The position numbers and the translations under genes are program-made. From Aptenodytes patagonicus (lineage: Eukaryota; Chordata; Aves; Sphenisciformes; Spheniscidae), in the NCBI RefSeq assembly GCF_965638725.1, contig NC_134958.1, positions 15,193,464 through 15,257,463 on the forward strand: a stretch of DNA of 64,000 bases. Reading direction: 5' to 3'. The notes beneath the pieces were generated by a model that did no database searches, was not told where the DNA came from, and worked only from the letters and a program-made list of their open reading frames with translations. Every line of letters starts with the position of its first letter. The stretch's first letter is position 1. This document shows positions 1 through 64,000 of the stretch, in pieces.

Positions 1-2430
1 CTCCAGGCATTTTTCCAAGGTACTGCCAGGTCTCTGGGCTCCCCCTCTGCTTGCAGCTCCGCTGGTGTTGGACCCGCCACCTCCTGCCATCCCAGGGCTC
101 TCGGCACCCCGCAGATGGGCACAGCCGGCACAGGGAAAAGAGCCCAGCTCCTTCTGCCAACTGGCGCTACATGTCTTTCTTTGCTTTAGGAATCAACCCA
201 AAATACCATGCAGGGGCCAAACTTTAGGAAGAGGTACAGCAGGTAAAATGAGGCTGTGATAAAATATGCGTAGGGTGAGAAATTGCCCTGCCATACCACT
301 GGAGCCATCTCCTCCCATTCACTGGTACCGTTGCCCTCTCAGCACTGGAGGCTGAGCCGCGCTGTGCACAGAGATGGAAACGACTGTTGGGTGCTTGAGA
401 AATTACAACTGTACAACCACTGTTTAAACGGGTATTTCTGCCCCTGGGAGATGGTCCTCTCCAGCTTTCCTGGGGCGCAGGGACCTGGCCAGGGTGGCTG
501 CACACCGGGCAAAGCGGAGGTGCCCGGGCCTGGAGGGGTCTGGTCTCCCAGGGCTGGCGGGATGAGCACAGTGCACAGCAACCATGGGATGGAGCACCCG
601 GCCAAGCTCAGCACGCTCGCATGTGTACCGAAGGGGGCACAAGCGGGTAAAAGCTTCCCCGTGTCAGACAGTCTTCAGGCAACAAATACTCCACTGAACA
701 TGCAGAGCTGTGGCTCCGAGCACGTCCAGACCTGCAGCTGATTGACTGAGGGTGATAGGGCTGACCTGGGAGCGCAGAGTCCAGCCATGGCGGCTCGCAG
801 CAGCACACAAGCTGTGTCTGTGCCCGTGTATGGGAACACCCGCCACTGTGCTGCACCCCGACCCTCGCCGAGTGCACCCCAGGCTGCTCCGGGGATTTGG
901 GTTACACCATCAGCCCGTGCAAACAGGATCGGGCAGTGTCTCGGTGCCTGCACACCTGGGCACAGCTGAGGAGGAGCAGCAGGATGGCAACTCACTTGGA
1001 CAGCCATCCCTTGCTCATTTATTCACCCACAGAGCACACTTCACAGCTGCAAACCAAGGACAATGACAGAGATCTGTGACATCTTTCCTCTCTTGCCCAA
1101 ACTGGAGAGTACAGTTTATTTACAAAAACAGTTCCATTGCACCATCTAGAACAGCTGACTCTGAATATGGGTCTTTAATTAGTAACTTCCATATCTGTCC
1201 ATTTGCAAACTTCCCTGGCCACACATGGATTCTTCCTACAACCAAAATATCCGTCTGGTTCAAGCCCTCACATCCCTAAACCTTACTCCAAGGAAATCTC
1301 TTCATCTTCCCCAGCTCTGTGGGAAGGGACCTGCTCTCCCCGTGCAGAGGAGCAGGCCGGTACAGGCAAAGCAGGGAGACAAATGGATGTACAACCCACT
1401 GCTCTGCTCCCAGAGCGTTTGCAAAGAGCAATTGTTTCGTGGCCAGTTTTGCTCATGAATAAACACAACCACTAACAGCACAGTTTACGCTGTCCCCTGG
1501 GGAAGTGTTTTTGCAATTTCTCGCTAGAAGCCCTCTAAATGCATCACTTCTCTGATCCCCTGTGGAGATGTTTCCACAAACAGAAATAGCTGGGCTGCTG
1601 CATGTGAATATAACCTACTGAATTTTTTAAAAATCTCACCTCGCTCACCTTTTCAAGGAGAGTGGCAGCAGGGAGAGCTCAGGTCATTTCACCAAGGCAT
1701 CAGCTTTGCTGAAGCCTACAAAATCGTTCTGTCTCCCGGCTCTCCATCCTGGCAGCAGATCTCTGCCTTAGACCGTGAAAGGAGCAGCAACGACAGGAAA
1801 AAGATGAAAAGACAAGTGGCATTGTTTCTGTGCTGTCGCTAGTGGGAAATAAACCCCGGCTTCTGGGATGCTGCTCCCGCCTCCCGTGGGCAGCGCTCCG
1901 CTCCCCCACAGCGGCATCCATAAGGCACTGGAAAATATCACTCATCTACCCAGGCCACGGGCTGGGCAGCAGCCCCGGCCACGCAGACCCCGGGGGCAGC
2001 GGGAGCCCCCTCTCCATCCCACTGTCCCGGCTGAGCCCCCTCACCTCGCCCTGTCACCGCCGCGATGCACTGGCTATCCTGGTGCAGACCAAAACCTGAT
2101 GGGAGAGTTTCATTCCCATCCCCTCAGCTGGGATGGGCAGCCCGGAGTGCGTGGCACACACCGCAGCCGCCCCAGCGTGGGGCAGTGGGGCAGGCTGGTC
2201 CCCGTCCCCGGGCAGGATGCACTCGGGTACTGCCGTGCTTGGAAATCCCACTGTGTCGAGCGAGGGTGGTGCAGAGCACAGCTCTGCCCCGGCCCCGAGC
2301 CCAGCCTCTGCGAAACCCCTTTTCCTCGCGGGTCAGGGCTCTGGGCTGGGGAGGTCGGGCTGGGCAGGCAGCGAGCGCCCGCTGTGCCCTTCCCGCTTTC
2401 ACAGCCGGTGTGTTTTCCTTGTGTTAGCTG
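1..2430. other. Non-coding GC-rich sequence, no gene seen
   Basis: No open frame here resembles a known protein, and none is framed by convincing splice sites. The open frames have the Pro/Arg/Cys/Trp-rich look of random GC-rich DNA. Two weak transcript-end-like sites exist: a TTTATT followed by ACA near 1,116, which would be AATAAA on the minus strand, and an AATAAA at 1,458 on the plus strand. Neither has an identifiable coding exon upstream. In human the neighbour on this side of ANKRD34C is RASGRF1, but I saw none of its conserved sequence. Confidence 0.5.
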
Positions 2431-3130
2431 CTTAAACGGGCTGTGTATGAGCTTGGCTGCGGTGCGTCAAACAAGCAGCCTGAATTTGAAAATAACCAAT
2501 CTGTCAGGCTCGTTCCCGAGCATTTTTTGGAAAACCCTGCAGGCAGGTGCAGGTGCCACATCAATATGTCAGCGCTCGGATGACAAGTTCATAATATTTT
2601 CTGCTTGCATTCCACTGTCTCCGCGTATTAGCAAACAGGCTGCTCCCAAGCGCTGCTCTCTGGAGCCAGGGGTTGCAGATTTAATAACAAAATCATCGTT
2701 GTAAATCATTAGTTGGTGATTCAGCATGGAAATACCTCATTATCACTTAAGCATGTGCAGTATGTGACTTATGAAAACCTCTGAATTATGACTAATTAAG
2801 AGCAGGCCAAAAAATATCTCGGATCAGAACTATAGTCATCCACTGCAGAGAGTAAAATATGTGAGGCCAACAGCACTCTTGGACACTGGGAGGTAAATAC
2901 ACCCGTACAAGGTTCTAATTGAACAGTATGCGGAGAGAAGCAGTGTGTTGCTCAGAAAGCTTCTTCCATCCCGAAGCATTGGGATACTTAGCAACGTGAA
3001 CCTCTAATTAACAGAATTTTTAAAATCTGCAACATGCTAATTAATTACTGTATTAATCACAGAACTTTGAACACTGGCAGATTCAAAACCTCTTTGAAAC
3101 AAATCCATTTTGCTTTGCAACAACTGATCC
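2431..3130. other. AT-rich island, candidate conserved non-coding element
   Basis: This block is much richer in A/T than its flanks and contains several TAATTA/ATTAAT-type homeodomain cores and short palindromic words. Such an island in a GC-rich background is typical of an ancient enhancer, but conservation cannot be judged from one genome. It has no coding potential. Confidence 0.3.
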
Positions 3131-4170
3131 CAAAGAAGCCGGTAACAGTGCACCCTGTGCCCGCTCGGCTCCTCCCGGTCTGCAGGACTGGAGCCTCTGG
3201 TGCTGAGAAACTTGGGGGCCCTGCTGTGCCCCCCGCCCGCGACACCGCAGCCTCGCAGCCCCCGTGCCCGACGGCTCCCGGTGGGATTTTCAGGTTGATC
3301 TCAGACAGACAGCGCGAAGCAGGGAGGACCGAACCCCCGCCTCTTGTGCTAAGAAAGGGTCTAAAAATAAGCTTTTAATACACTCTTGCATCCTGTCAAG
3401 GCTTTAAATAGCTGTTTGGAGTTCAAATTTTAAAAACTGTTGAGCTGAAATCATTTATGACAACTTGGGAGCCAAAAATAAATGGGAATGAGGAAGGAGG
3501 AGGAGCCCGTCCCCCATCGTAGCTGCAGAGGAGAAGTGCCTGTGGGCTGAGCCCGCTCAGCAGCCAGTACCCCCCAGGTGCCTCTGGGGCTGAGGGGTGA
3601 AAGCGGGTTGTCGTGGGGGTCACCCCGGGGAGGCTGGCCCCACGGTCGTCCCATCCTGCACGGCATCACCTCCTGAAGCCCGTGCCTGCGCCCGGTGCCT
3701 CTGCATCACCCCGTGCCGCACAGGCAGCAGCCTGTCCTGCCCGTGAAGGCAGGTGGCCCGCCACCGCCAGCATGGCTGGAGCCCTCCCGGTGCGGGAGCA
3801 AACAGCGTCCTGCTGGAGCCCGCAGGCGGGCACCGCTCCTCCGGCGGCACATCAGCACCTGGCAAAGGCAGGGCAGCCTTGCTCTGCCCACAGGGGTTCA
3901 CTGGAAGAGCTGCTTAAAACTCCCCCATTGCCCGACACGCTGCAGTTGTTCAGTCCGTGCGTCCCGTCCCAGATGGCTTTACCCCATCCTCCGGCAGATT
4001 GAGGGCAGGCAGAGATCTCCTCAGGATCTCACGCACCGACGCTACCGACAGCCAGAGCAGCTGAGTGGGGAGCAGGGAGCGGGGAGTGGGGAGCGGCGTC
4101 ACCTGTGCGCCCCGTGAAATGGGAGGGCCACAGTTGGAGGGATTGGCCGTGTTTACTGTGCAGGGCAGAG
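3131..4170. other. Non-coding GC-rich sequence
   Basis: No supported gene, RNA gene or repeat was seen. Open frames on both strands overlap each other and look like composition artefacts. Confidence 0.4.
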
Positions 4171-4540
4171 GTGGCAAGGATGCTTTTGACTAGGAAATTA
4201 AGTCAAAATGACATGCAAGCCAAGGAAGAAGTGTACCTCTGAAATGCTAAGTCACCTGAGGAACTATCTGATTGCGCCAGGTTCTCATAATTTTGGTCCA
4301 TTGCGAAGATGTTCTTCTACCCTATAAAATATTAGAGCTCACTTTAAATCATTTTGTAATAAGAAAAGTGTAGGGAGCACTTGCTCGTCTCCCTCTCAAA
4401 AGAGAGAGATCTGCAGAGTTTATTGCGCATTTGCTCTGCTTTTTATAAATAGGATGAGCTCTCATGAAGATGAAAATGAACAGCCCGCTATATCCCCGTT
4501 TAAAATAGCAAATTCTTGTCTAACATCCTGAGAAGCCGCT
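4171..4540. other. AT-rich island, candidate conserved non-coding element
   Basis: A short AT-rich block with GC-rich sequence on both sides. There are no frames of note. Its composition is the only reason for flagging it. Confidence 0.25.
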
Positions 4541-7500
4541 TTGGCCCAGCAGGCTCTTCGGAAAACAGCCGTTCCCTGCCGTGGCGGGGCAGCGCCCTGC
4601 CTGTGCCACAGCGGCCCCCCCTGCCCTCGCCTTCGGCCCCACGTCATCTGCCGGGAGGTGGCTGTGCCCAGCCCTCACAGCAGTTCCAGGGTTGATGTTT
4701 CTGGAGAAGCAGCTTGGCCGGAGAACATCTAGGAGCAGCCTATTTTAAGCCAACCTGAGGCGAGGGCCGTCCCTGCGGAGCAGCTTCGGCGGCTGCATGG
4801 GGGGTGAGCACCTTTTCAGTAGCACCTGCGGGGACATTTGCAACCCTGACCCTGCCACTGCTGCTGCAACAGCCCGGGAGCAGCTCCTCAGCTGGGGACA
4901 TGTCTCCATCTGCCGTGGGTCCCTCCTACAGGCACGTTGGCCAGGGTGGGCTCTCACAGCAAGGAGTTTCGAGGCTGGGTCCTTACATCTGAAAAACTTC
5001 CTCTCCACCACACAGCGATACCCAGATCTGTTATCTTATCTTGTTTTCTAAAAGACCACCCGAGGGCAGGGATGATACCTGCGTGATGCAGGTCTGCCCC
5101 CATAAGCGCCATCGCCGGCCGGGTTGGGTCGCCCACCGCTGCACGGGGCAGCCCCATGTTTCCTCTCCCACTGCCTGTCAAGCTGCACCCAGCCAGCGCC
5201 AGCGCCTGTGATGTGCGCCGGGCTGTAAGCAATCGCTGCTCGCAGGCTTTCCAGAAATATTCAGCACTCTTGTTCGTTGAACTTTGATCTTTTATTCAAT
5301 TTTCATTCTTCTGGAAAACTAAGAGACAAAAAGGATGCCCTGATGCTCTCCGTCAGGGAGGAGGCTGCAAATGATGACAGTGCTGCCTGCCTGTAAAAAA
5401 TAACAACGGGGCTGAGCAGGGAGGGGGCTCAAGAGCACAGGGCCAGTTAATTCATTTTTTCCGGACTTTGCAGGAGCCGACCCCTCTGCAGCCACCACTC
5501 TCTGGTCAATAAGGGAGCGAAGCATCTCCCCTCGGCTGCCTCCCTCTGCTGCGGAGGGCAGGCTGGGCTCTCTGCTCGCTGGCATTAGGGGGAGGAAGCA
5601 GCAAGCTGCAGCTCAGTGCTCTCCTCCTAAAACAGCTGAGTAGGAGGTGATGGAAAAAACATGTTTTCCCAAATCCCCGGCACCTTCCGCTGCAGCACTT
5701 GGCTCTGGCTCCACCTGCATCTTGCCGCGCAGCTCAGCGTGCTCCCTGGCAGCCAGGGCCGGCCCAGCACTGATTTTCTCTCTCTCTCGCACACGCACGT
5801 TCCCGAGGTGGGAATACAGCTGCGGTGCAGGCTTCATGCACTGCTCCCTTTCATCCTGCAGCGTCTGCTCTGCAAACAGCCTTTGAGAGGGGCTCCCTGC
5901 ACACCGCAGCGGCAGGGTTTCCCACGCTGCCGGCTATGCTGCCGCCGCTGCCCCCTCACCACAGCGCCGCCAGCCCGAGGCTGCCCGGGACCCAGCTAGC
6001 CGAAACCGCAGGCTTGCGCTGTGCCACAGAAAATCCCCAGCTGTGTTTAATCAGCATTTTCCTTGATCGTGTTGGAAACCTTTCAGGAGCACAGCTTTGT
6101 TCCTGCTTATTTATGTTGAATTGCTTTTAGGGGGCTAATTCCCAAACAGATGCCTACGCAGGTGCATGCCAGCAGAGTGTGGGCTTTATGGGAAAAGGCT
6201 GGATTTGTACTCGGGGTAAAGATGTGGTTGCTGCCTGCTGTAGGGGCGAGGAATGAGGGAGCTGATGCTGGGAGACAGAATTGGCCTGAGCAACTCAGTC
6301 GCTCATGAAAAAGAAGGAGAAGCGATGGTGCTTGCATCTGCTGTCGGGGGGTGCATTAGCTCTGCCCCGTAAGGCTGGCTGGCATCTGGCTGGGGTGACC
6401 CCTGGGCTGACACCCACTCGGGTATGGGCAGGTCCGGCGGGATCTGGTCACCTGAGGCCCCAGTGCTACTTCTGCCCTCACACATGGCTACTTCCGCAGA
6501 CCCGCAGGGGCTCTGGGACCCTCTCGCCTCCCGCCTTCGCCCCACTGCTGCTGCTGCCCCCAGAGCAGCAGCAGCAGTGCCCCCGGCACTCAGAAGCAGC
6601 GTGAGCATTGCTGGTCACAGCTGAGTTCAGTCCCTGCGGTGACGACAAGACAGAACCTGCCTGCTCTGTGCCTGCCAGCAGAGCCAGGAGCAGAGCCCCG
6701 CCAGCCCTGCCACGGCCCCGGGCAGGCAGCTGCCACAACTGAGCAGGCAGCACCACAGCTGCGGTCACCGACCCATGGGAGCAAAGCCTTTTGGCCGTGC
6801 TGGGGTTTGCATGGATCAACTGCCGGTGCATGCTGCTTGCAGCAGAGCTGCTGTGTTACCCACAGCTCACAGAGACGGCAGAACTCTGCAGGGAAGGAGC
6901 AGTTGTAGTTCACAATGGCAGGAACAGGTCCTGGCAGAGGGGGCTGGCAAAGCCACAGTCCCCGAGGAACCTCACGGGTACCCCAGGGAGCAACAGAGGC
7001 AGCCGAGGCGGCTGGTGGCAACTGCAGCCCCCAGGGAAGTTCTCCCAGGCAGTGAACTGGACCTGCCCATCTCCTCCCTGGGTCGGGCAGCAGCCCAGCA
7101 TGGGGATGGATGTGCCACGCAGCCGAGATGGCTTTCCCATGTGCCGGATAGTGGGGTACGCGCAGCCAGCAGCCCCGGTGCCCAACCCCAGTCCTGGACA
7201 TCCAACACCCAGCCAGAAAGAAGTACCCTGACTGGTGGGGAGGGGAGGAGAGGGGGCACAGGGGGGAACAGTTCTGGGGGCAGATGGCTGTGGGCAGGTG
7301 GTTGGAACACCAGCTGCAGCAGTGGCTTCCCTGAAAAGCGTCAGCTCAGCATCAGGCAGACGCTCCCAGCCCGAGGCTCCTGCAGCAGGCAGCTGCCTCT
7401 GCCCCAGCACCCCAGAGCTCAGCAGGCACAGCAGCTCCGCAGGACAAACCACACGGTGGGCGGCCACCGCAGCTCCCCCCTTTGCGAGCCCGGACCTGGG

Positions 7501-7789
7501 GCAACCTATCTCAGCACAGCACCACCCTGCACGGCACCGCGCTGGTGCTGGGGCACAGCCGCCTCAGACCGCGGGTGCAGGAGCAGTGCTCTGCGGTGGG
7601 ACTGCAGCTGGCCCTGCTGCCACAAATCAATAGCACTTGGGGAAATAGCTTCTTAGAAAGCACTAATGCAAAATTAGGACCAACCTTGCACCCTTCTCCC
7701 CCACTGCTGCCGGGCGGGAGGGGGAGACTCAGCACCTGGAGGATCAGGCCCTTTCACAACAGCAGTGCAATAAAATGCACTCTGCCATC
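4541..7789. other. Non-coding GC-rich sequence
   Basis: No gene is supported. The longest open frame (about 290 codons, 6,775-7,656 plus strand) is overlapped by comparable frames on the other strand and has no recognisable domain. A short CTG/CAG-rich patch lies near 6,545-6,580, and a short TC/CA run near 5,778-5,800. Confidence 0.4.
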
Positions 7790-8045
7790 CAGCCTCTGGT
7801 TTTGGGTGTTTTACATCGGTGCAGAAGCCACACTGAAAACAGTTTTGCATGCAGCTTTTTCAATTACTAATCTCAAGTATTAAAAAGATGTATCCCACAA
7901 CAGCAGAAAAATGTGGATGTGCAAATGAAACTTAATAATGAATAATTTGCTCTCTAGGGGAAAAAAATGCCAAATGGAAGTGTATTGTACTTGCAGTCAT
8001 GTCATTACAGATGTAGTAATTTTGTGGTTCTTACCAACCCCTCAC
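7790..8045. other. AT-rich island
   Basis: An AT-rich block with AATTACTAAT, AATAATGAATAA and TGTAGTAATTTTG words, sharply bounded by GC-rich DNA at about 8,046. It may be a conserved enhancer and has no coding capacity. Confidence 0.25.
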
Positions 8046-10390
8046 GAAAACAGCACTCCTGAACTGCCTCCCCACAAGCGCCAGGGAAGGCTTCCCGAGC
8101 CCGCTGGGCAGAGCCCTCGGGATCGCAACCTCCCCGCTCCAGGGGCTGGCGGAGAGGTGTCGGGAATCCCAAATGGTAAATCAAATGTAAACATGTGAAC
8201 AGGAGCAGAGAGGGAATAATGAGCCAGGAGCAGCAGAAAGGGAGCCAAGCCTCGGGAAGCCAAGTGTGGAGGTGTCAACAGCAGCAGAGAGGAAAGAGCA
8301 GCCTGGGGACGGCGTGACAGAGCCAGGCTTTGGGGATGGGTAAGAGCTGAGCAAATCCTTATCTCTTGCTTGCTGGGTTTTTCCTTTTCTTTCTTCCCCC
8401 CCCCCCGCACAATGGTTATTGCAACTCACTGCACATTCCGGGGGGAGCACAGGCAGAGGAGAGGGCTCAGCTCCCGCACCCAGAGCTGCTCTGCGGGACC
8501 CCTGGACCAGGCTGGCGTTCGCGAGGTGTAGCTGTGGGTCTCGGCCGGCTGGTTGGCTCTGGCAGCACCGTGGGCAGGGGGGGTGTGTGCAAGCCCTGCG
8601 GGCTGGTCCTGTGCAGGCACGTGAGCAAAGCGGGTATTTGCACACTGAAATAAGCACCTGCAGAGCTGATCCCTGCACAGAGCTGAGCAGGGTCAGGAGC
8701 TCGTAGACCTGTCTTCTTGGGCTCTTCTTTTTTAAGGAGAAATGTTGGAATATTTGCACCCACCCTCGAGGCCCCAGCACCCACCTGCTGCTGCAGCCAA
8801 GACCTGGACCCGTCCTGGCACATCCCCTGCATGCCTGCCTGCCACGGGGAGGCACAGGGGCATGGTGGAGGCACTGGGCACTTCACAGCACCACATGTGG
8901 GTCTGCCAGGCTCAGTCCCGCATCACCCTCTCCCACCCTGTCCCTTCACTCTGCGGTTTGCAGCCCTGTCAGCACGATGGCCCAGGGCCAGCCAGTGGCG
9001 GGCACAGGGCAGGACCACAGAGCTGTGGTAGGGGCTCAAGATTTGAGAATGGTCTCCACGCCTCTGCTAGCCCAGGCTGGCTCACTGTGACTTTGCCCGC
9101 TGGCAAGTGGGGTGAAGGCAGAGGGACCCCCATGCTCCTGCGGGCCGGTGCTGTTGGCAGGCATGCACCAAAGAGCAGGTACCTGCTCACATCCCGCGCA
9201 GCCTCCTTCCGCCCCAAAACCTCAGCTGCGGGCACTGTAGAGGAGGGGTGGGTGCAGATGGGGACAGCCTCGCAGCAGGGTGGGTGGCAGCAGCACCGCT
9301 CAGACCCTGACAGCCGCCGTGGGGTCACAGGGTGGTGGCTTGACCCAATGGGTTTGGGCTGTGAGGAGGTGACAGTTGGCATCGGGGTTTCCAGGTGTGG
9401 GCACCCCGTGTGCCCCACAGGCGCTGGCGGTGCCGGCTGGGGTAAATGCGCTTGCCAGCACAGCCATGGCACGACTCTTCCCAGGACATTTATTCCCAGA
9501 GAAGGGCGTGCCTTCCCAGGCCAGCCTGTGCCTGCTGCAGGGGAGGCGACAGCCTTGGATGGGTACAGAGCAGCGCACGGGTCTGCATGTGCTGCACTGG
9601 CACCAGCGGGGACCGAGACCGAGACCAAGACCCAGCAGGAGAGTGCTGGGGCTGGAGCTGGAGGAATAACCATAGCTCTTTGGGGGTGTCCGGGGGGGCT
9701 GTGAGCAAAGACGCCGGTGTGGGCTGTGCTGCTTGTGCATGTCGGTACCGCTTGGTGCATGCCGGGAAAACAGGAGGGAGACCTCAGAGCATGGGAAAGC
9801 TGCTGTGCTGGACGGGGTTGCTGCTCCCGGGCGGAGGGAAAGCTGCACCTCTGCCCAGCGCCCACGTGCCGCTCTCAGGGTGTCGACGTGCAGAGCAGCC
9901 ACGGAGAGCATCCCAGGGCGGCCCCGGCCTCGGCGGGTGGCGAGTCCCTGCCTGCTGCTGCCGCACAGCACTGCCTGGACCGGGCACCCTGCTGGGACAC
10001 CCAAGGTGAGACCCCAGACTCCCAGCACTGCCAGGCAGAAGCGGGGGCTCGGGCCGGGGGCTCAGGCAGGGCCGGGAGCAGGACAAGGCTGCCATCTACA
10101 GACCGCTGAGCGGGTGGAGGGGGGCCCTGTCCAGCGACGGGGACAGGGACGAGGGTGGGGATGCTGGCGGTCCCTGGACCCCCGGGCCGGCAGCATAGGC
10201 GGCCTCGGCTGCTGCGAACCATCTGCTGCCAAAGCATCTGACCCCGCAGTGGCGGGCCCGGGGAGCACCCAAAGCCCCATGCGGCTCTGCGGGGTGCCCT
10301 GCAGCTGTCCCTGCTGGGCTCCTGCAGGACCCTGCTCGCTGCCCACAGCCAAGCGCCCTGCCCGCAGGGAGCACGCGGGCAGCCGGGCGA
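8046..10390. other. Non-coding GC-rich sequence with a poly-C tract
   Basis: No gene is supported. A run of C lies at about 8,396-8,407. The overlapping plus- and minus-strand open frames between 8,740 and 10,470 look like composition artefacts. Confidence 0.4.
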
Positions 10391-10510
10391 GAAAAGGCTC
10401 AGTTTATGCCACGTCATTTAAATTGATAAATCATGTTAACAAGTGCTGCATCTGCCACAAATGTCCTCATTAGGCTTTGGTCATGCGTTAATATTCAATA
10501 GGGATCTCTC
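10391..10510. other. Short AT-rich element
   Basis: About 120 bases with ACGTCA (CRE-like), TTTAAATTGATAAATCATGTTAAC and GCGTTAATATTCAATA words, abruptly different from both flanks. It is a candidate regulatory element by composition and motif density only. Confidence 0.3.
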
Positions 10511-12609
10511 GCCTGGGGTGAGCTCGGCTGACCCGTGGGGCGGCATGGGGCTGGGGCAGCTCCAGGCAAAGAGCTGAGCAGAGAGATATGTCACAGCAAA
10601 ACCAGCCTGGCACATCGCACGTGAGCTGCGGTCCCACTCTGGTCAAGGCTCAACCCTCCTGGGACCAGGCAGGAAGGTCATGTGCATCACCCTCACCCTC
10701 CTCGCCTTGGTGGCACAAGGAAAGCCGTGTCCAGCTGTCTGCCTGCAGCTCCTCCAGCTCTGCCCAGAGCAGCCCAACCAGCTCTGCTCTTCGCCCTCCC
10801 TGTGGCCAGGCCATGTGTGGCCAGCCCGGCAGGGAGCTGCACCATGTGCCACATGCTGCAGGCGAAGGGGCTGGCAGGGCCAGTGGATAACCAGCACACA
10901 CGGTGCTGGCAGCAAGCTGAGCACAGGCTCCAGGATCCCGGCTCTGCAATCACGTTTGAAAGGCTTGCCCAGGCTGTCTGTCCCCAGGACTGCCCCAGTG
11001 CCAGGGACACATTAGGGGTGTCACACTGAGACCCTTGGGTGCCACCCTCTGGGGTGCCAGGGGACGGTGGCTCTGAGCGTCCCAGCCCTGGAAGTGGAGC
11101 TGTAGATGCAGCATAGGCGGATTTGCCAGCTTTGGCTCCTTGGCTCGCACTAGAGCCTTTCCCCATCCCAGGGCGGTGCCAGGGCCAGTGCCCCGCGCCG
11201 AGGCAGAGCTGCTGGCAGCCTCCATCACTCCCGCAGCCTCCGTCACTCCCGCAGCCCAGGCCCGGGCAGGAGCTGTGCGGCACCGGCCGCACACAGTCCA
11301 TATTGCAGGTGACATCCAGCGGCTGCGGGGAGGCAATGCAGCCCCACCGCCACCGCGGGCACCCCGGCACCCGCACCGGGGCATGCGGCTGCCGGTCCCC
11401 AGCGCCTCACGGGGCTCAGCGGCTCCAAGCAAGCCTGGGAGATGGACCCTGCTCTGCTCGAAGGGTCGCTCAGATGTTGGGCGAGCCAGAGGACTCACTC
11501 GCAGGGAGCTGCCCGTCCCCACACCGGCAGCGTGGTGCTGCTATGCTCTGGGCATTGCTTCTGCCTCCCCGCAGCCTTGTGGTGCATGGCTGAGCTCTGA
11601 GCCCTGCACCATGCTGGGGCAGAACAGGGTGGGAGAGGGGCTGAAGTGTGCAAAGCCCTGGCTCAGCCCTGACCGTGCCCCACTGCTCCCGGCAAGACCC
11701 CCCTGAGGTGCTGCACACAGGCTGGCACCCCATGCACTCCTCCCGGCAGGGCTGCGCTCATGCTGGGACACCGGCAGCTGCCGGGAGAGCCCTTCCTCCT
11801 CCACCCTGCACCGCTTGCAAGATACAGCAGCGCCCGGCAGGGCCGTGACACTGCTGCTAGGGGAGCACGGGGACAAGGGACCCACATGGGCCCAGCCCTG
11901 GAGGGAGACCCTGAGTGCCCAGCCGTGCCTCCTTCTGCTCCTCCAGGACCTGGTGCTTGCAAAGGAGACTGGGACACTCCACATGCACCAGTGGGTGCCT
12001 CTGATCCAGGGAAAAGTGGGATGTCCGTGCCAGGTCAGGACCAGTGAAAACCAGTTGGAAGACAGCCCTAAACTGGAGCTTTGGGAAGTTCAGTCTGCTG
12101 CCAATCCTGGCACATCACCCCAAGGCACCCACTGGGCATGAGGCTGCCGCCATCTCCAGAGCAGACTGGATGTGCCAGGGCCTCCTCGACCCCAGGTAGC
12201 CAGAGGGTCCAGCTGCTCTGGAGAAAGGAGCCGCTGGGAAAGGGAGGCATTAGGAGGTATTTGCAATTCCCTCCCCACCCCAGGGGGATTTTCTATCCCC
12301 TCTCCAGAGGGCAGCAGGAGAAAGCTCACTTTTTGTCTCCCTCCAAGAGCTACTTTAATAACAGAAGTATGTGGGGGGAGGCCAGTAAGCACAACTAAAT
12401 CCACAGACGGGAGCACCAGCGAAGGGAGCTCACCTTGCCCCCAGGGCCTTGCTGGGAGCCCTGCCCCAGACCCCCATGGCTTCCACACCTCGGCCCCACA
12501 GAAGCCTGGGCCCCACTCCCAGAGAGCGTGTCCTGAGCTCTCCTGCCCCACCGCCAAAGGGGGTTTGCCCCACTGGCAGCAGGCATCGGCCAGCACCAAA
12601 TGCAACCTG
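10511..12609. other. Non-coding GC-rich sequence
   Basis: No gene is supported. A 16-base direct duplication of a CACTCCCGCAGCC-type word lies near 11,225-11,257. Confidence 0.4.
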
Positions 12610-12725
12610 GATGGGACACCCCAGCCCCGCAGAGCCAGGACCTGATGGGACACCCCAGACCAGCAGAGCCAGTCCCAGCTCTGCAGAGCTGGGACCCGAT
12701 GGGACACCTCAGCCCCACAGGCAGA
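12610..12725. repeat. Short degenerate tandem repeat
   Basis: Three imperfect copies begin GATGGGACACC(C/T)CAG at about 12,611, 12,646 and 12,700, separated by GCAGAGCC/GGGACC filler. Spacing is uneven, so this is a degenerate minisatellite rather than a clean array. Confidence 0.6.
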
Positions 12726-15700
12726 CCAGCCTTTGGCAGCTGCAGGAACTGGTGTGTCAGCACCAGGCTGTCTGAATTCACGCGACATCTCAGCAAACAC
12801 TGGCAGAGGCCCCCCTTGCTGTCCTGCCCAAGGCCATGCTCACCCCAGGCACATCCAGCTCAGCATGGCTGGGGGACAGCAGGTCCCTCGGTGCCACCTC
12901 CCTCCTGGTGCTGCTCAACACCGCAGCCACGTTTCTGCCCCTCCTTTTGAGGCATCAGCCCCACTGCCATCATGTCGGCATTGTGAATGAGCAGCTTCTG
13001 CAAAGAAACTCATTTTGGGAGCGAGCCTTGTTTACTCTGAAACAAATGTTCACATCCCTTGGAGCTACTCAGCTACATAATCATCAAAACCAACACGGGA
13101 CCCAGGGCTGCTCTTTCTTTTTGTACTTGTCCACTGGCTGCTCACAAAGATAAAAGGCTTGGCTCCGGCCGGCCGCAGCCAGTCCCACAGGCTTTGTCTG
13201 GCTGAGCCTGCCGTGCTTTCCCACCGCGCCAGGGCGGTGGCACCCGGTCAAGGCACAGCAGTGCTGGGGCAGGTGGGAGCACCGTGAGAGCCACCGGTGC
13301 AGCCAGCGATGCTGCAGGACTCGAGCTGCTCTTGCACGGGGCTCGAGCTTCCTGCTAACCCTGAAACACGAGGCTTTTCCAAAACAGCCCGAGACCTGGC
13401 ACAGCCAGGAGGAAAAGAGCTGCAGGTCATGCTCCGGCTTGGGCAGGGGGTGCTCACTGGGCACAGACCATTTGCGATAGCGAGATGCTCTTACAGCCCT
13501 TTGGTGTTGCCCTGGTTTGTCGTACCCCCCCCTTTTCTCCCACCATCCAAAGCAGTGGGGACATGATTGTCACTGTCACTCCCTCTCCCCCACTGGGGAA
13601 ACCTGCAGGGGGGCACACCCCAAGGCAGGGCCAGGGCAAGGGACAGGACCCCAGCCCCAGGGGCACATGGGGAGCACACAGCCTGTGGCTGGTTCCAGGG
13701 GAGGGCTGGCATCGGGACAGCTTCTCACAAGCCCCCATTTGTTCAGGAAATACCCCGCGGACACCATGGGGATAGGGTGTCACCCCAGACGTTTGTGCTC
13801 ATGGGCACAGACCCTCATGCTGGCACACAGACACCTGCAGAGGTTTTGTTGATCCAGTTTAACCTGGTCCAGCCTAACAGGGCCCCCGGTCCTGCTCTGC
13901 ACCCAAACGGCCGTCCCCCCGTGTGCCAAGCCGTGACCAGCTTGTGGGACTGAGACAGCAGCGGGACACGATCATCATCAGAACGTGTGCTTGACCGAAG
14001 CGGTTGGGGTGCACAGGCAGTGGGTGCTTCTCCCTGGCATCCCCAGCGTCCCCGGCAGCGTGCAGTGCCGCTGGCCTCAGCACAACGCAGGGAAACATCT
14101 GTCTCCTCTCCCTCCTCTTCTCCTCGCAGATGTTTTAAATGGGACAGTTTGTACCTTCCAGCGAAGTCAGATGCTGAACGTGGCCTTGTCCGACAGCCCA
14201 AACCCCCAGCTCTGTACGGCTTGGGGCTGGGGAGGCCACGGCGCCTTTCGCTGCTGCCTGCCCGAGGCCCCCGGGAGCTGCGAGCTCCCGGCTGGGAGCA
14301 AGGGTGTCCCTACACGCGTTACCTGTCCCTGGCAGGCTTTTGTTAACTCCAGTCAGTGGAAACATTCCCCATCTGTGTTTTCCATGTGGAGGGAGGCTGG
14401 AACGCCGGGGCAGGCTCCTGAGTCAGCGGGACGTGCGTGGGTTCCTGAGCATGCCTGCGCCGGATGCCGGGAGCCCGCAGCAAGCAGCAGATGCAAAAGG
14501 GTTTAATGCGGCCCTGGGCGCTTCAGCAGAGCCATTCCTGAGCGAGCCAAGCAGGAGCTCCCCGCACCCTTCCCACGGGACGGCCACTGCCCACAGCCGG
14601 GCCACTGCTCCCTGAGGTGACGGCCTCAGCCGAGCCCCCGGCAAAGTGCAGAGAGACCGAGGGGCAGCGAGGGGCAGCACAGGCTGCAACCGTCTCCCTG
14701 CGCCACTTGTCAGGCTTGCCAGCACTGTCGCCGTCTCTTGTCGTTACGATAGCAAGTAAACCTGGACCGAGAAAAGAATGCATTGAAGATGCAGCCGCTC
14801 CAAGCTCACAGTCGCAGGGGGAACACAGGCTTTGGCATCCATGCTGCCCGTGTGTGTTGAAGCTCCCACAGCTCACTGTTCTCCAACTGAGGAACTACAG
14901 AAAAGTTTTAGTTTTGAAAAAAAGGCTATTTCCACCCTGGGCTCACTCCGTGCTTGCACGTGGCCCGGGAAAGGATGACAAAGCCCCCGGAAAGCGGTGG
15001 GTAAGGAAGAAGGGAGAGGTTGGGGAGGGGAGGGGACGGTGACCCGAAGGGAGGACACAGGGCATCGGTATCAACGGCTGTTTTATTGACTCCACCCTTC
15101 CCCGCAAATCTTCCTCATCGCTGCCTTCAAATCCAGTTTACATTAGCTGTGCAGATGGCAAGGCCAGCTGCAGGAGCAGGGGACGTGCCAGCCCCAGAGC
15201 ACCAGCAAGGGCTCTGTCACCCACCTCCAGCTGTGCACCCGGGTAGGGGCGAGGCCGGCTCCAGGGGACAGCGGTGGGGGCCGTTAGAGCCAGCAAGGAC
15301 CTGCTGGGTGTCGTACTGGCCTCATTTCAGCCAAAATGTACCTGTGGTGAGTCCCCATGACCCAGCCCAGTGCTGGGTGGCTGAGGCTGAGGGCTGTGGC
15401 CGCTGCCGTCTGCTGGACCAAATTCGCCAGCTTGCTGTCACTGCTGAGCATTGGTGATCGCCGGGGCCAGACCCAGCCACGCAGAGGTGCCCCCACCCCA
15501 GGGGGGCATCGCTCCCACCTCGGGGAGGCCCAGAGCTGTGACCGAAGGACAGGAGGACCCTGGCCGCGGGGCGGTTAAGCCAGGAGCACCCACTTGGCAT
15601 CGCCCTGCCAGCAGCTCTGGAGGAGTCCTGGGGGTTCGTTTGCCACTGACTCATGCCGGGAGATGATCTCCAGTTTAACCCAAGCATCCCCTAATGTGCC

Positions 15701-16990
15701 TGGTGCAGGACCATTCCCCAGGCGCTTGCTAATGCCTGTGACAAGCTCACACACGCCCGAGCTGGGGAGTGGAGATCCAGATTCCTCGGCTCCAGCCTCG
15801 GCTGCGCTGGAGCTGAAAACAGGAGGGTTGGGGTGCTCCAGGGTGAAGGCGCCGGTGGCCGGGGCCAGTCATGGCCCCCCAGCCATCCCGGCAGGTTCAG
15901 CCCCGGTGGGCAGCGAACGGCACTTGCCTCCCCCGTGCCTCCCTGCCCGGTGCAGAGTGGGCGCGTGCCCACGGCTGACCCACCCCACTGGGATGGACTG
16001 GGCTTGGCCGCTCTCCTTGAGCCGTTGCCCTCAAGTGTGCTGAAGAGGAGGAATCACTCGTGAGAGAAGTGGAGGACAGCGCGAGGACACGGTGACATGG
16101 GGAGCTGCCTCGGGGCACGGGATGGGGTAGCACCAGGAGCACAGGGCTCAAACAGCTGCCATGGGCAGGCGGTGCAGCAGGCAGGGACAGGGGTAATGGA
16201 CCTTTCCCAGCTGCCCACAATGGGGTTTTCTTGCCTTTTGGAAGTGGGGCACCCCCAGCCCCAGTCTCCCCGGCACCACCACGGCAGCGGGCTGGGGAGG
16301 GCGGTGGCTGTCGGTGCCTTTCTGCAGCGTCAGACGAATCCGCCCAGCTGAAACACCGTGATTTATACAGCTTAATCCGGCGGCGGGCAGGTCCCCACCC
16401 GCGCCCGGCCAGGCCGGGGTGCCGGGCTCAGCCCCGGCGGGCGCGGAGCCGAAGGGGACGGTCCCACCCCACAGGGAGGGGACTGAGGTTATGAAATTTG
16501 TGAATGGGGAGTGTCTGGGGGGCTGGAGCAGAGGGAGCCCATGGGGCGTGGGGCACTTGCTGCGGGCAGTGCAGGCAGGCTGGGGTTGGGGCTGCGGCGC
16601 AGGCAGAGGCGACTCGCACCCTGAGGACGCACACGGCCGTCCCAGCGCCGCACCTCCCGCCCTCGCCAGCACAAAACCCCATCGCCTTCCCGCGTCTGAC
16701 AGATGATGCCGACTGGAGAGAAGAGGCAACCGGTGATGTCCTAAACTTTATTTCACGCATTACCGGTCTAGCTTGCTTTTTGCATTTTATATTCTAAAGT
16801 TTTAGGGGGGAGACGTCTCCTGAGGCCATTCTCATCTCCTTATCACTTTTCCAGCCCAGCTTCTTCACTGTAACTGTTGGACGGAGAACTGATAAGGGTA
16901 TGCGAGTGACACGAGCAACCGTCCTGGCACACCAGCCCCTGGCTGTCCCCGGGCTGTCCCCGGCTGCGGTGCAGCCCATGCGGGCTGGGA
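12726..16990. other. Non-coding GC-rich sequence
   Basis: No gene, RNA gene or recognisable transposon was seen. A TTTTATT at about 15,078 and a TTTATT near 16,748 could be minus-strand poly(A) signals, but no coding exon can be tied to them. Confidence 0.4.
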
Positions 16991-17470
16991 TGTGGCAGGC
17001 ATGCGTGCTTGCTCTGCTGCAGATGTTGGCTCTAAATAAAACCGACTGCAAAGCAAACTCAAGGGTTAAAGAAACATTTTTTTCACTAAGAGCTGGCAGG
17101 TCCTGTCGTTCCAGGCTTTTTCTCTTTCAGCATCTACAACAGGTCTCCTGCAGAAAAACAGATTTTTTTAAAAAGGTCTTGAAATACTGTTTGTACAAGG
17201 GGTCCTGAAATGCTCTTTTAGCATGTTACTGTTTGCTTGTATTTCAGTGGAGTTAGCTTGAAATTCTTTGGAATCAGTATAAAGAGTAATTACAAAAGTA
17301 AGAAATAAGCGTTGCATAAGTGTAAAACTCCTATGCTTTATATGTGTCTGGAATTGTTTACATTAAAAGTTATTTATTCCAAATGTTTACATGATTTTAA
17401 AGGTGAGTGCTCGCAATAACGGCTTGAACTGCAGCTGATGAAAGGAACTGCATTGCCAGAAAGGCAAATA
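16991..17470. other. AT-rich island, candidate conserved non-coding element
   Basis: About 480 bases of AT-rich sequence with ATTACAAAAG, TTTACATTAAAAG and TTTACATGATTTTAAAGG words, plus an AATAAA near 17,035. The boundaries with GC-rich DNA are sharp. There is no coding signature. Confidence 0.3.
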
Positions 17471-19574
17471 CCCCCGTGAGTCAGAGGAACAAAGCCGGGA
17501 TTTAGGGAAGCAAACCAAAGCGTGAGGTAAGGGGGTATTTGCTCAGCAGAGAGGCGTGCGGCAGAGCCCCGTGCTCGTACACAGGCTTGGTGTGCTGCGG
17601 GGCACAGCCCGTGTCCCCACCGAGCCCAGGGACGCTGGGGGTCCCACAGGGGCTGCCCCCTATCTCACAAACCGCTGCTCTAAAGCACCCGGGATTTGCT
17701 TCACATTTCCAGCCTCTTTTTTCCAGTTTTCCAGCTATTCTGGTCAGTCAGATCTTCCCTATCTCCACTAAAGTGTTTTGCACAAGCCCAGTGCTGGGAA
17801 GGGCTGTGCCGCGCTGCAGAGCCCGTACCGGCACGCCAGCATTCCCGGGTGCTCATCCCACGGCCACAGGGCCAGCCAGAGAGGAAGGAGCCGGCACTGT
17901 GGGGAGGTTTCTTTGCATGGGGGAGACAGTCTGGCCTGGCTGAAACCCGTCGGCCGCACAGCCCTCGCCCCAGGGCTGTCCTGGTCCTACACTATCCCCC
18001 ACAGCCACAGACCACTGTGGTCCCGTGGGGCTCCTGGAAACACCGCCATCCTCACGGGGATCGAGACGTCAGGGAAGGGGCAACGCCGGCGCAGGTAGCC
18101 CCTGCCCACAGCTCCCTGCACACCCCTCGGCTTGACAGAGGCTGGAGGGGGGGTCCTGGAGCCGCCCAGGGGTGAATGTCCCAAATCCCCCCAATTTCCA
18201 GGTGCAGGCATCGCTGGCAGGGACCAACGTGGACGAGGCAGCTCCATGCCAGGCACAGCAATCACCGGCTGGCCTGGGGAGGGGATACACCCCCCAAACC
18301 CAGGTGCTGCCTTCAGGCACCCTCCTACCCAGACGTCCCTGCTCCCAGAGCCTGGGCCCGATCCTGACCCTTGAGACCTGGCCTGGCCCCGGACTGTGAG
18401 TTGGAGGTGCAGCACGAACATGAGGGTCTTGACCCCCCCGGTCTCGTCCTCCTGTGGCCGGTGGCTGTGCTGCCTTGTGCAGGGCATGGCTCACTGCACC
18501 CGCTGCGACTGTCTGGGGAGTGCCAGGCTGCACCCTGGGTGCTCTCCCTCAATTGCAGGCAGCACAACGGCAGCCCCCGCCGCAGCCAGGGGGACGGGGC
18601 ATCACTGCTGGCTTGTGCTCCTGCAGCAGCCAGCCCTTCCTGCGAAATTCAAGCATCCTCTTGGAGCAGAGAGGGGTCAACATTTGGGACAGGCTCTATC
18701 GCCCCTCGCCTTTGACTTTCACCAGCCAGAGTCGTGAGACGATAACCTCGCTGTGCAACCCCCCTGCTGACTCAGAACCCAGGCCAAGGGTGGCAGGATC
18801 GCCCCCCCCTCCCCCCGCAACACAGCTCTGCAGAGCGGTGGACAGGTTTGTGGGGGTGGCAGCAGGCAGACATCCCAAGCAGGCTGGCACCAGCAGGCAC
18901 GGAGCACTCAGGGGTCCCAGGACATCTCCCCAGCCCACCCACCCACCGGGGAGCAGCAGGACAGAGCACTGCTCTACAAACAGCCCCTCCAGCTTCTCAG
19001 TCAGGCAGGGCTGCTCCCATCACCCAGGGAGGTGGGAAGGCAGCACTGAACCCCAAAAACAAAGCGGGGGGAAAGGAGGTTCCTCCTTAGTATCCCCCCG
19101 TGAGCTGGTCCAGGGGACCAAGCCCGGGGTGCTCCCGGCATCCTTTGGCCTTGACTCAGCTGCCAGTGGCACTGGGGATTTTCCCCGGGGAAGTGGCAGC
19201 AGTGTGGGGAGAGCCAAGAGCTGCTGGGAGCCACGAACCAGCCGGGCGCGAGCGTCTGCATTCTTACGGCCGCTTCTGCATGAGGGGTTCAGCGGCGGGA
19301 CGGGACCTCATCTGATCCCTCTCCAAACAGAGCCGCCAGCAAATTGTCAGTGTGCATTTGGATTTCACCCATGGCAGGTGGTGTGATTAGCCATGAAAAG
19401 GAGGCTTAGCGCGGGCTGGAAAACTACTGAGGCAGACGAATTCCCCGCACTGGCCCCAGCCCGGCGATGGGGAGCCGAGCCGGAGGAGCTGCAGCCAGGG
19501 GGGTGTCAGAGCAGAGGGAGAGCAATGGCTGAGCCAGCACTGCCACTGCTGCCGTGCAGCCGCTTCCCTCCCAG
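17471..19574. other. Non-coding GC-rich sequence
   Basis: No supported feature. Long open frames on both strands are composition artefacts without domains. Confidence 0.4.
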
Positions 19575-19720
19575 AGCACGTAGCCCTTATATTAAATCCA
19601 TAAATAGGAAATTCCACTTCTTCAGAAAAAAACAGAATCCGGATATTTCATAAGTGTCCCAGCAGACATGAAAGCCGAATCAGGAAATTTCATTCAGCAG
19701 CAATATTAAAATTGCCGCAG
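19575..19720. other. AT-rich element
   Basis: A compact AT-rich block containing CCATAAATAGGAAATTCC and CAATATTAAAATTG, in otherwise GC-rich DNA. It is flagged as a possible enhancer by composition and motif density. No coding capacity. Confidence 0.28.
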
Positions 19721-21660
19721 ACCTTCAGCCAGCCGTGGCAAAGCACCCACACCACACACCCGGGGCCTGGCACAGCGCAAAGGCTGGCTGTGGGGACACA
19801 CGTGCCATAGCTCCTCAGCCACCGTGGCTGCATGTTTCACCATCCCTCACATCCCTCCTCCCTACCAGGCCCTGGAAGGCCACAGCCACTATTTGCAATA
19901 GGTGACCCCAGGTTTAGCAGAGCTGGGCGGCAGCTCTGGGAGAGCTCCCACGGGAAAGCATCACCTCCCACCCATGGCATTCCCAGCTGCAAAAGTGAGG
20001 CCCCCTCCTTTGCAGCTGCAGCCCTGGCAGAGCTGGTGCTGCCGGGCTGCCTGCACTGAGCCTGCCGTGGGCAGCGCAGACCCTGCCTGCACGCTGCTGC
20101 TGGCATCAGCTACGTGTGCTGCACAACCACTGCCCGTCTGAACCCTGATAACAGAGGTAACAGGCTGTAAGGGCAGGGACCAAAGTGGTTGAGAGGCTTT
20201 TCCCGACACAGCCGCAGGGAAAAGAGCAGAAATGCGGTGTGTCGCTGCAGCACGGGGTGATGGGGCAGGCAGAGGTGGGACAGGGAGGTGAGCATCAGCC
20301 TGTACTGGAGAACACTGCTGGTTGGAAGTGCAGCTGACGGGTGCCTGCAGGAGAGCCCCATGCTGCCGGCGGAGCCCGGCATGCTGCCCTGACCAGGAGG
20401 CGAGAGCTCTGCCGCCAGCCGCTCTGCCCTGCTCTGCACTGCCCGCACCAGCCCCACGTCTTCCCGGTGCCGTGGGACCACTCCTCTGCTGAGACAGGCA
20501 AAAGGATCTTCCCTGGTGTGGCTGGACCGGAGCTGGCACTGGACATGCACTGATGCCCTCGTCATCTCTCTCTGCTCACAAACCACAAGCTTTCCAGAGC
20601 AAAGCCCACCGGCATAACTCACTTTCCCATCTGCGAGGCATTGCAGCGCGTTCCCAGCGCTGCGCAGACAGGGGAGGCAGGACGGGGAATCATGATAATT
20701 GCTTGCACTTTCCCACATGGCGGCAGGTCCACAGGCGGTCGTGGGAGCGGGGGGAGACGCGGGTCAGGAAAGCGGGCGGCTGCCCTGGCACTGCTGAGGC
20801 TGCACTTTGGTGCCTGCAGGCGCTGGCTGCAGGCACAGTGTTAGCACCACACTGTGCTCCCACCCAGAGCATGTGGAGCCGCGAGCCCATGGGCTGCTCA
20901 GGAGGAGGCAGAGCGTCGCAGCTGTTTGCACTGGGGCTCCCCGGCACTCCTTGTGCCCAGCACCCAGTGCCCAGCCCACCTCCACCCACCAGACAGAAAA
21001 TGTCCCTTTGATTGCCAAGAGGACAAGGACCCCACTTTGGAAAACCCCACCGGCTTGGGGAGGGCTGGGCCGGGGCCATCCTTGAAGGAGGAAGACAAGC
21101 AATGGCTACACAGGCACAAGCACCAGCCCCGTCACCGCAGCTGGGGCGCATGGGTGAGGGGCTCAGGGGGACCCTGTGGGCATGAAAAGCAAAAGCAGCA
21201 GCCGCCAAGCCCCCTCCATGGCACGTGCCAGCCTGGGGTCCTGCGGCTGGCTTCACCCAGGCTGTGGGGGGATGCCACCCCCGGGGACTGGTGACGGGTG
21301 CCTGTGGGGTGGGGCACGGAGGTCGGACTGCAGCTGCCCGGGGCCATGGCTGGTCCTCTGCAACCCCTTCCATGCCTGTGCCAGAGCTGTCCTGCCCTGC
21401 CAGCAGTGCTGCCCACCGGCCCCGGCCCTGCCAATCCTGGCCCTGCCAACCAGCGGTTCTCACAGCCCGTCCTGGTGCCCGACGATGCCGGCACTTGGCC
21501 ACGCTTGGTGCATGCCAAGCGCAGTGCCCTGTGCCAGGCCCTGAGAGCATCACACCGAGGAGGGAGGACACATGCTGGGAGCAGCCATGTCCGTCCTGGC
21601 AGCACGCACAGTGCAGAAGCGCTCACCCCCCCTCCCTCTGCCAGGGAAAGAGCCGCCCCC
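19721..21660. other. Non-coding GC-rich sequence
   Basis: No supported gene. The minus-strand open frame at 20,690-21,571 has no recognisable domain and is overlapped by three frames on the other strand. Confidence 0.4.
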
Positions 21661-22390
21661 ACAGGCACCGCACAGAGGTAATTGCAGGTTATTACACAGC
21701 TCTGTTGTTAAATACGGATCACTTCTCTTCCGACAAGCATTCTGTGTAATGCAAACTCAAATCATCTCCCTCCTCCACCACGCACCTCTCCTCACCTGCC
21801 AGGAGCCATGGCAAGTCATGGCGGTGGCAGAGGACGCAAAGTGGATCGTGACACAGCCATGGCAGAGGACGCAATGTGCATTGGACATGGACACACGGAC
21901 ACCTCAAACCAAAGTTATTTTCCAGACTCAGTGCGTTTGTCCACAGGATCAGTTTGTGGGGGAATCTCAGGCAGGTGAAAGTTGTGCCTCTCCCACCATG
22001 TATTTTCAGTAGGTAATTCAGCCCACAGTCTTTACAAAGCTCTCCCTGCTGTATCGCCCCAGCCAAGAGACTAAATTGTTATTTTATTGCATTCTTGCAG
22101 AATCCCTGCTGTTTTCCACCTGAAGTTTGCCCTGTGAAGTGCAGAGGTAAGGTGCTGCAGCAGCGCCATCCTTCCCCAGGCATCCACCCTCAGGTGCTGC
22201 TCGTGTCCCTGGCCACAAGACGTTTCATTACAGCTGCCCCAATAATTCTTTCATTTACATGATTTTTAGAAAAACTGGAAGTTAACCAAACTAACTGTGG
22301 CTCTGCCCCTGTTCCACCACAGCGCAGGCCGAAGCAATTGTCACTGTAATTACACACTCGTAGCGATGAGGGAGAAAGGTCGGAGTCCTG
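21661..22390. other. Mixed AT-rich block with a small duplication
   Basis: Two AT-rich stretches (about 21,675-21,780 and 22,205-22,360) flank a GC segment in which GGCAGAGGACGCAA occurs twice, near 21,826 and 21,861. The second stretch has AATAATTCTTTCATTTACATGA and CACTGTAATTACAC words typical of homeodomain-rich enhancers. No coding exon was seen. Confidence 0.28.
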
Positions 22391-23320
22391 GAAAGCCAAG
22401 GCCAAGGACGAGTCCATCTGTCCTGTCCCCCTCGCTGGGTGCTCCGCCAGGGCCCCACCCACCTGGCCAGGACATAGTGCCACGGCTGTCTTCTGCTCCC
22501 ATGGAAAGTCATTTTGAGGCAACAAGAGAAAATTTCATCCCAGATGGCCTCAACTTTGGCAGAGTCTAAAACCAACTGCCCAAATCCTGCGCTTTGTCTC
22601 CAGAACAGCACACCTTTGCGCTGATGGACTTATCACATGCAGTGGGTCGACCTTGGCTGGCTGCCAGTTGCCCACCCAGCCGCTTGCCCTCAGGTGCCTC
22701 CACTTTTGGGTGGGGTTCAGACACTAGGGTCAGAGACACGTGCTGTCAGCCCAGTCCCTTCGGCAGAATGGCACCCCCAGGACGCAGCAGCCAGGGTGAG
22801 CCCTGCACCATCAAGGGCTGATGCTCTGGAGCGGTGTGTCTGGTGTCTCGCCCAGCACCCACATTTGTCCCGCCCTGTCTCAGCTGCAGCTGCCCTGCCA
22901 GCTGGGGGGGCTCCTGCTGCACGTGATGTTCAGAGCCCCGCAGTGCTGTCTGTTCCCAACCCAGTGGCACACGACGTCCAGAGAGGGGAGAGCAGCTTTG
23001 GAGTCATCTGCTTTCAAGGGACAAGGACATGAGCTTGAGGAAAGAGAAATAGGAAGAAGAAATCCTTACTAATGACACTTGTATGGCATACGGCACACAA
23101 GGACCCCAAAACCCTCAGAAATCATTAACTCTGCTCTGTAAGACCCCTCCAGCCCCAGCACAGACGCAGCTGCTCTCCTTTGGCAGTGGGTAATGGAGAG
23201 GCCCCGATCCGACAAGTGACAGAGCTGAGGCAGGAGCACATGACTGCTGGCTGCTCACCCCCCGGCACCAGTACCCTGCCCATAGACTAATGCATTAACC
23301 CCCATCCCCCCGACTGCCAT
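22391..23320. other. Non-coding GC-rich sequence
   Basis: Nothing beyond composition-driven open frames is visible here. Confidence 0.4.
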
Positions 23321-23470
23321 CAGCTGCCCTTCTCCAGACAATCATGGAAATGAATGTTTCATCAGGCAGAATTGGTATGAGGTCAAAACAAAATTACTTT
23401 CTATATAAACGAGCTTAAATCAAGATGATTTTTAGATGAAACTGTTTGCTGTGATGGGTCTCAGCGCTAC
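23321..23470. other. Short AT-rich element
   Basis: About 150 bases of AT-rich sequence including AATGAATGTTTCATCAGG and AAATTACTTTCTATATAAACG. It is a possible regulatory island with no coding potential. Confidence 0.25.
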
Positions 23471-24279
23471 ATGCATAAGGCAGGAGTGCCAGAATGCCAG
23501 GGCCAATGTTTACCCAACCCACCTGGAGTACAAAAAATGTCTGGAATGGGAATTCGGCAGAGGACACTGATGAAATGTAGATGCCAGCTCACGGCCTCAG
23601 TCCCCGCAGACCAAAAAGCATGAGCGTGGCAAATCAGACATGCGTGCTCCACGCGGTCCCCGGGGCAGGGCAGCCCCGCTGTGCTGCCGGCTGCCACTCC
23701 GAGAAATAGGAAATTGGTCTGGGGGGGGGGAAATCCTTCTGTATTTTGTGGTTACTGTAATAGCAAGTTAAAACAAGCTGGTTTAGCTCCTTAACCCTTT
23801 GGTGAAATAAGGTTCTCGGTCAAGTGCATGGAAGCCCCAGCACGGCCAGGCAGAGGAGCGCTGGGAGCCATCGATGCCAGAGCCCATCTCTGGGCTCTCT
23901 CCCCCATACAGCTCAGGCGCAGCCACCCCGGCGCTCGCAGGACCGTGCGATGCCTTACGCACACGTTGCTAAAATTCACCCAGCAGCTCCTGTTTGCTGG
24001 GAGGGCTAGGGGGGGTGAGCTGCATTGCATGTGCTTCCCACAGCAGGGCAGAGAGCATGCAGGGTGGCAGGGAAGAGACCCCCCCCTTGGTGTCACCAGT
24101 GGGTGTCCAGGAGCACCCATTCGTGGTGCAGGGGGGCACCGACCCTTGGGGCGTGGGTGCGGGTGGGCGCCTGCAGACCCCGAGGCAGCACCTGCCAGCT
24201 TGGGTCCCACCAGTGCTCTCCGGGGAGAGCTGGGAGGGGAGACGTGGTCCCCGGGCAGCCCTGCACAGACCCTCAGCAC
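23471..24279. other. Non-coding GC-rich sequence
   Basis: No supported feature. A run of ten G lies near 23,720. Confidence 0.4.
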
Positions 24280-24625
24280 AGCTGTGAGGTCTTCTCGTTT
24301 CTTGTTAGAAAGTGTTTCCTGAGCATTGCAGTATTTCACCTTTCGGTCTGAAGCCCCGCACCTCTGCCAGTCCTGAGGACGAGGCACTGACATTTTGCTT
24401 TTGTTGTTCCATGCACTGTTACCTTTGGAAATCCTTACAGGGTTAGAAGTGAAACGCAACCCAGAGAGCATTGTAATGACTTCTCAAGACAAAATGAGTT
24501 TTGAAAATTAAACCAGCAAAATGAGAGAATGGAATATTTTTGCACTGATTTCATTGCCATGAATATTTATAAAACTTAGTTTAATAATATTAAATAAAAT
24601 AAAAAAGAGCACAGGGTGAGAACTA
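24280..24625. other. AT-rich island
   Basis: AT-rich sequence ending in overlapping AATAAA-type words at about 24,585-24,605. These could act as poly(A) signals for an unidentified plus-strand transcript, but no exon is evident upstream, so the composition alone is reported. Confidence 0.25.
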
Positions 24626-26200
24626 CTGCCTGCATCTCTCTGTCCCATCAAACTGCAAAGCACACATGAGAAAACGCCTTAACAATGGCCACCACTGAGC
24701 CTCAGCGACTGCACACACCCTGCAAGGAACCCCCAGTCTAGAAACAGGTAAAATCCCCAGAAAGACTCACTCCCCGTGGAGTTTGTTGCCCATCGTGGCA
24801 ACTAACTCCCCAGAGAGGCCCTGACACCCTGGGCACCCAAGTGCCTTGTCAGTCCCAGTGTGACCACCCATCGCCGTGCAGCTGTCTCAGGAGGCGACCG
24901 GCAGGCTTGTGCCCCTGTCTAACACAGGCAGAGCGGGCAGCAAGAGACGGCGCGTGGGGCCTGAGCTCTGGACGTGGCTGCAGACATGCCATGTCTCAGA
25001 CGTGGGATGCCGGCATCACCAGCCCCGTCTCTTCCCCCACTCGCATTTGCACTCCCAGCTTCACCTCTGCCTTTTCAACCCCTGTCCTCAGGCCAAGTGG
25101 CTCTTCTCTCCTGTCCCAGACACTGTCTGTGCTCATCTTAATTGGCAAGTAATCGCTACAAATTGAATTGCCACTCAGCTCCTCCTACGCCTGCCTATTA
25201 ACTCCTGGAGTTAGTGGGTTCAAAAGCACCCGTGTGAAACAGCTCTCCGTCACAGGCTTCAGCCCGTTTCCAAGCTCCAGCCCCAGGCTTGCCCACGTAC
25301 TCCCAAACCCTGCTGCAGGGACCTGCCAGCTGCCCCGGCCCCAGGACACCCTGGAGGGGTTATGGCTTCGGGGATTGGGTGGCATTGCCGTGACAGCCCA
25401 TGGCTTCGGAAGGACACGGGACACCGTTCCCCACGGTGAGATGGAGCAGTGCCACTTTACCCAGCTGCAACATGACTGTCCTTATCTTCCACCGCCACCT
25501 CTCTCCTCCTGGGGTCATGGTTTTCCAGCCTGGAACTGAGTGCGTTTCCTTGCCTTTCAATCCAAAGGGCTTCTCTGGAGGTCCTCTGGAGTACAGCTGA
25601 GATGCAAAAAACCAATGTGGAGGTGCGAGAATGTATAGATTACAAAGGAAAAAGAATGAAAAAGTGCAGGGAGAGGGATACGTTGCCAAGGCAACCACCG
25701 ACTGCAGGGATGAGAGATGGAGACTGAGGGGGAGCGAGGAGAGGGGGGGAAGAGGGGGCACCTGGGGCTTATGGCGGCCCAGGAGAGCTGAGCAAGGCGC
25801 TGCACCATTGACATGGACTCACCAGAGGAAACACGGTTCCCCGGCATGCGGTTCCGTAAGGACAGGAGAGGGTTTGCAAATGCTTTTCCAGCCACTTTCA
25901 AAATACATTCCCACCCCACCTGTGGCCCACATGCGAGAGGAGAGAAGAGGGAAAAGGGAGGTTTTTCTGAAGTGGACCCTCACCTCGGGAGACCAGGGCT
26001 CCGGTGATGGAGACAGCGGGGACGGAAAGCCCAGGGGCGAGGACAGGACGGACACGAGCTGCCCCCAGCCCCTCTGCCCGCCAGGGCAGCTCCCGTCCCT
26101 GCTCCAAGCGAGGGAGGAGGACTCCTGGCACAGCAGCATCCCCTGAGCCCATCAGCCCACATCCCGCCTGGTCCCGCAGCCCGGCTCCCTGGAGCCAAGT
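24626..26200. other. Non-coding GC-rich sequence
   Basis: No gene, RNA gene or transposon was recognised. Confidence 0.4.
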
Positions 26201-26470
26201 GGTCAGGATCCAAGGGGTGAAAATTGCAGTTATCTGAGGGCCAGCACATTGAGTTAATTGTGCAAAATGTCAACCTGTAATTAGAATATGAGAAGCACTC
26301 GCTGTTCAGTGACACATAGCAGTGGCATTTCTATTTTCACACAACTGATTAGAGTCAAAGTCTAATTAATGCACCACACTGTTGAGCAGAGGATGGAGAG
26401 TGACCCAGATCTCACCCATCTCCAAACGCTCCTCACTTATAAGAAGGTTTTAAACTTTGTTCACGCTTCA
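26201..26470. other. AT-rich island, strong candidate non-coding element
   Basis: This block has a dense set of AT-rich regulatory-type words: GAGTTAATTGTGCAAAATG, CTGTAATTAGAAT, ACTGATTAGAGTC and AGTCTAATTAATGC. The spaced TAATTA/TTAATT cores resemble a homeodomain-bound enhancer. No coding signal is present. Confidence 0.35.
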
Positions 26471-29400
26471 GACATGGATCAGAGGGAGACGGGCACTGAA
26501 GTCCCCAGAGCAGGGCAAAGCACTGGCATTGTACAGGGGCTCGCTCCCAGACTCGTTCTCTCTCTGTACAGGTGCTGTTTTGTGCTTCATTTGCAAGTGG
26601 AAAATGAAGTAATGCCAGACTCATCCTGCCAGGGAGGAGCTGGCAGATCCAGGCCTGGGGATGCGCTGGCAAAGGGGAGCAAGTGGATTTCCACATATGG
26701 TCTCCATCTCTGCAGCAGGGAGTGATGCAGTGAAGCTGCTGGCCCCTGGCCAGCTGTCCTCATGGCACGTGGAGGAGGCCGCCAATGCCCCCGAGGTCCC
26801 CAAGTTTTGGTGCGATCCCTTGCAGAGGACGCTGCACCCAGTTGCCCAGCCCTGGTCCCACTGAGCATCGCTCCTGCTGCAGCGCGGAGCTGAGCCGCCG
26901 ACGGGATGGTCACAGTCCCGGCACACACCACAGCACGTGGCACCGGAGCGAGTGGGTCTGTGCGGAAGGGGCAGAGCCTGCGCCTGCCACGCATCCCCAT
27001 CCCCAGGGAACGGCCCACGGAGGGTCCCCAAAGCGCAGGGAGTCCTGGGAAGCAGCAGTGCCCACCCCTGCCTGAGGACGGCCCTGCCTCTGTCACTACA
27101 GTAGCACCGCTGGGACAGCAGCAAAGCCCTGGTTCTCCTGCGCCCCCCCTACACAAATCACTGGGGGTAACGAATGGCCCTCCCGACCTGCCCCAAACCT
27201 GGGGTGAGCCCAAGCTGGCTTTGGTGTAGCTGGAGATCCCCGTCTCTGACACTCACAGTAGAGCACCTAAACCCCCCCAAGGCCCCTCAGGCTGGCCCCA
27301 AAAATCACTAGTCCCAAGGGTCTCTGGTGCAATTTAGGCTGCTTCTGTGGTCACCTGATGCTGGAGCTTTGAAAGCCTCCAACCTCTGCACAGCTGGGTA
27401 GCAAAGGCCATCGCCCAGAGCCCGGATGGGTCTGAGCCGCAGCCTCTGCCTGGGGTATGCGGCTGAGAGCCAGGGCATGGCTGTCTGCAGAACCAGGGCA
27501 GCCCGAGGCATGGGGAGGGGGACAGCACGGCACAGGGAGGAGGAAGGCAAGGCGCAGGGAGGGGGATGGCAAGGTGCAGCCACCCGTAAGGTCCGTGGTG
27601 GCTGACGTAGCTGCAGAGCTGCCGATCCAACACGGGACGGCGGCAGGGAGGGCAGCCTTGAATCCAAGTTGAACAACACAGCAGTAACCGTGCATATGTG
27701 CTCTGGGCACAGCCGGCTGGGCACAGCAAATCCTTTACACTTGTTCACCTACAAGACCCCCCAGTGTGCAAACGCTCATCACCATGCCTTCGGCCAGGAG
27801 CCAGGACTGGGAGACCCTGGGTGCTGTGAGGCTGAGGGGACAGGCAGAGGGTTGGTACAGGAACAGCCCGGGGCTTTGCACCGCCAGGCTCCCACACTGG
27901 GGCAGCAGGCATGTCCTGAGCCCCACAGCTCCCTCCTCCCCTCTGCTGCCGGCGGCCCTGGGGCAGCCCTGGCACAGACAGCAGCTCCCAGCAGCATGGT
28001 GGTGAGCCCTGCTCCCCTAGTCAACCCCTGCTCGCCCAAGCACCGCATCCCAGGAGCTCTCCCTGACAGCTCCGAAATTCTCCAGCACTATTTTTACCCC
28101 GCAGTTGCTATAGAGACATCAGACCCACTCGCCACTGCAGCCTCTTTCGGAAGCACTACATCACCGAATGCCTCCTGCCTCCAATAACGCACGGGGCAGG
28201 AGGCCACTATTTTGGGCAGAGCCCCAGCTGTAGCTGGAGATAACCCAGCCCCACAGGACAGCCTGGCCTGGGAAGACTGATGGGTCCAGCAGAGAGAGGG
28301 AGACATGGACGGGGGGAGGAGGACAGCAGCATTTCAGAACCCCAGGAGCCTGCCCCTGCAGCCCATCACCCTGCCCTCCCCATCCAGCCCTGCTGCTCTC
28401 TATCCCCTGGGCAGGAGAGGCTTAGACCTGGGCTGCTTTTAAAAGCAAGAAGGGAAACTTTGAGGTTGTCTGACACAGGATACTTCAAGGAAGGGTTTGG
28501 GGCCCAGGAGTTCACAGAGCTGGAGATGAGAGGGCACACGCACAGGGTTCCTCCTTTCTGCTAGGCTGTGTCCAGCCCTGCAATACCCACAACATCCAGA
28601 ACAGAAATAAAGGGGCAGCAGCTTTCTGAACACAAGAGAAGGGCTCGGTTACGGCTGTGCTCTGGAGCAGGAGTGGGGCTGCAGGTCCCCCTGACACCCC
28701 CTCTAGCCCTGGAGAGCTTTGCCAGCTCCCCCTGCCCTGCCGAGGGGTGACGCCGCAGGACATGGGAGCAAACAGCCGCCTGGTCCATCGCTCCTGGTGC
28801 CCCAGGTTGAGGGTGAGCTGCTGCCTCCCCCCAGCCTGAGCGAGGTGCGGCAGTGTCTGGGCGATGTCCCTGTGCTGGGGCTGAACTTCCTGGTGCTTCC
28901 CCAGCACCGCAGCCAGTCCGACCCTCTGGCCAAAGCTGGGGACAGGAGGGGACATGGAGCGGCTGTACACAGCACAGGTGCAGCGCTGCATGGCCACACA
29001 AGGTGTTAGGGGCAGGGCTGTCACTAGCAGAGGTCATCACAGATATCAGCTAATTAATCTCCATTACACCGTGGGAAGCTGGTACTTGCTTGCTTAATTT
29101 TTCCAGCAGGAGAAATCAAGGTCAAAATTAAAGCAGATACAAACCTGCACCAGGCTTTGGCCCTGCTCAGGTCTGCGGGGAAAACGTCCGGATGCCGCAG
29201 GAAGGGCCATTCCCCTCGCCCATGAAAACCCCCCTGAGGAACACGGCTGGGGCTGAACACGTGGACATGGTGCGGCAGGGACCTGCTGGCCCTAGGGGCT
29301 GCACCTCCCCAGGGAGCACAGGCAGGTCTGAGGGCCTGACCCTGAACTTTATAAACCTGTCATCATCCTAATTAGTAACATGCACCTGCAGCATCCTCCT

Positions 29401-31690
29401 GGAGCAGCAGAGCATGGGACAAGCCCACCGCGGGGCAGAAGTACAGCCTGCTGTGAGTTACGAGCACACTGAAGGGCTGGGACGCCCGGCTGCCCCATGC
29501 CAGGCATCTGGACCCACCCTGTGCCCAGGGCAGCCCCATGCCCTGTGCCCCGCTGTGCCCTGTGGGTCAGGAGACATGGGCCGTGGCCCAGCCAGGGCGC
29601 AGGGCAACAGCAGCGTTCGTGGCAGAGCTGGTGGTCACCTCTGAAACACCAGCGCTGAAAGCTCCCCCCATCACCTGCGTTCATCCGTCTGGGGAAGCGT
29701 GTTTATAAAAAGAGGCTGTGCGTGGATGAGCTGGCAGAAATAGCTGCATGCAGCCCTCTCCGTGTGGTGTAAGAGATGATCACCAGCTGTTCTGCAAAAC
29801 ACCCAAAATAGAACCAGAACCAGCGCCAGCGCCGCGTGGCCCCCGGGGAGACGGTCCCTATTTAGCTAAGGCAGCCAGAACAGCGAGGCTGTGCTCACGT
29901 CCCACCTGCGTCCATGCTCCCCCTCTGCCGGGGCAGCCACAGCTCCCAGGGGAGTCTCAAGGCGGCTGGGGATCCGGTGCTTCGGGAGAAGCGCCTTCCT
30001 CAGGAGACAGACCAGGCTCTGACAAGCAACAGGCTGATTTGCTGCAGCTCCTCCCGGGGCTTTAGAAGCACACAGAGCCATGATTGCCCCTTGTCTGTCC
30101 CTGAGCCTGCACCCACAGCCTCAGCCTCCTGATGCATCACTACAGCCCCTGCTCGAATGCCCCTGGGGATCACAGCTGCACCACACACAAACCAGACAGG
30201 CCCATTACGGTCCTAGCAAGCAACTGAAAGCAGCTCCCTCCTCCTCTGGGCTGGGCCAGACCAGACTCTAATTATAACTTCAGAAAGCTGTAATAAATGG
30301 GTAAGAGCTGCCCGACAGCTTGTCTGTGGTGAGATATTGCTGGAGTGGCCCAACGAAGCACTCGACATCTCTGCTATGCTTTTCGGTGTCACAGTTGTGT
30401 CACCTCCGCCTCTCCCTGCCCTGCCAGGAGGAAGGCACAGTGGGGGAGGAGCCCCTCTGCCAGGGTAAGGGTTCTGGGTACTGGTATCACCCCCGCTGCT
30501 GCCCCATGCACGCCAGCAGCACCTCCAGGTCGGTGTCCAGCCCTCTGCAGCCTGCCAGGGCTGTTCGGGCAGGCCTAAGCAGGGCCCAGAGCATGTGTGG
30601 GATGGCACCCTGGGCACCCACAAAACCACCTCCCTCTCAGTCTTGCCCTGAACTGGCTGGGTCTGGACACCATCTGGGCACTGCTGCAGCACCGAGGATC
30701 GAAGCGAGGGCTCAGAGCCCTTGCACCAGAGCTGCAGCTTCTCCTCCCGCAGCCATCCCTGCCGGCCCCGTTGCCATGGCATCCTCAGGGATGGCACGGA
30801 TGCTGGTGAGGAAGATGAGGAGGATGAAGGTAGGTGAACAGATCCAGGGGCCCCCTTGCAGCAGGCGGGGGCCATTCCCCTCCCGGGAGGTCCCAGCTCT
30901 CCAGGATAACTGGCAGCAGCAGTTCCTGGTGAGCCCTTTGCTCGCTGGCCTTGCCAGCAAGTGGGAAGCCGCACAACGTGCTGAGCTGGTCTTGACAGCA
31001 CAGGCATCGCCCTGCCCAGGGCTCCGCCGCTGCCCTCCCCGTCCCTCAGCACACCGGCTGGGAGAGCTTCTCCTGTCTGCAGCTCTTACAAGGACATGGG
31101 AAGAAATCAGCGCCTGCGGACACTTTGCAGTGGGTTATAAACCGTAAGTGAGCTGAGGGATGCTGCCCCCAGGTCTGCCCCTCCCTCTGTCTCCCTTGCT
31201 CTCCTGTCTGATCGTTTTTTGGAGGTCTCAGATCATACTGTTCGCATCTGTGCTAGCAGAGACTGGAGAGTGAGCCACACTGATGCTGGTCCCACAGAGA
31301 AGGTGATGTAGAAATGCTCAGTCCAGAAGGACAGCGGTGGTTAAAGCTGAGATGACACAGATGACACTTTCCAGGCATCTCTGCACATCCCCTGCGTTCA
31401 GCCAAGCCCCTTCATGTTCACTGCTTCTAGTAAACCAAGGAAGGAGCAGGGATATTCAGCCCAAATCTCCTATTTAACCCATCACCCAATTAAACAAAAT
31501 CTCCCATTTTAGGCACATCTCATATTCACAGCAACTGAACTTCATACTCGGATCCTGGTGAGCTGGCACTGGGCATGCAGTGCCCAGAGTCCTGGTACCT
31601 GGGCAGGGAGCAGGACTGGGATCAGAGCCTGGTGAGTCGGGCAGGAGAGCTGCCTGCGCCTGCCTGCCCCAGATCCCACTGAATCATCAG
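26471..31690. other. Non-coding GC-rich sequence
   Basis: No gene is supported. A short AT-rich patch lies at about 29,035-29,130. At 30,790-30,832 a GAGGAAGATGAGGAGGATGAAG run is followed by a good splice-donor match (AAG then GTAGGT), but no matching acceptor or coherent protein context was found. Confidence 0.4.
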
Positions 31691-31900
31691 GGAGTAAACC
31701 GCAGCCCCAGGAGCAGCGCAGACATTACTCAGCAAATCATTATGAATAACTAACAGCTCTGAAAAAATGCAACCTGTGATCATGTGCGAATAGGAAGGGG
31801 GGCCCATCTCCATTAATCACTCATTATGAATTATTCAACAAAAGAGGAAGCAGAAGGCAAACACAGCAACAATTTGTGCAGAAAGAGGGTGCTGAGGGTT
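31691..31900. other. AT-rich island
   Basis: AT-rich block with CATTATGAATAACTAACAG, CATTAATCACTCATTATGAA and CAACAATTTGTGC words. It is a candidate enhancer on composition grounds, with no coding signal. Confidence 0.3.
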
Positions 31901-32880
31901 ATCATCAGCACTCAGCCCCCTCCACAGCCACCCCCAGGCCATGGTCCCAGCAGCGCAGCCCTGACAAAGCTCTCCCCAGCCGGCATGAGGGCAGCCAGCA
32001 TCCAGCCCTGCCTCCAGAGCGAACCGCGGGCAGCCTGCGGGCAGCCCTGCCTCCGCATAGCCTTGCCGTGGCAGTTCCTCTTCGGACAGACAGCCGATGG
32101 GGAGATGGAGCCGGCGTCACCGTGCTCGTCCCTCCCTGCTGGGAGCAGAGCTAGGGCATCTCCTACCCCACGGACACTTGGAAGCTGGTGAGTTTGGGCT
32201 GGTGGAGCAGGAAAGCAAACTCTCAGGTCTGAACATCTGCAAGGAAAGGTTATTCCTGCTGTCCAGCCAGGAACAGCACCGGCAGCACCGCAGCCACCTC
32301 GGCAGTGTGTGGGAGAGCCTGGCGCTGCGGCAGGGAGCCGGCCTGGGCTCTGGCACAGGGACGATAACTAACAGGAACTGCAAAGTAGGCAGAAGAGGAA
32401 AGGTCGTTTGCAGGTAGGGGGGTGTCAGCTCCCCATCACTTGTTGCCTACGCTCTCCTAATCGAGAGGAGAGCTACCAGGAGGGGTCATTAGAGCCTCGA
32501 GAAGGTTGCGTGTGACTCACGGCGTCTCGGCAGCCCTCTGCTTCCAGCCACGTCCGGCTCTTTCTGTGTAGCAGCTCATGCTGCACGCTGGGAACAAGCA
32601 ACCCCCTCATTTTGAAACAGCCCCGCCAAACCTTTCAATGAAGCTGCTGGCAGATCTCCTGGCCTCCAGGATGTGGCCAGCCCAGGCACTGCAGGAAGAA
32701 CCCACAGATGGGAGATGTGGCCCCTCCAGCCCAGGCCCCTGAGCATGGCCACCCGACCGAGGGGCTGGTTTCCACCTGCTTGGGGTCATTTCTGTCATCT
32801 CTGCCTGTACCAAGGCTGCAGCTTTTGTCCCTGATGACCCAATGGCAAGACCCAAGGCAAAGGCAGGACAGAGCAGATAG
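31901..32880. other. Non-coding GC-rich sequence
   Basis: No supported feature. Confidence 0.4.
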
Positions 32881-33329
32881 ACTGCTTTTTGGTATTGCAT
32901 AAATTAGTTATAAATTGTCAATCATTTATGTAATCCCACATTACAAAGGTATGTTTGGTGAGAAGCCACAGGCAGTGCCGTGAGGCAGGAGCACCAGCTC
33001 CACTCCAGAAGTACCTCCAGGTGGGCACAAGTGGCCCTGCACATATGACTGTCCGGTCCAGGCACCCACTCCTGACATCTCTGATGCCCCAGGACTTTCC
33101 CTCTTCCCCCACTGCTCCCTCCCTCGTTGTGGCTGTCCCTTACCCATCCCTTGGTTCCCCAGGCCCCGGGGCAGGTGTGTGAATTCCCCCCTCGACCGGG
33201 CACAAGCACACCTGCTTCGCGCTGGGGTGCTGTGGCGGCTTTCTCCGGTGCTGAAGAACAAATCCCCACTCCCAGGCAGAGTCTGTGCTCATCCTGCCAA
33301 GGCAACTTGTCTGGTTCTAAATTTGTTTT
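32881..33329. other. Non-coding sequence with a short AT-rich start
   Basis: The first 70 bases are AT-rich (ATTAGTTATAAATTGTCAATC). The rest is ordinary GC-rich DNA without a gene. Confidence 0.3.
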
Positions 33330-33740
33330 TTTAAGTAGAGCTTTTCTACAAATAATCTGGTGTGCGTGCATGCATCTGAAAATGAATGGACAAACACATA
33401 TATTTTCAGAGTTTATATGGCCAATTTAGCAAGCTACCGAGAAGTGTCTGCCTCACTGGAGTTAGCAAAGAAGCTGCCATAAGGTTTTCCTAAATGCTTG
33501 CTAATGTAATAAGACCTACTTCATTTCTCTGCTAGCTCTGATTATTATTCTTATTATCATCTTTTACCAAAGAAGATTGCAATTTTAGATTATATTTTAG
33601 TAATCACAAGAGAAATTTCCCCTAATGTTAATCTAATCTAAGAGAGTGCTATGATAAATACCGTTACAGGCAGCGGTAGTCTGCTAATTTAGAGAGCCAT
33701 GTGTAACATTGTGTTTATTGTGCATTTACGACCATTTCCC
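33330..33740. other. AT-rich island nearest the ANKRD34C promoter, candidate enhancer
   Basis: About 400 bases of strongly AT-rich sequence with GCTAATGTAATAAGACC, GATTATTATTCTTATTATC and TTTTAGTAATCACAAG words. It lies some 1.2 kb before the CpG island presumed to drive ANKRD34C. Its length, motif density and position make it the best enhancer candidate in the desert, though this is inference from composition. It has no coding potential. Confidence 0.38.
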
Positions 33741-34300
33741 CACCTTCCACCCAATTACCTGTTTCTGCTGGGACCAGCAGCCAATCTTCTCAGCAGCCAC
33801 AGAGTCAAATGGGCTGGAGCCTGCAGAAAAGTGGGGTTTTGCACAGATGAGAGATTCGGGGACCAGAGAGGTCTGCCCAGGGACAGCAGAAAAGCGCTGG
33901 TCCTGGTAACTTTGGAACGACACTGAGGGGGTCTTTGTGCCCTGGAGAGCAGCACACAGGGACTCCGGCTTCCCCCTGCACAGCACAGAGCACTCTGGTA
34001 CCCGAGATGTGCACTCAGACCACAGTGTCATTAACATTGGAGGGCACCTCAGGGGGTCTCTAGTCTGCCCCCCTGCTCCAAGGGGGGTCAGCTGTGGGCT
34101 CCGACCAGTTTGCTCATGGCTGGGTCGCACTGGGTCTGGAAACCCCCACCCACCCAGACAGAGACAGCACAGCCTCTCTGGGGAGCCCACGCCAGTGGCC
34201 AGTGCCAGTGACACCTGGGCACTGTAACACCCACAGGGCACAAGGCATCGCAGCGGGCACAGGGGCACTGGCAGCACAGATGTACCAGCACACGTCCACC
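33741..34300. other. Non-coding sequence upstream of ANKRD34C
   Basis: GC-rich DNA without a supported gene. A very long minus-strand open frame crosses it but comes from low-complexity sequence further right. Confidence 0.4.
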
Positions 34301-34880
34301 CCCAGCGCCTAGGAACACACGTGGCACCAGGGAACACATGTGGCACAGCTCCACACCCCGCATGTGGGGATGCAGACCCACAGGGACATGGGCACTGCCG
34401 TGCAGATGCCTGCCTGCACGTGGACACACCCTTGTACATGGGCACACATGCAAATGCACATGTGCAAGGACATACGGACATGGACATACGCACACGGGGA
34501 TGCAGCCCCACAAAGGGACGCACACCCACAGCACACCCCCACAGACAGGGGCCCGGCACATCCCCCCCCGTGTGCACACGGAGGCACACGCACCACTCTG
34601 CACCTGTCACCCACACGCACAGGGACACACCTTGCACACGCACGGGGACACACACCCCCCCGCACACCGGCACGGACACAGACACCTCCGGCGTGTGCAC
34701 ACACACACACCCCGCACCCAGCGCCTGCACACACAAACTCACCCCCACGGACACCGCCCCGACCCACACCCCTGCACACAGACACCCACGCACGGGTGGG
34801 CACGGACACTCACACACCTCCCACTCCCGCACACGGACACACGCACGTACCCCACGCTCACGGCCCGGCACGCACACGGA
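34301..34880. repeat. CA-rich low-complexity tract (degenerate CACACGGACA repeats)
   Basis: About 580 bases are dominated by CACA, CACACGG and GGACACA words with irregular spacing. On the plus strand it reads as His/Thr-rich and on the minus strand as Val/Cys/Gly-rich, so very long but meaningless frames are open on both strands. It ends where the CpG island begins. The tract is probably an old CA microsatellite that diversified. Confidence 0.7.
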
Positions 34881-35560
34881 CACCCCCGCCCCGCCGCTCC
34901 CCGCACCCAGCCGGGGGCGGACGCGCCGCCTCCCCCCCCGCGCCCTCCTCCCCGCGCAGCCCCGGCGCGGGCCGGGCAGCAGCGGGCAGCGCCGGGCGGC
35001 AGCGGGCAGACCCGGTGGGTGACACAGCCGCCCGGAGCGCACGTAAGGGACGATGCGGGTGGGGGCGCCGGGGCGGCCGGCGGTGTAGCCCGGCACCGCC
35101 ACCGGGCACCGATACCGGCACCGGGCGCGGGGAACCGGGCAGCAGGTAGCGGGCCGGGCACGGGGGCGGTGGGCTGCCCCCCCTCCTCGCCCCCCCCGCC
35201 CCCGGATCAGCACCGCGGACAGGGGCCGGCGGCAGCGGGACCCGGGACGGCCCCGGCGGGGGGGGGGCACCTACGCCGGGGCCCCCGTTCTTCCCGCAGC
35301 CGAACGTCGGGCCCTGCGACCCCCGGCGGGCAGCGGGAAAGGACGAGGCTGCACCCGGGCTGGGACCCTCCGGCGGCACCGCGGACCGGGGAACTCGACC
35401 GGCGAGGAGGTGGAGGTGAGAGCCGTCAGGGGAGCAACTTTAAAACGAGCCTGCGGGCTCCCCGAGGGGAAGAGGCGGCGGGCAGCTCACGGATACGGCT
35501 GCGGGGAGGGGGGCTGACACCGCTTGCGCCTTTGAGGGGGGCCCCCGGTGCGAGCACTTA
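34850..35560 (+). promoter_or_regulatory. CpG island, probable ANKRD34C promoter and non-coding first exon
   Basis: Dense CpG sequence with GC boxes and no protein-like frame. A good splice-donor match (GGAG then GTGAGA) lies at 35,415/35,416. A polypyrimidine tract followed by CAG ends at 37,385, 60 bases before the ANKRD34C start codon. Together these suggest a non-coding first exon in the island, an intron of about 2 kb and a second exon carrying the whole coding region. The exact transcription start cannot be seen. Orientation is inferred from the downstream gene. Confidence 0.5.
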
Positions 35561-37385
35561 CGGCAGGTCCCAGAGCTGCAGGATCCCCACGTCCTCCGGG
35601 GCACGAAGGGCTGGTGGGGAAGGGCAGAGCAGCTTGTGCGCATCACAGGGGAGGCTTTCGGAGAGACATGATGAGCACACACTGCCAAGAGCTCCGGAGC
35701 AAACCGGGCAGGTTCAGACGGGCCCCTCGCAGGTGGGGATGCTCCAGGGAAGGGCTGGGCATGGCCTGAGGAGTGGAAACTGCTGCTCACAGCTGGACAG
35801 GCAGCAAAGGGCAATGAGAGCGTGCGGCAAGCAGGTGGCAGGGCCCCTGGACACGCTGGCTGAAGGTCTGCTTCTGTGCCTCTGTGACGTTTCCATGGTG
35901 CTGGGCATCTGCTGGTCCCTCCAGCACGGCTCTGAGCTGCTACCTCTGCCTTGTGCGTGGAGCCCACTGAGTCTCAGACTGCAGGGGACAGGTGGTGTTC
36001 CTCAGGGACACAAGCAGCAGGGCCACAAGGCACTCGGGTTGCATATCATGGCTGTGGAACAATGCGCAGGAGCCTTACCTGGCTGAATTTCCCATAGCCA
36101 GCCCATGCCAGGCATTGGCAGGGAAGCACTTGCCAGCAGAGACAATGCCTGTTGATCCTCCTGAGCCAGTCCTGCTGCAGAGACTGCTGTGAGTGGAAGC
36201 TGCTCTTACAGCACTCTCCTACACAAGTGGCTCACACCACCATTAAGCAGCATAGGGTTACAGACAGCATGACCACAGCTGCTTCACATTTCCTTCAGCA
36301 GTGAGGAAGCAAAGATCATGGTTCCAGCCCAAGAAGCCATGGGAGATGTTCACACTGTCTCCAGTGGCTCTGCATGACAGCCCGAGAGACCTAGAAGACA
36401 CGGTGGAAACCATTTCAGCATCAGGACCATTCTGATTTCTCTGGCACTTGGGGAAATCAGCTGCATCCAGGCAAATGTCAGCATGGCTACTGGGGAAACA
36501 GAGCCAGAAAAGAGCAAGGCAAGATGAACTGAGATGTATTGCCAGGGAGCAGCAAGAGCAGAGCTGCTCCGCAAGGGGAGATGAGCCATAAGCTGAGGGT
36601 GACCACCACACAGGCTGGGGGAGAGACCTCATCAGCAGGGCAGGGACAAGTCAGTCACAGGTCCCATCAACAGTGATCGTCAGGCCAAGGCAAGGTGGCA
36701 AGTCAGGTCCAAGGTCAACAAGGGAAGTCCAATGAACGAGTCTGGTCTGACAGGGGTGGATGAAGCCTCAGGCACCTTCATAGCTCAAACCAGGACTGGG
36801 GGTCTGGGCCAGCATTTAGATAAAGTCCCCAGCCCAGGGGCAGAGGGAGGGTGGGTGGGGGTCTCACATGAGGCTGGTCAGGGCAATTAAGGACAATTGG
36901 TGCACTCAGGGCTCTGGCAGCCAAGTCCCCTGGCATGTCTAGAACAGAGGAAGGCCAGAGGCTCTATGGCCAATAGAGAAAATAGTACATCCTAAAGATG
37001 AGATTATTGAGAGGGGGCAATGCCAAAAGTAAATGCATGGTACGGCTGTGAGAAGGCAGGACTGAGGCATCTCCCAGCTGGCAAAGATCAGCTCTTTCTC
37101 CCCAGGAGATCCCTGAGGCGAGCAAGCCTTTCCTCCCACTGCCGCTCACCTGTCTTGCACTCCAGGCACCCCCATGGTCAGCAGGAGACCCTGTGTGCAG
37201 GGGGCTGTGGTGCTGCACACGGGCAGGGGGGATGGCTTTGGGGGGCTCCTAGTGCCACAGGGTGGGGTGGATGTGATCAGAGAGGCAGGGGGATGCGGAG
37301 CAGTGCTAAGAGCATGACACCCCCAGGAAGGCAGGGCAGAGGTGAGAGCCAGGGCTGAGGAGCAAGCCTCACCTCTCCTTCACAG
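35561..37385 (+). other. Probable first intron of ANKRD34C
   Basis: There is no coding exon here. The part around 36,680-36,740 has repeated CAAGG(T/C) words that could be a worn interspersed repeat, but I cannot assign a family. The stretch ends in a polypyrimidine tract and CAG that fits a splice acceptor. A second possible acceptor lies 12 bases further on. Confidence 0.4.
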
Positions 37386-37430
37386 TTCCTTCCACAGCTG
37401 CCGGCCAACGCTGTCTTTGCCCACCAGTAA

Positions 37431-39041
<1,611 letters not shown>

Positions 39042-41310
39042 CTGTGTCACCGTTCTTTCCCAGGAAGGTTATCAAATCAGTGCTCTCCCTGCAGAAACAT
39101 GACAGTTCCCGCACCGAGTGGTCACCCAGCTCTGGGGAAGTGCTGGGGAAGCGCTGGCTGCCGTGGGGATCAGACCTGGGCCCCGGGGGTGAATCAGGAG
39201 GTTCCTGCTCCCACTTGCCAGAGCTGTAAGGAGAGCCCAGGCATCCAGCCCAAACAGCTGAAGTGTCTCTCTTGTACTCTTCATTCACTTCTGGACTTTT
39301 CCCCAGGAGTGAATACCTGAGGGATCTGATCCCAGACCACTTGAGATCATCAGGCTTCGCACGAAGGCTCCTGCCTGCAGTTCACTTACTCCTCATTATT
39401 TACAATCCATTTTTCTTCCATCCCGCTCGTTCTGACACAGAAACCCATCCGGAGCCCCACGCCAGGGAGCCATGGGGCTGATGTGTTTGTAAAGTGCCTA
39501 CCAGGAAGGAAAGGAGCTTAATGCTGCGCGAGGTTGGAAGAGCAGAAATACCCCTCCCTAACAACTGAATGTATTGGTACCCTCACTGTGCTGGAGAGGG
39601 AGACAATTCTCTGCCTCAGAGATTTCCAAGCACTTTGAAACTCCGGAGGCTGAGCTAACCCTGTTACTGCTGCAACCCGATGCCTTCAGTGGGCCTGGAC
39701 TGGGAACAGATTTGTCTCTGAAGCGACCAAGGTTCAGGGGCATTTCCCACCACACTGAGCAACTCCAAGCACTGAATTCCTGGGCAGGGAGCGCTCCCAG
39801 CTTGTCTGCGTGGGAAGTTTCTGCCAACGATGCGGGAGCAAGGATGCCAAGTTGCCAAGGATGGCACACAGTGAGCATCAGGGGTTCATCCCAGCAGGGG
39901 AAAGCTGAAGGCACAGCACTGCAGCCAGGATCCTCTCTCCTGCTGACCCCGCTGCAACAACAGTCCTTTGGGGCCGAAGCAGAGCTGAACGAGGGTGGGT
40001 GGCTGCATGCAGGCAGGAGGACAGGGCAGCCACGGGATGGGTCTGCATGGCGTTGGTGTCTGCGGCAGCTCTCTGCACAGCACCATCCTGATGCAGCGTG
40101 AGTCCGAGCCAGAAAATGCATCTGCACGGCTGGAGGTGGGGGTGCGACTGTGATTCCTTCCTGGTGCACAGGGACCCGGGTGCCCAGCCCTGCAGACAGG
40201 GCCGTGCGGCACCCCGCCGCGGGACTGGGCCTGCACCGGCAGCATGTGGCAGCTTTGCAGCATCAGGGCAGCGAGACCATGCACCGCTGGCCCCCTCCCA
40301 CCCCTACCTGCATGGCCCCAGCCTCAGCCAGGCACTAGCCAGTGGTGGAGAGCACTCCTCACCCCGCGCTTAGTTGGGACCATGGGCTGGATGTGTGCCG
40401 TAGCTGCCATCAGTCTCAGCCAAACCCACCATACGGAGCCGGAGGCGAAGAGGAAACAGCCCACGGCCCTGTGCCGCTGACTCGGCGAGCATTTTGGATC
40501 TGCAGCCTACCCTGAACGTTGTGCCACTCGTACGAGGCCAAGTGAGAACAACTCCCGTGGGTTTATTCAATGAAGTCTCAGTGTCCTGACGCCCACCGCA
40601 CAGGCAGCGTTGCTTTGACAAGCGAGTGGCAGCAGTCTCACCCCACTGGGGCTGATGTTGGGTTCTGCCCTTGCCTCAATCAGCCCAGCACACGCTTCCA
40701 TCCGTCCTACCAAAACAGGTGGTGACGAGCCGGTTCCTGGCCCAGAACATTAACCGCCTTTCTCCAGGCTGTTGCAAAACTTTGCACAGTTCCTGCACAA
40801 AGCAGAGTCACAGTTTGGTTTTAGCTGCACAGGAATGTTCTCTGAAAGTACATTTTAGATTTAAATATGCTATTTAGAGCAAAGGTGGGTTTATATTTTT
40901 ACAGCCTTAAAGTTTATACTTTCTGTAGGTCAAATGTCTTATAGATTGAATTTCAGGCATATTTTCCCTATAACGGTGACGTTTGTCTTTATATTTTAAA
41001 GTGTGGAATTTTAAATCCCGTAGTTCGCCTTTTCCGTTCATGTCTAAATATTCCGATATTCTGCGTTTGTCTTTTTTTAAGCAACATTTGACGCCTTTAG
41101 CCAGCGATCGGAGATCGGGTGCCTGCGGGATGCGGGTCACCTGTTAGGAGCTTCCTGCGTTCTGTGCATTGGACCGGGGAATGTGAGCAGCGCTTCTCTA
41201 CGGGAATATTTTCATGCATTTATTTAAATGAGTGCGTATAGGTGTAAGCAGGCAGGTGTTGGAGGATGATGTCGTGTAACAGTATAGACTTTTTATATTA
41301 TCACTCTATT
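39042..41310 (+). other. Probable ANKRD34C 3' untranslated region
   Basis: There is no gene-like frame after the ANKRD34C stop. The first AATAAA downstream is at 41,311, which would give a 3' UTR of about 2.3 kb reaching almost to the TMED3 promoter. An earlier non-canonical signal is possible. From about 40,840 the DNA turns AT-rich but keeps many CpGs. Confidence 0.4.
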
Positions 41311-41316
41311 AATAAA
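41311..41316 (+). terminator. Candidate poly(A) signal of ANKRD34C
   Basis: AATAAA, the first canonical signal after the ANKRD34C stop codon. It lies only about 260 bases before the TMED3 start and at the edge of its CpG island, so the assignment is tentative. Confidence 0.35.
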
Positions 41317-41329
41317 GAGCTCAGCGTTG

Positions 41330-41740
41330 GCCTGAGAGCCGCCGTGCGGGGTCCCGCGGCACCGGCCACCCTCCGCTACAGCCGCCCGGGGGTGCCCGGC
41401 CCCGACGGCCCCGGAGGCGGGGCGGCGCCGCAGCCCGGCCGCGCCCGGGGCCGCCCCCAGCGGAAGCGCCGCCGGTGCCGGTGCCGGGCGGGCGCCACGT
41501 CAGGCGGGGCGGGGCGGGGCGGAGCCGGGTGGGAGCGGGGCCGGAGCGGAGCGGAGCGGCGCGGCGCGGGCGGGATGCGGGTTGGGATGCGGGTTGGGAT
41601 GCTGGCGCTGGCGGTGCTGCTGTGCGCGCTGCGGGCCGGCCGGGCCGGCGGCACCGAGCTGACCTTCGAGCTGCCCGACAGCGACAAGCAGTGCTTCCAC
41701 CAGGAGCTGGAGCGCGGCCTCAAGTTCACGCTGGACTACC
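41330..41740 (+). promoter_or_regulatory. CpG island, TMED3 promoter and first exon
   Basis: Very GC-rich, CpG-dense DNA with GGGGCGGGGCGGGGC Sp1-type boxes around 41,505-41,523, just before the TMED3 start codons. No TATA box is seen, which fits a housekeeping secretory-pathway gene. Confidence 0.8.
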
Positions 41741-43452
41741 AGGTACTGCCCTGCCCGCGCCCCTGCCCGCACCCCTGCCCCTGCTTGTGCCCATCGCCCT
41801 CTGCCCGTACCCCCGGCGACGTGCCCCTGCCCATGTTCCCCCACCCCTGCCTGTGCCCCTGCCCTTACCTGTGCCCCCCTGCCCGTGCCCCTGCCTGTGC
41901 CCCTGCCCTTACCTGTGCCCCCCTGCCCGTGCCCCTGCCATGCCCCACAGAACCCCAGGCAGGGCTGCAACTGTACCTCTCCCGTGCACCCCCCATCCCC
42001 CCCCGTGCTGCACCAGGAGATGTTCCCAGCCCTGGCCCTGTGCCTGGTAGTGCCCACCTCAGAGCCAGTACTGGGATGTGCCCACAGCGGCCATAGGAGC
42101 CCCTGACCCAGCCATCAGGGCTGTCTCCCTGTCCAGGCACCCCACCTGAGCTCTGGGCACCCCACCTGAGCTGCAGGCACCAGAGGACACAGCTTCCCCT
42201 GGGGCTCTCCCAGCCCGGGCCCCTGTCCCATGGCGGGCAGCCATGGGCATGGCGCCTGCTCGCTGAGGGCACGGCTGTGCACACAGGCATGGGGCCAGGC
42301 AGAGCTGCTCCCTCCAGGGTGGAAGGCTCTCGCCATGCGTTTCAGCAGGTGTCGCCTGCATCTCCTTGTGCAGGTGATCACCGGGGGACACTACGACGTA
42401 GACTGCTATGTGGAGGACCCCAATGGCAGGATGATCTACAAGGAGACCAAGAAGCAGTACGACAGCTTCCCGCACCGCACTGAAGTCAAGGGCGTCTACA
42501 CCTTCTGCTTCAGCAACGAGTTCTCCACCTTCTCCCACAAAACCGTCTACTTCGACTTCCAGGTGGGCGATGAGCCACCGATCCTGCCCGACATGAGCAA
42601 CCGTGTCACTGCCCTGACACAGGTGGGTCACTGCATGCTGCCACGGGAGGAAGGTCATGCCGTAGCTCCCGCTTGTGGCCAAACAGCCCCACAGGATGGC
42701 AGTTAGGGGCTTGTCCACCTTCCCCTCTGCCAAATGCAGAAGTGCCAACTGCCAGCCAACCGCTCTGCTGTGTGCAGGCCACGTACTCCTCCCAGCAGCA
42801 TGGGCAGAGAGGGACAGGGAGGGCTGCTCTGGGTCTGAACCTCCCCCCAGCCTGAGCACCCAGTTTCCATCCCGCACAAGGGAAGTGCAGCAAAGCTTTT
42901 CCATCCCTTGGTGTGAGCGCACAGGGATGGCTGCACCCTGGGCTGGGACCCAGACCCTGCCCTTGGCCCCCAGCGCCTCAGCAGGTCTCTCAGTTGTGCC
43001 ACAGTGCTCACAGCAGGCTCCATCCACCAGCCAGTCTCCAGCGTTGCCCCTTTGAGCAGAACCGCTCTTGGGTCGGGGTTGGCAGAGACCCAGCAGCACA
43101 GGGCGCTGCTGTCCTGCTCTCGGGTGCCCCAGCACAGTCCTCAGCTCCCTCGGCCACAAGTGCCAGGCCCGAGCTGTGCTGCGTCAGGAGTAATGGAGCA
43201 TGCTTGTCTCCCCAGATGGAGTCCGCCTGCATCACCATCCACGAGGCTCTGAACACGGTGATCGACTCCCAGACTCACTACCGCCTGCGGGAAGCGCAGG
43301 ACCGGAGCAGAGCTGAAGACCTCAACGGACGGGTCTCGTACTGGTCGGTCGGGGAAACCCTCATCCTCTTTGTGGTCAGCATTGGGCAAGTGATGCTGCT
43401 TAAAAGCTTCTTCACCGAGAAGAGACCCGGCAGCAGTAGTGCCAGCACCTAA
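41575..43452 (+). CDS. TMED3: TMED3, p24-family (gamma) cargo receptor of the early secretory pathway
   Basis: Three coding exons at 41,575-41,742, 42,374-42,622 and 43,216-43,452, each with GT/AG borders, give 217 residues, the same length as human TMED3. In order: a signal peptide ([16 protein letters not shown]), a GOLD domain ([18 protein letters not shown] to [16 protein letters not shown]), a helical stalk ([36 protein letters not shown]), a membrane helix ([16 protein letters not shown]) and a cytosolic tail KSFFTEKRP. The tail has the FF motif known to engage COPII/COPI and a basic pair typical of p24 proteins. The protein is expected to cycle between ER, ERGIC and cis-Golgi as part of p24 complexes. 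Three in-frame ATGs open the frame because a 12-base unit is duplicated. The third, MLALAV, gives the most typical signal peptide, so the real start could be 41,587 or 41,599. Confidence 0.96.
41745..41950. repeat. CCCCTGCCxGTG minisatellite in TMED3 intron 1
   Basis: A degenerate pyrimidine-rich array of GCCCCTGCC(C/T)GTG words. A cleaner 44-base duplication is marked by CCTTACCTGTGCCCC at 41,863 and 41,907. It lies wholly within the intron. Confidence 0.7.
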
Positions 43453-44556
43453 AGCCGCAGCTGTTCTGTGCCCAAACTGCAGGGGGGAGCGGGCAGGCAG
43501 CGTTCTCCTGGGTCACGCTTTACCTCTGTTTTTCACAAGGTGCTGCTGTGGGGAGGTGGCTGGGGGGGAGCAGGGGATGATTGCTGAGCCAGATGGAAAA
43601 TGGTCACTCAAGCACCTGCATCCCCTGGCCAATCCCCCCAGCATCACCTTCCGCTTTGCCTTCGCCTGCCCTGCGGCCCCGTCCCCTCACCCGGCCAGTC
43701 TGTCCCCGCTCACCAGCTCCACCGGGGAAGCGGGTGGGCATGCTGGGGTTTGGCATCAACACTCTGGCCCCTTGTCTGACACCTGGTGCACCTTCAGAGC
43801 TCAATGTAACTGTAAGGTGCAGCCTGGCATCCGGCAAGGCCACGCACTGTCCATGCACACCCAGCAGGGCAGGGAGCTCTGCCCAGGCTGGTGAGGGGAT
43901 GGGGCAACGCTGACCCACCCAGTGCCCACCTCCCGAGCGCTCCTGCACTGAGCCAAGTGCTGTTAGCCTGGAGGAGAGCTGCCCTGTGGGCTGTGGGCTC
44001 TGTGCCTGCAGGCAGAGGAGGGGTGAGCACAGCTCCTCTTTTTTCCCCGGGGCAGGCAGGGCGCTCCCTGCAGCAGGGCCAAAGCTGGCAGCAGCATCCC
44101 AGGAGCCACCGGCTCAAAAACGGAGGTGAGGTTTCAGCAGGGGCTTTTTGCTTGGTGATTTCCTTTGCTTTGCAGCTTGCAGAGCCCTGTCCTTACAGCG
44201 AAGCATTTCCCAGGCCCTTCTCTGCTGCAGGAGCAAGTGGCATGCCCCATACAAGATGGTATTTTCATACTTATATGAGTCCATGCCTGGGTCTGTACCC
44301 AGTAGACAGCGGGAGCAGGCACAGCTCGGCCCCACCCGTGCTAAGGAAGGCCCATCCCTGACCCAGCAGCAGCAAGGATGCCCCACACCCCTGGGACTGC
44401 AGCCACGTTCCCTGGAGCCCCACAAAGCAGAAACCCCTGCAAGAGCCCTGGGGAGACCAGTGTGCCAGCTGCCACAGCCGCCAGCCCTCAAGCAGGTGCG
44501 GGATCACTCCTCCAGAGCCAGAGCAGCACCGCTGGCATTTTACTTTGCCACTTCGT

Positions 44557-44562
44557 AATAAA
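44557..44562 (+). terminator. Poly(A) signal of TMED3
   Basis: AATAAA followed within 20 bases by TGTGACTGTGGTT, a GT-rich downstream element. It lies 1.1 kb after the TMED3 stop and is the first canonical signal there. Confidence 0.7.
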
Positions 44563-45861
44563 CCCCTGTGACTGTGGTTCGCGCTGCCGTTATTGGGCAC
44601 CGCTCCCAGGATGGACAGCCAGGTATGGCCACAGCCACTGCCGAGCTGACCGTCCCTGCCTGCAACAGGCCCTGCCTGTTCCTGCCTCATCAGGCACTTG
44701 ACCCCCCAGCACTCTGCAGACAGGCTCGGCACCCGCCAGGGTGATGCCGGTCTCCCTCCTGGCCCTTGGCAGACTCCTGTTGAGGAGGAGACGTTTTGGT
44801 GCAGCCAGTTACCGCAGCCCTCCCCTGCTGCCTGCCTGTGCAGCCCTGCCATGCACCGGCTGAGCATGCTCCTGGCACAGGACCAGATGCCAGAGCCAGG
44901 GAGACCCCGGTGGCAGGAGCAGCTCTCCCAGCCATCCCCTTGCTGACGCAGCCAGCTCATGCACGAGGCTGTGCTGTCAGCGGGGGCTTCCCCGGGGCTA
45001 CAGGCAAATTCTTAGGTCTGGGTCCTGCCTGGTAGCGGGGACCAAAGCGGGCAAGGGAGCCTAGTGACCCACTGCAGCAAAGCAGGGAGCCCTGGGCAGA
45101 TGCTGTCTGGAGTCGGCCTCTTGCTTCAGTCCTGGCTCCAGCAAACCCCAGCTCTGCTGGTAACACTTCCCTGAGGCCAGGGGGATGCCAGGGCATTTCC
45201 CATGAGCCACTCCTCACCCCTGGCATTGCTCCCGGTGCCACGGGGAGGGCTTAGACCAGCTGCTGCGGGGCGCAGGGGGGAAGTGAGGGGCCCAGGCACC
45301 CACAGCCCCTGCTCGAGGCCCAGGGCTGCAGTCCCATCCTCACCTCCCCAGCCTTTCCTGGCTCCCGTGGCAGCGCTGGCCTTGGGGCAGTTGCTGCGCA
45401 GCCAGGAGCAGCCAGGCCCCTATGCCTCTCAATGACCTTCATCAGGAGCCGAGAGCTCCTGTTTCAAGCAGAGCCGCCAGCGGGTGCAAGGCTGCTGCAA
45501 GCAGCGTGGCGCCCTGGGACTGCTGCCAGCTCAGCTCCATGAGCAGGGACCAGCCATGCATCCCACCGGGGCCAGGAGCCCCACGGGGACAAACAGCCCC
45601 AGCAGCCACTGTAGAGAGGGCAGCACCCAACCCTGGCCAATGTGCGGGACACCCTTGGAGCTGCCCCTCTCTGGGGGCCCTGGGACCACCCAATGGCAGG
45701 GACAAGAGCAGCCAGGACCGGCTCCGGACCAGCCACCCCCAGGGCCAGTGGGTTGGGCCTCCCACGCAGTCCGTCCCCAGCAGCACTGGCTCTGGGGATC
45801 CCAGCACTGGCCCAGCTCATGGCTGGGGACACAGGCAGCACAGGAGGTGGCTGTGGGACAC
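44563..45861. other. Intergenic DNA between the convergent TMED3 and GNRHR 3' ends
   Basis: About 1.3 kb of GC-rich sequence between the plus-strand poly(A) signal of TMED3 and the minus-strand signal of the receptor gene. No gene-like frame or RNA gene was seen. Confidence 0.5.
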
Positions 45862-45867
45862 TTTATT
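45862..45867 (-). terminator. Poly(A) signal of GNRHR
   Basis: TTTATT on the plus strand (AATAAA on the minus strand), about 250 bases after the receptor stop codon and embedded in a typical transcript-end context. Confidence 0.7.
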
Positions 45868-46119
45868 GCTGTGCTGGGCTCTGCTCCAGCAGCTCTGCAG
45901 GGTTTGGCAGGCACAGAGAGCGGAGAGGGGACCGAGGGGCTCACACCGGCCCTGCAGCCTGCAGAGGCGCTTTGGGGCATGGGAAAAGAGTGGCAGCAGC
46001 CCTGTCCCTGCTAGGCCCATCCTGCCCTCGCTGTACTGCTGCCGGTCTCCTCCCACCCACAGCCTCGGTGCCTGCTGAACACCCCGGGGCATCCCCATGG
46101 GCACGGGGCCGTGCCTGGC

Positions 46120-47932
46120 TCACAGGGAGCTGCTCTGGCAGGAGCCAGCCCCAGCGGGCAGCCCCGGCTCGGCAGGCACCCGCCACCCCCGCACCCCTGG
46201 GATGCCCCGCTTGGGCGGCAGGGAGGAGGCCGAGCAGCGGAAGGAGCCGGTGGCTGGGGAGGGTGGCTGGGGCTCGGGGCTGTGCCCGCAGGGGCAGCCC
46301 CAGCCCCTCCGGAAGGGGATGGTGAAGAGCCCATAGGTGATGGGGTCCAGGCACGCATTGAAGAGGCCAAAGATGAAGAGGATGTGGGTGAGGGCCGGCG
46401 AGACCCTCTTATCCATGGCCCGTGGGCAGAACCAGTACCACAGCCCCAGCAGGTAGTAGGGGGTCCAGCAGAGGATGAAGGAGGAGACGATGACCAGGCT
46501 CATCTTCAGCATGCGCAGCCGTGCCCGCGGGATGTTGTTCCTGGAGCACCGCAGCGACACATCTCGGGAGGAGACTGAGAGGGGGCATGGCCCATGAGTG
46601 GGGGACGCTTAGCAGCCTGGCTGGGACAGGGACCCCATGCTCTGAGGGAGGGCTGGGGGGGTCCCTGCACAGCCCCAGCCAGGGCTCCCCCCTGCTCCCT
46701 CCCTCCCAGGGTCCCTGCAAAGGTCCCCGGGCATGGGGACATGGCAGCCTGGTGCCCAGGCACTCACAGAGGCTCGAGCCCATGCGCCGGGAGATCTCCA
46801 GGAGGATGCGTGTGTAGCAGCAGACCATGATAAGCAGCGGCAGCAGGAAGAGGCAGGCAAAGCCGAGCATGTTGTAGAGGGTCTCATGCCAGGGCTGGGG
46901 GAAGCTGCCCCGCGTGGTGCACTGAGTGAAGTTGTGCGGTGGGTGGAGGGTGACCGTGCGGAATAGGAACAGCTGGAGGCAGAGCAGAGGTGGGACGGCG
47001 GTCCCCTCCCCGGGGCCGCAGGGTGACGGGGGCTCCATGCCTCCCAAAGGAAGGGCACCAGGGTCCCGAGCCAGGGACCACTGGAGCCACAGGGTCAGAC
47101 CCTGCCCGCGGGAGTGGGACCTGCAGTGCCAGCTCTGCTCTGCGCTCCTGGGGGGGGGGTGAGGCACACAGTGGGGAGGGGGGCAGAGCTGGGTGGAGGG
47201 GACACGCTGCCACAGCCCCACCTTCGCTGCCCAGCTCGGCTGCCTCTCCTCCAAGCCCTCTCCATCCCCATTCTGCAGGGCTCACGGCAGCACCAGCCCT
47301 GGGAGCAACCCCAGCCGGCATAGCCGGGTACCCTGGGAGCCGACACAGGGGCCGGGCAGGTGTCTGCTGCGGGGCACGGGGCCAGAGAGGAGCCCTGGGG
47401 ACGGGTACCTGCGGCACCGAGAGCCCTGCGCTGAGGAGCCAGGCAACGTAGAGCATGATGCGGTTCCTCTTCCGGGCGCGGGCGATGGCCAGCGGGTGCA
47501 GGATGGCAGCCTGCCGGTCCAGGCTGATGACGACGGTGACGAAGGCAGAGGCGTACATGGCCAGCAGCCGGAGGTACATGAGGAGGCGGCAGGCCAGGTC
47601 GCCCGCCCGCCACTGCAGCGTGATGTTCCAGATGGCATCCAGCGGCATCACCGCCACCGTCACCAGCAGGTCAGCGGCGGCCAGGTGCAGCAGCAGCAAG
47701 CGGATGTGGGAGCGCCGGCCGCTCCGTCGGCCCCCCGCCACCCGCAGCACTGCCAGGTTGCAACCGGCGGAGAGGGCGAAGAGGGCGAAGGTGACGGCCA
47801 CACGGGCCTGGGCAGCAGGGGAGAAGGTGGGCAGCCGCAGGGGCTCCTCGCCGCCCTCGGCCTGGGGGCTCCAGGCGCAGCCCTGCTCCAGGGGGGGCAG
47901 GCTGCCAGGGGGCTCCACGCTGGTGTTCCCCA
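46120..47932 (-). CDS. GNRHR: Gonadotropin-releasing hormone receptor (non-mammalian type, with C-terminal tail)
   Basis: Three coding exons on the minus strand, 47,932-47,409, 46,972-46,768 and 46,574-46,120, encode about 394 residues of a seven-helix receptor for the pituitary peptide GnRH (Gq/phospholipase C coupling in this family). Family marks are MPLDAIWNITLQW at the end of helix 2, ISLDRQAAI after helix 3, the ECL2 TQCTTRGSF, NNIPRARLRMLKMS before helix 6, FILCWTPYYLLGLWYWF in helix 6 and NACLDPITYG in helix 7. Helix 2 and helix 7 both carry Asp and there is a cytosolic tail of roughly 60 residues, as in non-mammalian receptors. NTS near the N-terminus and NIT in ECL1 are glycosylation sequons. 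The Lys of mammalian position 121 is Arg here. The coding exon has no ATG: the frame reads GTG GGG AAC after a CAG acceptor, so the initiator is probably split (A in an upstream exon, TG at 47,932). Which avian paralogue this is cannot be settled here. Confidence 0.93.
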
Positions 47933-48128
47933 CTGCAGGGTCTGGGTCCAGATGGCCCCTTCCTGCCGCAACAGGCAGACAGGCAGCGGCAGCCTGCCTG
48001 GAGGGGGCCCTGGGGTGGGGGCTCCGGGGGGGGACAGGCCATGCTCAGCATAGGAGGCCCCGTCCCCTGGAGCCCTGCTCCCTGCCCAGGGCCATGGTGC
48101 CTGCACCACAACCCTTACCCCAGCTCAC

Positions 48129-48290
48129 TGCGTTCCTGTCTTCAGCTGCTCTCTGCATCCCCACTGCTCCTCCAGAGCCCCCAGCAGCCCCCCAAGCTCC
48201 CCCACACCCTATAGCACTATGAGGGTCTTTGGCACCAAGCAGGGCAGAGGGAGACAGTCTCAGCTGACCCCAACCCCCCACCTACCCAGG
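48129..48290 (-). other. Candidate 5' untranslated exon of GNRHR
   Basis: On the minus strand a splice-donor match GTGAGC follows AACGCA, whose last base is at 48,129. Joined to the acceptor before 47,932 it would create ATG GGG AAC ACC, exactly the missing initiator of the receptor. The upstream limit is a guess. This is inference from splice-site logic only. Confidence 0.3.
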
Positions 48291-48719
48291 CCATTCCTGC
48301 TGCCCATCTACCCCGCACCCCAGAGCATCCCTCGTGGTCCTGCATGGGGATGGAGACCCTCCCAGCCCAATTCCAGAGCCCCTGGGGGACCAGACGCCCC
48401 GCTCCCCGCACCCACCTCACCTCCAGCCAGGGTGTCCCACCCAGCACTGCCCAGCCGGGCCATGTCAGGGCTACTGCTCACACGCTGCCGGGTCTCCGCA
48501 CTGAGGGCTCCTGCATCCATGCTGTGCCCAGTGGCAGCAAGCCGAGGGGGCCAGGGAAAGAAAGGGACCAGGGCAGGTACCGCTGTCACACTGGCGCCTG
48601 CAGCCACCTCCGCGCCTGCTGCTGGGCCACACTCAGCAGGCGGCCGGTAGGATGCCCTTGGTAGCTCAGGTTGCTCCTTGACGTAGCCAGCCCACTTGGA
48701 ACAGCTTGGTCCTTCACCC

Positions 48720-48850
48720 TGTGCCACCCACACACACACAGACATGTAAGCGTGCACAGTGCTCACACAGACACACAGAGACTCAAATGCACATTCCTGT
48801 TGATGCACACACAGATGCACACATGCATGCACACGTGCACACACAGCTCT
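48720..48850. repeat. CA-rich microsatellite-like tract
   Basis: Interrupted CACACACA/CACAGA/CACATGCA words over about 130 bases upstream of the receptor gene. It is too imperfect to give a clean unit count. Confidence 0.65.
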
Positions 48851-50250
48851 GCCCTGAGATCTGAGTCCCTCTACCCCCCGCCTGCAGGCAGGCAGCTCTG
48901 TCCCCCTCTGCCTGCTCCCACTGCACCAGCTCATCCCAAATCCCATCCTAATGGCGCGGGCTGGCATGGCCCCGGCTCGGCACCTTGTGTGGCTGCCTGC
49001 CCCAGGAAACCTGCCTGGGTCAGCCCCCACCCGGAGCAGGGCAATAGGTGCCCAAGGCAGCGGGGCCAGGGAGCTGGGTGAGGAGCTGGGCAGAGGGAGA
49101 TGCCCCGCAGCTGTGGGAGGGAGCCCCCCAGCCTGAGCATGCCCCAGCCTGGGGGAAGGACCTGCCTTAGCCCCCAGCCCGGGTGAGCGCTGCAGCCTGC
49201 CCTCCCCAGGGCTGGGACTGCTGCTGCCAGAGCTGGGCATTGGGGTGCATCGTTTGGGGGGGGCGCAGAGACCCACAGGTCCCTTCTCCCAGCCCTGCCC
49301 CTGCCAGCTGCTCCCCCCGACCACGGCTGTTCCCACGGCCGGAGCATGTCCCCATGGCCAGAGTGTGTCCCCAAGTCCCTTGAGCCCTGGCCGGGGGGGA
49401 GCTGCAGCCTGGGGGAGGGCAGGGGGGCTGCTTTGCATCTCAAAGGCTTCGCCCCCCTGGCAGAGGGAATTAACATTATTAGCAAGTCATTTCACAGATA
49501 AGTGGGGCTCATTAGCCCTGCAGACCCCCTGCCCCAGAGCCCCCAGAGTGGGTGGAGAAGGGCCCCCGGCACATTAGCACCCGGCTGTCAGGCCCCACCA
49601 GGGTCCCTGTAATGGACTCTCCAGACCCCAGCCAGCCGCAGGCCCCCGCACCCCACAGGGTTGAGGGGGCTGGGGGGCAGAGGAGCCCCATCTGCAACCC
49701 CCCCACACTCCCCTCTGCCTGCGGTGTCTCCAGCCCGATGGGGTCAGCCCCAGCCCCACACCTGAGCCCTTCCCCTGTTGCTGGACCCCAAATACCCACC
49801 TTTAACCCTGCGCTGTGGGGGCTCTCACAGGCACCAGCACAGGGGGCAGGCGATGCTCAGCTCGCACCGAGCCCCAGGGCTGGATCCGGAAGGTGCTGAT
49901 GACCCCCACCCCTCCCCAGCCAGGGGACAGGCCCCAGGACAGGAGGTGTCTCTCCCAATACCTCCCTGCAATTGCTTTCCCACATGCTGTCCAGCCACCC
50001 TGCAGCTGCATGCCATGGCCCCCAGCCCCTGCAGCCCAGCAAGGCGGCGTTGGATGCGTGCCAGAGCCCCTGCCCATGCCTGGCAGGATGTCCATGGCCT
50101 GCCCTGCTGCAGAGCAGGAGTTTCACCAGCTCGGCCATCCTCTCCTGGCCCCAAACCTGCTCCCGGAGCTGACGTGGTGGCCCAGGCATGCTGCACCCCG
50201 TCCCATGCCCAGCTCCTGCCACGGGAACAGCCACGCGGTGACACATGGAG
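48851..50250. other. Intergenic DNA between GNRHR and MESP1
   Basis: GC-rich sequence with no gene seen. A short AT-rich island at about 49,465-49,515 (GGGAATTAACATTATTAGC, then TTTCACAGATAAG) is a possible regulatory element. It could serve either the receptor or MESP1. Confidence 0.45.
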
Positions 50251-50261
50251 GGGCACAAGGG

Positions 50262-50267
50262 TTTATT
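50262..50267 (-). terminator. Poly(A) signal of MESP1
   Basis: TTTATT on the plus strand (AATAAA on the minus strand), about 200 bases after the MESP1 stop codon. Confidence 0.75.
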
Positions 50268-50460
50268 TATGTACAGTTGCAGCCGCCCCAGCACATCCAG
50301 CACAGCTCCAGGCTCACACAAGAGGCAGCTCGCCCCCCCCCATCTCCCAGCTGTCCAAGTGGGGACACACGTCTCCCAAGCTGCAGGCATCCGGGCAGCG
50401 CGTCGTGGGGCCACGTGGCACCGGGTGCTCCAGCACTGGGGAGCTGGGGGCTCATCCAGG

Positions 50461-51863
50461 TCAGTCCTGGGGCTGCGGCGGAAGCAGAGCCTCCAAGAGA
50501 GAGAGCAGGTCTGCGGAGAGGTCCTGGGAGGAGCAGAGGGTGGGTGAGATGGTAACCGGCCAGGGCAGGGGTCCAGGGCAGGGCCAGGGTCTCGGGGGGT
50601 GCAGGAACGGGGCTGACGGAGCCCACCTGCCAGGAGGACTCCCGGTCAGGGACAAGCAGGACCATGGCCTCAGGTCTGCCCCAGCTGATGGGACCTCAAC
50701 AAACACGAGGGAGGGTGGCACCAGGGAGGATTGGAGCAGGCTGAGGGATCCACATGCACCCACTGCAGGGAGGAGGGGGGACACCTCTCCGTTCCCACCC
50801 CCAGACAAAGTTGTTGTTACCCCAAAACCAGTCCCCGCACTGCCCCAAGCCAAAGGGACTCTGAGTGCACTGGGGGGGTTGAGCCCTGCCCCATGCCAGC
50901 CCCATGCTGGGGGCCACCTGGGCTCACCCCAACCCCTGCCAGCGCACGTACCTGGGTGACTGTCCCTGCATCCACGAACTCCGGCAACATCAGCCCCGCG
51001 TCCAGGAGGGGGTCGCCGGGGAGGTCCGGGGGGGCCCCTGCCCCTGCACAGTGAGGAGGGGACAGCCAGGAGGACACATTGGAGGCGACAGCCTCATGCA
51101 GCTCCAGGGGGGTCCCCGTCACAGGGATGTAGGGGGGCGACTCCCAGGCCCCCGTCCCCATGTCAGGAACCCCAAGCACCTCTGGGAGGTTCCCCGCAGC
51201 AGGGCCACAGGGGGGTGACCCCCAGGCCCCTGTCCCCATGCCAGGAGCCCCGTACAGCTCCGGGGAGGTCCCCACCGTGGGAGGTGACCCCCAGCCCACA
51301 GTGCTGGGGGGCGAAGCATCCCGTGGGGCCGGGGCTGGTGGGTGCAGGCAGGGATCCGGGATCTGGCAGCACCCCAGGCCCTGGGGGCAGAGGGGGCAGT
51401 GCCAGGGGGCCGCCCCCCATCGCTGGGCCAGCGCCTCCTCGCTGAGCCCCAGCAGGGCTGAGAGATGGGCGATGTAGCGGATGGCGAGGCGCAGGGTCTC
51501 GATCTTGGTGAGGCTCTGCCCCGCAGGTGCCAGCGCGGGTGGCAGGTAGTGCCGCAGCCGCAGCAGTGCCTGCGCCAGCCGCCGCATCCGCAGTTTCTCC
51601 CGCTCGCTGGCGCTCTGCCGCGAGCCTCCTGGCCCTGGGCCCCGGACCCCCTTCCTGCCCCCGGGGCCACCCCGCAGGCGGGGGGCGGCGGGGCCGCGGC
51701 AGGGTCCCCGGGCAGCAGCAGGGGACGAGAGGCCGCAAGAGTCGGGCGAGGATGCAGGCGAGCTGCTGCTGTAGCCCTCGAGGTCTGGGGGTCCATGGCA
51801 GCCCCAGTCCTGCAGCAGGGCCGTGGCGGGGAGCGGGAGGCCGGGGGCTGTCGAGTGGGCCAT
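50461..51863 (-). CDS. MESP1: MESP1-type mesoderm posterior bHLH transcription factor
   Basis: Two minus-strand exons, 51,863-50,952 and 50,523-50,461, joined in phase 0, encode 324 residues. The N-terminal 80 residues are Ser/Pro/Gly-rich. A bHLH domain follows at about 83-140 ([18 protein letters not shown], then [20 protein letters not shown]), very close to human MESP1. After it comes the Mesp-family CPXCP motif as CPLCP (about 156-160), then Gly/Pro-rich repeats of about 25 residues containing GTGAWGSPP. The short last exon ends in [11 protein letters not shown], which resembles the acidic LLETWMPL end of human MESP1. The family binds E-boxes as bHLH dimers in the nucleus and specifies early mesoderm, cardiac progenitors and somite boundaries. 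It is divergent from MESP2 at the right and upstream of ANPEP, matching human order, which is why MESP1 was chosen. A TATA-like box and a T-box half-site lie 40-65 bases before the ATG. Confidence 0.93.
51085..51625 (-). repeat. Left arm of the MESP1/MESP2 inverted repeat
   Basis: The bHLH and repeat-coding part of MESP1 is a near copy, in opposite orientation, of 55,990-56,540 in MESP2. Over roughly 195 bases of the bHLH (51,421-51,616) I count two mismatches. Similarity falls off towards the 3' side of the exon. Flanking coding DNA on both sides is dissimilar. Confidence 0.88.
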
Positions 51864-51903
51864 GGCTGTGGGGCCGTGTGCCGCCGTCCCACAGCTGCCC
51901 CGG

Positions 51904-51927
51904 CTTTATGCAGGGCTGGAGGTGTGA
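51904..51927 (-). promoter_or_regulatory. MESP1 core promoter: TATA-like box with adjacent T-box half-site
   Basis: On the minus strand TCACACCT (51,920-51,927), the T-box half-site, is followed by CCAGCCCT and GCATAAAG (TATA-like, CATAAAG at 51,904-51,910). The start codon is about 40 bases further. The same arrangement precedes MESP2. Tbx6 control of Mesp2 is established in mouse, so this is a plausible Tbx6 site. Confidence 0.6.
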
Positions 51928-52760
51928 AGTGGCACCTTCGTGGCCGGCATCAGCACCACTTCAAAGGCGGGGGGGGGCCGAGGGCAGCCAGCTTTGAACA
52001 CGCGGGTGACGAATTTTACCCCAGCGGTGTGAGGCCGCTCTGTGCTGCCCACCCCCCGGCATCCTTCACTCCCCGCACCATCCTGAGGATGGGGCTTGGG
52101 CCCCATGTGGGGGCCGTAGTGGGGGCTGCAGTGGGGGCTGCAATGAGGCTGGCAGCGGGGTTTGTAGCAGGGCCTTTATCGCGGTCTGCAGCAGGGTCTG
52201 CAGTGGGGTGCGAGCTGCAGCAGTGCCAGCTCTGGGTGACCATGTTCCCCACTACACAGCGTGGCCCCAGCCTGGCAGCAGCACGGCTCCGGCCGGGCAT
52301 ACCCGGTGCCCAGCGTGGCTCTGCGGGACACCGACCCCCGCGCCCCGTGCCGGGGGGGAGGGCACGGCCCACCCTCCCGCGGCAGGTCTCCCGCAGCCCC
52401 CGCTAATGGCGTTTCACACGCTGCCCCTAATGAGCCCGGCCGCCCGCTGAGCCCCGGCGCGGAGCCGCGGCCGCAGCCCGGTGCCAGCGGCTGCCGCGGG
52501 TGCGGTGACCCCCGCGGGGGGGGGGGGCGGGCGGGGCGGGGCTGGGAGGGGCCCCCCCGCCGCGTTCCCAGGCCCCGCAGGTGTCGGTGCCGGCGGGTGC
52601 GAAGGTTTCCAGGGAAACCCGGCCCCGCCGCGGGAAGGAAAACCCATCAGGGAGCGAGCGGGGGGGGCCGGGGCACCGCCCCCGGCACCGGCACGGCCCC
52701 CCCGGCAGCACGGCCCGCCCCGCAGCGCGGCCCCGCGGTGCCTCGGGGTACATGACCCCC
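51928..52760. promoter_or_regulatory. MESP intergenic region: degenerate repeats and CpG island
   Basis: From 52,090 to 52,210 there are degenerate GTGGGGGCTGCA-type repeats of about 15 bases. From about 52,300 to 52,760 a strong CpG island follows, with GC boxes and a partly palindromic GGTTTCCAGGGAAACC near 52,605. No coding exon is seen. It may act as a shared control region of the two divergent MESP genes, and the island could mark an additional start site. Confidence 0.45.
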
Positions 52761-52764
52761 ACAC

Positions 52765-53245
52765 GGCAATGTGCACAGCCCCGGGGGTACGGTGGTGGGC
52801 ACGGGACCCCCCCCATACCGGGTGTGCACAGCCCCGGGGGTACAGCGGTGGGCACGGGAACCCCCCCCATACCGGGTGTGCAGAGCCCCGGGGGTACAGC
52901 GGTGGGCACGGGAACCCCCCCCATACCGGGTGTGCACAGCCCCGGGGGTACAGCGGTGGGCACGGGAACCCCCCCCATACCGGGTGTGCAGAGCCCCGGG
53001 GGTACAGCGGTGGGCACGGGAACCCCCCCCATACCGGGTGTGCAGAGCCCCGGGGGTACAGCGGTGGGCACGGGAACCCCCCCCATACCGGGTGTGCACA
53101 GCCCCGGGGGTACAGCGGTGGGCACGGGAACCCCCCCCATACCGGGTGTGCAGAGCCCCGGGGGTACAGCAGTGGGCACGGGAAACCCCCCCCCCATACC
53201 GGGTGTGCACAGCCCCGGGGGTACAGCAGTGGGCACAGGCTCCCC
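52765..53245. repeat. 54-bp GC-rich minisatellite, about nine copies
   Basis: A clean tandem array with a 54-base period, measured at 52,823, 52,877, 52,931, 52,985, 53,039, 53,093 and 53,147, with a last unit of 57. Each unit has GTGTGCA(C/G)AGCCCCGGGG, GTACAGCGGTGGGCACGGGA and a C-run with CATACCGG. Copies vary by C or G in GCA(C/G)AG in the order C,G,C,G,G,C,G,C. Because 54 is a multiple of three, long frames stay open on both strands. These are not genes. Confidence 0.95.
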
Positions 53246-55690
53246 CAGTATCAGGTATCAGCCACCGAGCTGGGCAGGGGGCACAGGGCCGGCTGTGGGG
53301 CACGGAGCTGGGCACAGGGCACGGCGCCAGCAGTGGGGTGCAGGGCTGGCCCCTCCCCAGGGAAGTGCTGGTGACACGGCGGGTGAGCCAGCGCCTCATT
53401 GCTCATGGGCTCGTGTTTCCCAGTGGCCACATGAGAAGCTTGTTCAGTTTTCCTTGGCAATGCCATGACACGAGGTGATGAGATAAACCCTGCTTATTGC
53501 TCACCACCGGCCAAGCACTCCTGCCGTCCTCGCCGTGCTTGACGGAGCCGGGCACACTGCTCGGCCCTGCGGCAGCCCCGGGTGCCCGAGCCCTGCGGGG
53601 AGCCTGGGCAGGGGCATCGCTAGCATTTCAAAGCCCCATTGTCGGGTGTCGCAGGGTCCTGGGCATCCAGCGGTGCAGGGGCCGCAGGGACTAGGTGCTC
53701 CCCTGCCGCAGTCCCTTCCTGCCACCAAGCATGCCATGGCACCCAGCCCTGGTGCTGCTCAGAGCCATGTGTACCCCAAGGCATCACCCCTGCAGCCCAG
53801 CCCCCAGCCAAGCCGTGTTCCCAGTACCCACACCACCTGCCAGGCACTGTGAGGATTTTGGTATCTAAACTGGCCATTATCTCCCTGCAGACATTGCAGA
53901 CATGGCGCAAAAACGCCAGAGTTAATTGCTAACAATCCCCTCTGCCCTCTTGCTGGAGGAAGTGCTGTGCCGCTGCCCCGTCCAAGGTCCAAGGCTGCCG
54001 GTGCCAACCTGGACCTGCAGCACATCTCTGGGTGCACAGACGTCTGACGCCATCCCTGAGCCCACCTCTGGGGCTGAGGGCTGCAGCAGGGGTCCGACGG
54101 CAGCCTGGCCCCGAGAGCGTGGCAGGATGCTCTGCGGGGTACTCTGCACCCGACAGCACAGCCTGGGGCACGGACCCTTCCCCGCGCACCCCTCACCGCT
54201 GCCCTGGCCCCGCTCCCCCCCATTCCCAGGCCCCCTCCTGGTTCTCATTAACTGATGAGCTCCCGGGTAATGAGTTCTGCGGCCCTGCCGGGCAGCCGCT
54301 TCCCACTTCCCTCTGTGTTTAGACAAGTGCTGGAGCATGGCTGGGCCGTGACAGTGCTGGCCGTGGGGTCAGAGCCCACCTGGGGGAGAGCCCACAGCCC
54401 CTCACTCCTCAGGGGAGATGGAGTCCCCCCACATCCCTCCTGTCCGTGTTGATGGAGGGTGGGCACAGGGCCATGGGGTGGACGTGGCGAGGGCACTGGG
54501 AGAGCTACAGGGCCTCCTGACGGTGCTGCCGGCCAAAGCTGGCCAAAGCCTTCCCCAGGCATTTGGTGCCCGGCTCAGACCCGTGCCCCCAGGAGCAGCC
54601 AGCCCTCCCGCTGAGGGGGTCCTGCCAGGCACTGCTGGGGGCCCTCCCCAGGACACCTTGCTGCCTACCTCGGACCTGCCACCCCTGCTCTGGCACCTCC
54701 TGGGTGTCAGATGTCTGCATGGCTCCCAGACGTGGCTGTGCACTCTTGTACCTCCAGCTGGGACGGGGATGGCTGGCAGGGATAGTGCCCAGAGGCTGTG
54801 CACAGCCCAGCAGAGCACGCCGCAAAAGCATCCCAGCAAATGGCCCTCTCCAGCCAGGAGCATTGCCCACCCCGAGCTGGGTGAGCAGCTGCCTCCCCTC
54901 TGCTTCTGCTGCTTCCCCCAGCCCACATGCGCAGGCAGGGTACCCTGCCCTGGAGCCTCCTAAAGGGCTTAGCACCCCAGCATGGTGCTGCCCGCTGCCT
55001 CCAGGACCCCGACCCCGGGTCTGGGGTTTGCACCAGCTAGACAAGCAGCACAGGAAGCCTCAGCTCCATGCAGAGGGGCACAGCCTGATGGGTCCCCACA
55101 AACACACAGGCTGTGCCTCCAGCTTCCCCAGAGCATGCCAGGAGCTCAGAGCTGGGGCTGCATCCCACGGGGTCAGGGAGACCGAGGCAGCACGGCCAGG
55201 TGAAGGGACATCACCCAGAAAAGGAGCACACTGGTCCCACCACCAGTGCACCAGCCTGGCTGCTGCTTCCCGGCATCCCCCTGCCCTCAAGGGGGTTGGC
55301 TGGAGCCGGGGGCACACCCAGGATCCCCAGCCCTCAGGCTGGGAGCTGTGCAGAGGGCAGGGGAGGTGTGGGGACACTGTTGGGTGTCAGGGCTGGCTGC
55401 TCAGGGTCCTGGCACTGAAAGGTCAAGTCCCCACTGCCCCCTGCAGCGCAGCCAGCCTGGCAGAGCCGTCATGAGGGACAGTGCAGGCTCTGGCAGAGCT
55501 GGTCAGCACGTTAGCATCTCTCATGGCCGTGTGAATTGGTCCCTGCACACTTCCCAGCACCAGGCAGCACCAATTAAGGGCCAGAGGAGTCAGAACTGAC
55601 ACCTCTGCAAATGGGCCTGGTATTCCCAGGCTCCCAGCCGGCCCCAGCCCAGCTCTGTAGGTTTTAACACCTCCAGGCGGTCACAAAGCT
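53246..55690. other. MESP2-proximal intergenic DNA
   Basis: No gene was found. Short AT-rich islands at about 53,850-53,940 (GGTATCTAAACTGGCCATTATC, AGAGTTAATTGCTAACAAT), 54,245-54,280 (CTCATTAACTGATGAG) and 55,520-55,580 (GAATTGGTCCC, CACCAATTAAGGG) could be MESP enhancers. The open frames around 54,400-55,480 have no recognisable domain. Confidence 0.45.
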
Positions 55691-55696
55691 GTCGCC

Positions 55697-55719
55697 TCAC
55701 ACCCCAGCCCCGCATAAAG
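55697..55719 (+). promoter_or_regulatory. MESP2 core promoter: TATA-like box with T-box-like site
   Basis: TCACACC (55,697-55,703), then CCAGCCCC and GCATAAAG (CATAAAG at 55,713-55,719), about 52 bases before the MESP2 ATG. The element aligns with the one before MESP1: TCACACC, CCAGCCC, GCATAAAG, CGGGGC. An additional AACACCT lies at about 55,667. Confidence 0.6.
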
Positions 55720-55770
55720 ACGGGGCTGCCCAGGCACCCCCAGACACGGGCAGCAGAGCGGACCCCAGCC

Positions 55771-57092
55771 ATGGCCGGACCCCCAGCCCCACTCCTGCCC
55801 CAGGGCCTCCAGCCCTCAGCAGGCTGTGCTCTGCTCTGGGACCAGGCTGGGGCCCTTGCCAATGCTACTTCCCCAACCCCTTCTGTGAAGCCCCCCGGCG
55901 CGTCCCCATGTCCCCCACGGGGCTGGCGGCCAGGGGCCAGGGGGTGGCAGGGTAATGGGGGCGAGTCAGGGCGGTGTGGGGGACCAGGGGGCCTGCGGCA
56001 GAGCGCCAGCAAGCGGGAGAAACTGCGGATGCGGCGGCTGGCGCAGGCACTGCTGCGGCTGCGGCACTACCTGCCACCCGCGCTGGCACCTGTGGGGCAG
56101 AGCCTCACCAAGATCGAGACCCTGCGCCTCGCCATCCGCTACATCGCCCATCTCTCAGCCCTGCTGGGGCTCAGCGAGGAGGCGCTGGCCCAGCGACGGG
56201 GGGCAGCCCCCCGGCACTGCTCCCTCTGCCCCCAAGGCCTGGGGTGCTGCCAGCCCCTGGACCCCTGCCTGCACCCATCAGCCCCGGCCCCACAGGATGC
56301 TTCGCCCCCCGGCACTGTGGGCTGGGGGTCACCTCCCATGGTGGGGACCCCCCTGGAGCTGTACGGGGCTCCTGGCATGGGGACAGGGGCCTGGGGGTCA
56401 CCCCCCTGTGGCCCCACTGTGGGAACTCCCCCAGAGGTGCTTGGGGTTCCTGATATGGGGACGGGGGCCTGGGGGTCGCCCCCCTACATGCCTGCAGTGG
56501 GGACCCCCTCGGAGCTGCACAGGACCCCTGGCTCTGTCTCAGGGTCCTGGTCATCACCACCATACAGCCTCGGAGCAGTGACCCCGCTGGAGCCCCCCCG
56601 GCGACGTGCCATGGCCACAAGCACTGGGACGGCTTCCTCCTGCTGCTTGGAGCCTGCAGCCCCGCACCAGCCTCCCGGGGCAGGAATGACGGACACAGGG
56701 CCCCCTGGGACCCCGGCGCGAAGCTCCCAGCTGCCTGCGCATCGCCAGGTATGTATGGCCCCCTCCCCAGCCCAGCCCCTGCTCCCGCACGAAGGGGGCA
56801 GGGGGTGGATGGTCCTTGCTGGGTGCGGGCAGGGCTGCACCAGCAAAGCCACCTGCATGCCATGGCTGGGGTGTCCGCTTGGGCTGGGGGGCACAGTATG
56901 ATTCATGCTGAGCCAGAGAGCCATCCCCGGGTGTGTGGGGCACAGCCGCCCCACGGCCGCTCACCTAACACAGCTCTTTCTGTACAGCTCGGCAGCCCAC
57001 CGGCCCTGGACAGGCTTATCTCCCCGTCCCCCCGTGCAGCCCCCGTCCTGCCCAGCTGTGCCCCGGCATGGCACTGGGGGTGGCAGAGCTGA
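55771..57092 (+). CDS. MESP2: MESP2-type mesoderm posterior bHLH transcription factor
   Basis: Two exons, 55,771-56,748 and 56,988-57,092, joined in phase 0, encode 360 residues. The first ~76 residues are Pro/Gly-rich and unlike MESP1. The bHLH (about 77-132) starts [18 protein letters not shown] and is otherwise almost identical to MESP1. The CPXCP motif is altered to CSLCP. Four related segments of about 25 residues follow ([20 protein letters not shown] and its variants). The last exon, starting LGSPPALDRLISPSP, lacks the [10 protein letters not shown] ending of MESP1. The expected role is nuclear E-box binding in the anterior presomitic mesoderm, setting somite polarity and boundaries under Tbx6/Notch. 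It is named by position, next to ANPEP and divergent from MESP1 as in human. Because the two genes share converted sequence, naming by similarity would be unsafe. Confidence 0.92.
55990..56540 (+). repeat. Right arm of the MESP1/MESP2 inverted repeat
   Basis: Partner of the arm at 51,085-51,625, separated by about 4.4 kb. The DNA match includes third-codon positions, which a purely protein-level constraint would not preserve so well. Confidence 0.88.
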
Positions 57093-57184
57093 TCCTGCAC
57101 CCCCGGGCAGAGAGGCAGCGCAGGGGACGGCAGCGTGGTCATGCCACAGAGCTGTGCGGGATGGACACCAGGGAAGAATTCCTC

Positions 57185-57190
57185 ATTAAA
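57185..57190 (+). terminator. Poly(A) signal of MESP2
   Basis: ATTAAA about 95 bases after the MESP2 stop codon. It is the first plausible signal and gives a very short 3' UTR. Confidence 0.6.
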
Positions 57191-57920
57191 GCTGCCGCAC
57201 ACCACTGCACTCCGACTCGTTACTGTGGGACCCCGCTCGCTGCACCCTGGGCACCCCAGAGGCTGGCACCCCCACATCACAGCTCGGTGCCCCCTCCCAG
57301 CCCACCCCGCAGCTCAGAGATGTCCCCAGAGCTGGGGTGATGGAGGGACCCACCACCTGAGGGCTTCCCCAGCCCTGCTGACCACTGGAAGGGCAGCTCC
57401 CACCCACCCATCAGGTCCTGACCCATCCCTGTGCTCAACCTGTCCAGCTCCATCCCTTCAGGGACCTGGGTAGCCCACGGGGGACAGTCCCTGAGGGGCC
57501 GATGCCAGCACCCCCTCCTGCCAGGGCAGCTCAGGGAAGCCACGGCTGCCTCCTGCCCAGACCCTGCAGCGCCTCCCCCGAAGGGGGACCGTGCGGAGGC
57601 ATACCGGCCCCAGAGGGAGCGGGCATGCCAGCCCCCTGTGCAGGGTGTGGGGCCGGGGCCCAGCAGGAGAGCTCGCACACAGCCGTCAGACGGAGGGGCC
57701 GGGGAGCTGGCGTCGGCAAAGCCCCCAGAGCCACTTAGCACCAGGCTCCTAACGGCCCGGGGGGGCTCTGCGTCCCCGGCCCCCGCCCCTTGCCCACCGT
57801 GGGGTCCCAGGCACTTCCTGCCCAGGCCCCGGCGCAGCCCCCCAGGCCGGCCCCGCAGAGCCGGCACGCGCCCTGTGCCCCCAGCATCCAGGGCCACTGG
57901 TGAAAGCTGACCTGCAAACC
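57191..57920. other. Intergenic DNA between the convergent MESP2 and ANPEP 3' ends
   Basis: Some 730 bases of GC-rich sequence without a gene-like frame separate the two poly(A) signals. Confidence 0.5.
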
Positions 57921-57926
57921 TTTATT
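57921..57926 (-). terminator. Poly(A) signal of ANPEP
   Basis: TTTATT on the plus strand (AATAAA on the minus strand), about 415 bases after the ANPEP stop codon. Confidence 0.75.
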
Positions 57927-58340
57927 TACACCCCCCAGGCCTTGCACGTGCCTGCAGAGCCCAGCACTGCCCCAGGCAGCCGAGGGCAGCAGGGCCCCAC
58001 CCACTAGCCCAAAGCGCCCCCCCCCCCCCCCCCGTCCCCCTCCCCTGCCCATCATACAGGTGCCAGGCCCTGCCCGTGGGTGGCGGACCCTGCCCCTCAG
58101 GAGCAGTGAAGGACCCGGCCAGGCTGGCCCGGGAGGGGTGTGGGGCCACCGGGAGGGAGCATTTGAGGGTGGGGGCCAGAGAGGATGGAGTGAGCAGAGC
58201 TGGGGAGTGGGTGAGGGTCTAGCCGAGCCACGGGGTGGTGGGGTCTGGGAGCTTCGGGCTCGGCCCCCGCAGCCCATCCTGTGCCAGCCAGCCCTGCAGC
58301 CGGGCTGGGAAGAGGGTGCACAGCGGCCGGGGCCGTGCAG

Positions 58341-61300
58341 TTAGATGGAGGCGGTTTCGCCCTGGAACCAGGCCAGCACCGTCTCCTGGTTCTCCTTCAC
58401 CCACTTGATGTTGGCGCGGGTTCTCTCCAGGGCCTGCTCCAGCGCCCGTGTCCCTGACCCGAAGCCGATGTCCTGGTTGTCCGCCTTGAACTGCTCCAGC
58501 TGCCGAGGAGAAGAGGTGCTGGAGCAGGCATGGGGCACCCCGGCAGCCCTCAGCAGTACCCCAGCAGCCCCCAGCAGCACCCCGACAGTACCCTGACAGC
58601 CCCCCGGCAGCCCGGGATGGGGACAGAAGCTGCCCGGACACCTGGGCACACGAGGGGCAGGGGCAGGGGCAGGAACAGGAGCCCTGCATCCCAAGGGCTG
58701 CTGGCAAAGGGCGGGTTGCAAGGCACCTGCAGCTCAGAGCCATGGCCCTGCTCCTGCCAGGGCTGGGGTCCCTGATGCCCGGTCCCACGGACCCTGCCAG
58801 GGTCCAGCCTCACCTGCTGCAGCTCAAACTCCGTGGAAAACCGCTGGGTCACTGATAAAATCAGCCGGGAGAAGGAGAAGGAGCCGCCCCCGTACCTGGG
58901 AGAGCAGAGGGATGGCTGAGCCAGGGGCCCTGGGCAGAGCAGCACCAGGGGACCGAGGCTGAGCCGACCCCACACAGCTGGGGGAAGGGATGGTGCCTCC
59001 CCCCCTGAGGGGCACAGGCAGATGGGGGATGCTGCCTGCCCCAACCGGCCCTCCACAGCCCCCCACAGCTCCCTGCACGGTGCTCACTGGCTGAAGAGCA
59101 TCCTCCATTTGCCGCGGATGAAGTCCCAGGCCAGGGGCTGCCCCACCACGTTGCTGGCGATGCTGTTGATGGTGGCGGTGGCGTCCTGCTTCCGGATCTT
59201 GTTGGGATCGAGGGTGTACTGCAGGTACCTAGGGGGGAACACTGCTGGGTGAGGGGCTGGCAGGGGCAGAGCCGTGGCATCCGCCCGGGACCCCACACCC
59301 ACCGACTGAGGATCCAGGGTTGGGGGCTGCAGGAGAGGGCTGTGCGGAGCTTGTCAGCCTCGGACACGACGGTGGCCTCTTTGAACCTCTCCCAGATGAA
59401 GTTCCAGGCCTCCTCCCCGCCCGTGGCCACTATGCTGCAGTAGATGGAGGAGCGCAGGTTCGGGGGGATCCTGCAGGAGAGAAGAGCCGTCTCAGCCGGG
59501 AGCCCCTTGTCGTGCCCAGCCCAGCCGCCTACCGTGGCACTGGGGCACCCTGGGGACTCACGGGTTCTTGGTGACATTTTGCTGCCACTTGCGGAAGTAC
59601 TCAGTGGACAGGTTCTGGCACTCGGTGATGCCGTAGGAGCAGGCTGTGCTGATGGCATTGATCTCATTGTACCTGGGCAGAGAGGGGCTGTGTGGGGCTG
59701 GGGGCCAGCACACGGTAGCCACACACCAACCATCCGGTGCCAGGCCGCAAGCGGGGCCATGCCCTCTCCCACACACTGGGGTGACCATCCTCATGCGGTC
59801 AGGGAGACCCCGGGGGTCCAGCCTGGCCCCGGGACTGCGGCACTCACTGGTCCATCAGGCCACTGGGGATGTTGATCCAGCCATTGGTGATGTTCTTGTA
59901 GTGGTTGAAGAGGGGCATCACCTGTTTCTGCATGTATTTCTGGGAGGCAGGAGGATGGTCAGCACCCAGTGGCACCAGCAGCAGCCCCCCGCCCAGCTCT
60001 GGGTGCAGACCCAGCCCCTCGCCCCCGTTCCCCCAGCATGGGGCTCTGCCAAGCGGCGGGACCTGCTGTGGGGCCAGGGCTAGGCGGTGGTGGCACTGCT
60101 CACCGTCATCACCCCGAAGACCTCACTGCGGTCAAACATCAGCTGGAAGTAATGGAGATTGTTGAGCGCCGCCTCCCAGGGCATGTACGCTGTCTCCCGG
60201 CTCAGAAACCGTGTGGTGTTCAAGGCCAAGGTCACACTGACGTACTTGGCCCTGTGAGGGGTGGGGGCAGCATCAGCTTCCCGGCCCCGCAGCCGCTGCC
60301 TACTCCCAGGGTGCCCAGCCCGCCCGTCCCCCTCGCCCCGGCAGGCACCCGGGGCAGCCAGCACAGCTCACCTGGCCAGGTTAAAGGCATCATCAATGAT
60401 CTGGGCACGGTTGATCACGGGGATGGCCTGGGAGAGGGCAGAGTCAGCGTCTCAGGGCAGCCCTGAGTGGGGTGCGTGGGGTGTGTGGGGTGCGTGGGGT
60501 GTGTGGGGTGCATGGGGTGTGCGGGTGCATGGGGTGGGGGCCCACCCACAGCCCACCCACAGCCCACACCCCAGCTGGCCCCGTGTACCTGGTGGTTGGT
60601 GGAGAGCTGTCTGAGGAGCTGGTCCCAGTTCTCTGGGTTGTAGTTGACACGGAAGTACCCGCTGACATTCAGGTTCAGCAGGAGCCAGCTGGCGCTGCTG
60701 ACCTTGAACTGGTAGTTGAATGCTGGGAGGGGGAGAGGAGGGTCTGCTGGAGCCACCCCCCTGCCCGCGAGGGGTGCCAGGCTCAGCCCCCCCCACCGGT
60801 GCCCCCCCAGGGGACCCCGACCCCCGCTGGGGCAGGGGAGGTGGCATCGAGACTCCCGCTCCCAGCCCGGGCAGGGCACACCGTACCTGAGCGTTTGGTC
60901 AGCCAGTACCTGCCCCCAGCGGTCTTATGCTTCTTCCAGGTGATGGGGACGATCCAGGTATAGCTGTGACAGGGACAGGCAGGCAGTGGGACCGACCCTT
61001 GCCCCCCTGGCCCCTGCGCTGCTGATGGCCCCCTGCCCCACTCACTTGAAGGCAGAGGGTCTCTCCACCACGGAGGTGGGGTCCAGCAGGAAGTGGTTCT
61101 GTCTGACGGTGCCGGTGAGGGTGTTGACGGTCACCACGGGGAAGCCCATCTGCAGCGTCCAGCGGTCCATGATCTTGCTGATGGAGTTGGGCAGTGAGAC
61201 ATTGCTCTCCATGACAGCCTGCAGGGAGGGCAGCACCACAGGTCACCGGTGCCAGGGGGTCCGTGTGGGGTGCAGGGCTCAGCTGGTGCTGCACCTCTCA

Positions 61301-64000
61301 CCCAGTGCGCAGCAGCTGTGTGGCCAGGACCCCGTCCCGCCGGCAGCCCCCCAGAGCCAGGGCAGCGGCGGGGAAGGGGCTCGGTTGGGGGGAGCAGCCG
61401 GGAGCAGCCAGCCCCCTCCTACCTTTTGCAAATGAGACCAGAGGTCCGTGTAGGTGGTGCTTCCATAGGCGAAGGTGTGGAGGTAGGACTGTGGGAGAGC
61501 ACCAGGAGAGACAGGTGGGCAGGGGCAGGTCCAGAGCACAGGACACCCGCAGAGCACCCGGGGAGGCCCCTGCCGCGGGCCACCCACCCCGCACCAGGGC
61601 TCGGTGCCCCCCGACACCAGCAGAGCCTCACCTGCAGCCCCTTCTTGAACACGTCCTCAGTGAGGAAGTCGGAGAGCATCCGCAGCACCGACGCTCCCTG
61701 CAGAGACAGCAGGTGAGAGACCCTGGGTGCACGGGGCACCCCGCAGCCCACCCCACCGCCCCAGGACCCCTGCACCCAGTTCCCGTGAGCCTGGCGCTCG
61801 CGCGCCCACCTTGCTGTAGGAGATGCTGTCAAAGACCTCGCTGATCTGGGCCGGGGTGTTGATCTCATCTTCGCGGAAGGAAAGCGGGTGGGAGGTGGTC
61901 AGGGCATCCGTCGCCATCACCTTGTACACTTCGTTCAGCACCATCAGGTCTTTCTGCAGGGGTGAGTGCCAGCACCCGCCTCAGCTCTGCTCGCACCCTC
62001 CTGGCAGCGGGGGCAGCCCCCAGGGGTGCCTGCACTCCCTGCCCGCACCCCCCTCCCGCACCCCTTGCCTGCACCCCCTGCCCACTGGCCCCATCACTCA
62101 CAATGTTCCAGGAGGGCTCTGCTGAGTCGGCACCCAGGTACTCCACATAGGAGGCGAAGCCCTCGTTTAGCCACAGGTCGTTCCACCACCGCAGTGTCAC
62201 CAGGTTCCCAAACCACTGCGGGGGGGGCACAGCGCCCTGTCAGCTGGGTCCAGCCAGCCGGCGGGGCGGGCAAGGGGCCCGGCAGGTACCTGATGGGCCA
62301 ACTCGTGGGCGATGACAGTCACCACCCGCTCCTTATTGCCGATGGAGGAGTAGACATTGTCAAAGAGCAATGAGTTCTCCCGGTAGGTCACCAGCCCCCA
62401 GTTCTCCATTGCGCCCGCGTTGAAGTCGGGGAGGCCGACCTGGTCTGGGGGACAGAGGGGTCCCATTGGCACACTGCTGCCAGGGTGCCGGACTGCCCAC
62501 CCCCCCTGCAGCTGGCGGCTCCTCCCAAGGACGCGGCCGCCCTGCGGCACCCACCAGACTTGGGCAGCGGGTACGCCGTGTTGTAGTGCCTCTCGAAGAA
62601 GTTGAGGATGGGGCCAGTCACCTTGAGCGCATAGTTGCCCTGGCCCTCGGCAATGGCCTTGGGGCGGCCCCAGATGCGGATCTGGAGGGGAGAGACACGG
62701 GACTCAGCCGCTGCCTGGGCTCAGACCCCCGGGCGGGCGGGGGTTGCCCCCCACCCCCAGCCTACCAGCACGTTCCCCGAGGTGTTATGCACGTAGCTGA
62801 ACTGGCTGACGATGAAGGCCAGCAGGTAGGTGGACATTTTGGGGGTGGTCTGGAACTCGGTGACGTTCCAGCTCTTCCCGTCAATCTGCTGCTGCCAGGT
62901 GCCTGCAGGGAGCAGAGGGAGGGAGGTTACCCCGCAGCCCTGCCGGGCCCCCAGCCCCCCCCGACCGTGGCTCCCCCCGCCCCACTCACTCCTGGCGGGC
63001 ATGTTGGAAATGGCCTTGTGGTCGGAGGGGTGGATCAGCGTCACTGTGAAGGTGGCTTTCATGGCAGGCTCGTCGAAGCAGGGGAAGGCTTTCCGTGCGT
63101 CGGCTGCCTGCATCTGTGTCGTGGCCACCACCTTCCTGCAAGCAAATCCCATCAGCGCCCAGGGGCCTCTGCAGGGGCCGGCACCCCCCCCGGGTCCCTC
63201 TGCTCACCCCGTGCCCTGCCCGCTCCCCGGTCCCCTCCTCGCTGGGGTGGCATGTGGACACAGGGGGGCACAGAGGCTCTCCCACACTCATCCCGCTGTC
63301 CCAGTGAGAGAGGAGCCCCAAACCTGGCCCGTGCCCTCCACCACCCCCAGGCCAGCCCTGCGCCCCCACCTTGGCCCCCTGCCCTCCACCTACTTGTTGC
63401 CCGACTCATCCACGTATTCACTGCGGTAGAAGCCGGCCAAGTCGTCAGCCAGCTCCCCCGTGAAGATGCTGACAAGCCGGTAGCGCTGGCCCTGCTGCAG
63501 CAGGCCATTCAACTGCACCACCAGGTACTGGGTGGGGGTCTCCAGCCAGGTGTTACTGATGTGGGGCACGCTGGAGCCATCCACCGCATGCAGTGAGGTG
63601 TGGAAGGGCCCCTGCAGGGTGTACTTCAGCTTCTTGCTGTGTATGAGGATGAGGTCAGTGGCTTCCATGCAGACGAAGACCACGCTGCTGTTGCCCTTGA
63701 AGATGTACGTGTTGTTGGCATCGGGCGTCAGGAAGGGCTGCAGGGTCACCTCGTAGGACTCCGGCCTCAGCGTCGTCGGCAGCCTCCACCGGTTCCAGGG
63801 CTTGTTGGGGGCAGCGGTGGTGTTGGGGGCAGCGGTGGTGTTGGGGGCAGCGGTGGTGTTGGGGGCAGCAGTGGAGGGGGGGGCAGCCGTGGTGGTGGTG
63901 GTGTCGGCAATGCCAGGATCTGTTGGCTTGTTCTTCTCCTGGGCATACACCACTGAGAGCGCGATGATGGTGGCCACGGCCCCCAGGCCCAGCACAATGG
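58341..64000 (-). CDS. ANPEP: Aminopeptidase N (CD13), missing only the first codons
   Basis: Twenty minus-strand coding exons (63,394-64,000; 62,990-63,135; 62,766-62,902; 62,555-62,681; 62,290-62,444; 62,102-62,215; 61,810-61,953; 61,632-61,697; 61,423-61,488; 61,046-61,218; 60,887-60,963; 60,589-60,722; 60,372-60,427; 60,104-60,251; 59,848-59,939; 59,562-59,672; 59,303-59,470; 59,088-59,228; 58,814-58,895; 58,341-58,499) keep one frame for 966 residues. This is an M1 zinc ectopeptidase that removes neutral N-terminal residues at the cell surface. In order: the signal-anchor helix [19 protein letters not shown], a Thr/Pro/Asn stalk, the substrate-binding GAMEN (62,401-62,415), zinc-binding HELAH (62,293-62,307) with Glu in WLNEGFA, the catalytic Tyr in SISYSKGASV, and the C-terminal [16 protein letters not shown]. 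All catalytic residues are intact. Exon count and phases match the human gene. The initiator lies just beyond the window end. Introns are mostly under 300 bases. Confidence 0.98.
60468..60535. repeat. GGGGTGTGTG 10-bp tandem repeat in an ANPEP intron
   Basis: About six or seven copies of TG(C/T)(G/A)TGGGGT between the exons ending at 60,427 and 60,589. They are followed by a short CCCACCCACAG duplication. The array does not touch the splice sites. Confidence 0.8.
63795..63880 (-). repeat. 18-bp coding tandem repeat in the ANPEP stalk
   Basis: Successive 18-base units encode PNTTAA three times, with degenerate PSTAA and PNKPW edges, inside ANPEP exon 1. Each NTT is an N-glycosylation sequon, and the Thr-rich stretch suits O-glycosylation. 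Length is likely to vary between species or individuals. Confidence 0.85.

Follow-up and report, generated by a model that had tools for sequence, protein, structure and literature searches.

Probable recent gene conversion across the bHLH-plus-repeat segment of a diverged head-to-head MESP1/MESP2 pair in Aptenodytes patagonicus

Introduction

Intrachromosomal gene conversion occurs between inverted paralogues, for example those of sex-chromosome palindromes. According to the available part of PMC4506290, the paralogues MESP1 (heart) and MESP2 (somites) differ in their roles and have DNA-binding domains that are almost the same, the bHLH domains of mouse Mesp1 and Mesp2 being 93% identical in amino acids. 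The same part describes the head-to-head arrangement of the Mesp genes in mouse and human and a Mesp2-specific C-terminal region in mammals. In therians, the gene order is MESP1-MESP2-ANPEP and WDR93 adjoins MESP1; in sauropsids, the right-hand neighbours of WDR93 are other genes (PMC10445033, in the text accessible), so the neighbourhood of the MESP genes is not fully conserved. No paper treating the similarity of MESP1 and MESP2 as gene conversion was found in the open-licence literature.

Results

Two genes with an HLH domain (PF00010) were found head to head in the window, which is the whole stretch of 64,000 nucleotides analysed here, with 3.9 kb from one start codon to the other. Gene A, which is MESP1-like (50461-51863, reverse strand, joined frame of 324 aa), consists of exon 1 (50952..51863, ATG at 51863), an open frame with the HLH domain (E 9.6e-13) and the donor CAG/GTACGT, and of exon 2 with the stop codon (50461..50523), for which the acceptor CTCCTCCCAG/GACC was predicted; AATAAA is located at 50267. 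Gene B, which is MESP2-like (55771-57092, forward strand, joined frame of 360 aa), consists of exon 1 (55771..56748), also an open frame with the HLH domain (E 8.2e-12) and the donor CAG/GTATGT, and of exon 2 with the stop codon (56988..57092; predicted acceptor TACAG/CTCGG), with ATTAAA at 57185. All of these splice sites are predictions from the DNA. The two-exon layout, with four repeat units at the same places, is common to both genes. Both genes extend beyond the span that the earlier note had given for the pair. The gene order is MESP1-MESP2-ANPEP here too, the neighbour containing a Peptidase_M1 domain (aminopeptidase N). Taken together with the head-to-head layout in mouse and human and the similarity of the two mouse bHLH domains, the therian gene order makes A and B look like a MESP1/MESP2 pair that predates birds.

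The CPxCP motif after the bHLH domain marks the MESP family. At this place gene A has CPLCP, and gene B has CSLCP, departing at the first proline. The bHLH survey compared 60 of the 83 matches, the remaining 23 being weaker. Among these best 60 of 83, gene A was 62% identical to L063, which we take to be MSGN1-like; the basic region SEREKLRMR was found outside the MESP pair only in L063, and only A, B, and L063 were MESP- or MSGN1-like. As in the MESP family, the pair is related to mesogenin, and the loop is longer than that of MyoD or NeuroD, as seen in B, where loop residues have no counterpart in NeuroD1 and MyoD. In the available part of PMC2862960, the chicken "pMesp" rows of a bHLH survey hinted at more MESP-family genes; none appeared in this genome among the 60 bHLH matches compared or as a full-length match to the block described below. 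Pattern scans of viral contigs (37 matches) and prokaryote contigs (465 matches) contained no relative and yielded no other MESP.

Self-comparison of the window by BLAST gave a single long inverted match of 539 bp without gaps, with 37 mismatches (93.1% identity), between 51097..51635 in A (reverse strand) and 55981..56519 in B (forward strand), which bore out the nearly identical inverted coding block described in the earlier note. Thirty-four of the 37 differences are transitions, as recent divergence would give. The longest identical run in the alignment of A and B is 103 bp. Permuting all 645 aligned columns 20,000 times never gave a run of this length, whereas 236 of 20,000 permutations of the block alone did. 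The arms are separated by a spacer of 4345 bp (51636..55980), which holds the promoters and N-terminal coding parts of the two genes together with a minisatellite (54-bp x 8.6, 52770-53236, from the tandem-repeat search). No inverted match in the spacer was listed when the whole window was searched. Taking a palindrome to have kilobase-long arms and a short spacer, the description of the arms as those of a palindrome had to be given up.

Within the block, the bHLH codons (51420..51620 in A, reverse strand; 55996..56196 in B, forward strand) differ at two of 201 bases, both nonsynonymous, with no synonymous difference in 58.7 sites, so the near-identity previously noticed does include synonymous sites. 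In B, the changes are E>K at 56011 and A>V at 56093, and A carries a CpG at both sites. We considered whether the E>K change had replaced the invariant E-box-contacting glutamate and left B dead or dominant-negative, and rejected it on alignment to solved bHLH structures, in which the site immediately precedes the conserved R-E pair and is occupied by A, S, V, or M in five aligned rows.

The synonymous-divergence profile, which the earlier note had proposed as a check, was not uniform. From zero in the bHLH codons, dS rose to 0.10 in the 107 block codons after the bHLH domain, where dN was equal to it, and to 1.5 in the next 36 codons, which are outside the block, so that near-identity gives way to saturation inside one exon and one reading frame. 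Because dN and dS are equal in the post-bHLH part of the block, the low divergence there is not attributed to protein constraint. On the 3' side, the block is thus a sharply bounded segment of low divergence in related but saturated sequence. Bounded low synonymous divergence inside related, diverged sequence, by which a gene-converted pair is recognized, was found at the 3' boundary only, since homology was not detectable 5' of the block. The five codons of the block that precede the bHLH domain have already diverged (4/15 bases differ). Our results strongly support the earlier reading of the block as gene conversion: very probably, a recent conversion overwrote the bHLH-plus-repeat segment in an old, otherwise diverged head-to-head MESP1/MESP2 pair. 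The bHLH part was less diverged than the remainder of the block (Fisher test on synonymous differences, P 0.01-0.02), which suggests at least two conversion events with the bHLH part as the most recent, and could instead reflect exonic constraint. The direction of conversion is settled neither by the GC/AT differences between the arms (20 vs 16) nor by the 14 CpG transitions, of which 10 have the CpG in A and 4 have it in B.

The block might be a long-lived exchange point in which a crossover, unlike a conversion, would flip the 4.3-kb spacer, swapping the promoter and the N-terminus between MESP1 and MESP2 with both reading frames intact; we regard this as unlikely. If it were true, the 5' half of the "same" gene may differ in history from its 3' half in birds, and perhaps in amniotes, and evolution may bring the expression domain and the C-terminal activity together in new pairings. 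The block was probably made by conversion and not by crossover.

It is much less probable still that the two old copies were kept alike by purifying selection on the bHLH domain and GC-rich codon bias, with no exchange. The bHLH domain is indeed the most conserved part, GC3 there is 0.88 in both genes, matched codons number up to 38 of 44 in other pairs from GC-rich codon bias alone, and up to 86% of the codons are retained in NEUROG-like pairs (the name is our assumption), whose GC3 is near 1.0. Against this, the same codon was used in 142 of the 150 same-residue degenerate codons of A and B, where 72.3 were expected from codon usage (P 1e-39) or 81.2 from the codon usage of the block itself (P 4e-32), and the equality of dN and dS after the bHLH domain leaves no constraint visible there. 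Among 43 control bHLH pairs of the same genome with at least 75% amino-acid identity, pS was 0 for the MESP pair and for one other pair (C33/C34, perhaps W and Z copies), and 0.09, 0.11, and 0.19 for a trio at C19:8.10-8.12 Mb, presumably HES5-like. Outside these, pS was at least 0.17 in the compared bHLH paralogue pairs; the ordinary old paralogues begin at this value, which is also where the NEUROG-like pairs start.

A one-off templated insertion or partial duplication, by which an inverted segment was put into a gene without such a segment, is improbable to the same high degree. It would agree with the absence of detectable similarity between A and B in the N-terminal coding parts (45/300 shuffles equally good) and in the intron, exon 2, and 3' region (111/300); the earlier note had called the N-terminal halves and the last exons unrelated. 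The same description did not hold for the 3' ends of exon 1, which match in register though saturated (52/108 bases vs 31.5 expected, P 5e-5). The first 20 codons past the block match at 28/60 bases (P 0.0015), the first 12 at 14/36 (P 0.12, not significant), and 2/300 shuffles equalled a free local alignment over its full length. The 400-bp promoters, on which the earlier note is silent, align as well (z 5.8, 0/300 shuffles equally good). The promoter side of A (51864..52263, reverse strand) contains CATAAAG at -47 and TCACACC at -64 and -169 from the ATG, and that of B (55371..55770, forward strand) contains CATAAAG at -58, TCACACC at -74, TGACACC at -174, and GGTGTCA at -388; we take the TCACACC-type motif to be a T-box half-site. 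Judged from these alignments, the promoters and the exon-1 3' ends are diverged but related. With the promoters, the register, and the layout in common, A and B look like full-length relatives before the exchange, which speaks against the insertion.

The W-x-S-P-P repeats bear on the insertion too. Similarity ran through three of the four units, with units 1-4 of A identical to the like-numbered units of B at 0.94, 0.90, 0.83, and 0.56. The fourth unit (51015..51086 in A, reverse strand; 56530..56601 in B, forward strand) is outside the block at the same place in both genes, and its identity between A and B is not above that of B4 with B3 (0.57) or with A3 (0.58). The fourth units are therefore not specially close, a point in favour of the insertion, and what the 3' flank shows is that the repeats are laid out alike, not that unit 4 descended strictly one to one. 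For units 1-3, we rejected homogenisation of repeats within each gene, as their like-numbered identities of 0.83-0.94 exceed the within-gene maximum of 0.75.

A recent inverted duplication of the entire gene in the bird lineage, after which all but the block diverged very fast, would suit a genome in which only two MESP-like copies were found, and is highly unlikely, as the synonymous rate would have to differ roughly fifteen-fold between neighbouring codons of a single exon and the head-to-head order is common to mouse and human (PMC4506290, available part). Misjoins are possible at inverted repeats, and yet a collapsed or chimeric arm is hardly credible, as the earlier note had judged, given 37 scattered differences, different flanks, two open frames, and a genome search in which the block matched at full length in A and B and nowhere else, with no third copy or haplotype contig.

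Discussion

We propose that the old pair would first have diverged to or near saturation in its promoters, its N-terminal parts, the 3' ends of exon 1, and the last exons, and that non-reciprocal recombination between the inverted copies would then have replaced one bHLH-plus-repeat segment by the other. The tract would be limited by the low-complexity stretch before the bHLH domain and, after it, inside the repeat series; since pairing needs remaining similarity, it would end where homology has worn away. Purifying selection on the common DNA-binding domain may help to hold the block similar enough for renewed conversion, and conversion may be ongoing or repeated.

If conversion keeps rewriting the bHLH domain, the sameness of the domain is no evidence for slow evolution; bHLH trees could mislead on MESP1/MESP2 orthology, and functional differences would need to come from the promoters and the unconverted ends. 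Conversion may explain why the bHLH domains of chicken Mesp1 and Mesp2 do not pair one-to-one with the human ones in a survey (PMC2862960, available part). In mammals, two out of three analyses placed the bHLH domain of panda Mesp1 together with mouse Mesp1 (99, 78, n/m*; PMC3212526, in the part available), which speaks against repeated conversion there.

The mechanism is ordinary, and the gene pair is what is of interest. As in conversion of the sex-chromosome-palindrome type, nearby inverted copies are homogenised locally, whereas here this concerns the 539-bp coding block alone, and the spacer, promoters, and gene ends were not homogenised. The HES5-like trio resembles the pair in that the bHLH exon is nearly identical in three copies with flanks that do not align; it differs in that the similar block is largely one exon, so its boundary may be where constraint ends. 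Another close system is mammalian Mesp1/Mesp2, which shares the head-to-head arrangement and the almost identical bHLH domain; the human genes are spaced by about 25 kb and the mouse genes by 16 kb, as against 3.9 kb between the start codons in this locus.

Gene models of the MESP locus

Two bHLH genes, A and B, are arranged head to head in the window (C10:15193464-15257463), each with an open frame, plausible predicted splice sites and a poly(A) signal. Gene A (324 aa) lies on the minus strand with exons at 50952-51863 and 50461-50523, and gene B (360 aa) lies on the plus strand with exons at 55771-56748 and 56988-57092. Past B, the minus strand carries an aminopeptidase N gene. Since the gene order corresponds to MESP1-MESP2-ANPEP, A is identified by position as MESP1-like and B as MESP2-like. 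An ankyrin-repeat frame of 536 codons at 37431-39038 (+), presumably ANKRD34-like, and an EMP24/GOLD domain gene at about 42170-42700 (+), presumably TMED-like, were also present, and a 54-bp minisatellite (8.6 copies, 96% matches) lies between A and B at 52770-53236. In therians, MESP1, MESP2 and ANPEP stand in series to the right of WDR93, and the right-hand neighbours of WDR93 in sauropsids differ from the therian ones, according to excerpts of PMC10445033.

Probable gene conversion between A and B

Comparison of the window with itself gave a single outstanding inverted match, between A at 51097-51635 (-) and B at 55981-56519 (+), with 539 bp, 37 differences and no gaps. The palindrome proposed in the earlier note was not borne out, as the 539-bp arms surround a spacer of 4345 bp. 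The bHLH region of 67 codons differed at 2 of 201 bases, matching the two in about 195 counted earlier; both were nonsynonymous, leaving 0 synonymous differences at 58.7 sites. In the five codons that precede the bHLH within the block, 4 of 15 bases already differed, the 107 block codons after it showed a pS of 0.096 and a pN of 0.097, and the 36 codons past the block reached a pS of 0.65 (dS 1.5) and a pN of 0.47. Synonymous divergence along the exon, the check suggested in the earlier note, was thus not uniform.

Gene conversion between A and B, as proposed there, is very probable, because the divergence step falls inside one exon, in one frame and in related sequence. The low divergence of the block after the bHLH reflects recency and not protein constraint, since dN equals dS there. 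The sharing of identical codons also argues for exchange, as 142 of 150 far exceeds the 72.3 expected from codon usage (P 1e-39) or the 81.2 expected from the block's own usage (P 4e-32).

The synonymous identity of the MESP pair also stood out, in support of exchange, in a control over the bird's own 1.35 Gb assembly, in which the best 60 of 83 bHLH matches were read. Among their 103 pairs with at least 60% identity, the MESP pair shared 50 of 50 degenerate codons, and the only other pair sharing all (52/52) was L061 (C33:1574918) and L062 (C34:1569742), which we take to be TCF4-like; a presumably HES5-like trio shared 89-96%, and the remaining pairs at most 86%. Among the 43 pairs at 75% identity or more in these best 60 of 83, synonymous differences were 0 at 46 sites for MESP, 0 at 37 for the C33/C34 pair, 0.09-0.19 for the trio and 0.17 to 1.05 for the others. 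The C33/C34 exons, identical at 717 of 762 bases and located at almost equal coordinates of two large contigs, are perhaps W and Z copies. The trio, on C19 at 8100952-8101107 (-) (L059), 8110315-8110470 (-) (L057) and 8124192-8124347 (+) (L054), had bHLH exons 93-96% identical, more than 100 bp identical in all three and flanks that could not be aligned, and may be a second bHLH cluster in which exchange took place. Exchange is further indicated by the presence of the full-length block at A and B alone in a genome search that skipped simple repeats and very common words; two further matches, of 45-51 bp, lay inside other bHLH genes.

Flanks and promoters

The 3' ends of exon 1, described earlier as unrelated, proved to be related: beyond the block, 36 codons compared in register agreed at 52 of 108 bases where codon shuffles gave 31.5 (P 5e-5), and the first 12 of these codons alone gave no significant match (P 0.12). 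No similarity above shuffles was seen in the N-terminal coding parts (45/300 as good) or in the intron/exon 2/3' stretches (111/300 as good). Each gene encodes four W-x-S-P-P units at the same places, in 78-bp repeats at 51099-51273 and 56365-56508, and like-numbered units 1-4 were 94, 90, 83 and 56% identical. As A4-B4 was no closer than some unlike pairs (B4-A3 0.58, B4-B3 0.57), the fourth units show that the layout is common to both genes, not that this unit descended one-to-one.

The 400-bp promoters were also related (local alignment z 5.8, 0/300 shuffles as good), with a common CATAAAG box preceded by TCACACC. Two TCACACC/TGACACC motifs resembling T-box half-sites in sequence are found at similar upstream distances in A (51921-51927 and 52026-52032, minus strand) and B (55697-55703 and 55597-55603, plus strand), and B has one more, reversed, at -388. 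TBX6 is a regulator of Mesp2.

Age of the probable exchange

The stepwise drop of A/B identity outward from the bHLH, seen in the W-x-S-P-P units, and the synonymous differences, 0/59 in the bHLH versus 8 or 9/89 elsewhere in the block (Fisher P 0.02 or 0.01), fit a younger bHLH tract within an older, longer one. Constraint at the DNA level could also account for the lower synonymous divergence of the bHLH. At a neutral rate for birds of about 2e-9 per site per year, a dS of 0.10 would, as a rough estimate, correspond to around 25 million years, and the bHLH divergence to less than about 13 million years.

Both bHLH differences, E>K at 56011 and A>V at 56093 of B, coincide with a CpG in A and none in B. 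The E>K change was judged to be derived in B because L063, which we take to be MSGN1-like, carries E. Alignment to solved bHLHs ruled out that this site is the conserved E-box glutamate, so the change does not imply that B has lost DNA binding.

Comparison with known MESP genes

Conversion between A and B would be an established mechanism at a new locus. What is of interest is the gene pair, together with the possibility that crossovers in the block might swap promoters between A and B. Searches of an open-licence library found no paper treating MESP together with gene conversion, and in the excerpts of PMC10445033 the term belongs to the WDR93 section. From excerpts of the respective papers, the bHLHs of chicken Mesp1 and Mesp2 did not pair one-to-one with a human gene (PMC2862960), nor did those of the two Xenopus Mesp proteins (PMC3842043), whereas two of three analyses joined panda Mesp1 to mouse Mesp1 (PMC3212526). 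These groupings are relevant to repeated conversion in amniotes but are no test of it. According to an excerpt of PMC4506290, Mesp1 and Mesp2 of mouse and human, like A and B, form a head-to-head pair whose bHLHs are almost identical (93% in mouse).
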